DNA of 64,000 bases from Metallosphaera hakonensis JCM 8857 = DSM 7519 (GTDB lineage: Archaea; Thermoproteota; Thermoprotei_A; Sulfolobales; Sulfolobaceae): contig NZ_CP029287.2 of the NCBI RefSeq assembly GCF_003201675.2, positions 1,910,001-1,974,000 of the forward strand. Reading direction: 5' to 3'. A program made the translations under genes and the position numbers. Of the stretch, positions 1-64,000 are shown one piece after another (position 1 is the first letter of the stretch; every line of letters begins with the position of its first letter). Below the pieces are notes generated by a model. That model saw only the letters and a list, made by a program, of their open reading frames with translations, had not been told where the DNA came from and made no database searches.

Positions 1-445
<445 letters not shown>

Positions 446-612
446 AGGGCAGCTAACCTTTCACCACCCTCGGTTCCCCTGTCGGAGATGAGAGACCCAG
501 AGTTATTAGCTCCGGGGAACTCAACTCCCCATAAGCGTGAACCCCGTGCGGGTGTTGTGCCCGCCGGGGGCATTGCGCAAGATAACTATTGTCTAAGTAT
601 CTAATTTAAAAC
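446..612 (-). promoter_or_regulatory. 16S rRNA promoter and 5' leader
   Basis: Bases 446-575 are GC-rich and carry no convincing gene. They are the pre-16S leader, which normally holds the 5' half of the processing stem; its partner beyond the 16S 3' end is outside the window. An archaeal TATA box reading TTTTAAAT on the minus strand lies at 604-611, after which the sequence switches to GC-rich leader. Transcription should start near 580. Short open frames here on either strand look like chance. The start point is inferred from TATA spacing only. Confidence 0.6.
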
Positions 613-952
613 TTACGACCAGATGCTCCCGTAGTTGTACCTTGGATTCGAGTTGTTTTGTTGTGAGATTTGACGTAAAAGAGAAATCTGATGAAAGTTC
701 TTTATATATTAATCAAGGAGAAAGAGAAAGATAAGAGAATAGCGATACGTCATAGTGGAAGAAATCTTAATAGAAACCGCTTAAATGAAATAGTGTTCAG
801 AAAGTTGGTTGCCCTAAAAGACGCTTCGCTGAATTTGGATATACTGAAGCGAGTAGAACTCTCCTTAATAGACATGATTTCGGTTTGCGTGGGGGATAAA
901 ACTCTTTAAACACTCAGTAGTTGGGGTCGTTCTAAAAGTGCTGAGAGGAATG
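613..952. other. Intergenic stretch between rRNA promoter and tRNA-Leu
   Basis: About 340 bases without a gene I can support. A 72-codon open frame on the plus strand (691-909) is lysine- and isoleucine-rich, matches nothing I know and has no clear promoter; I treat it as chance. Near the right end CTCAG (913-917) and CTGAG (940-944) could form a weak hairpin. Nothing else was recognised. Confidence 0.4.
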
Positions 953-1009
953 AACGAATTTTGTCCGTAGCTTCTATGGGGAAACTACTTCGTCAGACTA
1001 AAATTCGTT
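953..1009 (-). other. Long imperfect hairpin just behind tRNA-Leu
   Basis: AACGAATTTTGTC at 953-965 pairs with GACTAAAATTCGTT at 996-1009 (one bulged base). Inside it GTAG (967-970) can pair with CTAC (985-988). On the minus strand the hairpin begins about 6 nt behind the tRNA-Leu 3' end. It could be a processing or termination structure of the tRNA transcript or an independent small RNA. It lacks C/D boxes and I could not identify an H/ACA tail. Confidence 0.4.
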
Positions 1010-1015
1010 TGTCTG

Positions 1016-1111
1016 TGCGGGGACGGGGATTTGAACCCCGGATGGCCTGCGCCAGCGGATCACCCAGGTGGTCTTGAGTCCGCCCCCTTGGACCAGCTCG
1101 GGCATCCCCGC
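1016..1111 (-). tRNA. tRNA-Leu(CAA) with a 12-nt intron
   Basis: The minus strand reads acceptor GCGGGGA paired with TCCCCGC, T-arm GGGGTTCAAATCCCC and a long variable arm as expected for a class II tRNA-Leu. The anticodon stem GCGGA/TCCGC encloses a loop that is 12 nt too long. Removing 12 nt at 1061-1072, directly 3' of position 37, leaves the loop CTCAAGA with anticodon CAA. Flanking bases can form the 4-bp helix CTCA/TGGG with 3-nt bulges expected of an archaeal bulge-helix-bulge splice site. The CCA end is not encoded. Mature length would be 84 nt. A TATA-like TTTTTAA lies about 30 nt upstream on the minus strand. Confidence 0.95.
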
Positions 1112-1564
1112 ACACCAATGATTTCCTTTTACGGGTTAAAAATGTGTTGCACTAGTGTTTCCAGTAAGTATTTGACCTAGACATCTCTTGTCCCTAGCTG
1201 AGAACTTGTCAGAAACACTAACGTTCTTGAAAATGGGGAAGAACAAAAATTGATGTAAGCTCACAAAATTAGGGTCTTCCTAATCATGATCCATGAGGAT
1301 TGGCAAAACTACACTACTTCTGATACTACTAACTAATTCTGATGAAATGAACCCGGATTCATTGTGACCTAATCAATAGGACTAGAGTACCACTTATTGA
1401 CTCTACAGTAATTTACAGGACTTAAACGATTTTCGTCTTCATTAATGGGCTGATCAGGACAACTCTAAGGTTGTACTGAGCATAGCGACATGATCTACCT
1501 GAAAATGACGTTTTCCTGAGATCTATGCAGGGAAGTCCGCAACTCAAAAGCGTTTCTTGACGAT
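1112..1564. other. Intergenic stretch between tRNA-Leu and homocitrate synthase
   Basis: About 450 bases. The first 40 hold the tRNA-Leu promoter (minus-strand TTTTTAA near 1135-1143). The rest contains no open frame with recognisable content, no C/D box pair and no remnant of a known element that I can see. Confidence 0.4.
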
Positions 1565-2947
1565 CTACATCTTCTTCAAGACCAAGGAGGTCAGAGTGGA
1601 CTCTACACCCTTCACTGATCTAATGCTCTCGATTACGTTATTGAGCTCTGTGGAGTCCCTTGCCTCAACCCTCACCACTATATCGTAATCACCTGATATC
1701 TCCATCACTTCCTTTACACCAGGAATCACCGAGAGCCTCCTTGTAACTGAAGTTGTGTAAACATTGGAGCCACACTTCACTGAAACCACTGCCTCTATCC
1801 TCTCAGGCGGTCTAGGCTTGAGGACTTTCCCAGTCACCTCCTCCGCTATCTCCAGGAGATCGACGTCCCTGAAATACCTGGTCCCCTGACTTGATTTAAT
1901 CTTGGCAAGGACTTGCTCCATTTCCCTGTCGTCAAGTTTTACCCCAAGTCTCTCAAACCTGTCCTTGAGTGCATGCTTCCCTGTATACTTATCTATCACG
2001 TAATCCCTTGACCTTCCAAAGGTTTCAGGAGGCATGAACTCGTAGGTCCTCGGGTCGCTCAGTATTCCCGCCACGTGAACCCCTGCCTTATGAACGAAGG
2101 CGTAGTCCCCTGTAATGGGGAAGTTGGGAGGGGTGGGAATGCCGCTGTATTTCTCAACTAGGGATGAGACGGAGACAAGTTTATCCAGCCTCACTACTTC
2201 AACGTTAAAGTGATACTTCAGTGCTGCCGCAACTGATTGGAGGGCGACTATTCCGACCCTCTCGCCTAACCCGTTCACCGTGGCATGAATGATGGTTGCT
2301 CCGCCCTCAACCGCAGCTAGAGCGTTGGCTACTGCCATCCCCAAGTCGTTGTGGGCGTGAATGTCGAACTCCACTCCTGGAATCTCTCTCACAAGGTATG
2401 AGAAGAGCTCCCTAGTCTTGGTTGGATAGAGGATGCCCACCGTATCCGCTATACTGATCCTATCGGCTCCAGCGTCTCTGGCAGTTTTAGCTACCCTCAC
2501 TAGGTAATTCAGATCCGTCCTTGTGGCGTCCTCTGCAGTGAACCTAACCTTGACTCCGTGAGCCTTAGCGTAACCTACAACGTCAGCTATAACGTTAAGT
2601 GCCTCCTCCCTAGTTGTCTTGGTCTTGGCCTTGAGGTGAATATCGCTGACTCCGTAAAATATGGCTATCCTGTCCACCTCGAGCTCGCTTGCGATCTCAA
2701 CGTCTCTCTTCACGGCTCTACTATGTCCAAGGATCTCGGATGTGATCTCCCCTTCTCTCTTTAGTTTCACGATCCTCTTGATACCCTCGTAAATGTCTGG
2801 TGAGACTGCGGGATGACCGGCCTCAATCATGGAGACTCCCAGATCGGAAAGGGCTTTAGCTATCTCAACCCTCTGCTCCATTGTGAATACGACGCCTGGA
2901 GTTTGTTCGCCTTCCCTCAAAGTCGAGTCCAGTATACCTACTTTCAT
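1565..2947 (-). CDS. Homocitrate synthase with C-terminal RAM domain
   Basis: Condenses acetyl-CoA with 2-oxoglutarate to homocitrate, the first step of the alpha-aminoadipate (LysW) lysine route. The N-terminal TIM barrel of the DRE-TIM family starts with DSTLREGEQTPGV (about residues 6-18) and has the metal-binding HAHNDLGMAV near residue 204. A communication region follows, and the last ~75 residues (from VVSVKCGSNVYTTSV) look like an Lrp/AsnC-type RAM ligand-binding domain, as I recall for Sulfolobales homocitrate synthases. I chose ATG at 2947 over GTG at 2956 because AGGTG lies just before it. LeuA or citramalate synthase are the alternatives, but the RAM tail in place of a LeuA regulatory domain argues against them. 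Confidence 0.85.
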   Translation of the reverse strand: MKVGILDSTLREGEQTPGVVFTMEQRVEIAKALSDLGVSMIEAGHPAVSPDIYEGIKRIVKLKREGEITSEILGHSRAVKRDVEIASELEVDRIAIFYGVSDIHLKAKTKTTREEALNVIADVVGYAKAHGVKVRFTAEDATRTDLNYLVRVAKTARDAGADRISIADTVGILYPTKTRELFSYLVREIPGVEFDIHAHNDLGMAVANALAAVEGGATIIHATVNGLGERVGIVALQSVAAALKYHFNVEVVRLDKLVSVSSLVEKYSGIPTPPNFPITGDYAFVHKAGVHVAGILSDPRTYEFMPPETFGRSRDYVIDKYTGKHALKDRFERLGVKLDDREMEQVLAKIKSSQGTRYFRDVDLLEIAEEVTGKVLKPRPPERIEAVVSVKCGSNVYTTSVTRRLSVIPGVKEVMEISGDYDIVVRVEARDSTELNNVIESIRSVKGVESTLTSLVLKKM

Positions 2948-2955
2948 TAATCGCA

Positions 2956-2970
2956 CCTAGAAGTTCTAGG
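2956..2970. promoter_or_regulatory. 15-bp perfect palindrome before the homocitrate synthase start
   Basis: CCTAGAAGTTCTAGG is a perfect palindrome around one central base. It lies between the likely TATA box (TTAATAAG on the minus strand near 2985) and the ATG at 2947, and overlaps the Shine-Dalgarno-like AGGTG. That position fits an operator for a dimeric regulator that would block transcription or ribosome access. The regulator is unknown. Confidence 0.4.
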
Positions 2971-3021
2971 ATGGTAAGAAACTTATTAATATCTACGTAA
3001 AATAGTGGTGAAAAGTTCGAA

Positions 3022-3297
3022 CTAAGAAAGGGAACTTAATATGAGTTCTTTAACGCCTTCGATACCAAGTTTAGCGGAATACTTCTCAATTATCGTTCTG
3101 ATCAGTGAGTAAGTCTCCTTGTTCCTCCTCACCGCTTCAACGTGATTCGCGTAGACGAAAATGAGGGACATGTGAGGGTCGTTGGTCTTCCTTGTATCAA
3201 GCTCCAGTTCAGACAGGATCTGTTCGACCTCCTTTGGGTCGATCTTAGTCTTTAGGCTCCTGAGCTTAACGAACTCTTCCTGATCTAGGACGGACAT
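3022..3297 (-). CDS. Conserved small protein downstream of UMP kinase
   Basis: A 91-residue helical, charged protein with no motif I can name; the middle carries TRKTNDPHMSLIFVYANHVE. The ATG at 3297 is preferred because the stop of pyrH (3299-3301) is one base upstream, so the two are probably translated together. An upstream extension to 3324 would overlap pyrH. No Cys cluster, signal peptide or membrane segment. Function unknown. Confidence 0.7.
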   Translation of the reverse strand: MSVLDQEEFVKLRSLKTKIDPKEVEQILSELELDTRKTNDPHMSLIFVYANHVEAVRRNKETYSLIRTIIEKYSAKLGIEGVKELILSSLS

Positions 3298-3298
3298 T

Positions 3299-3973
3299 CT
3301 ACACCGGCTCCACAATACTAGCAATCTCTTCTCCCTTAAGAATTCTTGTAATCTTCCCTATTCGATCAACGTTGGTGACTATTACCCTTATCTTGGATCT
3401 CTCAACTATCTTCATGGCCATGGGGTCCAAGAGTTCGTAAGTTCCAGCTTTGACTGACTGGGACGACTCCAATATGGTCTTCAACTGGGCCGTAGTGACC
3501 CTAGGGAGGAACTTGGCATTGGGGTTCTTCTTGGGATCGCTGTCAAATACTCCCTCCACAGTGGTGACCATGATCAAGTAATCTGCTGAGATTGCCTCAG
3601 CTACCAGGGCTGATACTGCTGCGGTGGACTGTCCTGGCTGAAAACCCCCCACTACTACGACTTTGCCGTGACCCCAGTACTCCAGAAACTGCTCCAGGTT
3701 CTCAGGGACCTTGGCGTAGGCTAGGTCGGGCATGGACATGGCCATTAGGAAGGCGTTGAGCCTTGCCACCCATATTCCCAACAGGTCAAGGCTGGCCTCA
3801 TTTAGTTGAAGTGACCTTCCTAGACCGATGTATTTCCTTGCGGTAGACCCTCCGCCTGTAACCAAGGCTACCCTATGACCTTCCTCAACAAGCGACTTAA
3901 TTGAAGCGGAGAGCGGGGCCTTATCCCCGAGATCATCGAAAAATTTTCCAGTTACCTTAATAACCAATTTCAT
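3299..3973 (-). CDS. pyrH: UMP kinase
   Basis: Phosphorylates UMP to UDP with ATP; archaeal type of the amino acid kinase fold. The N-terminus MKLVIKVTGKFFDD carries the phosphate-binding lysine and VTGGGSTARKYI is the glycine-rich nucleotide loop. The stretch VGGFQPGQSTAAVSALVAE and TTVEGVFDSDPKKNPNA match the UMP and ATP binding segments of Sulfolobus UMP kinase. Length of 224 residues fits the family. ATG at 3973 is chosen; a TTG three codons earlier is possible. It is followed at once by a small unknown gene. Confidence 0.93.
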   Translation of the reverse strand: MKLVIKVTGKFFDDLGDKAPLSASIKSLVEEGHRVALVTGGGSTARKYIGLGRSLQLNEASLDLLGIWVARLNAFLMAMSMPDLAYAKVPENLEQFLEYWGHGKVVVVGGFQPGQSTAAVSALVAEAISADYLIMVTTVEGVFDSDPKKNPNAKFLPRVTTAQLKTILESSQSVKAGTYELLDPMAMKIVERSKIRVIVTNVDRIGKITRILKGEEIASIVEPV

Positions 3974-4002
3974 GCGGTTCAATTCGAGACCTGATAAAAA
4001 AC

Positions 4003-4182
4003 TTAAACGGGGTAGTCATCAGGAAGCTTATGCCTGAAATACTTCCCCGACTCTGGGTCCTTGAATAGGCCTATCTTAACCCCTTTCCTTCCCTTTGGGG
4101 CAAGGGTCCAGGCTTTCTCTGGGGCCAGCTCGGCTTCCTTTCCACCCGGCGTCTTGATCTTGACCTGCTTCTTATAGGGCAT
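4003..4182 (-). CDS. creN7: Chromatin protein Cren7
   Basis: Small SH3-like DNA-binding protein conserved in Crenarchaeota that bends and compacts DNA. The 59-residue sequence carries the hallmark [16 protein letters not shown] and ends [13 protein letters not shown], nearly identical to the known Sulfolobus protein. The Lys-rich start [19 protein letters not shown] fits the N-terminus known to be methylated in Sulfolobus. The ATG at 4182 is preferred over a TTG nine bases upstream because it gives the normal length. Confidence 0.97.
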
Positions 4183-4285
4183 ATTTATCAAGTTAATGTT
4201 GTAGGATTGACATTATAAGCCTTTCCATGAGTATCGCAATTGATAATACCAAGAATTTATCAATGACTGACATTGAAGGACTACC

Positions 4286-5083
4286 TTAACCCACAGAAGA
4301 GGATGTCCCACCATCAACTAGGATACTGGTTCCAGTGATGTAACTTCCCATGTCAGTGGAGAGGAAGAGGAGCAGGGAGCCGAGATCCGCCCTGACGTTG
4401 CCGATCCTCCCTACGGCTATGGGGTCTAGGACTCTTTCCTTCCAGATTTTCTCAAATGGGATACCCTTACTTTCAGCGTATCGCGATAGGGTCCTGGTCG
4501 CTCCCTCAGTTGGGAAGCTTCCCATGAGAATTGTGTTGATCGTTATACCCTGTCTACCGTAATCCTTGGAAAGTATCTTAGTTAGCTGAAGAAGAGGTGA
4601 CCTAGATACATCGGCTAAGACTAGGATGCTCTGGGGCTCCCTAACTGTCCAAGAGGAAAGGAAAAATATTCTCCCCCACTTTCTAGATACCATGTCGGAG
4701 AGGACTAACTTGGAGAGAGTGACAGCACTAAGAAGGTAAAGTCTTATGGAATATTCCCAGTCCCGAAGATCGGTATCAGAGAACGTGATGGGTTCCCTGG
4801 GAGGATTACCTGTGTTGACAACTAGTATATCTATCCCACCCATCACCTCCTTTGCGTAGGAAACTAGGAAGTGTAGGGAATCCTGATTTGTCATATCGGA
4901 CTCGATCCCGTAGACTGAGGGGTTGACTCTCCTGATCTCGTTAAGGGCCTTAGTTAACTTATCCTTGGAGCGGGATGAGATGGTAACTGTTGCTCCGTGG
5001 AAGGCGAAGGCTTCAGCTACACCTCTCCCTATTCCCTCGGTTGAAGACGTGACTAGGACCCTTTTGCCCTGAACAGAGAACAT
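4286..5083 (-). CDS. SDR-family protein lacking the catalytic Tyr-Lys pair
   Basis: 265 residues with a short-chain dehydrogenase fold: VTSSTEGIGRG near residue 11 is the cofactor loop, VNTGNPPRE replaces the NNAG motif, and the C-terminus TGTSILVDGG is typical. Counting 13 residues from the expected catalytic Ser (FFLSSWT), the Tyr position reads Ala and the Lys four further reads Arg (LADVSRS instead of YxxxK). NAD(P)-binding is likely, but classical SDR chemistry is doubtful. It may be a structural or regulatory paralog or use other residues. It stands alone between Cren7 and a glycosyltransferase. Substrate unknown. Confidence 0.8.
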   Translation of the reverse strand: MFSVQGKRVLVTSSTEGIGRGVAEAFAFHGATVTISSRSKDKLTKALNEIRRVNPSVYGIESDMTNQDSLHFLVSYAKEVMGGIDILVVNTGNPPREPITFSDTDLRDWEYSIRLYLLSAVTLSKLVLSDMVSRKWGRIFFLSSWTVREPQSILVLADVSRSPLLQLTKILSKDYGRQGITINTILMGSFPTEGATRTLSRYAESKGIPFEKIWKERVLDPIAVGRIGNVRADLGSLLLFLSTDMGSYITGTSILVDGGTSSSVG

Positions 5084-5256
5084 GGGTTAAAGAGTTGAGC
5101 TCTTTTTAAAAACATTAAGTAAAGTACAATTGAAGATCGTGGAGATCGTGGAGTGCTGATGACGGACCTGATCCAGCCCCAGAGACTTAAATCCATGTCG
5201 AGATTGTGAAAACTTGAGAGATCGTTCAGGGTGGAGTAAACCCGTAAAATCTTACG

Positions 5257-6327
5257 CTAGAATAATGATTTATAAAGCTCTAGGACCCTGAAAGCGACTT
5301 TACTCCATCTCCATTCCTTGGATATCTCCTTGTTGTTCTCAGATATCTGTCTCCTTGTACTTGGATCTTTCAAGTGTTCCACAGCACTTCTTAGCTCATC
5401 ACAATCATGAACAACGAAGCCGTTAACTTCATTCTCCACGAGAGTTGGAAGAACCTTTGCCTTATCCCCAACTATCACTGGGATACCCCTCACCATGGCC
5501 TCCTTAACTACTATGGGTTCTGCCTCAACGTCGGAGGTTAGGATCACTGCTAGTGAACCGTCTATTAGAGCATATTTCTGCTCGTCTGTTACCTGACCCA
5601 AATACTTAACCCGATGGTCTAAGCCAAGTTCCTTAACTCTTCTCATTAATCTCTGAAAGTAATCCTGGTCCCTGATTTGCCCAGCAAGAACCAAATCAAT
5701 ATCAAGTTTCTGAAGACACTCCACTGCAAAGAGTTGTCCCTTCTCCGGGCTTATTCTAGCAAGGTAAAAGAGATAGTCATGGGTTCCAGGATTTACTGGG
5801 AGCTCGTAGGCTTTATCCTCTACCCCATTTGGGATGACCGATATTTTAGTAGCTTGATAACCTAATCTCACCATTTCCTCCTTCTCCCACTCACTAACCG
5901 CTATGATCACATCGACGCTTCTACCCATAAGTCTCTGTAACGTATTGATGACGGCCCCTCTATCAACGATGAAGATGTCGTGTGGGGTCATGACAAGGGG
6001 GACATCATAGAACTTGGAACCCAAGATGGTGAAATAGAAAGTATACAGGTTCCAAGCGCTCAACTTCCTCCCTAAGTTGTGGAAATGCAGAAGATCTGGT
6101 CCCTTTCTGTATCTCCACGTTCTCCCGTGACGGACCACTCTTATTCCATCTATGACTTCAAAGGGCTTGAGAACTCCCCTATCCTCGTAAGTGTCCCTAG
6201 TAGTGTGGACTTCCACGTCAACGGAGAGCTTGACTAATTCCCTGGACAAATTGTAAACGTGAACCTCCGTTCCTGCCTTTACAGGTAAAAAAAGAGGTGA
6301 GATCATCCATACCTTGATCTTGAACAC
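5257..6327 (-). CDS. Glycosyltransferase, GT4-like
   Basis: 356 residues with two Rossmann-like halves. The N-terminal half starts [23 protein letters not shown], typical of GT4 donors and acceptors sites, and has [12 protein letters not shown]. The C-terminal half has [17 protein letters not shown] and the nucleotide-sugar motif [20 protein letters not shown] with its two glutamates. It should transfer a sugar from a nucleotide donor at the cytoplasmic side of the membrane. The start is a GTG (6327) three bases behind the preceding stop; an ATG at 6306 is an alternative. Acceptor unknown. Confidence 0.88.
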
Positions 6328-6329
6328 CT

Positions 6330-7187
6330 CTACTTCCTGGAGAAAACCTCGAGAACGGAAACGTAATCCTCTTCCGTGAAACCCATGGCTTCTGCCATTC
6401 TATACAACTGGAGTGCCAATGACGACATTGGGTTGATTATTCCCAGTTTCTGTGCCTCCCTATCTATTATCTCGAGGTCCTTTCTCATGTGTTTAGTTGC
6501 GAACTGGGTTGAATAGTCGCGGGTAGCCATCTTCCCGGCCTTAATTTCGGATGTGGGCGATCTGGCGCTACTGTACTTAGCTAGGAACTCTGCGACCTGT
6601 TTGGGATCGAGACCGCTCCTCACACCTAGGTTAAAGGCTTCGGCCATGGATGCAACATATGCTCCTATGAGCAGATTGTTGACTAGCTTAGCGTAGAGCC
6701 CCATACCGTTCTTGCCCATATATAAGACTGAGGAGGCAGTGCTCATGAGAAGATCCTGAACTTCCCTGAATCCTTCCTCTGGTCCCCCAACTAGGACTGT
6801 GAGCTTCTTCTGTTCGACCATGATTGACGTTCCTACCACTGGCGCGTCATACATCTTCCCCCCAACCTTTGAAACCTCTATGGCCAGTTCCATACTCAGC
6901 GACGGGGATATGGTAGACATATCTATGAGGGTCTTCCCCTTCAACATGGGAATCATTGAAGTAACAGTCTCCCTAACTGCCGTATCGTCTGAAAGCATCA
7001 GGATTATGAAGTCCGAATCCTGAACTAGTTCCTTGAGACTACTAGCAGACTTGACCTGATACCTCTCAGAGAACTCCTGGGCCTTTGATTGGGTTCTATT
7101 GTAAACCACGTCCAATTTTCCCGAGTTTTTGAGGTTTACTCCTATTCTCCAACCCATTACTCCCAGTCCAACTAGACCTACACGCAT
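6330..7187 (-). CDS. NAD(P)-dependent beta-hydroxyacid dehydrogenase family protein
   Basis: 285 residues of the 3-hydroxyisobutyrate/6-phosphogluconate dehydrogenase superfamily. [17 protein letters not shown] at the N-terminus is the GxGxxG cofactor site; NRT follows the second strand and favours [26 protein letters not shown] (near residue 117) is the substrate-binding signature, and the lysine in [18 protein letters not shown] (near 168) is the catalytic base. Possible reactions include reduction of glyoxylate, succinic or malonic semialdehyde; the sequence cannot decide. It is 3 bases from the glycosyltransferase and 7 from Pus10. Confidence 0.88.
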
Positions 7188-7194
7188 AACCTAG

Positions 7195-8274
7195 TTACTC
7201 CTTCCCAGTTAAAAGAGCTCTTATTCTCTGGTGTCTGCCTTCAGTTCTAAGTAGATCCACGGAAATGAGCTCGAGTTCCATTTCCCTTATCTTCTCTAGG
7301 ACTTCCTCTTGGCTTCTTCCCTCCAGTATGAGGTCCTGGATACCCCCATAGATTTCGTGACCTATCCTATCCTGTGAGTAGAACGTAACGCGGTAAACCC
7401 TTGTGGACGGTTTAGTCTGAATTACTAGGTTGTACTCTCTCTTTCCCAGCGTAGGTCCCTTAACCAGGGTGTAACCCAAAACCTCCTTTCTTTCCTCATC
7501 GTAGTCTTCGATGATCAAGGGATAAGGATCTAAAATCCTAACGTCTGAGGGTTCGGTGAAGGGTACGATAATCTTCCTTTCTACTTCCCTCTCCAAGGAA
7601 TCTCCTCCCCTCGAATACCAAGAGGAGATTGGAACTCCCCTAGATAACCTGGTGTAGAGATATAGTGACCTTTGGCTTTTCCTTATCACCTCTACGGTCC
7701 TGGAATCCACGTCGTAGACGAGTTCCGCCTCTGGGTTGTCCATCTCGGGCTCGTAACCTTGCTCTCCCAATCTCTTACCAACCTCCCTCCTTATCTCGGC
7801 CTTCATGCTCTCGTAATATAGGAGGGCGTTATTCATGGCAAAGGTGGTCTCAAGTTCCTGCGTTCTTGGAGATAGCCTGACTCCGAGGACGTATCTTAAT
7901 GGCCTTTCCTTAAGTATGGAGAGTGCCTTGGAGAAGAAGTCCTCCTTGACCTGAGTTAGCGTATCGTTACACAGGTAGCATGACCTCCTTTGAAACTCTT
8001 CCCTGAAATAGTGGAGGAAAAGGGGTTTCCCCAGTTCCCCAATATTGAACAGGATCTCCTTTACTTCCTCGAGATTTCCAAGCTCGTGTTCCTTGATCTT
8101 CCTATCGATCTCCAGGATAAGCGAGAGCTTTATGGATTTACCCCTATCCTGGTTCAGGTATCCGTGACCTATCTTAGCGAAGCACCTACCAAGGCAGGAA
8201 TCACAGAGCGGATACGACCTTAGAATGCTTAGGGCCTGTTCAGCTACCCATTTGCCCGAAGAGCTTTTCGACAT
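7195..8274 (-). CDS. pus10: tRNA pseudouridine synthase Pus10-like protein
   Basis: Pus10 of other archaea makes pseudouridine 54/55 in the tRNA T-arm. The N-terminal zinc site CDSCLGRCF (24-32) pairs with CYLCND (about 98), followed by the RNA-binding region; the end SVDLLRTEGRHQRIRALLTG fits the family. At the catalytic spot I would expect GREDxDVRMLG, but this protein reads FTEPSDVRILDPYPLIIE, so the first Asp, the presumed nucleophile, seems replaced by Pro. Length of 359 is at the short end. The start overlaps the end of srp54 by 35 bases. Confidence 0.82.
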   Translation of the reverse strand: MSKSSSGKWVAEQALSILRSYPLCDSCLGRCFAKIGHGYLNQDRGKSIKLSLILEIDRKIKEHELGNLEEVKEILFNIGELGKPLFLHYFREEFQRRSCYLCNDTLTQVKEDFFSKALSILKERPLRYVLGVRLSPRTQELETTFAMNNALLYYESMKAEIRREVGKRLGEQGYEPEMDNPEAELVYDVDSRTVEVIRKSQRSLYLYTRLSRGVPISSWYSRGGDSLEREVERKIIVPFTEPSDVRILDPYPLIIEDYDEERKEVLGYTLVKGPTLGKREYNLVIQTKPSTRVYRVTFYSQDRIGHEIYGGIQDLILEGRSQEEVLEKIREMELELISVDLLRTEGRHQRIRALLTGKE

Positions 8275-9580
8275 CCTTCTTCCTTCTCTTAAGCGTCTTA
8301 AGAGTTCTCTGCACCATGTTATAGTGCTCTATTAGATCCTTAACCTCGTCTACCTCAGTCCCTGAACCGAAAGCTATCCTCCTCATTCTCTGCTTATCAA
8401 TGATTGAAGGATTATCGAGTTCCTCATAGGTCATGGAGTTCATGATAGCTAACCATCTCTCCATCTTTTTCTCTCCAACCTTTACTTGATCCTCGGGGAT
8501 GTCACCCATCATGTTTACCCCTGGTATCATTTGCAGGATCTTGGAGAGGGGACCCATTTTCCTGACCGCGGTGATCTGTTTATACATGTCCCTGAGGGTC
8601 AGTTTAGACTTCCCGCTCATGACGTCCTCCATCTTTTTCTGAATCACCTCGTAGTCCTCCACTGCCTTCATCTTCTCTATGATCGCCTCTAGGTCCCCCA
8701 TTCCCAGGATTCTGGCAACGAAACGCCTTGGATTGAAGACCTCAAGCTCGTCTATTTTCTCGCCAATGCCTATGAACTTGATGGGCGCCCCTGTGGCTAC
8801 GACTGCGGAAAGGGCTCCGCCACCCTTCGCAGTTCCATCCATCTTGGTAATAATGATGGAACCAACGTTACTGGCTTCGTGGAACCTCTTTGCCAGATCG
8901 TAAGCCTTTTGTCCCAAAGACGCATCGATGACCAAAATCACCTCGTTGGGCTTGATCTTCTCGTATATCTCCTTCATTTCCTCGAGGAGCTTTACCTCTT
9001 CCCCATATCCATGCCTACCTGCGGTATCCACGATCACAAGCTCGTATCTCTCTGAAAGGAACTTATCCACACCCCTCTTGGCAATTCCCACGGCGTCCTT
9101 CTCTCCAGGTTCCCCGTACACAGGTACATTGATTTGCTTCCCGATCTGCTGTAATTGCTCCAGGGCAGCCGGCCTATAGACGTCTGCCCCCACCAACGCT
9201 ACCTTGTAACCCTTCCTCTTATAGAAATACGCTAGTTTTCCCGCAGTGGTAGTCTTTCCAGTTCCCTGAACTCCGACCAGCATGATTACCCAAGGAATGG
9301 AACCTGGATTCACGTTTGGTTCCTTATCCCCACCGAACAGCCCCGATAACTCGTCGTAAACTACCTTAATGAACCACTCCCTTCTCCCAATACTTGATGG
9401 AGGGGTCTCCTTCTTCAGCCTCTCCTTGATTTTATTGGTCAAGGAGAAGACTAACTTAACCTGGACGTCCGATGAGATCAGAGACTTCTGGAGATCCTTT
9501 ATGAACTCCTCTACTGCGACCTCGTATGAGGCGTTCCCACCTAAAAATTTCCTTACGGCTTCCCTTATTCCATCTAACAA
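8240..9580 (-). CDS. srp54: Signal recognition particle 54 kDa GTPase
   Basis: Binds signal peptides emerging from the ribosome and targets them to the membrane via FtsY. 446 residues: N domain (1-90), G domain with [16 protein letters not shown] (P loop near 104), DTAGRHG and [14 protein letters not shown], then the Met-rich M domain with [13 protein letters not shown] and the SRP-RNA-binding [15 protein letters not shown] near 400. The gene sits one base behind aIF5A and runs into pus10, so all three are likely co-transcribed. No SRP RNA was found in this window. Confidence 0.97.
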
Positions 9581-9581
9581 G

Positions 9582-9977
9582 TTACTTTACCCTGACTATC
9601 TTTTTCCTTCCCATGACTTCCCAGTACTCCACCTCTGCGTCCTTTCTTATCTTGCTGGCAACCTCCTCCTCGGTGGGCATGTCTATATCAAAGGTCTCGT
9701 AGGTGTCTAGATCCATTATCTGTACCTTGTTACCAACGTTAGATATAACTTGACCCACATGTTTCTCTATTATTGGTACCTCAACTGACGAGTCCACTGG
9801 AGCCATGAGAGTCTTCTTAGCTCCAGTGAAAATACTAACTGCTACAATGTTGGCCTTAGCGCTGCCGTGTTTTCCGGTCTTGGCCTTTGTGACCTCTACA
9901 ACTCTGCAGGGCTCGCCGTCTATAACTATATAGCTACCTTCTTTCATTTCACCAACTGTGGAGTAATTTATCCCCAT
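9582..9977 (-). CDS. Translation factor aIF5A
   Basis: Relieves ribosome stalling; needs hypusine modification. 131 residues: N-terminal SH3-like domain with the hypusine loop [11 protein letters not shown], where Lys36 is the expected modification site, and a C-terminal OB fold. The deoxyhypusine synthase that modifies it is encoded 3 kb away (13088-14020). ATG at 9977 gives the normal Sulfolobales length; GTG at 9992 is less likely. A minus-strand TATA-like TTTTAAGT near 10005-10013 fits leaderless initiation. First gene of the aIF5A-srp54-pus10 run. Confidence 0.96.
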
Positions 9978-10021
9978 TACTATCCATTTCACCTCATTTA
10001 GACCAGACTTAAAACTCTTGC

Positions 10022-10074
10022 TCTGAGCTTTGGCCCTTCATCATGGATCAGACTAGATTCTTCTTCACAGCAAA
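10022..10074 (-). ncRNA. C/D-box sRNA candidate upstream of aIF5A
   Basis: On the minus strand the order is C box GTGAAGA, about 11-nt guide, D' CTGA, 3-nt spacer, C' ATGATGA, 12-nt guide, D-like CAGA. Ends TTGC and GCAA can pair as a terminal stem. C'/D' are canonical. C has A where U is usual and D has A where U is usual; these two positions face each other in the kink-turn, so the change looks paired. A TATA-like CTTATAAG at 10095-10102 is about 26 nt from the expected start. It should guide 2'-O-methylation by fibrillarin/Nop5/L7Ae; targets were not identified. Confidence 0.5.
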
Positions 10075-10103
10075 TTTATTTTGAACTCGCTCGCCTTATA
10101 AGT

Positions 10104-10274
10104 ATGCCTTGGAAAATTAAGTGTACCGAGTGCGGTAGCGAGCTACTCCTCAATGTGAGCTTTGACATAAGCAAGCAGAAATCAATCTATCACTACTGTA
10201 GGATCTGTAAGAAGAACACTTTTAATGAGATTCTGGGATATCTTGAAACAGATGAGGAGCCCAATTCAGTTTGA
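10104..10274 (+). CDS. Small zinc-ribbon protein, 56 residues
   Basis: Reads MPWKIKCTECGSELLLNV then CRICKKNTFNEILGYLE: two CxxC pairs (7/10 and 32/35) that would bind one zinc. TATA-like AAATTTATTTT at 10071-10081 lies about 28 nt before the ATG, as in leaderless Sulfolobales genes. It points away from aIF5A and toward topoisomerase VI A. The size suits an RNA- or ribosome-associated zinc ribbon, but no specific function can be given. Confidence 0.75.
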   Translation: MPWKIKCTECGSELLLNVSFDISKQKSIYHYCRICKKNTFNEILGYLETDEEPNSV

Positions 10275-10300
10275 CCGATGAAATAACCTGTCTCGCCTGA

Positions 10301-11461
10301 TCAACCTATGAAGTCCTTGGTTTGGATCTTCTCTGGGATGTATTGAAAGGCTAAGAACTTGAGCCCCTTGCTCGCCATAGCCTCTATCTCCAGCTTCGCC
10401 TTCCTCTGCAAGAACATGTTTATCTCCTCCTCCCAGCTCTTAGTTTTGAACCAGTTATAGTTCTTGATTTCAAGGGCCCTCTTAATGTCGGTATCCTTAG
10501 CCTTAATGATGAAGCTCGATCTCTCCCTCTCACTGAGGTAGGCCTTCTTCTTGGGGGTTCCAAATATGTCTCCCATGGAGACCCCCAGAAACTTAGCATC
10601 TGGGGTAGCGAGCCTCTCACTTTCATAGGACAGGGAGATGGATCCTATCCTGAAGACGCTGTAAATGTACCATCCATAGGGATCTGCGTCAGTGAGAATG
10701 TATACGGGTAATTTCAATTCCTCATTAAGCCTTCTGAGGAACCTTCTCGTAGCCCTATCGGGTTGACCTGCGCTGGTTATTAAAATACACTTATACTTCC
10801 TCCAGAAACCAGCTCTATGCAATTGCTGGAACACTGCGTCCTTCTCAACAACTAACACGAAGTCAGCGTTAACTTCCACGAAGTCTATTAGATCGGGAGT
10901 GGGTTCAATGGAATACGCCCCATGACCCATTTTGCTTAGGTCAATTATGTCGTTGCCACTTCTGAGCCTCATGTCACCTACTACTTTCCCCTTCTCCTTG
11001 CTGAGGATGAGCATCTCTTCCCTGAGGAGGGAGGTGAAAACCTCGATGTCTATTATTACGCTATCTGACTCCTTTTGTTCATCCCACGTGTTCTCCTCGT
11101 GGGTTTTCCCCTTTGGATCTCTGAGTACAATTGAATGTTTTCCCCGGTAGTAGAGGTCACGTATGGTTGGATATTCGTCGCTCACTAGGGCGTCGTAGAT
11201 TATGCTACCCATAAGGACGGTCTGCATGAACCTCCTCGCCTCATTCATGTCCAAGAAGCTTCTCTTCATCTTCTCCTCCCCCAGAAGGAGAAGCTTCCTC
11301 TTTTCGTCATACACGGTGTTAGCCAAGGTTCTCTTTGGTATTTCCATAACCAAGGGCTCGCCTTTCTCCAGTTGATCTAGGAGAGTGAGGAATCTCTTCT
11401 TCAGGGTCTCCGCTGCTTTGCTTCTGGCCTCCTTGTCAACCTTGGATACGAACTCGCTCAT
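10301..11461 (-). CDS. top6A: DNA topoisomerase VI subunit A
   Basis: Cleaving subunit of the type IIB topoisomerase and homologue of Spo11. 386 residues: a winged-helix CAP domain with TIRDLYYRGKH (near 120), which holds the catalytic tyrosine, and a Toprim domain with the acidic residues of VVEKDAVFQ and LTDADPYGWYIYSVF (DPxG near 260). The start overlaps the stop of top6B by 4 bases, giving translational coupling and matched amounts of the A2B2 complex. Confidence 0.97.
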   Translation of the reverse strand: MSEFVSKVDKEARSKAAETLKKRFLTLLDQLEKGEPLVMEIPKRTLANTVYDEKRKLLLLGEEKMKRSFLDMNEARRFMQTVLMGSIIYDALVSDEYPTIRDLYYRGKHSIVLRDPKGKTHEENTWDEQKESDSVIIDIEVFTSLLREEMLILSKEKGKVVGDMRLRSGNDIIDLSKMGHGAYSIEPTPDLIDFVEVNADFVLVVEKDAVFQQLHRAGFWRKYKCILITSAGQPDRATRRFLRRLNEELKLPVYILTDADPYGWYIYSVFRIGSISLSYESERLATPDAKFLGVSMGDIFGTPKKKAYLSERERSSFIIKAKDTDIKRALEIKNYNWFKTKSWEEEINMFLQRKAKLEIEAMASKGLKFLAFQYIPEKIQTKDFIG

Positions 11462-13053
11462 AACGTCTCAACCCTATATGACTTAAATATTTCCAAGTCC
11501 TTGTCTTTAATATTAAGTTTAGTTACAACTAGGTCAATCATCTTATTTTGAATCTCCTCTTGGACCTTCTGGGCTAAATCCTTCTTCCCGTCTGTTACGA
11601 AAATGGAAAGAGATCTAGCCAACTCCGGGATATACTTAAGGTAGGTCAAGAGCCTCTTCCTTGCCTCCTCCTCTTTCCTCTTCTCGGTCATAAAGGTCTT
11701 CAGTGAACGGGATGCCTCCATTATTCCATTTCTGATCTCCTTCTCTATCTCCTCGACATCGGCTATGCTCTCCTTTCCTGCGCTCTTATAGGGAACCTTG
11801 GTACTGCACAGGTGAACCGTGACCACAAGGGGAGGTTGCTCCTCTTCTATTCCGTACCTCTTCCAGTCTATCTCCTCCACCACTTTCCAGACCACATCTG
11901 ATTTCTCGTCATAGATTAGTGGTATTTTGTTGGCGTATCTAAGGACGGTGGGCTCCTCGGCCGGAGGAATGTCGCCCCCGTAGGCTAAGCCCACCTCGAC
12001 TATAAATGGGTGACCCTGATACGCTTTAGGCCTCCTGGTCACTGCCCCGACATATTCAGGATTAAAGGTCTGTTTGAGACCCAACTCTATTAAGTCGGCC
12101 CCGATCGTAGATAGAGCCTCAGGTGAAGGTGGCCTGAAATCTGGAAAGTTCTTCATGGCATCAACGAGCTTGGAAAGCTGGTCGTCGGTGAGTCTCTGGA
12201 CCTTCTTCTCTGGGTCGAGGCCAGCCATTTCGATAACGCTGAGGGCTGTCTTTTCACCAACACTCTGGAACTCCTTGACCAAGAACTCCTTTACTGTCGT
12301 GTCCTCTTTCTGTCTCGATATCATGTTCTTTAGAAGCTCGATGTCAACCCCGTATGGATGAGGCTTGACTTCCTTGGGGGGAGCAGGCATCTTCGTGGTC
12401 AATCTCGGGTAAAAGGTCACGTTTTCTTCGGGATCTTTGAAGTAGAACTCAGCATAGGGTGTAATGATATAGGTCCTCTTTATATACTCGTACACCCTGC
12501 TCTTCGCCCTTATCCAGTCTCCTAAGATGTACATCGAGACTGAGGTGCCGTGATAGTTAGTCTCGTTATTGACTGAACCTCTTTCATAAATAATTGGTTC
12601 GTTCTTAGTTACGTCTATCTTTAATTTAAATGTATAAATCCTCTTGGAGTTAACCGGGGCAGTGGTGATCTCAATTGGTTTGTCCTGGTACATCTGACTG
12701 TAGAGAACTGCGGCTTTGACTCCAAGTCCATACATTCCTCTCGTCTGCCTGAGAACGTATTTTGAGCTATAGAGAACTCTTCCAAAGGCGTCTGGAACCA
12801 CGTGGGGAGGTATACCTATCCCGTTGTCCTCTACTGTGACCCTATAGATCTCCTTCTCTTGACTGGTTCTTTCAATTATAATCTTTACGGATGGGAGGAT
12901 CTGGTGGACGTCAGTAGCGTCCAAGGCATTCTCTACAAGCTCCCTAAGGGCCTGATACATTGCCCTTGCGGGGTTAGAGAACCCCGCTAGTTCTGGGTTC
13001 CTCTTAAAGAACTCCGCTGGCGAGATACTAGTAAATTTCTCTTTAGTTGACAC
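11458..13053 (-). CDS. top6B: DNA topoisomerase VI subunit B
   Basis: ATPase subunit of topoisomerase VI. 531 residues with a GHKL fold: RELVENALDATD (near 38) binds Mg-ATP, VEDNGIGIPP is motif II and GMYGLGVKAAVLYSQM the ATP lid; a helix-two-turn-helix and transducer domain follow, the latter with the switch lysine expected in the KIP region (ANKIPLIYD). Starts with GTG at 13053. Lies 34 bases behind deoxyhypusine synthase. Confidence 0.97.
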   Translation of the reverse strand: MSTKEKFTSISPAEFFKRNPELAGFSNPARAMYQALRELVENALDATDVHQILPSVKIIIERTSQEKEIYRVTVEDNGIGIPPHVVPDAFGRVLYSSKYVLRQTRGMYGLGVKAAVLYSQMYQDKPIEITTAPVNSKRIYTFKLKIDVTKNEPIIYERGSVNNETNYHGTSVSMYILGDWIRAKSRVYEYIKRTYIITPYAEFYFKDPEENVTFYPRLTTKMPAPPKEVKPHPYGVDIELLKNMISRQKEDTTVKEFLVKEFQSVGEKTALSVIEMAGLDPEKKVQRLTDDQLSKLVDAMKNFPDFRPPSPEALSTIGADLIELGLKQTFNPEYVGAVTRRPKAYQGHPFIVEVGLAYGGDIPPAEEPTVLRYANKIPLIYDEKSDVVWKVVEEIDWKRYGIEEEQPPLVVTVHLCSTKVPYKSAGKESIADVEEIEKEIRNGIMEASRSLKTFMTEKRKEEEARKRLLTYLKYIPELARSLSIFVTDGKKDLAQKVQEEIQNKMIDLVVTKLNIKDKDLEIFKSYRVETL

Positions 13054-13087
13054 TTAAATCACCATGATAGACATATTATTATGTGAT

Positions 13088-15459
<2,372 letters not shown>

Positions 15460-15511
15460 GGAAGATTCCAATCATGTCAATCCTTTTTAACTATTAAAAG
15501 TGTTCTTCTCC

Positions 15512-15563
15512 TGTTGATGATTGTGGCGGACCCTGAACTGTGATGAACAAATCTACGCTGATC
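15512..15563 (+). ncRNA. C/D-box sRNA, near-canonical
   Basis: C box TTGATGA (15514-15520), guide of 12 nt, D' CTGA (15533-15536), spacer ACT, C' GTGATGA (15540-15546), guide of 11 nt (ACAAATCTACG), D CTGA (15558-15561). Box order, guide lengths and the 3-nt D'-C' spacer are exactly those of archaeal dual-guide C/D sRNAs. A TATA-like TTTTTAAC at 15484-15491 is correctly placed. The residues to be methylated would pair with G15528 and C15553 (fifth base before each D box). Target RNAs not identified. It lies in the gap between rtcB and the small zinc gene. Confidence 0.85.
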
Positions 15564-15801
15564 AAATCTTCTTCTCCGCCTTCTTCTTTAAGTTATCTAA
15601 CTTCTCCTCATGCTTCGTGTAGACTTCACGTAGAGGAGAAGAAACGCAGTCCTCAGGAACGGAGAGAAGAAGCTCCCTCAAGAACGAGTATGCGCATGCC
15701 TTGCTGTGAAACTCCAGTTTCCTTCCAGCCAAATTCATTATAATACCTTGGCCTTCAGGAAAAGGTCTTCCGCACGTTATACACTCATGCTTTTCTGACA
15801 T
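15562..15801 (-). CDS. Small zinc-binding protein, TRASH-like
   Basis: 79 residues. CITCGRPFPEG (7-17) followed by FHSKACAYSFLRELLLS gives a C-x2-C-x(n)-H/C pattern like TRASH/MYM-type zinc or metal-sensing fingers; the C-terminal third is a Lys/Glu-rich helix. ATG at 15801 is chosen; the longer frame to 15903 would run over the neighbouring helicase promoter. It diverges from the Lhr helicase gene. The role is unknown. Confidence 0.7.
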   Translation of the reverse strand: MSEKHECITCGRPFPEGQGIIMNLAGRKLEFHSKACAYSFLRELLLSVPEDCVSSPLREVYTKHEEKLDNLKKKAEKKI

Positions 15802-15880
15802 ATTAATGAGGGCAGATTTTATATTTTTAAAAATAACTGTAGTTGGCACTGTTCCGCCACAGTATATCATGGTGAAATAG

Positions 15881-18673
15881 ATGAGTGATGGACTCAACAG
15901 CAAGATATTGAATCTAATGAGGGAAAGAAACTGGACAAAGATGACCAGGATTCAGGAAATCGCTATAAAACCGATACTCAATGGGCATAACACATTGATA
16001 ATTGCCCCCACTGGATTTGGTAAAACCGAGGCAGCCATTCTCCCCATACTAAGCTTAATGTCCGATAGCGACCAGAAACCTGTTTCAATAATTTACATTA
16101 CCCCCCTTAAGGCACTAATCAATGACTTAACCATAAGGATAGATCGGTGGGCCTCCAAGCTCGGATATCTTGTCAACAGAAAGCACGGAGAAGTTCCGCA
16201 GAAGGAGAAGAACATGAGATTGAAGAAGGCCCCACACATATTGGTCACCACCCCAGAAGGATTAGAAATTGATATGGATTGGGCATCAAAATTCAGAGAA
16301 AATTACAAGAACGTGAACTGGGTGGTAATAGATGAGATACATGAGTTGATAGGCTCAAAGAGAGGGGCTCAACTCTTTGTTCTCCTTGAAAGGTTGAAGG
16401 ACTTCTCGGGAAGAGATTTTCAGAGGATTGGCCTGTCGGCTACCATAAGCAATCAAGAGCTGGTAGCCTCTACACTCTTTGGCTCTTCAAAGAGACCTAG
16501 ATCCATAGTGAAGGCCGACGTGGGTAAGGAGTTCAAGCTTAGAATAAAGAAAATTTCTAGCACAGGGGATCTCTGGTACGAGTCAGCTAAGGCGATTAGG
16601 GAATCCCTTGAACCGCCCACACTGGTCTTTACAAACTCCAGGTTCTTAACCGAGAGGTTACACGAGGAGCTGGAGAAGCTGGGAGAAAGGGGAATATACG
16701 TACATCATTCGTCGATTTCTAGGGACTCAAAGAATCACGCTGAGGAGAACCTGAGATCGGGCAAGGCAGGAGCAGTCCTGTGTACCAAGACTTTAGAACT
16801 GGGAATTGACGTCGGAAAAGTAAAGAAAATCATAATGTACAGACCCCCTCCGTCTGTTGCCTCCTTCCTCCAGAGGTTAGGGCGAAGTGGTCACTGTGTT
16901 GGTGGAGTACCCTACGGAGAGATCATCTGTGTCCAAAGCTTTGACTGTCTTGAGGCGCTGGCAATATATTCCCTCTCTAAAAGGGGGAAATTGGAACCCC
17001 CAAGACAGATAAGGCCGTTGGATGTGGTAGCCAGGGAAATCCTTGGAATGTTGCTTCAGTACTCCTCTGTGAGCGTGGAGAGACTGTTCTCTGTGATAAC
17101 GTCTTCATATATTTACAAGGATCTTTCTAAGGAGGATTTCCTGGAACTCATCTCCTATCTCCAAAGGAACAACTTAGTTGTGAGGGATGGTGAAGAGCTC
17201 AAGCTCGGGAAGGCCTTCTTTAAGATATGGACGTTTAATAAGAACAACAACTTCGCGTGGGCCCGTAACTTCTCGGAGTTTTTCTCGCTCATAAGTAACG
17301 ATGAGACGTTTATTCTGAGGAGCGGGGAAAGGATAATTGGGGACATAGATGCCATATACGTTTACAAGCACATTAGACCAGGTGACTTGATAAGGATAAG
17401 TGGGAAACTATGGAAGGTCATTAGAATACATAACGGAATAATGAGTATAGATCTCTCGCCTGCAGAGCGAGGCGAGGGAGAGATCCCCATATGGAAAGGA
17501 GAGGGAGTACCCAAGTCTGCACTTATACCAAAGGAAATTGAAGTAACACTAAGGGATGGCAAAGCCCTTGAGAGTGAAGTTCTGGATGAAACTGCAAAGT
17601 CTGAGCTGAGCAATCTTATGAGCAAATATGGTGATAGGGTACCTCTCCCCTCCTCTCGCGTAATATATGTGACCATGACGGATAAGGAAATAGTTTATTC
17701 CACATTGATAGATGAGAAAATAGCTAACACGATAGCCCACATGTTAATGTATCTGGCTAGTTCCAAATACACTCTCAATGTTTACACTAGAGCCTCAATC
17801 TACGGTTTTTCTGTTAGCGTTACTGAGAGGGATCTCCTAAGGGAGCTACTCTCCATGAAAGAAGAGAAGATAAAGAGAATTCTTCTGAGATCTATTCTGA
17901 GATCGCCTCTCTTCATCTCTGTAGAGAAGGAGATTCAGGCAAGCTTCGGTAAGATAGGTAAGATAGACCCAAAGCAGGATAGGTACGTAGTCAAAGAAAG
18001 TCTCAGACAGACAGTGAGAAGGTATTTCAATATCAAGGGGACCATGAAGATCATAAGGAAGATAAGGAACGGAGATATCAAGATAGTGAGGCTAGATAAC
18101 CTAACTCCTTTAAGCGAAGCTGTTCTTTCTCACGCGCCCCTTAAGCCTTGGATCTCGGGGATAAACGTCTTGATCTACGATTCATTAAAGGGTGGAGCTT
18201 ACACGGCCCAAGAAATATCGGAGATGCTATCGATCCCACCTAAGAGCCTAGAGATCAAACTGAAGCAGATGAGGAAAATTGGTTCCAAATACAGGGTTAC
18301 CAGTTTCGTTGACGTTGATAGCAAGGAGATAAGGTGGTGTACAGTTAACGAGTTGAAGGAGCTAGTGAACTCCGACGACTTCTATACTTCATTTGCTCCT
18401 CTCAATATGAATGAGACGTTCATTGCAGAAATGAAACCGGTTGAAGGAACTGGAAGTACAGAAGTGATATTTAAACCTTGTCAAATAGTGGAGAATCCTG
18501 AGGAGTTCGCCAAGAGGATACCAATGGAGGAAATAGGAGAACTGAAGGTGATCGATCCTGTGGATCCTGTAATTTGTAATATGTCACCCAGGTACTATTT
18601 CGTGAGAAGAGACATAGTCCCCTATCTTCTTTTAAATGCCACCGCATATATACAGAACTTAAAGTACACATGA
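15881..18673 (+). CDS. Lhr-type DNA/RNA helicase
   Basis: Superfamily 2 ATP-dependent helicase, implicated in DNA repair in archaea. 930 residues: Q-motif region WTKMTRIQEIAIKPIL, Walker A APTGFGKTE (near 43), DEIH box (near 152), SAT motif LSATISN, and second RecA domain with GIDVGKVKKIIMYRPPPSVASFLQRLGRSGH (motifs V and VI), then the winged-helix and long C-terminal domains of the Lhr core. The full length argues for an intact gene. A C/D sRNA candidate follows right after its stop. Confidence 0.93.
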   Translation: MSDGLNSKILNLMRERNWTKMTRIQEIAIKPILNGHNTLIIAPTGFGKTEAAILPILSLMSDSDQKPVSIIYITPLKALINDLTIRIDRWASKLGYLVNRKHGEVPQKEKNMRLKKAPHILVTTPEGLEIDMDWASKFRENYKNVNWVVIDEIHELIGSKRGAQLFVLLERLKDFSGRDFQRIGLSATISNQELVASTLFGSSKRPRSIVKADVGKEFKLRIKKISSTGDLWYESAKAIRESLEPPTLVFTNSRFLTERLHEELEKLGERGIYVHHSSISRDSKNHAEENLRSGKAGAVLCTKTLELGIDVGKVKKIIMYRPPPSVASFLQRLGRSGHCVGGVPYGEIICVQSFDCLEALAIYSLSKRGKLEPPRQIRPLDVVAREILGMLLQYSSVSVERLFSVITSSYIYKDLSKEDFLELISYLQRNNLVVRDGEELKLGKAFFKIWTFNKNNNFAWARNFSEFFSLISNDETFILRSGERIIGDIDAIYVYKHIRPGDLIRISGKLWKVIRIHNGIMSIDLSPAERGEGEIPIWKGEGVPKSALIPKEIEVTLRDGKALESEVLDETAKSELSNLMSKYGDRVPLPSSRVIYVTMTDKEIVYSTLIDEKIANTIAHMLMYLASSKYTLNVYTRASIYGFSVSVTERDLLRELLSMKEEKIKRILLRSILRSPLFISVEKEIQASFGKIGKIDPKQDRYVVKESLRQTVRRYFNIKGTMKIIRKIRNGDIKIVRLDNLTPLSEAVLSHAPLKPWISGINVLIYDSLKGGAYTAQEISEMLSIPPKSLEIKLKQMRKIGSKYRVTSFVDVDSKEIRWCTVNELKELVNSDDFYTSFAPLNMNETFIAEMKPVEGTGSTEVIFKPCQIVENPEEFAKRIPMEEIGELKVIDPVDPVICNMSPRYYFVRRDIVPYLLLNATAYIQNLKYT

Positions 18674-18682
18674 AGGATGAAG

Positions 18683-18733
18683 GATGATGATAGCCCTAAA
18701 TATGAATAGATGATACTGGCCCGTGTTACTGAT
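18683..18733 (+). ncRNA. C/D-box sRNA candidate behind the Lhr helicase
   Basis: C box GATGATGA (18683-18690), guide about 11 nt (TAGCCCTAAAT), D'-like ATGA, 3-nt spacer, C' GATGATA (18708-18714), guide about 13 nt (CTGGCCCGTGTTA ends before D), D box CTGA (18729-18732). Flanking GAAGGA and TCCTTC could form a terminal stem. The D' box is one base off consensus. It begins 10 bases after the helicase stop codon, so it may be cut from that mRNA. Targets not identified. Confidence 0.6.
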
Positions 18734-18815
18734 CTTAATCCTTCCTCATAGGACAGCTAAATGGACAAATCAATAGATTTATTTCTTAACTGCCGTTGAT
18801 GAGTGTAGTGAAAGT

Positions 18816-19079
18816 ATGGAAGTTTCGCAGTTCGTTATAAGTAGAAACAAAACTATAGAGGATCAGGTATTGGACATAATATCTTCCTTCAACCATGGAG
18901 TAAAGGACGTTGAATTGAAAGGGTATGGGAGAGAGATGGACAGGGCAGCAGATGTCTACAATATCCTTAAGGAGAAGTTAGGAGACGGAGTTGCCTTAGT
19001 TGAGGTAAACATTGGCAGTGAGTTCAAGGATAAACGTAGGGTTTCATATCTCTTGTTCAGACTTAGGAAGAACTTCTAA
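18816..19079 (+). CDS. Alba-family chromatin protein, second paralog
   Basis: 87 residues with the Alba fold: IEDQVLDIISSFNHGVKDVELKGYGREMDRAADVYNILKEKL matches helix 1, strand 2 and helix 2 of Alba, and DKRRVSYLLFRLRK the last strands. The N-terminal basic GKKPVMNYV of Alba-1 is replaced by SRNKTIEDQV, so the acetylated lysine is absent; this resembles Alba2 (Sso10b2), which forms heterodimers with Alba1. Its 3' end overlaps the 3' end of reverse gyrase by 36 bases in convergent orientation. Confidence 0.85.
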   Translation: MEVSQFVISRNKTIEDQVLDIISSFNHGVKDVELKGYGREMDRAADVYNILKEKLGDGVALVEVNIGSEFKDKRRVSYLLFRLRKNF

Positions 19080-22000
19080 CCGTTGTAAATTATTTAGAAC
19101 AGTAACTAGTATGGATGTCGGTTCCAGTTTTCCCAAGGATATCAGGTCCATCTTTGCCAACAGGTTGGCAGTCACTTCCTCTGAGACTAGGTCTGGAAAC
19201 TGTGACAGGAAATTGTATGCATTTATGCCCTTCTTGGTTGCCACCAGTACAGCCCTTTTCTTGCTCTCAACAACATACCCATGCCTTAGAAGAGATTGAA
19301 TAGTCTTTGCGTAGGTACTCGGTCTACCAATTTTCTTCTCCCTCATCTCCTTTATGACGTCTGCATAGGTCAGCATTTTAGCGTCCGATCCCCTCGTTAC
19401 TGTTACTTCAGCGCTGACTTTTCCTACGGGGACTTCGAATAACCTATATTTATAGACTGAGGAGAATCCTTCCTTCATGTCAACCAGAAGCTCAGCATTC
19501 CACACTTTCTCCCCCATCCTCATGGTGAACTTCCTGATAACTCCTATAGACTCTTTCATTTGACTCGCTACGAACCTTCTGAATATCATGTCATATATAG
19601 CGAAATGAGCCCAGGAGAACTTCACAGTCAACATCATGGGATTCTCGCCAATCTCTTTCTTCAGAGAATCCAGGTCCAGTGGCCTAGTTGGCCTTATTGC
19701 CTCATGTGTTCCCTCGGAACCCCAGCTCCTTGGCTGATAGTAATTGGTTAGACCTTTTCCTTCCAGGTACTCCTTGGCAACTTCCATTCCCTTTCCAGAT
19801 ACGTGATGGCTATCGGTTCTATGATATGTTATTAATCCGCTCTCGAATAGATCTTGTGCGATCCTCATTACTCTCTCTGCTGGTATCTTAAACCACTTGT
19901 AAGCCTCAATGAGGAGATCGTCAGTGGAAAAGGGAGGCAGGGGTTGCATCGCTGTATCTCTCTCTTCCAGCAATTCTACTTCAACTAAGTTGTCCGTTAT
20001 GTTAGGCTTCTCCTTGTGGTACTCCCTATACACGTAATTCCCTATTTTAACGTAAAGGATCCATCCCATCTTCTCCTTGTACTCCAAAGTCTTCTTTACT
20101 ATCCAGCCCAGGACTGGGGCTTGTACCCTACCCGCACCCTGATTTTTGTCCCCAAACCTTAACTTGAGTAACTTACTCAACTCGAATCCAATCCACCTGT
20201 CTTCAACTCTCCTAACAACTTGGCTGTGGACGGTGTTCATATCCAAGTTTGAAATAGATCTTAAGGCTTGCAATATGCCGCTTCTGGTCACCTCATGATA
20301 TTTTATTCTGGCTATCTTTGGGTTATAGGGTGCAAGGTTCACAGCAACATCAAAGGCTATCTTTTCGCCCTCTGTATCTGGATCAGTTGCTATGAACACT
20401 TCGTCCACCTCCAGGGCTAATTTTCTCATGGCATTAATCACGGAAAGAGACGATGTGATTAAGTTGGATCCACAGTAAGGACATACCTCGACCTCTTTGC
20501 TAACAGCCCTCTTACAACTTACACATCTATAAATGTGCGAGTAATAGGGGCTAATCTTATCTCCCTCAACTTCAACTCCAAAATATCCCTTCTCGTCTAA
20601 GGTTATGTCGGTCATATGACCTCTAGTGGCCACAACGTCAAGGATGTAAACTGTGTTATCATCAACAACTACCGTTTCATACACTTGAACTCCCCCAATA
20701 TTCCTACGAGCTGGGAACCCGAACAGTCTTGAGATAGTCTTGGCCTTGGTTGGTGACTCCACAACCATTAACGCAGTCTTTACTTCTATTTTATTTCCCC
20801 CCTCCCGTCTAGTCCTCTCTATTTCGTTCTTGACTTCATCAAGATTCACCGCCTCAAAACTGACGGGGGAGAAACCTGGGATCAAGAAGTTCATCTTCCT
20901 TTTGAACAGCTCGAATATCACTGGATCGTCAACTAAGACAACGCTCAGACCCTTGGTTAACCCTCCGTTCAAAAGTCTACTGCTCCTACCAGATCCCTGA
21001 AGATATGTAATTATATCTGGATACTCAATGAATACGTCTTTTCCCTTCCTCGATAGGAGGAAGGTCTCGCCCTTGATTGTGCCATCTATTTTTCTAAGCG
21101 ACTCCTGAACCTGAGTGACCAGATCCTTCATCTTCTCTAGGAGATCGCCCAACTTTCCCTGCAAGGGTTGGCCAGTAATCATCGCTATCTTTATGGCCTG
21201 AGCCTCGGCTGGGGAGAGACCCAGAATCTCGTCTTCCGGAACCTTCATTCCTAAAAGCCTAGAAACCTTGAGTAGGGTAAACGGGTTCTTTACTGCATCC
21301 TCTGCCCTAGCCCTGGATTTCGGAACTCCATAAAACAGGACATATCTTAGCCTCTTGGGTTCATCTATCCCTCTAACTGCCACCCCATAATAGGATGCCG
21401 ATCCCACGAGTATATCTGTATTCCCAGCCGAGAAGTCCTGTAGGAATTTCCTCCCGCTTGTGGCAAGTTCTACCCTGAGGTTGAGCGATTGTAATTCCTC
21501 CCTTATTTGCTTCATCTTCTCCTTGCCATATTCTCTGGATACGAGAATCAGTCCCCCTGCTCCTAGTCTTTGAACGATTTCTACTAAGCTAGAAGTCGTG
21601 AACGAGTCTACAATATTCCTTGCGTAAGTTTGGGCAGTGGATATGTCGAAACCTGATATGTATCTCAATGCCTTCTGCTTGACTCCCTTTGGTCTTAAAG
21701 TCGCACTTGCCACGACCAATTGGGCAATTATCCCAGAGAAACTTTGTATTTTTCTCTCAAGAGACGCTATCTTCTCCAGTATATCATCCTTCTCCTCCTT
21801 GAGGTAAAGAAGCCTTCTAAGCCTTACAAGCCTCATTGCGTCCTCGTATACTTCCTTGGGAATCCCCATAATCTCCACTAATTTATCGGTGGTCTTCCCG
21901 CTCTTTATTATGGCATCAGCATCGTCGACTGCTATGAAATTGGGTCTATAATTCTGCATCAAGTGATAGTTCTTGTTGACGTAACTTACTGTTAAAACAG

Positions 22001-22493
22001 ATATCCCTTCTGGATCTACTTTACCGCAGGCAACAGATGAGATTGCCCCAATTTTAGAACAGATCTGTTCCTGAAGCGACTTAGTGGGTACGATGTATAG
22101 AACTCCCTTGGAAAGGTAAGTCGAATACGAAATCAGGGTTGTCGTCTTCCCCATGCCAGTTGGGGCAGATAAGGAAAAGTTCTCCCTCTCCCCGAGACGT
22201 CTAAGCCAGAGCCTCTGCAGGGACCAGGGTTCATTTCCAGTTACTCTCTTAAAGTAATCAATGAGTTCATTATACATTTCTGACGTGTAATAAAGCTCCC
22301 AATACTTGGCTAATTTACCACTATTAACAAGAAGATTGTAGACGACTTTGATCTTCTCCACTTGAGGCATGTCCCTGAATGCGTCAGAGTTTCCAGGAAA
22401 ACATTCCGTGCAAGGCAACCCAGCCAAGGCTCTATAGTCCTCTAACGGTCCCTGACAATTTGGACAAGAGCCATGAAATACTGAACTAATCAT
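19044..22493 (-). CDS. rgy: Reverse gyrase
   Basis: Introduces positive supercoils; hallmark of hyperthermophiles. 1149 residues: N-terminal zinc finger (Cys10, 13, 28, 31), helicase-like domain with SAPTGMGKTT (near 110) and DDAD, then a type IA topoisomerase with ALMVVESPTKAKTISRLFG (near 576), a second zinc finger YRCVSCKRAVSKEVEVCPYCGS and the catalytic tyrosine in SGLITYHRTDSHHVS. All parts appear intact. Sulfolobales carry two copies; adjacency to alba recalls the TopR2 locus of S. solfataricus, from memory only. Alba genes lie on both sides. Confidence 0.97.
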   Translation of the reverse strand: MISSVFHGSCPNCQGPLEDYRALAGLPCTECFPGNSDAFRDMPQVEKIKVVYNLLVNSGKLAKYWELYYTSEMYNELIDYFKRVTGNEPWSLQRLWLRRLGERENFSLSAPTGMGKTTTLISYSTYLSKGVLYIVPTKSLQEQICSKIGAISSVACGKVDPEGISVLTVSYVNKNYHLMQNYRPNFIAVDDADAIIKSGKTTDKLVEIMGIPKEVYEDAMRLVRLRRLLYLKEEKDDILEKIASLERKIQSFSGIIAQLVVASATLRPKGVKQKALRYISGFDISTAQTYARNIVDSFTTSSLVEIVQRLGAGGLILVSREYGKEKMKQIREELQSLNLRVELATSGRKFLQDFSAGNTDILVGSASYYGVAVRGIDEPKRLRYVLFYGVPKSRARAEDAVKNPFTLLKVSRLLGMKVPEDEILGLSPAEAQAIKIAMITGQPLQGKLGDLLEKMKDLVTQVQESLRKIDGTIKGETFLLSRKGKDVFIEYPDIITYLQGSGRSSRLLNGGLTKGLSVVLVDDPVIFELFKRKMNFLIPGFSPVSFEAVNLDEVKNEIERTRREGGNKIEVKTALMVVESPTKAKTISRLFGFPARRNIGGVQVYETVVVDDNTVYILDVVATRGHMTDITLDEKGYFGVEVEGDKISPYYSHIYRCVSCKRAVSKEVEVCPYCGSNLITSSLSVINAMRKLALEVDEVFIATDPDTEGEKIAFDVAVNLAPYNPKIARIKYHEVTRSGILQALRSISNLDMNTVHSQVVRRVEDRWIGFELSKLLKLRFGDKNQGAGRVQAPVLGWIVKKTLEYKEKMGWILYVKIGNYVYREYHKEKPNITDNLVEVELLEERDTAMQPLPPFSTDDLLIEAYKWFKIPAERVMRIAQDLFESGLITYHRTDSHHVSGKGMEVAKEYLEGKGLTNYYQPRSWGSEGTHEAIRPTRPLDLDSLKKEIGENPMMLTVKFSWAHFAIYDMIFRRFVASQMKESIGVIRKFTMRMGEKVWNAELLVDMKEGFSSVYKYRLFEVPVGKVSAEVTVTRGSDAKMLTYADVIKEMREKKIGRPSTYAKTIQSLLRHGYVVESKKRAVLVATKKGINAYNFLSQFPDLVSEEVTANLLAKMDLISLGKLEPTSILVTVLNNLQRLEVLPKSEQEI

Positions 22494-22588
22494 TAATTCC
22501 TAGCTTGGAAAGGGAAGGGGTTTATAAAATAGGACTCCAGATGTTACCAGGGAGTATAATCGTGATCTTAACGCCTCAATTAACGTAG

Positions 22589-22702
22589 CCCGTTAACGAG
22601 AGGTACGGGTCGGGGTTCCGTAAACACGAAGGGGAGATGAAGGTATTTCGTGAAGGGTACGGGAAACCCCAAAGCCCTGTCCGTGAGGGCGGGGTAGTTT
22701 AC
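22589..22702 (+). mobile_element. Probable remnant of an IS200/IS605 tnpB 3' end with guide-RNA scaffold
   Basis: A GC-rich island in an otherwise AT-rich gap. It ends in a strong stem: CCCC (22667-22670) with GGGG (22691-22694) and GCCCT (22674-22678) with AGGGC (22686-22690), followed by TAGTTTAC, which I recall from the right ends of Sulfolobales IS605-type elements. One frame is open after a TAG at 22586-22588 and reads PVNERYGSGFRKHEGEM, then FREGYGKPQSPVREGGVVYT. No transposase domain and no left end remain. It would be a dead element whose omega-RNA-like end persists between reverse gyrase and alba. Confidence 0.5.
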
Positions 22703-22716
22703 ACCCTCAGATTAAC

Positions 22717-22757
22717 TTTTTAAACTTACGATATGGTTATGATCCGCACATAGGTGA
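22717..22757 (+). promoter_or_regulatory. alba promoter and ribosome-binding site
   Basis: TTTTTAAACTTA (about 22716-22727) is a TATA box placing transcription near 22745-22750; AGGTGA at 22752-22757 is a Shine-Dalgarno sequence 5 bases before the ATG at 22763. This decides the start in favour of ATG 22763 rather than the GTG at 22754. A short leader with a good ribosome site suits a very highly expressed protein. Confidence 0.6.
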
Positions 22758-22762
22758 ACAAA

Positions 22763-23059
22763 ATGAGCGGGACATCTCCTACTCCAAGTAATGTCGTCCT
22801 TGTAGGTAAGAAGCCAGTAATGAACTACGTTCTAGCTGCCTTAACTCTGCTAAACCAAGGCGTACCAGAGATTATAATAAAGGCTAGAGGAAGGGCCATA
22901 AGCAAAGCTGTGGACACTGTAGAGATAGTAAGGAACAGGTTCCTTCCAGACAAAATAGAGATAAGGTCAATAGGCGTAGGTAGCCAAGTAGTGACAAGCC
23001 AGGACGGAAGGCAGTCTAGGGTTTCTACCATAGAAATAAGTATAAAGAAAAAGGCATAA
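22763..23059 (+). CDS. albA: Chromatin protein Alba (Alba1)
   Basis: Abundant dimeric DNA- and RNA-binding protein. 98 residues, near identical in wording to S. solfataricus Alba: [22 protein letters not shown] with the acetylatable lysine in [25 protein letters not shown] and [20 protein letters not shown], the DNA-contacting loop. Divergent from reverse gyrase across the tnpB-like remnant. Followed by a T-rich stretch (TTTTTT near 23074-23080) that may end transcription. Confidence 0.97.
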
Positions 23060-23189
23060 ACGGTTGAATAGCGCTTTTTTAAGCCGTTACTAATTAAATA
23101 TGAGCAATAGGCTTGTGTTCCCATTCCGTATAACTTAGATCATTAGCATACATTTAATAAACCTCTGGAAGAACTTATTCTCGATATAC

Positions 23190-23510
23190 ATGAGTCAACC
23201 TACCCATAGAGTTGAGTTCGAAGCTAAGGCAAAAATTGGGGAGGTCATGGGTAATCTCGCTTCCATACAGCTTAAACCTGAGGACCTGTCCAGCCCAATT
23301 GCGTTTCAAATGGCCATATCGAGAATCTACTCGGAACTGATGGACATGATGAACAAGGGACCCACAAAACATTACGTAGCTGAAGTTAGGTTCAGCGACT
23401 CCATGGGAAATCCAGTGGCAATAGGAGTGGATTTTGGGGACAAGATACCCCCACTATCTAAGCAGGAGGTAAAGGTAAAAGTCATCCTTGAATTCTATGA
23501 CGAAGAGTAG
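23190..23510 (+). CDS. Conserved protein of unknown function, 106 residues
   Basis: Soluble, mixed alpha/beta protein starting MSQPTHRVEFEAKAKIGEVMG and ending VKVKVILEFYDEE. No Cys cluster, membrane segment or catalytic motif recognised. A TATA-like ATTTAATAAAC about 30 bases before the ATG supports its own promoter. The last 29 bases overlap the convergent gene at 23482-23757. Function unknown. Confidence 0.75.
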   Translation: MSQPTHRVEFEAKAKIGEVMGNLASIQLKPEDLSSPIAFQMAISRIYSELMDMMNKGPTKHYVAEVRFSDSMGNPVAIGVDFGDKIPPLSKQEVKVKVILEFYDEE

Positions 23511-23757
23511 CTCTCCTTTTTAGATAAGGCAAAGATAATACCCATAGGTATTCCTCTAGAGGAATAAGGAAGTATTTCCCCTCCTTGTTTACTGCTAATC
23601 CGGCTCTGCTCATATATCTGATAGTGGACTTGGTGATCTTCTTTGAGAAATACGGATCTAGATAGGAGTAAGCCTCATACAAAGTGAAACCCGTTTCCTT
23701 AAATTTCTTCCATAGGAGAAAGTAAATTACTGCATCTCTCTTCTTTAACCATTTCAT
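23482..23757 (-). CDS. Small winged-helix-like protein
   Basis: 91 residues, basic (MKWLKKRDAVIYFLLWKKFKETGFTLYEAYSYL), with a second half SKKITKSTIRYMSRAGLAVNKEGKYFLIPLEEYL that reads like the recognition helix and wing of a winged-helix domain. It could be a DNA-binding protein. Its 3' end overlaps the convergent neighbour by 29 bases. No closer assignment. Confidence 0.65.
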   Translation of the reverse strand: MKWLKKRDAVIYFLLWKKFKETGFTLYEAYSYLDPYFSKKITKSTIRYMSRAGLAVNKEGKYFLIPLEEYLWVLSLPYLKRRATLRHRIQG

Positions 23758-23876
23758 CGCTACTCGCCAAGTAATCCTATCCTAGAATTTATCTCCTACT
23801 GGGCTCATTGCCTGGTCTCTCATCACTTTCAGCCCTTACAGGCTTCATCATAGCCCTTTTATGCCTAAATCATATT

Positions 23877-24356
23877 ATGAAAATCATGCCCTATATTCTT
23901 GAGGGCGAAGTCTGTAAGCCCAGCGAAGTCAACTCCTTAGAAGAAGGCGACGTGGTAGTTGTTAAGCCATTTACAGCATTTGTAAATGGAAAGGCTCAGG
24001 TTTTTCCTCCGCTTTCTGTCGTTTCGAGAAGAAAATGCGTCCATGAGATTGTAACTCCAATATGGGTTGATGGAATAAGAGTGAAAGGAAACGTTAGAGT
24101 AGTGGAGGGGGACATGGAAATACTAGGCGAACTCGAAGTCCTGAGTCAAGAATTTTTACCCGGTTTTACTGCTAAGGAGGCCATAGGAAAGACGAAATTT
24201 AAGGTAAGCAGTTCACTGCCAGGTGTCCCCATTATTACAGTGGGAGGTAAACCTCTGATTTCAATAGCAAATGGGGAGATCCTTCTTACAGACCGTAGGA
24301 CTCTGTTACTTATACTGGCTCAAGCCTTGAATTACTATCTTTCTTCCCAAGAATAG
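23877..24356 (+). CDS. Conserved protein of unknown function
   Basis: From ATG 23877 a 159-residue beta-rich protein (MKIMPYILEGEVCKPSEVNS). The centre EEGDVVVVKPFTAFVNGKAQVFPP and a later GKTKFKVSSSLPGVPIITVGGKPLIS suggest two related beta domains. The frame is open back to a TTG at 23808, but the added residues are hydrophobic and Ser/Leu-rich and include no ribosome site, so I prefer the ATG. Its 3' end overlaps the XPB gene by 22 bases in convergent orientation. Confidence 0.6.
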   Translation: MKIMPYILEGEVCKPSEVNSLEEGDVVVVKPFTAFVNGKAQVFPPLSVVSRRKCVHEIVTPIWVDGIRVKGNVRVVEGDMEILGELEVLSQEFLPGFTAKEAIGKTKFKVSSSLPGVPIITVGGKPLISIANGEILLTDRRTLLLILAQALNYYLSSQE

Positions 24357-25948
24357 AAAGCGTCTTCAAGAGATAGGGATCTCCTCTTCTTCGATTGGTA
24401 CTCCTCGGACGTTCCCTGGGCTATGAGCTCATAAAGGATTGCTACCTTTCCTCCTGAGTTATTCCTCAGGAGCCTACCTAATCTTTGAACGTATTGCCTC
24501 TTTGACGAAGTCCCAGTTACTATGATGCCGATGCTAGCATCGGGGATGTCCAATCCCTCATCTCCAACCGTCGTTAGGACTAATACCCCCGACTTTCCAG
24601 ACTTGAATTCCTCAAGCACGAGTTCCCTTTCCCTTTTTGACATCTGTCCCGTTAATAACCTAGCCCCTAAAATCTTAGAAATAGTCTCTGCGTGATCTAC
24701 ATATTGAGAAAAAATTATCACCTTTTTCCCCTTCTCCTTCTCTATAATCTCAATTATCTTGGATAATTTAGCTTTAGTTAGACCCACGAGATATCTCAGC
24801 TTACTGTAAACCCTCATTGCCTCAAGAGCCCTCCCATCACCTTCCCTGGCCTTTTTCACAACCTCTAGGATAGGTCTTCCATTTGAGAGAGACCTAAATT
24901 TCTTCATTAACATGTCGTATTGTGCTCTCTCCTCAGTGGTTAAGGGGGTCTTTATCCTAACTATCTTAAACTTGGCCAGATATCCTTGGGCTACCAGCTC
25001 CTCTATTCCTCTCTGATAGACCAGACCTCCCATAAGCCTAAACAGCTCCACATGTTTCCCGTCAGACCTGTAAGGAGTTGCGGATAAGGCCATTCTGTAC
25101 GGTGCAATGCATGAAAGAGCTATCTCCCTAAACTTCTCAGCAGGAAGATGATGGGCCTCGTCAATAATGAGCAGGTTAAACCTTGAAAGTTCAGCCATAT
25201 GTCTTATGGCAGTTTGATATGTTGTTATGGTGATCGGAGCCAGTTCCTTCTTTTTGCTATAATATAACCCTACCTCTGGTGTTCCGTTAGTGTATTTAAT
25301 TATATTTTCTGCCCACTGCTTTAACTGTTCATTTGTAAACGTTACAACCAACGTGGAGCTGCCGACCTCGCTCATCCCCTCTATTCCTATGAGGGTCTTA
25401 CCAGCCCCTGTGGGTAAGGCAATCACGCCCCTGAATCCATTATTTTTCCAAGCTTTAATTGCCTCAACTTGATAACTCCTAAGCTCAACATTCAACCCCA
25501 TTGAGAAACGCTCGAACTGCAAGTCCAGCTTCTTCACTCTCAATCCTTCATCTTCTAGGATTTTCTTCAGGATATAGTAATAAAAGGGCCTGGTTCTGTA
25601 TACTTTACTAACCGAATCGTAGGGAATGTTTATCCTATACTTCCTTAAGATATCCGAGATTCTTACTCTAGGATTCAATACTAGGTTTTCATCTTTCAGC
25701 TCAAAGAGCACGTCATACTCAGGCATCTCATGTTCTAGTTGCTCCAAGGTCTCTGTATCCAATGATACTCCGAGTTCTCCCAGAACCCTCCTTATCTCCT
25801 CCATTCGTACACCGTTAGTCCTAGCTCTTTCTAGGTCAATAACGAACTGGGCCCCCTCTCCGGTCTCCCCGAGGAACCTTGAAAAAGCCATCAACCTTTT
25901 GAGTATATCATTGTTGAAGGGCTTGACGTAAAAAGTCCTCGAGGGCAC
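24335..25948 (-). CDS. XPB-type DNA helicase
   Basis: Superfamily 2 helicase related to eukaryotic XPB. 537 residues: an N-terminal damage-recognition-like region, LRSYQVEAIKAW, Walker A LPTGAGKTLIG (near 180), DEAH box with IIDEAHHLP, motif III LSATPYR, and motifs V/VI TTVGDEGLDIPDASIGIIV and QRLGRLLRNN. The RED-like motif and thumb region lie between. Starts at GTG 25948, overlapping the preceding small gene by 41 bases. Sulfolobales have two XPBs; the Bax1 partner is not here, so this is the Bax1-less type if the split holds. Confidence 0.92.
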   Translation of the reverse strand: MPSRTFYVKPFNNDILKRLMAFSRFLGETGEGAQFVIDLERARTNGVRMEEIRRVLGELGVSLDTETLEQLEHEMPEYDVLFELKDENLVLNPRVRISDILRKYRINIPYDSVSKVYRTRPFYYYILKKILEDEGLRVKKLDLQFERFSMGLNVELRSYQVEAIKAWKNNGFRGVIALPTGAGKTLIGIEGMSEVGSSTLVVTFTNEQLKQWAENIIKYTNGTPEVGLYYSKKKELAPITITTYQTAIRHMAELSRFNLLIIDEAHHLPAEKFREIALSCIAPYRMALSATPYRSDGKHVELFRLMGGLVYQRGIEELVAQGYLAKFKIVRIKTPLTTEERAQYDMLMKKFRSLSNGRPILEVVKKAREGDGRALEAMRVYSKLRYLVGLTKAKLSKIIEIIEKEKGKKVIIFSQYVDHAETISKILGARLLTGQMSKRERELVLEEFKSGKSGVLVLTTVGDEGLDIPDASIGIIVTGTSSKRQYVQRLGRLLRNNSGGKVAILYELIAQGTSEEYQSKKRRSLSLEDAFYSWEER

Positions 25949-26267
25949 CAGATATCACTTCCACGAAAACGACTTTCCTTCCGTCTCCTAGAACATCTCC
26001 GAGCTTCTCCTTTTGGCTCAGATAAATGTAATAAGGGGTCTGATCTGTTCTAACATATATCCCCAACAACTTTAGGGGTAGTTCGGTGGAGCTCATGACT
26101 AGAACTGAGGTTATTTCCTCTTCTGGGGTTAACCTTAGAATGATCCCCACTCCATTGTCGAGAGTAAGGCCAATAAACTCAGCTCCAAGATAAGTGGCCT
26201 CCGATATTCCTAAGTTGAGTGCATCCATAATTCCTTCAGCCTTAACGTCTATCTCCGTTGGTTTCAT
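25908..26267 (-). CDS. Conserved protein co-transcribed with XPB
   Basis: 119 residues, alpha/beta, starting MKPTEIDVKAEGIMDALNLG and ending GALEDFLRQALQQ. No recognised motif. The 41-base overlap with the XPB helicase start suggests translational coupling and a shared role. It diverges from cutA across about 40 bases. Confidence 0.72.
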   Translation of the reverse strand: MKPTEIDVKAEGIMDALNLGISEATYLGAEFIGLTLDNGVGIILRLTPEEEITSVLVMSSTELPLKLLGIYVRTDQTPYYIYLSQKEKLGDVLGDGRKVVFVEVISGALEDFLRQALQQ

Positions 26268-26305
26268 TATACATTTATTTCCTTAAATCAGTCTAATATT
26301 TTCTC

Positions 26306-26629
26306 ATGGATGGAGACTATGTTATGATATTAACCACCTTACCAGGGGAGGAGGAAGGAAAGAAAATAGCTAGAACCCTAGTGGAGGAGAAGATAGCAGC
26401 TTGCGTAAATTTGATTCCCAGGCTAACTTCAGTATATAGGTGGGAAGGTAAAGTCGTGGAGGACAACGAAGTCCTTGCCCTCATAAAGACCACATCGAGT
26501 AAGGCCGAAGAGGCAATGAAGAGACTGAAGGAACTTCATCCATATAAAGTTCCGGAGATTTTGGCCTTGGCAATTAAGAATGGTTTTAAACCATATCTTG
26601 ACTGGATAGATGAGAGTGTTTCAAAGTGA
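26306..26629 (+). CDS. cutA: CutA1-like protein
   Basis: 107 residues of the CutA1 trimeric family (divalent-cation tolerance in bacteria; role in archaea unclear). ILTTLPGEEEGKKIARTLVEEKIAACVNLIP followed by YRWEGKV and HPYKVPEILALAI are signature segments. The stop overlaps the GTG start of gatC (GTGA), forming a cutA-gatC-gatA operon. Confidence 0.93.
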   Translation: MDGDYVMILTTLPGEEEGKKIARTLVEEKIAACVNLIPRLTSVYRWEGKVVEDNEVLALIKTTSSKAEEAMKRLKELHPYKVPEILALAIKNGFKPYLDWIDESVSK

Positions 26630-26919
26630 AAATCCAAGTCAACGAAGAGTTAGTGAGGAAATTAGAGAAACTTGCTTTGATATCTCTAGATGACAAAGAG
26701 AGGGCCGACTTCACTGGAGATCTCAATAAGATCCTTGAGTTCTTCAATAAGATAGACGAGCTGAATCTTGATGGCGTGGAACCCATGTTTCATCCCATTA
26801 CTGGGGGAAAGCTTAGACCTGACAGCCCTCATCAACCCTTATCTAGGGAGGAGGCTCTCTCCAATGCTCCTAAGAAGAGGGATGGGTTCATAGTAGGGCC
26901 TAGCACTTTGGGTGGATAG
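26626..26919 (+). CDS. gatC: Asp/Glu-tRNA amidotransferase subunit C
   Basis: Small helical subunit that stabilises GatA-GatB. 97 residues: [48 protein letters not shown] is the typical GatC text. Starts at GTG 26626 in a 4-base overlap with cutA. In archaea GatCAB makes Asn-tRNA(Asn) by amidating Asp-tRNA; gatB is not in this window. Confidence 0.93.
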
Positions 26920-26920
26920 G

Positions 26921-28336
26921 ATGATCGATGAATTAGTAAAAAAATTACGTGATGGAGAATTGAGCTCTGATGAATATGTGGCCAAGACCTTTGAGAGAAT
27001 AAGGAGATTGGAGGGGAGGATTAACGCTTTCATCACTGTAAGAGACGAGCAGAGAGTCCTGGATGAGGTTAAGATGTCCGTGAAGAAGGGTGGGAGACTT
27101 GCAGGAGTCCTTATAGCAGTCAAGGACAACATCTCGACCAGAGATGTAAGAACCACATGTGCCTCCAAGATGCTTGAGAACTATGTCCCGCCATATGATG
27201 CCACCGTAATATCTAAGCTAAAGATGGAAGGAGCGGTGATATTGGGTAAAACGAACATGGATGAGTTTGCAATGGGCTCCACAACAGAGACCAGCTACTT
27301 TGGACCCACAAGGAACCCTTGGGATCTAAGCCGGACTCCTGGGGGCTCTTCTGGGGGAAGCGGAAGCTCTCTTGCAGCTGGATATGTGGACCTAGCCCTT
27401 GGATCTGACACTGGGGGCTCGATCAGAACACCCGCGTCTTTTACCTCGACGTTTGGATTGAAACCGTCTTATGGAACCGTTAGCAGGTACGGTCTTGTAG
27501 CTTATGCAAACAGTCTCGAACAAATCGGTCCCATGGCTAAAAACTCCAGAGACCTTGCCCTACTCTTCTCGGTGATAGCAGGCAATGATCAAAGGGACGC
27601 AACTACCATAGATTACACTCCACCCTCGTCTGTGAGTCCAATATCCATAAAGGGAATAAAGGTAGGGGTACTCCAAGATATAATGAACGCTTCTGACCCA
27701 GGGGTGGCAGGTAAGGTTAGGGATTTCCTTGACAGAATGTCCTCTGAGGGAGCAATAATTGAAGAGACTTCGCTCGGCATGACCGACTACGTTCTGCCCA
27801 CATATTACATTATTGCCATGTCTGAGGCCAGTTCAAACCTAGCAAGATACGACGGAGTTAGATACGGACATTCCTCCAATATGGAAGGAAACTGGAAGGA
27901 AGTCTACAGCAAAACTAGGGGAGAGGGGTTCGGGAAGGAGGTCAAGAGGAGAATTCTCCTGGGTTCATTCATTTTGAGTGCCGGATATTACGAACAGTTC
28001 TACATTAGGGCACTTAAGGTCAGGAGACTAATACGTGATTCCCTTGAGAAACTCTTCGCTAAGTATGACGTAATTATTTCGCCCACGGCGCCTGTCCTCC
28101 CTCCAAAAATTGGCGAAGTCATAGACGATCCAGTTAAGATGTATGCCATGGACGTAGCCACTGTCACAGCTAACTTAGCCGCCATACCCAGCCTTTCTAT
28201 ACCTGCCGGATTCTATAATGGACTACCGGTAGGGCTACAGTTAATGGGGAGATATCTCTCGGACACTTTTCTAATGGGCATATCCCTTTATATGGAGGAC
28301 GTTACTGGAATGAAAAATATGACTTCCCCTCTTTAG
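26921..28336 (+). CDS. gatA: Asp/Glu-tRNA amidotransferase subunit A
   Basis: Amidase subunit that releases ammonia from glutamine. 471 residues with the Ser-cisSer-Lys triad: IAVKDN (Lys near 70), [16 protein letters not shown] (Ser near 146) and [13 protein letters not shown] (Ser near 170). ATG 26921 starts one base after the gatC stop, with GGTGG as ribosome site; GTG 26912 is possible. The Gln-specific partner system GatDE is encoded at 43.7-46.9 kb, so both amidation routes are represented. Confidence 0.95.
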
Positions 28337-28391
28337 GGGTTAATAGCTAAGCGTTTTAAACCTAGTTGAGTAAATTCTGCAGGTATAGTCA

Positions 28392-29486
28392 ATGGCGGTT
28401 AAAGGAAGTTTTAGGATCGATACCCTGTCGAAGATACGCTCAGAGATGGAGAAACAGAGATATCATCTAATTGGGGGTCACAGCGCCTACAAGAAATGTC
28501 ATTGGACCCATGAGGCCTTAACCAGCGGTAGGTATTGCTATAAGGGTAAGTTCTACGGAATAGAGAGCCACAGATGTGTGCAGATGACACCTGTAAGTAT
28601 GTGGTGCTGGTTTAGATGTATCCATTGCTGGAGATTGGAACCTGAAGACGTTGGATTGGAATGGGACGAAACCAAGATGCCATATATGGATGATCCAGGA
28701 TATATAGCTGAAAGATCGATAGAGGAACACAAAAGATCAGTGTCCGGTTATCTGGGGAGAGAGGGCGTGAGTGATCGCAAGGCCCTTGAGGCCATGAAGC
28801 CGTCTCACGTAGCCATTAGCTTAACGGGCGAGCCAACCCTATACGAGAGATTAGGAGAACTAATTAGAGAGTATCATAAAAGGGGAATAACCACATTTCT
28901 AGTTACCAGCGGTGTCAGACCGGACGTTTTGGCCTCCCTGGAGGAGGAACCTACCCAACTTTTCGTATCTCTTCAGGCTCCAAATGCAGAGAAGCACAAG
29001 TTAATCAACAGGCCAGTGGTCGCAAACTCCTGGAACCTAGTTATGAAAACCCTAGAGATCCTTCCCAGCTTCAGCTCTCCTACTGTAATTAGGATGACCA
29101 TGATGAAAGACGTCAATATGAGCGAGCGTGACGCCATAGAGTTCTCTAAGCTCATGGAGCTAGCAATGCCAACATACATAGAGGTCAAAGCATACATGCA
29201 CGTGGGGCCATCGACTTACAGGCTTACAAAGGACGCGATGCCCAGACACTTTGAGGTTAAGAATTTTGCTGAAAGACTTGCGGACCTAACTGGATATAAA
29301 ATAATATCCGAACACGCTCCCAGTAGAATAGTCTTACTGAGCAGACTTGATAAACCCATGCAAATAGGTAACGCTTGGACCGAGAAATGGGACTGGAGAA
29401 CCCAGGATACCCAGGATGACATTAACGGTGAATACAGGGAAGCCGAGGTCGGATGTACTGAAGAGGGGGAAGGTCAAAGATCATGA
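28392..29486 (+). CDS. taw1: 4-demethylwyosine synthase (TYW1), radical SAM
   Basis: Builds the tricyclic base of wyosine at position 37 of tRNA-Phe from m1G and pyruvate. 364 residues: the radical SAM cysteines are in [12 protein letters not shown] (near 71-82), with further cysteines at [20 protein letters not shown] that fit the second cluster; [16 protein letters not shown] is the SAM GGE-like motif. RibK starts within its stop codon (ATGA overlap). Confidence 0.95.
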
Positions 29487-30136
29487 GCGATGAGTGCCTT
29501 ATAGCTAAGATCGTTTATCTGTCTCTAAAGAGTAAAGAAGTGACACAGCAAGCCATAGCACAGGAGTTAAACGTATCTCAACAATCAATATCCCGCAAAC
29601 TGAAGGAATTGGAAGAAAAGGACCTAATTAGGAGATCCCTATCTAAGGAAGGCGAAATAATAAGGGTAACAGAAAACGGTGAGAAGATACTTGAGGACTG
29701 CCTCTCGATGATGAGAACTACAATAATTTCTTCCCATATTCTAGAGATAAAGGGGAGGGCTACATCTGGATTGGGAGAAGGTAGAATTTTCCTTTCGTTA
29801 CCTTATTACATGGAGTCCTTCAAGAAATTTTTGGGATTTGAACCTTTCCCAGGAACGTTAAACCTAACTATATACGACAGAGCCTCACTGGAAAACAGGC
29901 TTATTTTGGACGTTTCAAAGGCTATAACTATTCCAGAACATAAAGAGGAGAATAGAGTTCTAGGTGCCGTTAGAGCTTTTCCAGCCTCAATAAACGACCT
30001 TAAGCCTGCAGCGGTGGTTTTCCCATTGAGGAGCATTCATCCGAAAAGTGTAATAGAGGTTATATCCCCATTTCATCTTAGAAAGGAACTCAACATCAAA
30101 GATGGAGACGAAATTACTATACAAGTTTACGCGTAA
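29483..30136 (+). CDS. ribK: CTP-dependent riboflavin kinase with N-terminal winged helix
   Basis: Makes FMN from riboflavin using CTP. 217 residues: an MarR-like winged helix (about 1-85, with [26 protein letters not shown]) fused to the archaeal RibK beta-barrel (about 88-217) with [12 protein letters not shown] (nucleotide loop), [14 protein letters not shown] and [20 protein letters not shown]. The winged helix suggests an additional role as flavin-linked regulator. FAD-synthase-like RibL is encoded next door on the other strand. Confidence 0.94.
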
Positions 30137-30503
30137 TCTAATAATAATTTCGCATTAACCGTTTTGTCTTAACAGTGTTCAAAGGAGGCAAAGGGCTCCT
30201 CTACTCATGATGGGTTAAAACATCATTCTTTAATAAATTATATAACCCAACTTATTTTTTACATTTCTAATATCATTATTGATCTAAACGTTAATTTAAA
30301 ATTAAATTTGAATTAAAACAGAAGGCCCTACCCACTAAAAGTTCCTCCAACCTTTGTACTAGGAATGAATGTGGGGATGAAACTTATTGTTTTGGTGTTC
30401 CTGTATCAAGGTGGAGGATTCGTAGACCCTCAGATTACTCCTAATACGGTCTTACGTGATCCCAGAATTGATTGGGGGACCTTAGCCCTTGGAAGGATTA
30501 AAG
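30137..30503. other. Intergenic stretch between convergent ribK and nucleotidyltransferase
   Basis: 367 AT-rich bases. A 55-codon frame starting ATG at 30377 (MKLIVLVFLYQGGGF) runs into the 3' end of the opposite gene; I see no promoter and treat it as chance. No hairpin terminator stands out; T-runs (for example near 30250) may end ribK transcription. Confidence 0.35.
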
Positions 30504-31157
30504 TCAGGCATGGTTACAGAATCTTTCAGTTATCTCCTTAATGATAGATGAGGTGCTACTATGGTTCCAAGAGTTAATCCTCTTCTCCATTCTCAATACC
30601 TCCACATTAATACCGCGTTTGGCAAGTTCCTCCTTTAGCTTGGTCTCATCAACATGTTGATCTGGTCCTAGAAATACTATGTCTGGCTTAACTCTCTCTA
30701 CACTCTTAAGAAAGTCCTCCTCGTCTCCTAGAAAGGCGTCATAAACGTATTTTATACTTCTAACTACCTCTAGCCTTTGGTTCTCATCGTTTATGGGTCT
30801 TCGCCCCTTCACTTTCTCCGCATTCTTATCTCTAGATACTGCTACATACACTCTACCAAGGGTTGAAGCTCTCCTGAGGAACTCTATGTGGCCTGGGTGA
30901 ATAATATCAAAGGTGCCACCGACGAAAACCTTCTTGGACTTGTCTCCCTGGATCATCTTTAAAGCGTCCACTAAACCTTCTGCGTAGACTACGTCAACAA
31001 TAGCTGTTTCCACATCTCCTTTCTCCAAATAATACTTTGCGTCTTCAGTATACTGCCTCGCCAAACTGACTATCCTTTCGTCTAGCCCCTCAAGCTTCTT
31101 CAGGGTTTCCTCCATACCATTAATGTATTTAATTACTCTGTCCCTCAACTCAGGCAT
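30504..31157 (-). CDS. DUF357 domain fused to RibL-like nucleotidyltransferase
   Basis: 217 residues. Residues 1-75 form a helical DUF357 domain ([19 protein letters not shown]); residues 76-217 form a HIGH-type cytidylyl/adenylyltransferase with [22 protein letters not shown] and the C-terminal [10 protein letters not shown] loop, as in archaeal FAD synthase RibL. FAD synthesis from FMN and ATP is the best guess, supported by the neighbouring ribK; a phosphopantetheine- or lipid-headgroup transferase is possible. Overlaps dphB by 13 bases. Confidence 0.85.
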
Positions 31158-31909
31158 TTCAACCCCTCTATCTCCATCTCGTATAGGTTTCGGGCTGGAA
31201 TTATTATAATATGTGGAGGATTCCCAAACTTCTCGGCGGATACTTCCCTCACTTTCAATGCTTTAATTCTCTCCTCTTGGCACCCCAGTCTCTCACCTAT
31301 AACCACTATATCGTCTTCTGTGATCACTCCCTCCTTCTTATTCTCCTCCATTCTTCTCAGGAGCCCGATAGCCAAGTCCGCAGTCATGACACCAGTCTCC
31401 TTTAAATCCAGATAAACCAGAGTATGTAAGCCTCGTTCCCTATTTTCCTTTATGACGTTGTAAGGCGTGTAGTCCAATTTCTCGAGATAAGGGAAAGTCA
31501 CGGTTACTGACTTACCAAACTTATACGATGAAAGCATCGACTTCGATATCATGTAACAATGAACTGATACCCCCGGGACTACAATCACTCTATGACCTCG
31601 TCGCTTAGCACCAGCAGCCAGACTCACGTGAGTAGTAGCTATCATGGGGTCTCCAATGGTAGCTATTGCTATCTTAATCCCTTGATCAAGTTGGCTATAG
31701 ATTTCCTTCTCCTTCATCTCCAATATTTCCCTGGTAGCTGGAAACACGGTTTTTCCTGAAATCTCCCTTAAGGTTTGGATATTAAGATCGCAACTGATTG
31801 AGGTATACACATCTGCATAAATCACGTCTGAGTTTCTCAAGGCTTCTATGGAAGCATTAGTAAGAAATCTTTTTGATAGTCCGAGACCTACAAAGAACAT
31901 ATCAGACAT
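31145..31909 (-). CDS. dphB: Diphthine synthase
   Basis: SAM-dependent methylation of the aEF2 histidine side chain during diphthamide synthesis. 254 residues of the tetrapyrrole-methylase fold: [53 protein letters not shown] and [23 protein letters not shown] are family text. ATG at 31909. Diverges from the phosphoesterase gene at 31950. Confidence 0.94.
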
Positions 31910-31949
31910 GGGTTTTAACCTAGAAAACGTGGAATAAGGGTGTATCGGC

Positions 31950-32699
31950 TTGGTAAGTATACTTAAAGACCTTGAGATCGAGGAGGATTTACCGGTTCTT
32001 TATTCAAGAAGACTGAACTCTGTGATATTGTCAGATGTTCACATAGGCTACGAAGAAGAAATGGCTTCCAAGGGGATTTTCCTTCCACGAATACAGAAGA
32101 AACGATTCATGAAGATATACTTGAGGGCACTTAATGTATTCAAGACTAACAACCTCATCATTAATGGAGATTTGAAACATAGATTCAACGGACTGGGTCG
32201 ACAGGAAAAAGAGGACTTGACAGAGATATTTGAAGACCTAAGAGAAAGGGGCGTCTCCGTGAAATTAATAAAAGGCAATCATGACAATTATATCTCGTTA
32301 GTGACAGAGAAGTTTGATAACATCGAACTACTGGATGAATTGGAAACTGATTCTCTCTATATATTTCATGGTCACACGGAAATTGAGCCCAAAGAGAACA
32401 AGGTTTACATAATTGGTCACGAACATCCGAGACTCTCCATAAGGGATAAACTGGGTTTCTCAAAGAAGTTTCCGTCCTTTCTTGTTTCTCCCCTGCAGGA
32501 GAACTCATATGTTATTGCCTTGCCTGCCCTGGGTGGCTATCAGTCAGGAAATGATATCTCTCTAGTTCATTCCAGCTATATGAGCTCAATCATGAGGAAA
32601 TACGCAATCCTCGAAAAGGCGAAACCCTTCGTAGTAATCGAGAATGAAGGCATATTAGAATTTCCAGAGCTTAACCTACTGAGAAATATTATTTTCTGA
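31950..32699 (+). CDS. Calcineurin-like metallophosphoesterase
   Basis: 249 residues with the metal-site series: LSDVHIGYE (Asp, His near 29), IINGDLKH (Asp), KGNHDNY (Asn, His) and IFHGH plus IIGHEHP. This is the archaeal class related to SbcD/Mre11-type and LigD-linked phosphoesterases. It starts with TTG at 31950 with GGGTG 8 bases upstream; the first ATG lies at codon 37 and would cut off the metal site. Substrate unknown. Confidence 0.85.
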
Positions 32700-33043
32700 A
32701 CAAGGAATTTTATTGGAACTATAAGGCAAATCACTGATCAACTCGCACTAGAGAAATCACGAAGGAAAGTCCTATGGGCCGAGCCTTTAGCTAAATATAA
32801 CAATAAGAGTTTTACTCGGAAATTTTTACTGATTATTAAAGAGTCGTAAGCTTTAATTATGAATGTGGTATGATATCTAAAATATGGATCTTTCTGAGAA
32901 TAGACTTAGGTCTTGCAAATTCATAGTATTGGCTGCGGTGGATCTTGATAAGGTTTATATACAAAAATCCTTGTAATCCTAAATCCCAGGCACGTATTAT
33001 CTTAACCTAAAAAGACGTTGGTATTATCAACTACAATATATAA
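32700..33043. promoter_or_regulatory. Intergenic region with gar1-tfb promoters
   Basis: 344 AT-rich bases. TATA candidates are GGTTTATATAC (32952-32962) and CAATATATAAG (33034-33044). The second lies about 33 bases before GTG 33071 and supports that later start of gar1; the first would give a leader of some 60-80 bases. No other structure recognised in 32700-32940. Confidence 0.45.
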
Positions 33044-33070
33044 GTGCAAGAATTGAATCTATGTAAATCT

Positions 33071-33352
33071 GTGAGAAGCACTAAATTAGTCCCAATAGGC
33101 ACGTTAAAATCTATTGTACTGGAAGATAAATGGCTTATCCAAGGAGACCCAAATCACGATTATTCGAAGGTCGATCCCTCTGGGTTAGTGATCCTAGATT
33201 CTCGCCAAAGACGTGTCGGAAAAGTACTGGATGTCCTTGGAAACATAAGGAGCCCCTACCTCCTCGTGGAACCACTAACTAAGGACGTTCCCAACGGGAA
33301 ACTTGTCCTGGAAGTTCCCCAAAGCAAACATCATAGAAAGCATAGGCGGTGA
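33071..33352 (+). CDS. gar1: H/ACA RNP protein Gar1
   Basis: Partner of Cbf5, Nop10 and L7Ae in pseudouridylation particles. About 93 residues: LVPIGTLKSIVLEDKWLIQGD, then the core VILDSRQRRVGKVLDVLGNIRSPYLLVEPL of the Gar1 barrel, and a basic tail SKHHRKHRR. GTG 33071 is preferred because of the TATA box at 33034-33044; the frame extends to GTG 33044. The stop overlaps the TFB reading frame; gar1-tfb pairing is common in archaea. Confidence 0.85.
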   Translation: MRSTKLVPIGTLKSIVLEDKWLIQGDPNHDYSKVDPSGLVILDSRQRRVGKVLDVLGNIRSPYLLVEPLTKDVPNGKLVLEVPQSKHHRKHRR

Positions 33353-33354
33353 TC

Positions 33355-34266
33355 ATGATGAAGTGTCCGTCTTGTGGCAAAGAGGAAATAGTCTTCGACC
33401 CAGTTAGAGGAACCTATGTATGCAGAGACGACGGTACAGTTATTGAAGACATGATGATAGATCAGGGACCCGAATGGAGAGAGTTTGATTCTGCAGATCG
33501 TAATAAGAAAAGGAGAGTAGGTCCAGGAGTTACAGAGAGGGTTCACGATAAAGGGTTCATGACAATTATAGGAGGGGGGAGGGTAAAGGACAGGATTAGA
33601 GCAAGAAAGTTGCAGATAATGCAGAGCAAGAGCAGGGTAACGTCTAAAGAAAAGAAGTCCGTAACATATCTTCATGAACTCAATAGCGAAGCTGCCAAAC
33701 TCAATTTGCCAAATTACGTAAAGGAGGACGCTGCTGCCATAATGAAGAAACTCATTGTTTCGGGATTAGCAAGAAGAATAGACAAATACGCCCTCGTGGT
33801 GGCAACGCTATACTATGTGGCGAGACAACACAGACTGCCAATTCAGTATCAAGAGATAAAAGCAAAATATGGAATCAACTCAAGTCTTCTTTGGGATGCG
33901 ATCGAAAGAGTGCAAATGGTGGCAAAATCGACTTCTCCATCGTATCCAGGAGTTATTGGTGCAGAAGGAACCACCAAGGGGCCGTCTCCATTGGATTATA
34001 TAACAATGATTCAAAATAAGACGGAGTTGCCTGCGCTTATTGTACCAAAGTCAGCTGAGATAGTGGACATATTATATAAACATGGTCTTACCAGTGGAAA
34101 GGGATATCTCTCTATTGCTGCAGCCTCTGTGTATCTTGTGAGCGCGCTCCTAGACCATAAAAAGACTCAAAAGGAGATGGCTGAGGCTCTGAACATAACT
34201 GAGGTAACTATAAGAAATAGGTACAAAGAAATTGTAGATGCATTAGATATAGAAGTATATCTCTAA
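33355..34266 (+). CDS. tfb: Transcription factor B (TFB, TFIIB homologue)
   Basis: Bridges TBP and RNA polymerase and reads the BRE. 303 residues: N-terminal zinc ribbon CPSCGKEE with VCRDD, B-reader HDKGFMTII, then two cyclin folds (about 105-200 and 205-303) ending in TQKEMAEALNITEVTIRNRYKEIVDAL, the BRE-contacting helix-turn-helix. The fourth zinc ligand is not an obvious Cys. The reader and linker diverge from the housekeeping TFB1 text I recall, so it is probably the TFB2 paralog. ATGs at 33355 or 33358 both possible. Confidence 0.93.
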   Translation: MMKCPSCGKEEIVFDPVRGTYVCRDDGTVIEDMMIDQGPEWREFDSADRNKKRRVGPGVTERVHDKGFMTIIGGGRVKDRIRARKLQIMQSKSRVTSKEKKSVTYLHELNSEAAKLNLPNYVKEDAAAIMKKLIVSGLARRIDKYALVVATLYYVARQHRLPIQYQEIKAKYGINSSLLWDAIERVQMVAKSTSPSYPGVIGAEGTTKGPSPLDYITMIQNKTELPALIVPKSAEIVDILYKHGLTSGKGYLSIAAASVYLVSALLDHKKTQKEMAEALNITEVTIRNRYKEIVDALDIEVYL

Positions 34267-34583
34267 GGAAGCAATCTTATGGGGCAATTCGCCAAATTTG
34301 TTAAGAATTTATTGAAATTTTTTGCTTATAAGTCCTCTTTTCATGACTTTGATTTAGACCGAATCGATCATGTCGTCGTTGGTAATAACGGGGTGAAGGT
34401 AAATCTACTAGCCTTCACTTTCATCTCATAACATTTAGTGAGGTTCCCTAAACCCTACCTTAATACGGAAACCCTCGATCTAGGTCTACTGGACACATTT
34501 ATGTTATTTCACTTGAAAAATGACATCACCTACACATCTATATAAGGAACCGTGATGTTACAGTCTCTAAAACCAAAACTAGT
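34267..34583. other. Intergenic stretch between convergent tfb and DUF373 gene
   Basis: 317 bases, AT-rich at the left. T-runs behind the tfb stop (34315-34325) may terminate transcription. No gene, C/D box or repeat recognised. Confidence 0.35.
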
Positions 34584-35630
34584 TCAGCTAGCTTTCAATC
34601 TACTCTTCTCGATTGTGGAGAGGGTAAAGTACGTTGCTATAAGAAGAAAAGACGAAAGAAGGAGTAAGTAGAACGACTGAATCTGTATAACGTAGACTCC
34701 GCTCTGTAAGTTTTTGAGCAGATCGCTCAATATCAAGTAAACCACCACCGATGCTAGGATCTTGAGTAAGTCGTGCCAAACTTTTATGTCTCTTGCCAAC
34801 GCCCTAGATAGGAGCTTTCCTGCATACAGAATAATTATGGAAAACGTGAGGTAAGGCAACGCAGCAAGAAGAACCGAGGAGGCAGTTTTTATGGAGAGAC
34901 CTCCAGATGTGGATCCTACCAGATAACCGTTTACTATGGCAAGTATGAGGGATATGGTAGAAAGAATAGCCACTATTACCATTATAGTGGAGTTCTCCCA
35001 CCACCTCTCTACCGCGTCATCGATACCAAACCCCCTCACCAACATTGCCCCTCCCAATACTAGCAGAATAGAAGGTAAGACATAGGCAGTTAGTCCAGCT
35101 ATTGCAAGAATACTAGAAATGAAAAGAATTATACCCGGTACACCAAGAAATAATCTAGAATATCTACTTTCAGTAACAAGTCTCTTAAGGTATTTTGCCA
35201 GGAGAATATAGGTTTCCTCTACCCCTCTGTGCTGTTCCACTATGACCCTCTCTATCCCAACTATCTTTAACCTACTTTCGATAACTGGTATTGCCTTAGC
35301 GTCTTCAGGGCTATCATAAACTAGAATAGCTTGATCTGGTTTGACCGCTCTAATTATCTCGTCTACTTGTTTTGATAAGGTCATTTGAGAATCCAGCCCG
35401 CCCCTCTGGGAACCGGCCACAAAGACTATCTCAACGTCATTACCATTTTCTTTCATATTCAAATAAATATTAAAAGCAGTTACCATACTATTGAAGTCCG
35501 AATCTAAAGCTAAAAATCTCGAGGACTTCTCTATTGCCTCTCTCGCCTTAGTTTCGCCAATAACTGGAGTAGAAACACCTGCCCTGCTTAGGTCATCATC
35601 GATATCAATGTATATTATCGCCGTCTTCAT
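34584..35630 (-). CDS. DUF373 family membrane protein
   Basis: 348 residues from ATG 35630. The soluble N-terminal half (about 1-160) carries IDIDDDLSRAG, FVAGSQRGGLDSQMTLSKQVDEII and VIVEQHRGVEETYILLAKYLKR, typical of DUF373. The rest has about six hydrophobic segments (for example LFLGVPGIILFISSILAIAGLTA), so it is an integral membrane protein. The start overlaps the coiled-coil gene by 26 bases. Function unknown. Confidence 0.85.
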   Translation of the reverse strand: MKTAIIYIDIDDDLSRAGVSTPVIGETKAREAIEKSSRFLALDSDFNSMVTAFNIYLNMKENGNDVEIVFVAGSQRGGLDSQMTLSKQVDEIIRAVKPDQAILVYDSPEDAKAIPVIESRLKIVGIERVIVEQHRGVEETYILLAKYLKRLVTESRYSRLFLGVPGIILFISSILAIAGLTAYVLPSILLVLGGAMLVRGFGIDDAVERWWENSTIMVIVAILSTISLILAIVNGYLVGSTSGGLSIKTASSVLLAALPYLTFSIIILYAGKLLSRALARDIKVWHDLLKILASVVVYLILSDLLKNLQSGVYVIQIQSFYLLLLSSFLLIATYFTLSTIEKSRLKAS

Positions 35631-36513
35631 TATTACCCCGATGATCTCCGTAAAGTGCATATATCTCGTCGAAGCTTAGCCTTTCTCCCTTTTTCAACTT
35701 CTCTTCAGCTATTTTCTTCTTTTTCTCTATAACCTCCGCGACGTTAGCCCTAGATATGCTAAATCCTTGTTCCATCGCCTTTTTGGCCTTTGTAAGCTCG
35801 TCAAGCTCCTTCTTCTTGGCATCTATCTGCTTCTGTATATCGTCAATTTCCTTGCTCTTGTTTTGGATTTGAGAGCTCAACTCGTCAAGCTCCTTAACTA
35901 GCTTATTTCTTTCCTCTCTCAATGCTTTCAGCGTTTTCCTCTTTTCTGTAATCTCGGAGATCAGGCCCGAGATCTTTTGACGTATCGTAGCCAGTTCTAT
36001 TCTCCTTGCTAAGAATTCGGCTCTCTCTTCGTTTCCCTTTTCCTTTATTTTCAACATTTTCTTGGCTTCGCTGAGTCTCTTTTCCATGTCAGCAATTCTT
36101 TGTATCAACTTCTTTTCTTCTTCTAGAGTTAAAGAGGAGGTCTGTATCCTCCACTCTAAGCTCTTGATTCTCTTTTCCAAAAGGTCCGGATTCATTCCCT
36201 GAGTCTTCTTCATCAAGTTTCTTAGTTCTTCGAACTCTTTTCTCATCTCTTTGATTACTTCAAATAACTGCTCTTTCCGCTGCTTTAGTTCTTTCAGTTC
36301 GTTTATTCTTGCAGAATACTCTTCAAAAATAGTCTTGAGTTGCAGTCTTATTGCCTTAAGTCTCTCTATTTTTTCCGTTTTCTTCTGCCTAAGTTTCCTT
36401 ATTTCCTCGATGGAGGAATATTTCCTCTCACGGAGTGTAGAAATCTCTTGTTTTACGTCGGATATCTTTTTGTAGATGCTTTCTTCCGTGGCCTCTGCTG
36501 GCGGATTGCTCAT
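35605..36513 (-). CDS. Archaeal coiled-coil protein, COG1340-like
   Basis: 302 residues, almost wholly Lys/Glu/Arg/Leu-rich heptads (about 10-260), with a short C-terminal tail KKGERLSFDEIYALYGDH. It resembles the archaeal SMC-like coiled-coil proteins of COG1340, but has no ATPase heads. Overlap with the DUF373 membrane protein suggests a joint task, perhaps anchoring to the membrane. Function unknown. Confidence 0.8.
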   Translation of the reverse strand: MSNPPAEATEESIYKKISDVKQEISTLRERKYSSIEEIRKLRQKKTEKIERLKAIRLQLKTIFEEYSARINELKELKQRKEQLFEVIKEMRKEFEELRNLMKKTQGMNPDLLEKRIKSLEWRIQTSSLTLEEEKKLIQRIADMEKRLSEAKKMLKIKEKGNEERAEFLARRIELATIRQKISGLISEITEKRKTLKALREERNKLVKELDELSSQIQNKSKEIDDIQKQIDAKKKELDELTKAKKAMEQGFSISRANVAEVIEKKKKIAEEKLKKGERLSFDEIYALYGDHRGNNEDGDNIH

Positions 36514-36818
36514 CAGTGTTACATAAAGAGTACTATGTTAATAACTTTTCCTAAATCTTTTCAGCAGAAGCCCAGGGTTAGACCATGAAATTTTTACGGA
36601 AGCATACTGACATGTAGCAATGCCATGATGCTTTCAACTCATAACCCTTTTTTCTGGGGATAAGGTTAAGCCCCGTGAGGACACTAACCTCAATCTCACA
36701 TGACACTTAACACTGCTTTATCTTAACCAAGTTTCAAAGAGGAATCTATCCGCAAGGATGAGATGAGTGGCCCTCTTTGTATAAGTTTAAATATTGGCGC
36801 AATCAAGTTATTGATTAC
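36514..36818. other. Intergenic stretch upstream of the GC-rich island
   Basis: 305 bases. A TATA-like AGTTTAAATA (36784-36793) reads rightwards into the GC-rich remnant that follows and would start transcription near 36815. The divergent coiled-coil gene must have its promoter near 36530-36545. No gene seen. Confidence 0.4.
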
Positions 36819-37054
36819 AGTCACCCACGGAGTAAACGTCACCGAGACACCTTAGTAATAACGAGGGCCCATGTGGTACGCCTATCTGCTCCTATCAGCA
36901 GTCCTCAGGGCACCATTCCGTTCACTTCGGGGTTGGTGTGACCCTCAGATGTGGAGTTCCGCCCTCTGCCTTTGGCAAGGTGGAGCTGAGAAGCAGGAAA
37001 TCCCTACCGCGAGGTGGGAAGCCCTGCCCGTTAGGACTGGGTGGAGTTCACTAA
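36819..37054 (+). mobile_element. Probable tnpB 3' end / omega-RNA remnant
   Basis: A GC-rich island between AT-rich flanks. The frame ending in TAA at 37052-37054 is open from about 36836 and reads GVGVTLRCGVPPSAFGKVEL, then RKSLPRGGKPCPLGLGGVH. Its end GGKPCPLGLGGVH parallels GYGKPQSPVREGGVV of the remnant at 22.6 kb, and the bases GGGAAGCCC...GGGTGGAGTTCAC mirror that right end. Strong hairpins occur (GGGCACCA with TGGTGTGACCC; CCTACC-GCGA-GGTGGG). I recall such text from Sulfolobales TnpB tails. The motifs of SRP RNA or RNase P RNA are absent. It may still be transcribed from the TATA box at 36784. Confidence 0.45.
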
Positions 37055-37247
37055 AGTGAAGATATCCCTTTCAACCCTCAATTTAGCTTATATGTGTCTG
37101 TTAGTTTTGGTATTTTTAAGTTAATAAATGAACTAATTAAAGAGTTCATACGAAATTGAACAATTGTGCTTCATGGTATTAAAAACTCGTTGAATACTTT
37201 AACCACAAAAACATCAAGCAAATAAATCTCAAAACATTAATACAAAC

Positions 37248-37460
37248 TCAACCAAATATTTCCTTTATCTTATCCCTGACCTCCAGAGGAAGATCGTCCA
37301 TCTTAAGTACCTTGGTCTTTCTACTCCTCCTAGAAACCATTTTCCCTAAGACTATGTATCTCTCTGGGTTGCTCTCTTCCTTGTTCTTTAGAACTCTTAC
37401 CTTTGCGAACTTTGATTTATCTAGCTGAACATAGACGTATTTTTCATGTTTTAATGCCAT
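37248..37460 (-). CDS. Small basic protein downstream of TBP (DUF5622-like)
   Basis: 70 residues from ATG 37460: MALKHEKYVYVQLDKSKFAKVRVLKNKEES, then SRRSRKTKVLKMDDLPLEVRDKIKEIFG. A basic beta-rich first half and a helical tail; I recall it as a Sulfolobales-specific family. It starts 28 bases behind the TBP stop and is probably co-transcribed with TBP. No function known. Confidence 0.7.
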   Translation of the reverse strand: MALKHEKYVYVQLDKSKFAKVRVLKNKEESNPERYIVLGKMVSRRSRKTKVLKMDDLPLEVRDKIKEIFG

Positions 37461-37488
37461 GGTCTCACATGGATGTGGAAACAATAAT

Positions 37489-38082
37489 TTAAATTTCTAA
37501 TTCCTCTTCTTCTTCAACTGGTTTAATGCAGTCCAACTCCTCTAGCTTATCGAATATTCTCTTCACTGCCTTATAGACTTCATCCTCCCTCTTCGCCCCA
37601 GTGATTACCATCTTTCCGCTACTAAATATCAATAGGACCACCCTGGGGTCATCCATCCTAAAAATCAGTCCTGGGAACTGTTCTGGTTCATACATATTGT
37701 TTTCTAGTAGAAAGGCGGCCTTGTCAAGGTTTACATGAACGTGCATATTAGCTGAGGCAACAATGTTCTGTATCTGTATCTTTGGTTTTCCGCCTATTTT
37801 TATGCCATATCTTCTTAGACTCTTTATTATCCTCTTTACAGCCCTGATTAGTTCCTCAGTGCTCTTGGCACCAGTGACCACCATCTTACCTGATTTAAAT
37901 ATAAGAGATGTAACCTTAGGACTTTCAAGTCTAAAAATAAGCCCTGGGAACTGATCGGGATCGTACTCCACATTGGGAACACTCCTCTCCATTGCATACA
38001 GATCTAGTGTTTGCTCCAAAGTTACGGTCGCTACAATGTTTTCTATGCTTATTATCGGCTTATAAGCCGGCGAACTGGAAAT
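37489..38082 (-). CDS. tbp: TATA-box-binding protein, probable ATT start
   Basis: Saddle-shaped general transcription factor with two repeats (first about 12-100, second about 102-185): [35 protein letters not shown] and its copy [35 protein letters not shown], then an acidic tail EEEEELEI. The first ATG/GTG/TTG in frame is a TTG at 38019, which would delete conserved [11 protein letters not shown]. Upstream the frame stays open to a TGA at 38089-38091 without any ATG, GTG or TTG. An ATT at 38080-38082 gives 197 residues, the family length, and lies about 30 bases behind a TATAAAAA box. Confidence 0.88.
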
Positions 38083-38488
38083 ACAGAGTCACCAATATAT
38101 AGTTTTTATACTGCTTTATAAACTCCAGCTTTTTAGGCTTACGTAAATTATTACGGTCAGTGTTTAAGAGTTACGGCCTTTTTAACTTCGCCTTAATTGA
38201 TAACTTTAGCTTCACGATCTAAGAGCTTCTAAACCTCTTACCTGGGGTTTAACACTATAAACCCTGACGCCGATCTATAGATCATCCACAAAATTTCACA
38301 ATTGAATAACAATATACAGAAATTTTATTTGATTTGTATTATTTAATTCTCTTTCTCTTATAAAAATCATAATAAAGTCTTGATCCTATCCTTAAGGTTT
38401 ACGTGGTATCTATCATCGAGAATTTACCTTAATGTTAGGATAAATGAGGAGACTGCTAAACCGCTTTCTTGAAGAAATGAATATTACC
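38083..38488. promoter_or_regulatory. TBP promoter and AT-rich intergenic region
   Basis: On the minus strand TATAAAAACT at about 38100-38110 is the likely tbp TATA box. The remaining bases to 38488 are AT-rich with no gene. A 16-base motif ATCCACAAAATTTCAC at 38284-38299 has a close match near 54899-54916, and TTACCTTAATGTT at 38424-38436 recurs at 54747-54759, in the other intergenic region that holds the 97-base element. Confidence 0.5.
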
Positions 38489-38585
38489 TTATACTTCCTG
38501 AGACCTTAAAGGGCAACATAACCTTCTCTGGTACATTGAGTGGCTTTGGATGCTTCATTGTGCTTTAGACTATGACTAAGTATAA
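38489..38585 (+). repeat. 97-bp element with 8-bp inverted ends, copy 1
   Basis: Starts TTATACTT and ends AAGTATAA, exact inverted repeats of each other. It matches 54611-54707 (other strand) over all 97 bases with no gap and 15 differences, 12 of them transitions. No target-site duplication is obvious. The right end, AAGTATAA, is also the likely TATA box for TFE-beta (ATG 38625). It may be a MITE-like element, a small RNA gene or a regulatory module. Confidence 0.8.
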
Positions 38586-38624
38586 AATATGATTAAACGT
38601 ATATATCGACGTTTCTAAGATCGA

Positions 38625-39065
38625 ATGAACAGTAGTAAAGTAAATAAGCAGGAAATCACATATTATAGAATTAGCCAACGCAGGTGTAACGGATTGGAAT
38701 CAAAAGTTTCAATAGAAAAAGAGGATCTCATTCATAAGAAAATTCTAGAAAGTGGTGAGGACGGGATATCTCAACAGGAACTTGCCAAGAAACTTGGCCT
38801 CTCTACAAGGGAGTTAGCTACGGTGATAAAGAAGCTCATCGATAAAAAGATGATATCAAAGAAGGCAGTTAGGGAAAACGGTAAGAGCGTCATAAAACTA
38901 TTTGCAATAAGGACTGTTCAGGAATCCGATATCTATATTAACTTAGAAAGTATTGAGAAAATTCCTTGCTTCTCCTGTAAATTGCTCTCTAAGTGTGGGA
39001 ATGGGATTCACGTTAACCCCAGTTCCTGCACTAAACTGTCTTCATGGATTTTATCCATTAGTTAA
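38625..39065 (+). CDS. Transcription factor TFE-beta (RPC39/hRPC39-like)
   Basis: Subunit of the archaeal TFIIE-like factor that helps open promoters. Residues about 30-95 form a winged helix (EDGISQQELAKKLGLSTRELATVIKKLIDKKMI); the C-terminus IPCFSCKLLSKCGNGIHVNPSSCTKLSSWI has the four cysteines (C-x2-C-x5-C-x10-C) of the [4Fe-4S] domain. The start is uncertain: the first ~25 residues are poorly conserved-looking and a TTG at about 38694 is an alternative. The stop overlaps that of trm1 on the other strand by 4 bases. Confidence 0.88.
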   Translation: MNSSKVNKQEITYYRISQRRCNGLESKVSIEKEDLIHKKILESGEDGISQQELAKKLGLSTRELATVIKKLIDKKMISKKAVRENGKSVIKLFAIRTVQESDIYINLESIEKIPCFSCKLLSKCGNGIHVNPSSCTKLSSWILSIS

Positions 39066-40204
39066 GTTTGTAAATTTGTGCTACCTGCTTTTATACACTC
39101 CCTTACTTCTGAAATGCTCCTAGAAGTTTTAAAGCCGCGGGGATCGAAATGGGTCCTAACCGCGTTACCAAGACAATTAATCATGAATTCCATAGTGGGC
39201 ATATTGATTTTCATTTTAGAAGATAGAACGTCCGTTCTATAGTATAACTCGTATTTATTCTCCGCTATCAGGCTTTCAATCAATTTAGAGGCTCTACCTA
39301 TGTTCGGTAGATAAGAGAATGAGGGAATCCTCTCCTTCATTTTGTCCAGAAACTCTTGATCGTTTAACTCCCCAGTCCATGCGGGTCCGAAGCGCCTCAC
39401 ATTACCGCTACAGTACGGACATTTCTTAATACAGTTATCTTGGCTCATGAAAGAGTAGCCACACGCCTCACATTCATAGAGAGTCCCGAGCTTCTCCAGG
39501 GTAGCATCTGCCTTTTTTGCTCCATCATCCATCCTCACAAATAACCTATAATAATAGTCGTTATAGAAGGAGACCAACGGCTTGATTCCCTTTTCCTGAA
39601 CTGCAGCCTCTCTAGCTATCTTTGCTAGCAAGACCCTTAGTCCTGCCTCCCTTGAGAAACTGAGCTTTCCTCCCGATGCCCCATATTTCCTGATAGAGGA
39701 TGTCTTAGACTTGCCCTCTAATGCGGACAGATCTGTGGCTGTGACCCCCAAATATCCCCTCCTTCTCAGAGAAGATATGCCTGCAAAAAGAAATGGAGCT
39801 GGAGAGCCAAAGGGATCCAGGTCAGTATACTCGACCTTTACCTGATGCATTAAGGAATTAGCATCTGACTTGACCACTTTGGAATTTACTAGTCCATTAT
39901 TTTTCACGTTCTTGGATATGATCTCTATGGAGATTGGATTTTTATCATTAAATATTATCTCATCTTTCACATTGCTTTCGAGGGCATATCTAATCCCTCT
40001 TATACCTGTAGCTGACATGGCGTCAAGAACTGAGGACGGTGAGATAATCGATACGGCTATGACGCTCACGTCCCTATTGAACGTCATCCTTGGGTTATAG
40101 AAAACAGGTGACCATGCTGGATCGAATTTCCCTTCTCTAGAGAATTGTGCCGGATCGGGAATTAATATCTTAGCCTTCCCCTCGATTATTTCCACTAATT
40201 TCAT
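39062..40204 (-). CDS. trm1: tRNA (guanine-26 N2)-dimethyltransferase
   Basis: Methylates G26 of tRNAs with SAM. 380 residues: [17 protein letters not shown] site [18 protein letters not shown] (near 60), the catalytic [11 protein letters not shown] (near 130), and zinc finger [23 protein letters not shown] (about 243-266), followed by [15 protein letters not shown]. The start overlaps the upstream regulator gene by 35 bases, suggesting one operon. Confidence 0.95.
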
Positions 40205-41084
40205 TGTTCAGGCTGTCGATGTTCTCAGTCGCAAGAATTTTAAACCCATCCCTTTCAATCTTCTTGGCACTCGAACTGCTTCTTGCAATAATAAGTAATT
40301 GAGAAGCCAACTCATTAGCGATCTTTGATGCCTCCCTGAATTTCTTCTCCAATTGATCCTGACTCCTTGGCTCTATGGTTATCAAAACCTTCTTAGATCC
40401 CTTGGACGCAACCACGTCAACGGCCGTAAATCTAAACGCAGTAGATGTAAAACCTGCTTCACTTAAGTTCTTGGCTATTCTTGAACTTATTGTATCCATT
40501 GATTGAACCTCGTTTGAATCTAATAGGGGAATGCTCCCATCACATACGTCTCCTATAACCTCCTCGCCGAAGAGATCAATCAATTTCTCGGCTACTTCTA
40601 TGGACACGTCCGACTCTCCGTTCTCATAGTCGTAAATAGTCTTTCTAGTGACTCCCAGAAGCTTGGAGAGATCCCCCATACTGTAGTTCATTTCCATTCT
40701 CTTTCTCCTGAGGACTTCGGATTTTATCTTGATGAATATGCCTCCTCTTGTCCTGTAAATGAATATTTTCTCTCCCCTCAGAGCTTTAGCTAAGCCTTCA
40801 ACTGATAGCCCGATTACGTTGTCCTTCCCTATGGCTATATCTTCCTCTGTATCATCTGTCACCACTATTGGCATACCCCCAGTCATAGCAGAGAAGTTCC
40901 TCAATTCCTTTGTTTCGTCTTTTGAAGGCTTATCTAAGCTTATTTTAATTACAAACCTTCTCTGCTTTCCGCGGGCTATGATATCGATGGATTTCCTATT
41001 TTTCTCTGGGTACTCTATCAAAGAGTAACTAACTCCCTCCCTTTCTAATACCTCTAATACATTATCCAGTGTCACAGGTATCAT
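40170..41084 (-). CDS. Helix-turn-helix regulator, COG1395-like
   Basis: 304 residues. An N-terminal nuclease-like fold domain (about 1-115) precedes an XRE-type helix-turn-helix (about 128-180: [42 protein letters not shown]); the C-terminal part repeats the domain ([22 protein letters not shown]). This is the archaeal family of putative HTH-type regulators. Regulon unknown. Overlaps trm1 and follows the UPF0216 gene by one base. Confidence 0.85.
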
Positions 41085-41085
41085 C

Positions 41086-41499
41086 TTAGATACCTTCCTT
41101 GTCGTTATCTATTCCAGAAATACTATCATAACCAAGGGTAATAAATATTAATGATTTAAATTCCCTTAAAAGCAACTCCATCTGCCCCACAGAAATAACG
41201 CTCCCCAAATCATTTAGAATGAGAGATATAGCCCTCCTATCCCACTCTGAACCATTAATGGAGTACTCCCCAGGGCTCGATAACTTAACCATAATGAACG
41301 GGATCCTGACCATGGACCATAAATAGAGCGGAACAATACTGGAAAGTTTCCTCACTTCTTCTGCGTCAAACCTGTGCTTGAGACCGTTGTTAAGCGAGAT
41401 CTCCAGTTTACCCTCAACCGCTTCCTTCAGGCTAACATACTCAGAGGGCATAGAATCGAGAATGTCCCTAAGACCCAATTGAAATATCTTATCAAACAA
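41086..41499 (-). CDS. UPF0216 (DUF61) family protein
   Basis: 137 residues. [37 protein letters not shown] followed by [15 protein letters not shown] matches the archaeal UPF0216 pattern of an acidic/hydrophobic barrel. No catalytic motif known. It lies 4 bases behind fibrillarin and 1 base before the regulator gene, so it belongs to the nop5-flpA-trm1 operon. Confidence 0.8.
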
Positions 41500-41503
41500 G
41501 GGT

Positions 41504-42202
41504 CTACTTGAACCTCGCTAAAACCATGGCGTGGTCCTTATCGTATGGGTTGAGGTTGATCACTTGTTGAACATCGAATCCTTCATTCTTCAGTTTCTCT
41601 GCTTCTGTCTTAAAGACTTCGGTGGGATCCTTGGTTACATCGATGCTCCTAGCCTTTATGGCTAAAAGAAGATGCCCTCCCTCTTTTAGGAAATATCTTG
41701 CATTGTATATGGCTATATCGGTCTGGTCAGGTTGTGCTATGTCCACATAAAGGACCTCGGCATCTTCTACCAATGAGGAATAACTCTGTGGGAATCTAGC
41801 GTCAGCTAGAATGGGAAAGAGGTTGTGTCTATGCTGAGCCACAAGTATTAGCTCCCTTACTACTCTTGGGGAGAACTCTACTCCATAAACTTTTCCTTCA
41901 TCTTCAACTATGTCCGATATGTGACTGGGAGTAGTTCCGGAAGCAGCTCCGAGATAGAGTACCTTAGAACCTTTCTTCACAGGATTCTCCTTCAGCCCCT
42001 TCAATATGGCCCCGGCCAACTTGCTTCTGAAAGCGTTCCACTCCCTGTACTCCACGCCGTTATAATTCACGGTCCTCTCTCCGTATACTGTAAATCCCTT
42101 GGCCAAATTCTTGGTGCAAAGCCTAACGGTACCATCCACGTAAATACATTCGTAAATGTTTTCCATTCCCGTCTCTTTCACTGTCTCAATTGACTCTGAC
42201 AT
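41504..42202 (-). CDS. flpA: Fibrillarin, rRNA/tRNA 2'-O-methyltransferase
   Basis: Catalytic subunit of C/D-box RNPs. 232 residues: [27 protein letters not shown] is the N-terminal hallmark, [19 protein letters not shown] the SAM site, [13 protein letters not shown] and [38 protein letters not shown] carry the catalytic Asp and Lys. ATG at 42202 is chosen over GTG 42208. Lies 11 bases behind nop5. Confidence 0.96.
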
Positions 42203-42213
42203 GCTCACTCATC

Positions 42214-43440
42214 CTATCTTCTCTTTCCCTTTTTCCCCTTTTTATGTTCTCTTCTGTCTTTCTTTCCCTCTTCCCTTGGAGGTTGTTGCTTTTTAGGTGG
42301 AGGCTGAGCGTACTTTGTCTTGATCTCTTCAATTCTCTTGTTCACCTGTTCCACAAGCTGAGTTCCAACGAATCTGCCGCTGTAGGCATCTATCCTGGAC
42401 GCTATAGCTAGCTTAGCAGCCAAAGCTCTGGCAATCTTACCCCTCTGCCATCTGGGGGAGACATGAATGGCCGGATATTGGAAAATAATTCCGTGCTTAG
42501 GAGGCCTACTACCGCTCTTGAGTGCCCTGAATAAGGCCTTCTCTGCCCCTAAAACTTGAATTGTGCTGGCCGGCATCTTAGAGAGCTCCTCTAAGCTACC
42601 TGCCAGGCTCAATAGCCTAGCGCCAAGAGTTGGACCCACTAGCTCAGTAACGTTTGGAGAAACCTCTCTCATTATGGAGTCCAGATAGTCATAGAGAGAG
42701 GCCCTCAACCTGAATAGGGAAAGGATTGTATTGGCTAAATCCCTGATCGAGTTAATGTCTGCATCAGAGATATCGGCCCCGATACTTTTCTTTGCAGCGT
42801 CTGCTAGTTTCTTAGCCTTCTGCTCATTTAGCCCAATCTCAGTTAAGGCCTCGACAGTAACTGCATCCCTGTAGCCAATGTTAGAGACTATTTTAGCATA
42901 TTGATCGTGATCTTCAACTAATTTGTCAGCCTCTGGGAAATGTATACTATACCATTCCCTAAGTCTTTCAGAGAAAAGGTTAATGGTCTTGTCAATGTCG
43001 TCTATGGCCCTAATCGCCTGTATGGCCAAAAGGTCCCTCTTCTGTGCAGCCTTTCTCAGCTTTCTCCTAGTATATTCTAAGGTTACTTGATAAAGAAAGC
43101 TGTATATGTCTTTCGGGTCCTCAGCAAATTTGGCCTTAACCGCTATCTCCGCCAAAGAGCTCCTCAATACCTTAGCACCGACGTGATGTGGTTTAGAAAC
43201 TACCTTTATCCCAAGGGACTGCATCTTGGCACTCTCTGTCTCGCTCTCTATTACTACCTCCGTAGGTTTCAACTTCTGAATCAGCTCCACTGTAGAGGGC
43301 ATGGGTTCTCCCTTCTCTGTGTTTATTAGTATATCAACCACTTTCCCTAACTCCTTGGGGTTAAGGACGTAATCTAGAAGATTCCCTGATTCGTCAAATG
43401 CAAACGAACCTATCGTGTGTTCCGCTAAATAAATTCTCAT
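42214..43440 (-). CDS. nop5: C/D-box RNP scaffold Nop5 (Nop56/58)
   Basis: Links L7Ae-bound C/D sRNA to fibrillarin. 408 residues: N-terminal fibrillarin-binding domain, a central coiled coil (about 130-245), and the NOP domain with [42 protein letters not shown] and [36 protein letters not shown], ending in a Lys-rich tail KKGKKGKRR. Four C/D sRNA candidates lie in this window. First gene of the nop5-flpA-UPF0216 run. Confidence 0.96.
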
Positions 43441-43511
43441 TGAGTAAAGCCCAGATCTAGGTAAAGCTCTAAGTTTAAATGTCTTGTTTTACCATGTATA
43501 TTAGATAATAT

Positions 43512-43685
43512 ATGCCATCGCACGGTTCATTAACAAAGGCCGGAAAGGTCAGAGGTCAAACTCCAAAGATTCAGGCAAAAGAGAGACATAAAGAAGTACC
43601 TAGAGTGAGAAATAGAATGGAGTATGAGAAGAGGGTCCTTAAACAAAGCAATCAAAGGCCTCAACGCGCACCAAGAAGAATGTAA
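43512..43685 (+). CDS. rps30e: Ribosomal protein S30e
   Basis: 57 residues, very basic: [20 protein letters not shown], then [21 protein letters not shown] and a C-terminal RAPRRM. The start [17 protein letters not shown] is the S30e signature. Small-subunit protein shared by archaea and eukaryotes. A TATA-like TTAGATAATATA lies just upstream; divergent from nop5. Confidence 0.93.
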
Positions 43686-43719
43686 GGTTTTTTAAATATT
43701 TTCTCTTATTACCTCTAAA

Positions 43720-45039
43720 ATGTTAGAAGGTTATAGGGGAAGAGCCCTTCAATTACTTTCTTCGCTGGGGATTGAAGTGGGTGATACGGTACAGGTTTAT
43801 AATGAGAAAGTGAATGTTAAGGGACTTCTGATGCCTTCCTATTCTAAGGATGATTCTATAATTGTCCTTAAGCTCGACAATGGCTACAACGCTGGCTTCT
43901 CCATAGAAAAATACAAAGTCGAACTGATAGGTAAGAGTGGGAAAACCTCGGAGGCACTAGGAAAACAGTCCTCCTCTCCTGGCAAGATCAAAATAATTAG
44001 CACTGGGGGAACAATAGTTAGTAAGGTTGAATATGAAACTGGAGCTGTAAGACCGGCACTTAGTACTGAGGAAATTGTGAGGTTCTTACCAGAAATCCAG
44101 GAGATATCTTCAATTTCTGCCCAAGTACTCTTCAGCATTCTTAGCGAAAATATGAAACCTGAATATTGGGTAAAAATCGCCGAGGCCGTCGCTAAGGCCT
44201 TTAATGAAGGAAGTGAAGGAGTAGTGATTGCCCACGGAACCGACACCATGAGCTACACGGCCTCAGCATTGGCCTTTTCCTTGACCCCTCTTCCAGGTCC
44301 CGTAGTAATGGTTGGTTCCCAGAGAAGCAGTGACAGGCCCAGCAGCGACTCAGGGATAAATTTGGCCTCATCGGTTCTCCTTGCACGCGATGCCCCCTTT
44401 GGCGAAGTTGTGGTTAATATGCACGGCGAGAGTTCTGACACGTACACCGTGGCCCATAGAGGCGTTAAGGTTAGGAAGATGCACACTAGTAGGAGAGACG
44501 CTTTCCAGAGCATAAATGACCTGCCACTAGCGAAGGTCCTGTGGAACGAAAAAACCGTGAAAATATTGAGGAGTGATTACATTGGGAAATCAGAAGAGGT
44601 AAGGTTAAATGCCAAATTTGATGACAGAGTATTTCTTTTGAAATTTTATCCTGGACTTAAGCCTGATATAATAGATATTCTAATATCCTCAGGGTATAGG
44701 GGGATAATAGTGGAAGGAACAGGTTTGGGCCACACTTCCTCAGACTTTCAAGAGGCCTTTAAGAGGGCAAAAGAGGAGGGTGTATTTGTGGGAATGACCT
44801 CCCAATGTCTTTTTGGCAGGGTAAATATGAACGTCTATCAAACTGGGAGACTTTTGCAACAGTCAGGCGTTGTTCCGTTGAGTGACATTCTTCCTGAAGT
44901 AGCCCTTGTTAAGCTCATGTGGTCCTTGGGCCAAAGTAAGGACCTAGAGGAGATCACAAGGATTATGTTAAAGAACGTGGCTGGAGAGTATAATCCGAGG
45001 CACTTCTTAGATCATTTCCCGAGGTGGAAGCATGAGTGA
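43720..45039 (+). CDS. gatD: Glu-tRNA(Gln) amidotransferase subunit D
   Basis: Asparaginase-like subunit that supplies ammonia to GatE. 439 residues: an N-terminal AnsA-like barrel (about 1-75), then [19 protein letters not shown] with the first catalytic Thr, [20 protein letters not shown] with the Thr-Asp pair and the Lys region [12 protein letters not shown]. The stop overlaps the gatE start by 8 bases. Confidence 0.96.
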
Positions 45040-46924
45040 ATACGAGAAACTTGGACTCAAAGTGGGTTTGGAAATTCATCAACAAATAAACACTACTTAC
45101 AAGCTATTCTGTGGGTGCCCCACAATCCTAGATGAAGAGAGTCAAGGCTATCTCGAAAGATACCTGAAACCCGTAGTCAGTGAACTGGGGGAGGTTGACA
45201 CAGCAGCGTTCTTTGAATGGGAGAAGGGGAAGAAAATAATCTACGATGTTCCTAGGAAATCCAGTTGTTTAGTGGAATGCGATGAGGAGCCTCCTCATCC
45301 CATAAACTTAGACGCCGTGAAGCTTGGACTTGCCATGACTCTGGCGTTCAACGGAGAGCCTGTAGACGAAATATTTGTTATGAGGAAGACGGTCATAGAC
45401 GGCTCCAATACCTCAGGTTTTCAAAGAACTGCAATAGTAGGTCTGGGCGGATATGTAAAGGACCAAGAGGGGGTCGTAAGTATTCAAACAATAGCAATTG
45501 AAGAGGATGCGGCCAGAAAGCTAGAGGACACTGAAAACGCCATAAAGTACAACCTGGACAGATTGGGAATTCCGCTCATTGAAATATCCACAGGACCGGA
45601 CATTAGAACTCCAGAGCAAGCCAAGAGGGTGGCCCTACTTATTGGTCAAATGCTAAGGCTAACGGGGAAAGTCAAGAGGGGACTTGGAACCATAAGACAG
45701 GACCTTAATGTGTCCATAACTGGCGGTGTAAAGATCGAAATAAAGGGTGTCCAGGATCTAGATATGATACCTAAGATTGTAGAAAACGAGGTAAAAAGAC
45801 AAAGGGAACTACTCAAGATAAAGGAGGAGTTAAATGACAGGATAACGAAGGTCGATTTTCTCCAAAGATTCAGGGAGAAAGATCTAACATCTCTTTTCAT
45901 GTCTTCAAGGAGCAGGCTGATCCAATCGGAACTCAGGAGAGGGGGGAGAGTTCTTGGAATTCTAGCTCCTGGGTTCAAGGGAATTATGGGAAGAGAGCTG
46001 ATGCCTGGGAGGAGGTTTGGAACCGAAGTCTCTGACTACGTGAAGGTAACGGCTAAACTTGGAGGGATCTTCCATTCTGACGAACTGCCAAATTATGGCA
46101 TAACCGATGAGGACGTTGAAAAAGTAATGAAGGAGTTAGAAGTTAGAGGAAACGACTCCTTCATCCTTGTTGTAGGTCCTGAGGATAGGGTAAAGAAAGC
46201 CTCGGAGGTCATCAAGGAAAGGCTTAGCCAGGCCTTTGAGGGCATACCCAAGGAAACTAGGGCCGCGAACGAGGATGGAACCAGTAAGTTCATGAGACCA
46301 CAACCTGGATCTGCTAGGATGTATCCAGAGACCGATATCCCATCTATCCTTGCAACCGAACTATTGGAAGATGCAAAGAAACTCATGCCTCCTACTCCTG
46401 AGGAGAAACTCAAGCATTTGATGAAGATGGGCCTGAATGAGGAGTTAGCCAGACAAATACTTAACAGTCCAAGGCTGGATCTATTTGAACATCTAGCTTT
46501 AAGGTATTCTAAGGTTCCCTCAACAGTTATCGCGACTACCCTAGAGAACACGCTTAAGTACGTTAAATCTCAGGGAGGTAACATAGATAGGGTATCTGAG
46601 GAGGATATAGAGACCATCATTGCAAATGTTGATCAAGGTAAGATTAACAAGGACTCCATATCTCAGATACTGTTGGATTATTGCTCCCCCAATTCAACTC
46701 TCGACATAAACCAGGCCATAGCTAAGTATTCGGTGATATCTGAGGAGGAGTTAGTTAAGATTGTGAAAGAGGTCATAGATCAATACAGGAAAGAAGTAGA
46801 AAGTAAGGGGGACAGAGCCTTTGGATTTCTCATGGGTAAGGTGATGGAGAGAGTTAGGGGAAGAGCCGAAGGGAAGAGAGTAGCAGAACTAATAAGGAAA
46901 GTAGTAAAAGAGGAATCTGGATGA
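45032..46924 (+). CDS. gatE: Glu-tRNA(Gln) amidotransferase subunit E
   Basis: Kinase/amidotransferase subunit that turns Glu-tRNA(Gln) into Gln-tRNA(Gln); archaea-specific. 630 residues: [24 protein letters not shown] cradle start, ETG-like [38 protein letters not shown], the AspRS-like insert near 280-410, and a C-terminal YqeY-like helical tail ending [23 protein letters not shown]. Its stop lies inside the C box of a candidate C/D sRNA. Confidence 0.96.
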
Positions 46925-46970
46925 AGACTTACCCCCGATCCTGAAGGATGAAGAGAAGGCATTTGTCTGA
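46919..46970 (+). ncRNA. C/D-box sRNA candidate between gatE and the next gene
   Basis: C-like ATGAAGA (46921-46927), 13-nt guide CTTACCCCCGATC, D' CTGA (46941-46944), 3-nt spacer, C'-like ATGAAGA (46948-46954), 12-nt guide GAAGGCATTTGT, D CTGA (46967-46970). Spacing is exactly right for a dual-guide sRNA, but both C boxes have A at position 5 instead of U. It fills the whole gap, with the gatE stop in the C box and the next ATG beginning at the last base of the D box. It would have to be processed from the mRNA. Targets not identified. Confidence 0.45.
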
Positions 46971-47995
46971 TGGTGAAGTTTATGTTTTTAGAGGACGAAC
47001 TCGGTCTTAAACATGGGGAGAAGGTTGGGCTGGATGAGAGATTACTGGCTATTGAACAGCTACCGCAGATAGCGAAGATTCTAAATCTCTCCCTTTCCTG
47101 GAAGCAGAGCCTAAATCTTCACGGACCAGATGGAACTGAAGTGACCGTTGAAGGAGAAGGAGAGAAGTTGGAAGCTGTGACCCCAATATTGGAGGGTTCG
47201 ATCCCTTGGACTTTTCCGAGGATTTCCCCAGAACACTTAAGAGCCATGATTAGGGATTTGATCCCGTGTAATGAGGGCACCGGTTATCTCAATCCGTCAC
47301 CGTGGGAGAGAGAGATCTCTAGCGCGAGAGTAGCTCGCCTGGCTCCAGGGGAAGTTGGAACAGATAAACCTGAGGAGAGAGAAACAGGTCAACACAAGCT
47401 TGAGACCGGTTTATATAACGTCTATTTCCATTATCTTAATCCTCTTTACATATCTTCGATCGGCCCAAGAGAAAGTTTTTCTGTAACCAGCTTCATGGTC
47501 TCCATTCAGGGAAGTTCCGTTTCTTACACCCTCGTATCAAGGGAACCTTTCGTCATGAGCTTTGAGCACGGTAATGTAAAACTTGATAGGGAAGTCAAGG
47601 TAACGAAGTCAACATCATGGAAGGAAGCCAAACCCCATAGATTAGCCTGGGACGTTATGAATCCGGTCTTGGATCTGGATTGCAAACCTAAGTTTAAAGT
47701 ATCCCTTTTCAGAATCGAGCCTTCGTCGGTTGTGCCAGTTTTCTTGAAATATGATGGAGGGATAAACATGGGATTACTGAACATGGATGACAGACCGGTC
47801 ATATCCAACATTTACTTGGCTGCTAGAATTACCTCTGCCTCCATTACCGATCCTAGATCGATGGTCGAAGAGGGAATGGAACCCGAATTCGATAGGATTA
47901 GAGTGCCAATAAGAAGATGGGGCTATCTCTCAATTCACCTAGAAGTTAAGAGACTACTTGAAGGTCTCTTAAAGAGAAAAATTATTTCATCATGA
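46970..47995 (+). CDS. Protein of unknown function downstream of GatE
   Basis: 341 residues, soluble, beta-rich. Starts MVKFMFLEDELGLKHGEKVG; mid-part GLYNVYFHYLNPLYISSIGP; end DRPVISNIYLAARITSASITDPRSM and EPEFDRIRVPIRRWGYLSIHLEVKRLL. The C-terminal strands recall the beta-sandwich of carbohydrate-active proteins, but I see no catalytic motif and do not assign it. No signal peptide. The last 14 bases overlap the convergent regulator gene. Confidence 0.75.
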   Translation: MVKFMFLEDELGLKHGEKVGLDERLLAIEQLPQIAKILNLSLSWKQSLNLHGPDGTEVTVEGEGEKLEAVTPILEGSIPWTFPRISPEHLRAMIRDLIPCNEGTGYLNPSPWEREISSARVARLAPGEVGTDKPEERETGQHKLETGLYNVYFHYLNPLYISSIGPRESFSVTSFMVSIQGSSVSYTLVSREPFVMSFEHGNVKLDREVKVTKSTSWKEAKPHRLAWDVMNPVLDLDCKPKFKVSLFRIEPSSVVPVFLKYDGGINMGLLNMDDRPVISNIYLAARITSASITDPRSMVEEGMEPEFDRIRVPIRRWGYLSIHLEVKRLLEGLLKRKIISS

Positions 47996-48368
47996 GGTTG
48001 CTCTCGTATAAACACGAAGGAAGAGATATCCCGTTCTTCTTTAAAGCCCTCTTCCCTTCTGCACAAAGGATACAATAATAACTGGATAACTGAGACGAGC
48101 TACCTGATGAGGCCATTTTGTCTACTAAATCTCCAATCATTTCCATGAGCCTCGGGTCCTTCTCTATGATCCCCTTTATTGCAGTCCCTCTTTTTCCGTT
48201 CATGTAATTGGCCACCGCAGCAGGGGTTACACCCATCAGAAGGGCTGCCCTGTATAAGGGATACCCCTTGTCCTTTACTAGCTTGGTGGCAATTATGGAG
48301 CGCATAGCCGGCAGTAACTCCTTCACTGAGAACTCGCAAGGTGGAACTAATGACATAGCCTTTACCAT
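47982..48368 (-). CDS. XRE-like transcriptional regulator with C-terminal cysteines
   Basis: 128 residues. MRSIIATKLVKDKGYPLYRAALLMGVTPAAVANYMNGKRGTAI (about 22-64) is a helix-turn-helix; the tail YYCILCAEGKRALKKNGISLPSCLYE has a CxxC plus a further Cys, which could bind metal or an Fe-S cluster. This is the archaeal family of predicted regulators of COG2522 type. ATG at 48356 is an alternative start. Target genes unknown. Confidence 0.8.
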   Translation of the reverse strand: MVKAMSLVPPCEFSVKELLPAMRSIIATKLVKDKGYPLYRAALLMGVTPAAVANYMNGKRGTAIKGIIEKDPRLMEMIGDLVDKMASSGSSSQLSSYYCILCAEGKRALKKNGISLPSCLYESNLMMK

Positions 48369-48551
48369 TAATCTATTATGAAAACATGTATAAAAACCTG
48401 AATATAGAAAGCCCGAGTCTTATCAGAAGATAGGCTTAAACTCTGTTGATCATTGAACCGTTCTACCACATTTAGAGCAAATCATGAATTATTGAGAAAT
48501 CCTAAAAAGAATCGGTTCTCATGAAAAGAAGAGCAATAAAAAGAGACCCGG

Positions 48552-51011
48552 TTATAGTTCGCAGGTCTTACATCCGCCAGCGAAGTTCTCGCTCACTTCA
48601 ACGAATTTCTTCTCCAATCTAAGGGATGGAGCCTGCTTGGCTTTTTCCTCCCTCTCTTTCTTGAGACCGAAGTATATTACCTGTTGAGACTTGGACTTGT
48701 CCCTGTACACAGTAATTCCCTTTATCCCTAGCCTCCATGCAGTCATGTAAACTTTCTCTACGGTATCTGTGGGCTCTTCGCTTCTCAGATTGATGGTCTT
48801 AGAGGTACCAGAATCGTTCCATTGTTGCCAGGCTCCCTGATGAAGCACATGGTATATAGGATCGACTTCGTGAGCAGTCCTAAACAATTTCCTCATTGTC
48901 CTTGGAACAAAGGGATTATCTCCGATCTCTCCAGTCTCGGCTATCTTCTTAACCACCTCTGGTGTGTCAAGTTCGTATCTCCTTAGATATTCTAGGAAGA
49001 GTGGATCTATCTCGAGGAACTTACCCACTGCAACGTTTCTTATGAATGCCAAGGCGAAAAGCGGCTCTATTGAGGACGAGGTCCCAGCAATTATGGAGAT
49101 TGTTCCGGTGGGAGCTACAGAGACGACCGTGGCGTTTCTTAAACCGTACTTCATCCTCATGTCCTTAAGCATCGTCACGTCCAATTTCTCAGCCTCAATC
49201 ATTAGCTTCTTGACATAGTCTGAAGGTTGTCCTCTCAAGCCAGCTATTGAGAGAATATCATCGAACTCCTTAGCAGACTCCCAGACGTCCTTATACCTAA
49301 CAGGGTCGTATGCTGGGAACGAACCTTTCTCCTTGGCTAGCTCCACTGAGGTCATCATCGCGTGATAGTAGATGAACTTGGCTAGCTGGTAGGAGACGTA
49401 AATAGCGTCTATGCTATCATAGGGTATACCCAGTTTGATGAGGGCCCTAGCTAGTCCCATGACTCCTAGCCCAACCTTTCTAGTTCTCTTAGTAGCCTGC
49501 TCTATTTGAGGCAGGGGATATCTATTGGCATCAACCACGTTATCTAAGAACCTAACCGCGTACTTAATCGTGTTAGCTAGATCCTCCCAATCCACATAGG
49601 GGGTTCCGTTTCTCTCCTTTACGAACTTCTCCAGATTTAGAGAGCCCAAATTACAGGATTCCCAAGGTAATAGAGGTTCCTCTCCACATGGATTGGTGGC
49701 TTGAATCTTACCAAGATACCAAGCCGGATGTCTCCTATTTATCTCGTCTATGAAGAGCAACCCCGGATCTCCAGAATCCCATGCCCCCTTAACTATCTCT
49801 TGGAAGATTGTCCTGGCGTTAACCCATCTCACAACTGCGCCTTCCTTCTCAGCAATTGCCAACGCTTCATCCACAGTGATGATCTTGCTTTCGTCCAAGT
49901 ACACTGACCCTTTCTCCTCAAGCTCCCTGAGAATTTCCTCTTGAACCCACTCCTCTCTCATGTAATTCCTTGCCTTAACCATATAGTACTCGTGATCTGT
50001 CCCAGGTATTTTGGTCTTCCTAGGAGTTATTAGGGGAACCTGTTCCTCCCTCATCACAGCCTCCATAAAGTAGTCGTATACTCCCACTGAGATGTTAAAG
50101 TTCTGAAGTTGGACATCCTTAAGCTCCCCAGTTTTCGCGTGAATGAAGTCTTCTACGTCCGCATGCCACGCATGCATTACGCCCATATTGGCTCCACGTC
50201 TCTTCCCTCCCTGCTTAACCACGTCTGTGGATACGTCAAATATCTTCATGAAGGAAACAGGGCCAGATGCTACACCCGCTGTGGAGGCAACTACGTCACC
50301 CTTAGGTCTAAGCTCAGAGAAATCGAAACCGGTACCTCCACCTTGTTGATGCACGAGCGCCATAGCTCTCAGGGTATCATAAATTCCGTCTCCAGAAGGA
50401 GAAGTCATAGAGTCCCTAACTGGGAGAACGAAGCAGGCTGAGAGTATACCTAATCTTGTTCCAGAATTCATTAAAGCCGGTGTATTAGGAACGAACTTGA
50501 GGGAGGACATTATCTCGTAAAATTTATTCTCGACCTCCTTCCTCTTCTCCTTCTCAACTCCAGCCAGATATGAGGCGACCCTCTTGAAGAGCATCTGTGG
50601 GGTTTCTATATATCTGAGGGTTTCTGGATCCTTGAGGAGATACCTAGCCTCAAGCACCTTGAGAGCGTTGTAACTGAGGAGAAGATCCTTGGGGTCCAAC
50701 TCCCACTTTCCCTTCCCGTAAACATGGTTGTATATCCTCGCGAGAACGTATTTCTTGGCTAGGTCCAATAGTTCTGGATGTTCCAATGAGCCCTCTATGA
50801 GGTTCCTTTCAACTATATCGGCCAAAGACCTTGTGTTTATCACGTTATCCGAAGAATTCTGAACCACGTCCTTAACGATCCCCTCTACTATATCATCGTA
50901 AAGGGGCCCAAGCTTAGATAAGATTTTCTCGATCTTGAATTCCTCTCTCCTGCCATCGCGTTTTACCACGGATATCTTAGACAGAGCCATAATACTTACA
51001 TCACTCTGCAT
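48552..51011 (-). CDS. nrdJ: Adenosylcobalamin-dependent ribonucleotide reductase (class II)
   Basis: Makes deoxyribonucleotides with coenzyme B12. 819 residues: an N-terminal ATP-cone (about 10-95, [17 protein letters not shown]), the barrel with [25 protein letters not shown], the active-site [21 protein letters not shown] (near 440), and [17 protein letters not shown]. The C-terminus GGCKTCEL carries the redox-active CxxC. ATG 51011 is about 30 bases behind a minus-strand TATA (TTTATTAAATT); ATG 50990 is an alternative. Confidence 0.95.
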
Positions 51012-51577
51012 GAGAATCTATATTGCTTCTACTCCTAATTTAATAAACAATATTATAGTAGGGTTTGGTATTACCCTAACTGCTTAACCTGTGTATGTTA
51101 CTGCTTGATGGCTCCTGAATAATATCGCAATTCCTTGGGGCCTCGCGTCTCATAGTGGAGTCCCAGAGTCCTTGAATATAGATTCTAGGTTCCTTATGAG
51201 TTAGGATTTTTGCCGTCTTCTTTCAATATCACGTTTTTTGACCGTAAATTTTAACGTGTTGAGATTGGTTACAAACTCGTTTTTGGCAATCATGATATTG
51301 GACGTAAAAATGACGGATGAAATGACTCGTCATGAATACGACAATTACGAAGCTTCCATGTATAGATGTGTAAGAAACGCCACTTTCAGACAAAATGCAC
51401 AACCGTACCCGGTAGCCCCCAATTACATTCTAGACAAGAGAAAGGGGATGTCGTGTTTACAAGCTAGAATACGAGAACGGTAAGGCGAGGGGAACTACGT
51501 CGGTCCCTTAATTGACGTAGAGAAAACTTATATCAAATTGAAAAATAGCAGTGAGGGATGTGGGGATCTCCCCACAG
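51012..51577. other. Intergenic stretch between nrdJ and tRNA-Arg
   Basis: 566 bases. The left end holds the nrdJ promoter. An 81-codon frame (51238-51483, TTG start) has no familiar motif, and its codon use and composition do not look coding. GAACTACGTC (51490-51499) and GACGTAG (51514-51520) can pair. I see no C/D boxes, no tnpB-like end and no second gene. Confidence 0.35.
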
Positions 51578-51652
51578 CGGACCTGCCGGGATTTGAACCC
51601 GGGACCTAGGGCTCCGGAGGCCCTCGCTCTGTCCTGGCTGAGCCACAGGTCC
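51578..51652 (-). tRNA. tRNA-Arg(CCG)
   Basis: Minus strand: acceptor GGACCTG with CAGGTCC, D-arm GGCTCAGCCAGGACAGAGC, anticodon stem AGGGC/GCCCT around the loop CTCCGGA with anticodon CCG, T-arm CCGGGTTCAAATCCCGG, discriminator G. 75 nt, no intron, no encoded CCA. It lies 10 bases behind the stop of argS on the same strand, so enzyme and tRNA may share a transcript. Confidence 0.96.
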
Positions 51653-51662
51653 AAAAGAGCTT

Positions 51663-53525
51663 TTACATCTTAGTTAATGAACTTATTCCTAAAACATGCA
51701 GGCCGTTTCTCATTACAGTTTCTACGCCTTTGACCAAGTTAAGTCTGGTCATCCTTTTCTTCTCATCCGGTTCCTGAATGACTCTCTCCTTATCATACCA
51801 CGCATTAAACATGTCTGCTAGGTATCTTAGATACGAGACCAATACTTCGGGCTCTAGACTGTCAGCTGAGATCTTAAAGGTCTCTGGGAACTTTGCCAAT
51901 GAGATCAATATTCTTCTCTTGTCTCCAGTTAGATCGTTATAGTCTACGTCCAGATTTATCTCCCCAGAATATTTGGAGAGAATATTATATGCCCTGACGT
52001 AAGTGTATTGAAGATAGGGTCCACTATTCTGCTCGAAATTGGTCACCTTACTAACATTAAAGGTAATTGGTTTATCAGCAGAAACTGATAGTAGGGCATA
52101 TCTTATTGCTGAGTTAACTATTTCGCCTATATTTACCTGACTTCCCCTATCCTTAGTCTTACTCTCTACCGCCTCTCTAACACCCTCATAGAGTTCGTCC
52201 AGTGAGACATACTGACCCAGTCTACCACTCATCCTCATACCTGGAAGGGTAACCATGCTATACGAATAATGAATTAAGTTCTTCGCCATGTCTAAATACC
52301 CCAGAAGATAAAGTGCCGCCCTAAGTTGTATCTGTGGAACAGTTTGCTGTTCCGCGATTACATTTATAACCTGGTCCGCCTTGCTCGAGAGAAATTTCCT
52401 AATGGTATAAGCTATATCCCTCACCGTGTAAAGAGTGGTCCCATCAGACCTGGTCAGGACTAGGGGTGGTATATCCAGACCCTCCGGTATCCTTAATTCC
52501 TTCCTTATCTCCTCGTCCATATATTTATTCAAGTCCAGGGCCTCAGTACCCTTATACTCTATCCTCGCCTGAGAACTGAGGGCCGACCTCAACACCGCTT
52601 TAACCTCCCCAGACCAAACAAGATCGCTCTCGTAATCAAAGAGATCGAAACTTATCCCTAGCTTATTTAAACTCTCCCTAAAACCGTCTAGGACATGGTT
52701 CACATATCTTCTTACAATGTTTCTAGTCTCTTCATCTCCCCCTTCATACTTTCTAATTATCTCGGCTATCTTTCCCTCCGGATCTGGATCGTCTCTTATT
52801 GCCTCAGCCAATTTGTCGAAATATTCTTGATTTCTGGATCTAATATTAGATGCTAGACCCACCATCTCGTCCCTCTTGGTTAATAGCTCTCTATACTCGG
52901 AGTCCTTTGTAACCTTTAGTTGGTCCGAGAGTGTTCTTATCTCCAGAATAACGTTGGTCATAGCATAGACTGTGCCAGCCCAAAGATCCTTCTTAACCCC
53001 TAATGGGGGTTCAGGGTAACCCAACTTAGACAGACCGTATATGAGTATGGCAACCTGTCTACCGCTATCATTAACGTAAAATCTAGAGATCACTTCATGA
53101 CCCCTAGCTCGCATCAACCTAACTAAAGCGTCCCCAAGGATTGAATTCCTTAGATGCCCTATATGGAGAGGATGGATGGGGTTAGCGCTGGTATGTTCGA
53201 TTACTATCCGCTTGGGGGTCTCAACTTTCTCGATCCCGAAATCCTGGGGTAACGAGGAGAACAGCTCCCTGAATAGCTGGGTCTCATCCAGCCTGAGATT
53301 CAGGAAGGGGCCCGCTAGATTTGAGGACTTAACAAACTTCGACTTAACCTCTATGGATTGAGGTCTCTTCACATTGAGAGCTGGGAGAGGTACAGCCAGA
53401 TCTCCCATCTCCCCCTTTGGGGGATACTCAATTACCTTATATACCTCTTCAGGCGATATTCCAAGCTCTTGTGCTATGGAGAGGGATATCTCCTTTTTCA
53501 TCTTCCCTAGGACATCCACTGGCAT
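51663..53525 (-). CDS. argS: Arginyl-tRNA synthetase
   Basis: Class I synthetase charging tRNA-Arg. 620 residues: N-terminal additional domain, VIEHTSANPIHPLHIGHLRNSILGDALVRLM with HIGH (near 120), VNDSGRQ, and the C-terminal half with LHYSYSMVTLPGMRMSGRLGQYVS, where MRMSGR replaces KMSKS, as usual in archaeal ArgRS. The DALR anticodon-binding domain ends the protein (YTYVRAYNILSKY onward). A tRNA-Arg gene follows immediately. Confidence 0.96.
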   Translation of the reverse strand: MPVDVLGKMKKEISLSIAQELGISPEEVYKVIEYPPKGEMGDLAVPLPALNVKRPQSIEVKSKFVKSSNLAGPFLNLRLDETQLFRELFSSLPQDFGIEKVETPKRIVIEHTSANPIHPLHIGHLRNSILGDALVRLMRARGHEVISRFYVNDSGRQVAILIYGLSKLGYPEPPLGVKKDLWAGTVYAMTNVILEIRTLSDQLKVTKDSEYRELLTKRDEMVGLASNIRSRNQEYFDKLAEAIRDDPDPEGKIAEIIRKYEGGDEETRNIVRRYVNHVLDGFRESLNKLGISFDLFDYESDLVWSGEVKAVLRSALSSQARIEYKGTEALDLNKYMDEEIRKELRIPEGLDIPPLVLTRSDGTTLYTVRDIAYTIRKFLSSKADQVINVIAEQQTVPQIQLRAALYLLGYLDMAKNLIHYSYSMVTLPGMRMSGRLGQYVSLDELYEGVREAVESKTKDRGSQVNIGEIVNSAIRYALLSVSADKPITFNVSKVTNFEQNSGPYLQYTYVRAYNILSKYSGEINLDVDYNDLTGDKRRILISLAKFPETFKISADSLEPEVLVSYLRYLADMFNAWYDKERVIQEPDEKKRMTRLNLVKGVETVMRNGLHVLGISSLTKM

Positions 53526-53571
53526 TGATACGCTGTTACGCTTTTAACTCTTTAAAGTTAAGACTCTTATC

Positions 53572-53775
53572 ATGAGAAAAGTTGCAGAAATACTCATAGT
53601 GGAGGACTTCACTGGGAGAAATAACCCTCAGGATCCCCAAATCCATGAGATAATCTCAAGCCTGAAAGACGTGGACGCAATTACTGTAACCAGAATACAC
53701 ATCCCAGAATGGAGCGAGGATTCCGAGGGTTTGGCTGGAGTTCATCTAGTTGTGAGGGAAGTTGCAGAAACGTGA
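53572..53775 (+). CDS. Small conserved protein, 67 residues
   Basis: MRKVAEILIVEDFTGRNNPQ, then ISSLKDVDAITVTRIHIPEW. Alpha/beta, acidic, no known motif. ATG 53572 is about 25 bases behind a TATA-like TTTTAACTCTTTAAAG. The next gene overlaps its end by 14 bases, so they form a pair. Function unknown. Confidence 0.65.
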   Translation: MRKVAEILIVEDFTGRNNPQDPQIHEIISSLKDVDAITVTRIHIPEWSEDSEGLAGVHLVVREVAET

Positions 53776-54139
53776 TATTTGCCCCTACTACAAGTCAGGT
53801 TTTTGCACCTCTCCCATGCTCGATACTCCCACGGATAGTGTAACTAGCCCAGGGAGATGTTTCAAGTCCTATAAAGGTTGCAGGTACTATCAGGATACTG
53901 GGGAGGAAGAAAAACAGGGGTTAGAGATTTATCAACCCAGCGTAGAACAGGAGGTAAAGTTCTATCCCAGAGTAAACGTTATGGAAAATCCGGTTGATAG
54001 CTCATGCGAGCATTACAAACCCATGAGAACCCAAAGGGGTTACGTAGCTTACTGCGATATTTTATCCAGGATATTGACGGTGTCCGGGGCACAAATGTGT
54101 AGCAAACATTGGCAGAAGTGTCCTATTAGAACAAGTTAA
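53762..54139 (+). CDS. Cysteine-rich protein with two four-Cys clusters
   Basis: 125 residues. Eleven cysteines or so in two groups: CPYYKSGFC ... GRCFKSYKGCRYY (about 7-43) and SSCEHYKPM ... YCDIL ... MCSKHWQKCP (about 82-121). Each group could hold one [4Fe-4S] cluster or zinc. It starts at TTG 53762 with GTGAGGG just upstream. The first group resembles CPYYDKKTSKC of the protein at 58677-58979. Function unknown; redox or nucleic-acid contact are possibilities. Confidence 0.65.
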   Translation: MQKRDICPYYKSGFCTSPMLDTPTDSVTSPGRCFKSYKGCRYYQDTGEEEKQGLEIYQPSVEQEVKFYPRVNVMENPVDSSCEHYKPMRTQRGYVAYCDILSRILTVSGAQMCSKHWQKCPIRTS

Positions 54140-54447
54140 TCTGTTCCCAACTTAGCGTATTTTCCGTCATCAAGTAAGGTAACTTGTTTACTCTCGGAAA
54201 GGCTGGCTAACGCCCGCCTTATTTTATCTTCACTGGCTATTCCTGAGAGCTTACTATGAAGCTCCTTCAGGTTCATGGGTTTTTCAGTTAATAGATCCAA
54301 CAATATTTGTTTAAGCTCCTCTTCGTTGGGGGCAGTCATGACTACGACGTCCTTATCGGAATAGACCACCTTCAATTTACTTTCCACCTCACCCTCACTT
54401 TCTTTCGTCCTCCTAGATTTTTTACTTCTGCTACTCAACGCAATCAC
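54136..54447 (-). CDS. Small winged-helix protein
   Basis: 103 residues from GTG 54447. A basic, Ser-rich N-terminus (SSRSKKSRRTKESEGEVESK) precedes EEELKQILLDLLTEKPMNLKELHSKLSGIASEDKIRRALASLSESKQVTLLDDGKY, a winged helix. A minus-strand TATA (ATATTTAAAAG near 54472-54482) fits leaderless translation. Copy 2 of the 97-bp element lies about 130 bases further upstream. Could be a regulator or RNA-polymerase-associated factor. Confidence 0.7.
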   Translation of the reverse strand: MIALSSRSKKSRRTKESEGEVESKLKVVYSDKDVVVMTAPNEEELKQILLDLLTEKPMNLKELHSKLSGIASEDKIRRALASLSESKQVTLLDDGKYAKLGTD

Positions 54448-54610
54448 TAGTATACTACTCAGTTAATCTGCTTTTAAATATTATGAATATGCTTCTTACT
54501 TATCCCCTAAAGATAAATAGGTTTTATTTATTACTATCTTTATTAAAGAAACTATTTTATGAATGTTTTAAATGAGTCAATTCGGTTTCAATTGGTTATG
54601 TAAGATCTCG
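54448..54610. promoter_or_regulatory. Promoter region of the small winged-helix gene
   Basis: AT-rich. The minus strand carries a TATA box at about 54472-54482 for the gene ending at 54136. No other feature seen. Confidence 0.4.
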
Positions 54611-54707
54611 TTATACTTTGTCATAGTCTGAACCGCAATGTAACATCCGAAGTCGCTTGATATATCAGAGAAGGTTACGTTGCCCTTTAAAGTCTCAGGA
54701 AGTATAA
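54611..54707 (-). repeat. 97-bp element with 8-bp inverted ends, copy 2
   Basis: On the minus strand it begins TTATACTT and ends AAGTATAA and aligns without gaps to 38489-38585 (82 of 97 bases identical). The first 42 bases differ at only two sites; the middle is more variable. As with copy 1 it points toward a downstream winged-helix gene (54136-54447). No target duplication seen. Confidence 0.8.
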
Positions 54708-55037
54708 GACTTTATGGGAAAATCGCTCTACGCTATACATGAATGATTACCTTAATGTTTATTCTGGGGCGATTCACGTCTCCTCTGCTAAATTCAGTTT
54801 ATTTATCGAAACAAAGTGTTAAGCTCATTACATCCAACCTTAATTCAAGATTAAGTACTATTTAAAAGAAAATTTTGCGCCAACTATCATAACTGGAAAT
54901 TATCCACAAAATGTTTCACTTATAAAAATTTAAAAGTGTTCCTAATCTAGGCTCTAAGATCTATACATGACAGGGGGTCCTCAATAACTAATCCTTTTAT
55001 AGATGAAGGGATAATAACCTCAATAGGCGAATCTAAT
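54708..55037. other. AT-rich intergenic region before the gene at 55038
   Basis: Contains TTACCTTAATGTT (54747-54759) and ATCCACAAAATGTTTCAC (54899-54916), both also present in the tbp/TFE-beta gap. A TATA-like CTTATAAAAAT (54918-54928) would start transcription near 54950, just before ATG 54967, whose frame is closed by TAA after six codons unless one G is added in the five-G run at 54973-54977. Confidence 0.4.
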
Positions 55038-55391
55038 TTGGGAGATCCTGATTTTCTAAGGAACATAGCAAGTAGGATATTGACACCGACCACTTTAGAC
55101 CTGAAGAGATTAGACGATGTCAGGAGGTTATTGGCGGCAGCGGAGTCTAAGTACAAGTTTTCGTCTTATGGGGGAGATCCCAAGAGGCTTGTGGACTATT
55201 TCCAGAGCCCAGATTTTACCGAACTGGTTCTAATTCTGGGGGTAGAACTTTCCAAGAAGCTTCTTCAAGAGGTCATAAGTAGCTATTCCGACAAAGATAT
55301 ACAGGGAGCAGCCAAGAAAGCCTTAGATGAAATAGATGGTTATAAGGATCTAGAAGATACAGATACGTTACTTATGTATAAAAAATATTAG
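55038..55391 (+). CDS. Conserved helical protein; start uncertain
   Basis: From TTG 55038, 117 residues: DPDFLRNIASRILTPTTLDL, RLLAAAESKYKFSSYGGDPK, ending DTDTLLMYKKY; helical, no motif recognised. The frame is open upstream to a TAG near 54953 but has no ATG, GTG or TTG there, and the upstream text (ITNPFIDEGIITSIGESNLG) looks coding. Adding one G at 54973-54977 would connect it to ATG 54967. Ends 2 bases from the convergent thermosome gene. Confidence 0.6.
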   Translation: MGDPDFLRNIASRILTPTTLDLKRLDDVRRLLAAAESKYKFSSYGGDPKRLVDYFQSPDFTELVLILGVELSKKLLQEVISSYSDKDIQGAAKKALDEIDGYKDLEDTDTLLMYKKY

Positions 55392-55393
55392 TT

Positions 55394-57082
55394 TTATCCG
55401 AAGGAGGGAGCTCCTGCTCCCATTCCGCCTTCTCCGCCTTCTTCTCCACCGGGAGTCTTACCCTTACCCTCAGACTTTAGTTGAGACGCTGCGATTAGGT
55501 CATCTATCTTGAGAACTGATGTGGAAGCCTCTGTTGAGCTCTTCAGGACTTGTCTCTTCACTCTAACTGGCTCCAGCACATTAATAGAGAACATGTCATC
55601 AATTATCTTACCATTTATTACATCTATTCCAGCATTGGCTATTCCCTTAACATGTCTAGCTCTTAAGTCCATCAAAGCGGAAATTGGCTCCATTCCTGCA
55701 GTCTCTGCCAATATACTTGGGATTTCCTCAAGTGCATCTGCATAGGCTTCTATGGCTAATTGCTCCTTTCCACCTACTGTCCTGGCGTATTCCCTCAGTT
55801 TCATTGCTAGTTCGACCTCTATTGCCCCACCGCCTGGGACTATCATGGGCTCCAGTAATATGTTTCTCAGTGCGTGAAGAGCATCGTTTATACTTCTCTC
55901 GGCCTCATCAAGGGCCATGTCATTGGATCCTCTGAGCAGTATATTGACTGCCCTCGGATTCTTTGCTCCCTCAATAAAGACCATCTTATCGTTACCTATC
56001 CTTCTCTCTTCAACTAGTTCAGCGTAACCTAAGTCCTCTGGTGTAGCGTCCTTCACACTACTAATAATCCTTGCTCCCAATGCCTTTTCTAGTTTCTCTA
56101 TATCGCTTCTCTTCACCCTCCTCACAGCAAGTATACCCTTCTTGGCGAGGAAGTGTTGAGCAATGTCGTCTATTCCCTTCTGGCATACAACCACGTTTGC
56201 CCCAATACTAGCTAGCTTGTCTACCATCTCCTTCAAGTACCTGGTCTCCTCGTCAAGGAATGACTTGATTTGGTCAGGACTGGTTATACTTATCTTAGCT
56301 GAAATCTCGGGCTTCTCTACTTCAAGGGCTGCATCGAGCACGGCTATCTTAGCCTTTTCTACTCTCTTGGGCATACCCGGATGAACGACTTCCTTGTCCA
56401 AGACTAGACCATGAACCAGAACGCTATCCTCAATGGTCCCACCTTTCTTCTTATCAATCTTTACGAGGTCGAGGCTTACGTTGTAACCACCGTTGGGTAG
56501 GGGTTCGGCTACCTTGGCTACGGCATCAATTATGATGTCCATCATCTTGTTCATTTCGGCCTCTGATTCAGCAATGAACTTACTGGCCATAGTTGTGTAA
56601 ACTATCTTCTTTAGGTTAGCTTTCACTGCAGGATCTTGTAGATTCTTAACGTCGATTCTGGTTGATATCTGAGTTAGGATATCGAGGGCCTTATTGAAGG
56701 CCTTCTTATACCCCTCAATTATAATAGTTGGGTGAACGTTCTGGTCCAATAGGGCTTCGGCCTTCTCCAAGAGAAGTCCGGCAAGGACAACTGCACTGGT
56801 TGTACCGTCTCCTACTTCAGCGTCTTGAGCCTTAGCGGCCTCTACTAGGAGCTTGGCAGCGGGATGCTGAATTTCCATTTCTTTAACTATAGTCGCTCCG
56901 TCATTGGTAATGGTTACATCATTGAAGCTGTCGATGAGCATCTTGTCTAGCCCCTTGGGTCCCAGACTCGATCTCAACATCTCAGCCAAAGTTCTAGCAG
57001 CAAGAATGTTGTTCCTTAGGGCGTCTCTCCCGGTTGATCTTGAAGTACCTTCTTTGAATAGAAGAACTGGAACTCCAGCCAT
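55394..57082 (-). CDS. thsA: Thermosome alpha subunit (group II chaperonin)
   Basis: ATP-driven protein-folding chamber. 562 residues: [65 protein letters not shown] with the catalytic Asp, the helical protrusion region near 250-280, and [17 protein letters not shown]. The Gly/Glu-rich tail [11 protein letters not shown] is typical. Wording matches Sulfolobus alpha rather than beta. Heat-inducible in relatives; a minus-strand TATA (TATATATAA near 57118-57126) lies about 38 bases before the ATG. Confidence 0.96.
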
Positions 57083-57161
57083 TCATTATCACCTTTTCTG
57101 AAGTCCATTCAGATCGCTTATATATAAATCTATCTATCCCCTCTTTTCGGAAACTTATGTT

Positions 57162-57920
57162 GTGAAATTACAACAAAAATCTATTTTCCCTGGAGTTAAA
57201 GTATCTTTGGCTAAAGTGAAGTGCGTAAGTTGTGGATCTGATAGAGCTGAGATACTTATTAGCGGTAAACTCCTCTGTCCAAAATGCTCTAGGCAAGAGA
57301 TACTCCACAGGGTAAGAAGGAACTTGGGGAGATCTGGAATTAACCTTAGGGGTTCTAGAGTTATTTTGACCTATCCAGAGTTTTATAGGAATGAGGCTAA
57401 TCTTCTTAAATCGTTCATCGAGAAAGTTTGTTCTAATTGTAATTTTACCATAAAGGAGATTGAAATATCTGGAGATGGACAAGTTAACAAAGTTATGAGG
57501 GATTTGGTTCTAACTAGCATAAGAGAGAGCGAGAACCAGGTAATTTTACCATTTACTGCGGACTTCTTTGCCGCATATCTAATTTACTCTTCTGGATCCC
57601 CTGAAGGATCATATCTTTCACTGTATGGTTTACGCTCCAAAGTTTCAGACAAGGTTTTCATATCCCCTCTATACGATACACCTCTGACGGAACTCAGGGG
57701 GTTCTCCGAATTAACCGGGGAGTTAAAAACCGGGGACGAGCTTTTCAATGGGATAATCGAATGGCTTCACTCCGAGTTCAAGGATAACGAAGTGTTCCAT
57801 ACTTTTCCTCCATCCATACCTGTTATAGTTAGCAGGTTCGCTACTTGTAAGAGATGTGGGGCTCTAACTAAATCTGAATATTGTAGAGCTTGTTCAGTTG
57901 AGCTCGCTCTTGAGAAGTGA
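57162..57920 (+). CDS. TtuA/Ncs6-like protein without the PP-loop
   Basis: 252 residues. It has the two terminal zinc ribbons of the tRNA-thiolation family: CVSCGSDRAEILISGKLLCPKC (about 22-43) and CKRCGALTKSEYCRAC (about 230-245), with a Rossmann-like middle. Where TtuA/Ncs6 has the ATP-binding SGGKDS, this reads RVILTYPEFYRNEANLL, and the later Cys pair used in catalysis is replaced by VCSNCNFTI. It is probably not an adenylating enzyme but a diverged paralog. GTG start at 57162. Overlaps the convergent gene by 53 bases. Confidence 0.65.
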   Translation: MKLQQKSIFPGVKVSLAKVKCVSCGSDRAEILISGKLLCPKCSRQEILHRVRRNLGRSGINLRGSRVILTYPEFYRNEANLLKSFIEKVCSNCNFTIKEIEISGDGQVNKVMRDLVLTSIRESENQVILPFTADFFAAYLIYSSGSPEGSYLSLYGLRSKVSDKVFISPLYDTPLTELRGFSELTGELKTGDELFNGIIEWLHSEFKDNEVFHTFPPSIPVIVSRFATCKRCGALTKSEYCRACSVELALEK

Positions 57921-58668
57921 GGACGATCTCGTAATAAATCTCCATACCTGAGGGCTTAAACCTCGAGGGAGGCATGGGCCCGGTTGATGTATATATTAGA
58001 TACCCGGCTGTAAGGATCTCCTTTAGACCCTCGGGATCATAGGTAAACATCTCCTCAAGTTGAGAAATGAGGTTCGTAGAGTTCTTTATTTCCTTAAATG
58101 ATACTGAATATCCGCATACCTTACATACCAAGTCAGGCATCACAGCCTCAAACTCGCATTGCGGACACTTAACTGGGGATCTCAACCCATATAAGTTCCA
58201 GTTATATCTGAGGACGTCAACAAGGTCTCTTCTTCCTCGTTTCTTGGCCTCAGAGTAAAGTGTGGGTGCAAGATCAACTACGGCCTTCCTGGTATTCATG
58301 ATCAAGAACTCCAAGATATCATCGGTCACCTTAGCTACGTCCACCTCTCTTATTATCCGTATTGCCATGAACTCCATTAGTTCATCCTTTGATGAGTTAA
58401 GCCTGTTCAGTATGGTTCTGGCCTTAGGTTTGGTCTTAACTTGTCCCACTGCGGCCACAAATGGTTCCTTTATAGCCTCTTTGAGGAGATCCTTATCCAG
58501 GTTAAGGTGCGATAGACCCAGCCCGACCTCGACCTCGTCGAGATACTCATCTAAGAGCTTCTCCGCGTCCACGTACTTTTCTTTCTTGCTTTTTTTCTCC
58601 TTTCTCTGCTCCTCTTCCTCCTCGTCTTCCTTTTCATCAACCTTTTTCCTTACCACTGCCGAATGCAC
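57868..58668 (-). CDS. Charged zinc-ribbon protein of unknown function
   Basis: 266 residues from GTG 58668. Residues 8-40 are Glu/Lys repeats (KEDEEEEEQRKEKKSKKEKY), then a helical domain (DKDLLKEAIKEPFVAAVGQVKT, RIIREVDVAKVTDDILEFLI), then a zinc ribbon CPQCEFEAVMPDLVCKVCG (about 173-191). I do not recognise the family. The 3' end overlaps the convergent TtuA-like gene by 53 bases. It follows the cysteine-rich gene by 9 bases. Confidence 0.7.
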   Translation of the reverse strand: MHSAVVRKKVDEKEDEEEEEQRKEKKSKKEKYVDAEKLLDEYLDEVEVGLGLSHLNLDKDLLKEAIKEPFVAAVGQVKTKPKARTILNRLNSSKDELMEFMAIRIIREVDVAKVTDDILEFLIMNTRKAVVDLAPTLYSEAKKRGRRDLVDVLRYNWNLYGLRSPVKCPQCEFEAVMPDLVCKVCGYSVSFKEIKNSTNLISQLEEMFTYDPEGLKEILTAGYLIYTSTGPMPPSRFKPSGMEIYYEIVLTSQERAQLNKLYNIQI

Positions 58669-58676
58669 GCCTCTTA

Positions 58677-58979
58677 TTACACTGATTGAGCTAAATCTAA
58701 GAAATCTAATGGTAGAATTTTCTTCTTAGACGTGAATTCTTGATATTTATTGTCAAGAAACTCTAGAAATACTGGACAATTCTCATACTTACCATCTCTA
58801 TTACACTTATTAGACAGTGATAAAAAGCATTTTGAAGTCTTCTTGTCGTAATAGGGACAAACCTTATAGTAAGTTTTGGCGCTTTTCATCATCTTATCTA
58901 TCCATATTCTCTTATGATCCTTCTTCTCGGCCTCCTTCTCCGCTTTAGCTAAGGCCTTATTTATCTCCTCCTCGGACAT
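58677..58979 (-). CDS. Small cysteine-rich protein
   Basis: 100 residues from ATG 58979. A Lys/Glu helix (MSEEEINKALAKAEKEAEKKDHKRIWIDKM) precedes CPYYDKKTSKCFLSLSNKCNRDGKYENCP, with four cysteines at C-x7-C-x7-C-x8-C spacing, suitable for zinc or an Fe-S cluster. It shares CPYY...C with the protein at 53762-54139. Probably co-transcribed with the gene behind it (57868-58668). Function unknown. Confidence 0.65.
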   Translation of the reverse strand: MSEEEINKALAKAEKEAEKKDHKRIWIDKMMKSAKTYYKVCPYYDKKTSKCFLSLSNKCNRDGKYENCPVFLEFLDNKYQEFTSKKKILPLDFLDLAQSV

Positions 58980-59184
58980 TTTTATTGATTTATTTGAAGA
59001 CAACAGTGACACCTCTTTTACTTTATGAACTCTACATCGACACCAGTTATATAGATTACTACTACTCTCTGTTAATTTTCTTGTTGCAGTTTGAGATCAT
59101 GTTTGTATAATAAGTAGACGTTCGAAAAGGGAATAGGCGAATTAAACAAAACAACTCAGTTAGGGTAGAAGTAAGTATACTAAT
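58980..59184. other. Intergenic gap beside the WhiP-like gene; possible origin region
   Basis: 205 AT-rich bases between the cysteine-rich gene and the WhiP-like gene. It holds the promoter of the former (minus-strand TTATATAACTG near 59045-59055) and TTCGAAAAGGGAATAGGCGAA (59123-59143), whose ends are inverted. I cannot find a convincing Orc1/Cdc6 ORB box. It is listed only because origins lie next to whiP in Sulfolobus. Confidence 0.2.
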
Positions 59185-59916
59185 TTATTCGCAGTTCTCA
59201 ATCTTCCTCTTCATGGTCTGAGAGAAACCTATTCTGAAACCTAACTTCGGATCGTTATAGAGGTAAAGGATCTTCTTTGTTTGAAGACCCCTCAATACCT
59301 TGAAGAGCCATGCACTGTCGGCCCTGTACTCTTCTTGAAGTTGATCCATGTAAACGTAAGTGGATCCCCACTGTTTATATCTATCCAGAAGAAATATTAG
59401 AATATCTTTCTCGTCTTTCTCCAGTTTTTCTGTAATCTCCGATAGGCAAACCGTTAGATCCTTCTTTTGTGATTTATTGACTTGAGATCCGGTTTTAGAG
59501 TCAATAAACGACAAAACTTCCCTACGATCTTTGTCGGAACCTTGTTTAGTCTTGTTGTTTATTGAGTCCTTAACTTGTTCACCGAGTACTTGCTTAGCTA
59601 TGACCAACATCTCCCTAAACCTAGAGTTGGAATAGGAGTCTATTATGGCAGTGGCCAAGGATTCTCCCTGAGGGGTCAAATACCACCTGCCACCCTCCTG
59701 ATATATCAGCCCTTTCTTTCTCCAATAGCTCAGGTAACTGCTCACGTATTTAGTCTCATATCCCAGGTTCGACGAGATTTCAGACGTCCTAAGAGGCCTA
59801 GCGTGGAGAAGAACTAGAATGGCCTCCATAAGCTTTGATCTTGGAGAACTCCTACTCTCCTGAGTCTCCTGACGAAGGCCCTGAATATCCTCCACACTAG
59901 GCTCCCTATCAGACAC
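59185..59916 (-). CDS. Two-winged-helix protein, WhiP-like replication initiator candidate
   Basis: 243 residues. N-terminal winged helix (about 26-92: [49 protein letters not shown]), a polar linker rich in Lys, Ser and Asp (about 115-150), and a C-terminal winged helix (about 160-243: [55 protein letters not shown]). That layout and size match WhiP, the Cdt1-like protein bound at oriC3 in Sulfolobus. As I recall, whiP also lies near the thermosome alpha gene in S. solfataricus. An ordinary transcription regulator is the alternative. Confidence 0.6.
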
Positions 59917-59991
59917 TGCACACTAGTATTGGAGGATTTGCTTTTAATGGATAGGTAAATTATCCCCTAAGGAATACCAGATTTTTCTAAA

Positions 59992-61050
59992 CTAAGTGTT
60001 ACTACATGTGGAGATCGCCATGTATTCCCTATAACCGATTATTACTCTGTAGACTCCACTAAACTTCTGGTCCAAGATAGGATCCCCAGTATCAAATCTG
60101 AGACAGTCAATTTGATTTAATTTGAGCCGAGAGGATACAATTATCAGGTCTTCCCTGTTTATCCTTCTCAATATCTCAGGTCCAATTTCCTGGTTCCCCC
60201 TACCTATCACGAAGCCTTGCTTCCCAACGGGAGTGAGGACTATCTTAATTAACTCCCCGGTTAACTTCAACAGATCATTGTAATTTGCATCGTATTTTAT
60301 TAATTTTCTTCCCTTAAAAACATCTACAGAGAGGAAGTTCGGTTCGTATCCTAGAAATTGCTCGATTCTCTTGACTGTGGTTCCTGGTCCCATAATGTAG
60401 GTAATTTCATCTTTTATCAGATCTTGTATAAAAAATTCAGCAATACTATCAATATCGTCAGAATAATTATATTCTTCTTTACTAGGAGTTAATAAATCAC
60501 TATATGATATAGTTTTAACAATATAATATAATTTTACTACAAACTTCCCTCTTCTATATTCTTCCTCATCTAGATCCAGCACCTCAGTGTTCACGATCCT
60601 GGCCTCTCCCCTTATGAAATGCGACAGAAGTTCTCCGGCCGCTTCAGGTGTTGTAGAGAAGACTCCGCTATGCATCTTCACTCCCGCCGGAACTCCAAGT
60701 ATAGGAACCGCATTATCAATTACTTCAGCTATATCCCTAGCAGTTCCGTCTCCACCAACAAATACAATGATGTCTACCCCATTCTCTATCATTTCTTTAA
60801 CCGCCAGAACCGTGTCCTCCCTTGTGGAATCATCTCTGCCAGAGCTAAGGACGATCTTCATGTTGGAATCCAAGTACTCCGCTCCCATTTTTCCCCTTGG
60901 AACCAGGTAGAGAACATCGGGAGACCTGGAGAGGAACCTCTTAACCCGTCCTGGAATCTCTGGATTGAGCACCCTAATCCTATCGCTGCCCTTTAGTCCG
61001 GACCTCCCTCCTGCCCCCGCATAGGGATTAACTAGCAAACCCACTTTCAT
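59992..61050 (-). CDS. ATP-NAD kinase-like protein (COG3199)
   Basis: 352 residues. Starts MKVGLLVNPYAGAGGRSGLKGSD, and VFVGGDGTARDIAEVIDNAVPILGVPAGVKMHSGVFS (near 95-130) is the GGDGT kinase loop. YIMGPGTTVKRIEQFLGY and GRGNQEIGPEILRRIN in the second half match the archaeal ATP-NAD/AcoX kinase family. Substrate likely NAD, not certain. The end of the upstream DUF4443 gene overlaps its start by 23 bases. Confidence 0.88.
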   Translation of the reverse strand: MKVGLLVNPYAGAGGRSGLKGSDRIRVLNPEIPGRVKRFLSRSPDVLYLVPRGKMGAEYLDSNMKIVLSSGRDDSTREDTVLAVKEMIENGVDIIVFVGGDGTARDIAEVIDNAVPILGVPAGVKMHSGVFSTTPEAAGELLSHFIRGEARIVNTEVLDLDEEEYRRGKFVVKLYYIVKTISYSDLLTPSKEEYNYSDDIDSIAEFFIQDLIKDEITYIMGPGTTVKRIEQFLGYEPNFLSVDVFKGRKLIKYDANYNDLLKLTGELIKIVLTPVGKQGFVIGRGNQEIGPEILRRINREDLIIVSSRLKLNQIDCLRFDTGDPILDQKFSGVYRVIIGYREYMAISTCSNT

Positions 61051-61651
61051 GTTCCATGAGGGATATACCTATCTTGTGAGCTAAATGAATGTCCCTGGGG
61101 ATAACGTAAATAATGAGGCTTCCTGATGGAAAATTGAGAGATAGATTAGTTACCTCCTCCAGGAGAGACTTAATGGAAAACTCTTCGGTTCTTGGAGGGA
61201 TTTCTATCCCCGCATTGCTTTTCACTGTAATCAAGGCGGCCTCAGCTCCATCCTTAATAATGAGATCCCTCATTCTAATCACACCCATTTTCTCAACTAG
61301 CGACGATCCATTCCTAAGAACTATTTGTAAAGCGTCCCAGTTAAGTGAGGCGAGTCTAACCTGGGATATATTTACGTTTGATTTCCACATATCAACAAGT
61401 TGCTTCCCCTTTTCTGTCACATCTGCCCCTCCGACTTTATCTACGGTTATCAGTCCCATTTCCCTAAGTCTTCTAAGCATAGTCTTGATTGACGCCTCTC
61501 CAAGGCCAAGCCTCCTCATTAATGTTAATCGGCCTACCGGAGCCTCATCATGAATTACGTTGAGAGCCCATATCACGTATGCTTCATCATAGCTCGGTCT
61601 ATTTCCCTGTCTAGGTTTGGTAGCTTCTTGGAGGGCAGAGATAGCACTCAT
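61028..61651 (-). CDS. Winged-helix DUF4443 protein
   Basis: 207 residues. N-terminal winged helix (about 22-90: YVIWALNVIHDEAPVGRLTLMRRLGLGEASIKTMLRRLREMGLITVDKVGGADVTEKG) and a C-terminal DUF4443 domain (AALITVKSNAGIEIPPRTEEF, FPSGSLIIYVIPRDIHLAHKIGISL). Probably a ligand-binding transcription regulator. Overlaps the NAD-kinase-like gene by 23 bases, so it may control or sense that pathway. Divergent from argF. Confidence 0.8.
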   Translation of the reverse strand: MSAISALQEATKPRQGNRPSYDEAYVIWALNVIHDEAPVGRLTLMRRLGLGEASIKTMLRRLREMGLITVDKVGGADVTEKGKQLVDMWKSNVNISQVRLASLNWDALQIVLRNGSSLVEKMGVIRMRDLIIKDGAEAALITVKSNAGIEIPPRTEEFSIKSLLEEVTNLSLNFPSGSLIIYVIPRDIHLAHKIGISLMEHESGFAS

Positions 61652-61680
61652 ATTTTATAATAGCTACCCTTTACTTTTAA

Positions 61681-62607
61681 ATGATGCTAAAAGGCAAAAA
61701 TCTCTTGTGCCTGCTGGACTTTGACAGATGGGACCTTCAAAGATTACTTGACGTATCCTTCTCCATGAAGGAGAGAGTTATGACGAACGAAGTCCCTAAG
61801 ACTCTTGATGGGAAGCGAATTGCCCTATTCTTTGAGAAGCCCAGCACAAGAACCAGAGTTAGCTCCGAGCTCGCCATATCAATGTTAGGGGGAACTCCCA
61901 TTGTTCTTACTAAGAACGATGTCCAAATATCAAGGGGAGAGCCAGTGGAAGACACGGCGAGGGTTCTGGGGAGGATGGTTCACGGAATTGGAGCCCGAGT
62001 TCAGAAACACGACACCCTTCTAAAACTAGCTGAGTATTCAGGGAGGCCCACAATTAATCTACTTAGTGATCTCTCCCATCCACTACAAGCTCTAACCGAT
62101 TTCATGACGGTGAAGGAGGTTTTCGGGACTCTAAACAAGCCCATCGCCTTCGTAGGTGATGGAGGTGATAACGTTCTGGTTAGTCTGATGGCCTTCGTCT
62201 CTAAGTTTGGACTGGAATTGAGAGTGGCTTCGCCCAAGGAAATGAGACCTAGGCCAGACGTGTGGAAAAGGATAGAAGAAGAGGCGGAGCTCAGTGACGC
62301 GGTGATAGAATTCTATGATGATCCATACGAGGCCATAAGAGGGGTGTCTGTGGTTTATACCGATGTCTGGATAAGTATGGGTCAAGAGAGCGAGGCTCAA
62401 AGAAGAAGAGAGGTCCTCTCAAAGTACAGGGTTACAGAGGACTTAATGAGATATACATCAGCAGATTCAATTTTCCTCCATTGTCTTCCTGCAATTAGAG
62501 GAGAGGAGGTAGAACAGAGCGTTATAGACGGAAAGAAGAGCAGAGTTTGGGATCAGGCTGAGAATAGGTTATACACTGCCATGTCAGCTTTCTCCTTGAT
62601 TTATTGA
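61681..62607 (+). CDS. argF: Ornithine carbamoyltransferase
   Basis: Makes citrulline from ornithine and carbamoyl phosphate in arginine synthesis. 308 residues: carbamoyl-phosphate loop [15 protein letters not shown] (near 50), the HPLQALTDF segment (HP near 128), and the ornithine-binding [13 protein letters not shown] (near 260). ATG at 61681 or 61684. The last 7 bases overlap the convergent nre gene. A TATA-like TTTTATAATAG lies about 28 bases upstream. Confidence 0.95.
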
Positions 62608-63827
62608 AAGAATGTGTCTATCCTTTTCTGAGATAATAAACTCCTCAAGGTTCTAACTTCGCGTAGATTTACCTTCTTTTCCCTAAGTCTGGACTGGATT
62701 AAGTCTATAGCTTCCTCTAGATTTTGGGTCACTGCAATCCTATTATGGAAGGCCCTTTTCACCGTCTCCCTTATATGCCAATTCCCCAAAGGGGCGAAGT
62801 AGTCCCTAGTAATCTCCCTTATTATAATTACGCCAGCAGATCTAGAGATCGAGTTCAGGTAATCCAGGACCGAAGTTCTAGCGGCCATGTATCCGCCATC
62901 TAGAGTATCGTAATTACCCCAGAAGTCTTCCTTTAGGTCAGCTATTACCAACTCGTTGGCCCACAGGGCCATTTGATGCCATATTTCAACCCAGGACACC
63001 GTGTACGCAGAGGGATAAAGTATAACGTGAAAGTGATTTCCTAGGTAACCCTGATAGAACACCGTTACCTCATTTACTGACGGGTAGTTTATTATCCTCT
63101 TCCTTAGATCTTCCCCAAGGATTGAATCTACGGCAGTTATTGCCCACCTTGTTGGCACTAATTTCCTCGCCTTCCTGCTTCCCAGCAATCCTAGGGAGAG
63201 TGCATCAATTATCCTATATATCTCCTCCTTACTTCTATAAAGTTCCACAACCCCTTCAGCAGATTTAACATCGTCCTGAATTAGCTTCTCCAACGTCCTC
63301 GGCAACTTGGGATTATCTACGACCTTAATTTCCTCTGCCTTAACTGCCGGACCCCTGGGCATCACATATCCATCAAACTTCAGCTTCATTTCAAGTTTTC
63401 CAGAGAATTTACTCTCAGATTGCACTGGTCTTTCAGAAACCACAGCTAAAGATAGTTCCTTCTCATAGAGCTTCCAAACATCAGTGACCTTGATGGAGGA
63501 GAAGTTTGAAACAAGGGACGACCTGTAGTTAATAATGTCGTAAATCGATGCCTTACCCCACCAGTTTGCCGGATCCTCATAGATCCTAGCCTTATCCCCT
63601 ATTACTCCAGGCGCAACGTTAAAGCTGAGGGAAACCTTTGGATACCCCCTCTCCCCAACTACCGCGCTTGGAGGAGTGGAACCGTCGAGAACCCCCTTAT
63701 CTAGCGATATCCTGGAGGTAGTGTTTACTACAGCCCTGAATCTCTCGGTTATTGGACAAGTGTTAAGACCACAGAGGAACTTAGTTCCCTTGCACTTCAC
63801 GCATAGCTCTGCGGGTATTTTTCTCAA
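62601..63827 (-). CDS. Archaeal DNA-repair protein Nre with PIP box
   Basis: 408 residues. N-terminal zinc motif [18 protein letters not shown] (about 9-26), then the Nre core ([59 protein letters not shown]). The last nine residues QKRIDTFFQ are a PCNA-interacting peptide (QxxIxxFF), as in NreA, which acts in repair of alkylation damage. Starts with TTG at 63827, overlapping the upstream gene by 47 bases. Confidence 0.9.
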
Positions 63828-63999
63828 GTCCCAGCTTCCTCTCTATATACCATTCGGCAATCCTCAATTTAGCGGTTGCTGTCAGGCCTACAGGCCTAGG
63901 CGAGACACTTCCCTTCATGATGCCTTGCAGTACATCTTCCACCCTGAACTCGTCAATGTTAAGTTCATTATACGCTGATCCTAGGGCCTCCTTAACGTG
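63781..63999 (-). CDS. C-terminal 73 codons of a gene cut by the window edge
   Basis: Open frame on the minus strand from the window end to TAA at 63781-63783. Residues read [20 protein letters not shown], then [20 protein letters not shown] and end [10 protein letters not shown]. Helical and basic; not enough to name the family. Its 47-base overlap with nre suggests one transcript, so it may be another repair or nucleic-acid gene. Confidence 0.6.
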
Positions 64000-64000
64000 A

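Follow-up and report, generated by a model that had tools for sequence, protein, structure and literature searches.

A 97-base repeat in the Metallosphaera hakonensis genome is very probably a family of IS630-type MITEs

The window analysed here, a stretch of 64,000 nucleotides of the M. hakonensis genome, contains two copies of a 97-base repeat, the first located between the divergent tbp and TFE-beta genes and the second upstream of a small conserved gene. The two copies match without gaps at 82 of 97 bases (38489-38585 on the plus strand against 54611-54707 on the minus strand; 85% identity), and each carries perfect 8-bp inverted ends (TTATACTT/AAGTATAA), both as reported in a preliminary description of this DNA. 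The 54611-54707 copy is returned at E=7.6e-25 in a genome search, and the window pair lies far above chance. The features of the two loci are as follows, with repeat boundaries taken from the alignment of the family described below.

38489..38585, plus strand: putative MITE copy 1, in the tbp/TFE-beta intergenic region, with its boundary set from 41 copies
38489 and 38585: flanking T and flanking A of copy 1, with putative TA duplications at 38490-38491 and 38583-38584 and the element proper at 38492-38582 (91 bp)
38492..38525, minus strand: left end of copy 1, where the family consensus on the complementary strand reads ...EKVTLPFKV and matches the IS630 transposase C-terminus
38659..38673, plus strand: TATA-like core promoter of TFE-beta, CATATTATAGAATTA, kept in six of six genomes of the genus and outside the repeat
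38694..39065, plus strand: TFE-beta gene, with a probable TTG start at 38694
54136..54447, minus strand: small gene downstream of copy 2, conserved at 87-93% identity in five congeneric genomes without the repeat
54471..54490, minus strand: TATA-like sequence of this gene, ATATTCATAATATTTAAAAG, conserved and more than 100 bp from copy 2
54611..54707, minus strand: putative MITE copy 2, with putative TA duplications at 54705-54706 and 54612-54613 and the element proper at 54614-54704

The TTG at 38694 is most likely the start of TFE-beta, because in relatives among the five sister genomes compared, stops interrupt the upstream extension to an ATG at 38625. The end of copy 1 had been proposed to double as the TATA box of TFE-beta; that end lies at 38581-38590, however, and the likely TATA, CATATTATA, sits at 38659-38667, just upstream of the TTG and within a strongly conserved block (AGTAAAGTAAATAAG...CATATTATA) shared by all six genomes. 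The end of the repeat is about 74 bases upstream of this TATA-like block, and on this evidence is not the TATA box of TFE-beta. Just outside the right edge of the repeat, two sister genomes without it, G003 and G004, retain AATATGATTAAAC or a sequence close to it, as expected for an insertion. The order of tbp and TFE-beta (window 37489-39065) is divergent here and in G003 and G004, tandem with tbp first in G005, and with TFE-beta first in G001, which suggests repeated local rearrangement around these basal transcription factor genes. At the second locus, the conserved TATA-like sequence of the downstream gene (ATATTTAAAAG) is also found in the sisters that lack the repeat. No Pfam match was obtained in this gene, and the term winged-helix is the preliminary description's own reading of it.

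The repeat belongs to a dispersed family, with about 40 copies in addition to the window pair. Searching the 2,544,115-base, single-contig M. hakonensis genome identifies 41 near-full copies on both strands, with 79-95% identity, and a sequence-only profile built from these copies and run on the same genome recovers all 41 together with roughly ten degraded or partial ones, bringing the total to about 50. The near-full copies show the characters by which MITEs are recognised: they are short, multicopy, dispersed and without an open reading frame of their own, and their terminal inverted repeats, perfect over 8 bp in the window pair, extend imperfectly over about 35 bp. Length, initially described as constant, is exactly 97 bases in 30 of the 41 copies and 95-99 in the other 11. 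The limits first drawn around the repeat also needed correction, although the repeat itself is real; conservation among the 41 aligned copies spans TATACTT to AAGTATA, with mutually unrelated flanks beyond, and the outermost T (33 of 41 copies) and A (24 of 41) vary and are therefore target bases outside the repeat. TA is present on either side in most copies.

Variation within the family bears on its history. Mean divergence is 10.2% from the consensus and 17.4% between copies, and the excess of transitions first noted in the window pair extends to all 41 copies (292 transitions, 108 transversions). The strongly conserved left part seen in that pair largely disappears across the family, in which mean column identity is 0.917 at positions 1-42 and 0.883 at positions 43-97. 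Five copies carry 29T, 64C and 66A together, and four copies, window copy 1 among them, carry 17C with 43G; these linked variants define subfamilies. Nearest-neighbour distance is 9.0 differences against 11.2 in site shuffles, smaller than in all 500 shuffles, and this closeness together with the linkage is the pattern expected of successive bursts from several source copies. One further family copy, at G000:C1:422117-422793, appears split into two parts about 570 bases apart, which suggests a later insertion into that copy.

By a simple gene call based on open reading frames, one copy (locus L002) clearly interrupts a gene, which encodes an AAA_14 ATPase, and nearly all others are intergenic. 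Excision that leaves a single TA restores the ATPase frame (GNPKYLLLDEIQNV; ...YTIYGNPKYLLLDEIQNVNGWEPF...), and the match of the rejoined product to AAA_14 (113.8 bits) spans the junction. The other excision models, in which no TA is left, TATA is left or all 97 bases are removed, each give stops in the ATPase gene. As the frame is restored only with TA left, the element is 91 bp in length and lies between duplicated TA dinucleotides, which are a signature of IS630/Tc1-type transposition. The duplication is demonstrated at this one site; at both window loci the left flank is not alignable to the sister genomes, where the intergenic DNA is too diverged for an empty site to be read.

The preliminary description had offered a relic MITE, a small RNA family and a shared regulatory module as options and leaned towards function. 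Under the small RNA reading, each copy would encode a non-coding RNA whose hairpin is under selection, a proposal consistent with the constant length and with the long, imperfect hairpin into which the consensus folds (about -21 kcal/mol). A transposon's inverted ends yield such a hairpin anyway, however, and copy 1 folds no better than shuffled sequence (z -0.10 and 0.28 on the two strands), while copy 2 folds weakly on one strand (z -2.12; -0.73 on the other). The covariance analysis that had been called for gave no signal beyond shuffles: over 41 copies, hairpin positions pair in 91.8% of cases against 92.1% in column shuffles, and double-change pairs number 4 against 4.6, with no compensatory excess. 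Rfam reports no family at either window site, and a small RNA family is considered very improbable.

A shared operator or promoter module upstream of winged-helix or transcription genes would fit the position of the two window copies, upstream of TFE-beta and of the small conserved gene, and the AT-rich end of copy 1. The element is, however, missing at both genes in five sister genomes, genus-conserved sequence including the TATA-like boxes falls outside it at both loci, and one copy disrupts a gene. Neither orientation nor upstream position is biased over the 41 copies: relative to genes within 300 bp, 15 copies are in the same and 13 in the opposite orientation on 5′ sides, with 15 and 12 on 3′ sides, and the genes flanking copies are divergent in 9 cases, convergent in 8-9 and tandem in the rest. 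The proposed winged-helix link concerns two of 41 insertions, and the reading of both downstream genes as winged-helix genes is a coincidence. A regulatory module is highly unlikely, and of the three options the relic MITE is the one that stands; dispersed copies, the lack of bias and the lack of covariation leave the lean towards function unsupported.

In an intermediate reading, the repeats are MITEs and a single copy, or a small number of them, was later co-opted, with copy 1 for example altering TFE-beta or tbp expression. Copy 1 lies between these two genes, directly upstream of the AATATGATTAAAC sequence that two sister genomes retain, and by model score it ranks with the copies nearest the consensus. 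Its nearest relatives occupy unrelated sites, so this likeness reflects its subfamily, and the TFE-beta core promoter is kept in sisters without the element; no positive evidence for co-option was found. Co-option of this kind is improbable, as is the reading that such a copy now tunes the expression of a basal transcription factor.

The ends of the MITE point to its parentage. A DDE_3 transposase relic at G000:C1:1848490-1849650 has two ends that both match the MITE left end (86% over 36 bases and 86% over 28 bases), and a second relic, from C1:25558 to about 26605, has the same ends as the MITE and eight in-frame stops; taking both relics together, one side is 86% identical to the MITE ends over 36 bases and the other 82-86% identical over 28 bases. 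Pfam domains above cut-off in the relic transposase are HTH_Tnp_IS630, HTH_33 and DDE_3, which place it in the IS630 group. The relative G019 carries several insertion sequence copies with the same ends, three of them intact, with 1082 bases between outer TATA ends and a transposase frame of 337 aa from its ATG that terminates in ...LPFKV. Transposase C-termini read EVFLPFKV, EIALPFKV and EVTLPFKV (the last in G029), and the left end of the MITE consensus reads EKVTLPFKV on the complementary strand, indicating that the MITE has retained the final codons of a transposase gene. No intact cognate transposase was found in this genome, nor an exact autonomous parent with the CCTGAGAC end, the left end of the relics being CGTCAGAC.

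A separate IS630-type group is present at G000:C1:1278154, 220023, 1834734, 158626 and 1105826, with members of about 1050 bp that are approximately 98-99% identical and a transposase that lies in two frames of 184 and 191 aa; this group was likely active recently. It was considered as a partner (1278154, 220023 and others) and rejected, since its end match to the MITE is not beyond chance.

The transposase gene of the relic at 1848490-1849650 is split by a different MITE of 72 bp. This inserted element belongs to a second family, MITE-like and about 72 bp in length, which occurs in the window (51349-51420, minus strand), at G000:C1:1848788-1848859, where it interrupts this IS630 relic with ends matching the 97-base MITE, and in at least 38 more places. 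Its ends are GGGGCTACC...GGTAGCC, and it is flanked by direct repeats of about 7-10 bp (GTAATTG in the window). Several of the at least 40 matches are 97-100% identical, which makes this family younger than the 97-base one.

Taken together, the 97-base repeat is almost certainly a MITE, in which a 91-bp core, derived from an IS630-type insertion sequence but not itself autonomous, is accompanied by the TA duplication and one flanking base per side. The MITE retains the two ends recognised by the transposase, including the final codons of its gene, and little besides. A cognate IS630 transposase is predicted to have cut the element out and pasted it at TA sites, with T-TA-A preferred, and judging from sequence such mobilisation would have occurred in trans; spread may have proceeded in a single burst or in several, with more than one source copy. 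Since both autonomous relics here are disrupted, the first by insertion of a different MITE and the second by eight stops, the family has probably lost its mobility and is now decaying. The visible repeat is thereby accounted for and a false regulatory story prevented, and an old-looking IS630 MITE family is added to a species of unusually low published coding density (80.3% in M. hakonensis, compared with 88-89% in M. sedula and M. cuprina; PMC7325606). It is plausible that MITE and insertion sequence spread contributes to this low density.

In a comparison that the preliminary description had proposed, none of the five further genomes of the genus contained the 97-base repeat. Among more distant Sulfolobaceae, a single close copy, about 87% identical to the consensus, occurs in G014, and other genomes carry MITE-like elements of about 106 bp (G027 and G019) and about 92-100 bp (the g4 genomes G008, G024 and G017), whose ends are as in the 97-base MITE (TTATACT..CTGAGACTTTAAAGGGCAA / TTATACTTGCTTATAGTCTAAAGGGCAA) but whose interiors and lengths differ; these represent separate lineages of the same kind.

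The family also resembles the MITEs of Sulfolobus, namely SM1-SM4 (Redder 2001, as cited in PMC10969869) and SM3A and SMN1 (PMC3718332), which, as described in the excerpts of these sources used here, are likewise short, without open reading frames, bounded by inverted ends, present in tens of copies and found in the same archaeal order. Those excerpts give 25-44 copies for each family in S. solfataricus, with an insertion sequence transposase providing mobilisation in trans, and do not mention a 97-bp family; SM3A (164 bp, ISC1058) and SMN1 (320 bp, ISC1733) differ from the 97-base family in length and partner. The latter is a putative new family of an established type. With the IS630 elements of Sulfolobaceae, the MITE shares its ends, the TA duplication and the transposase C-terminus at its left end; those elements carry a transposase, whereas the MITE carries none, and its middle ~30 bases are unrelated to, and match neither of, the insertion sequences examined. 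ISC1078 is an IS630 element of 1078 bp with a TA target, and the IS630 elements that share the MITE ends are possibly ISC1078; the intact element of G019, at 1082 bp between outer TATA ends, measures 1078 bp when the two TA are subtracted.
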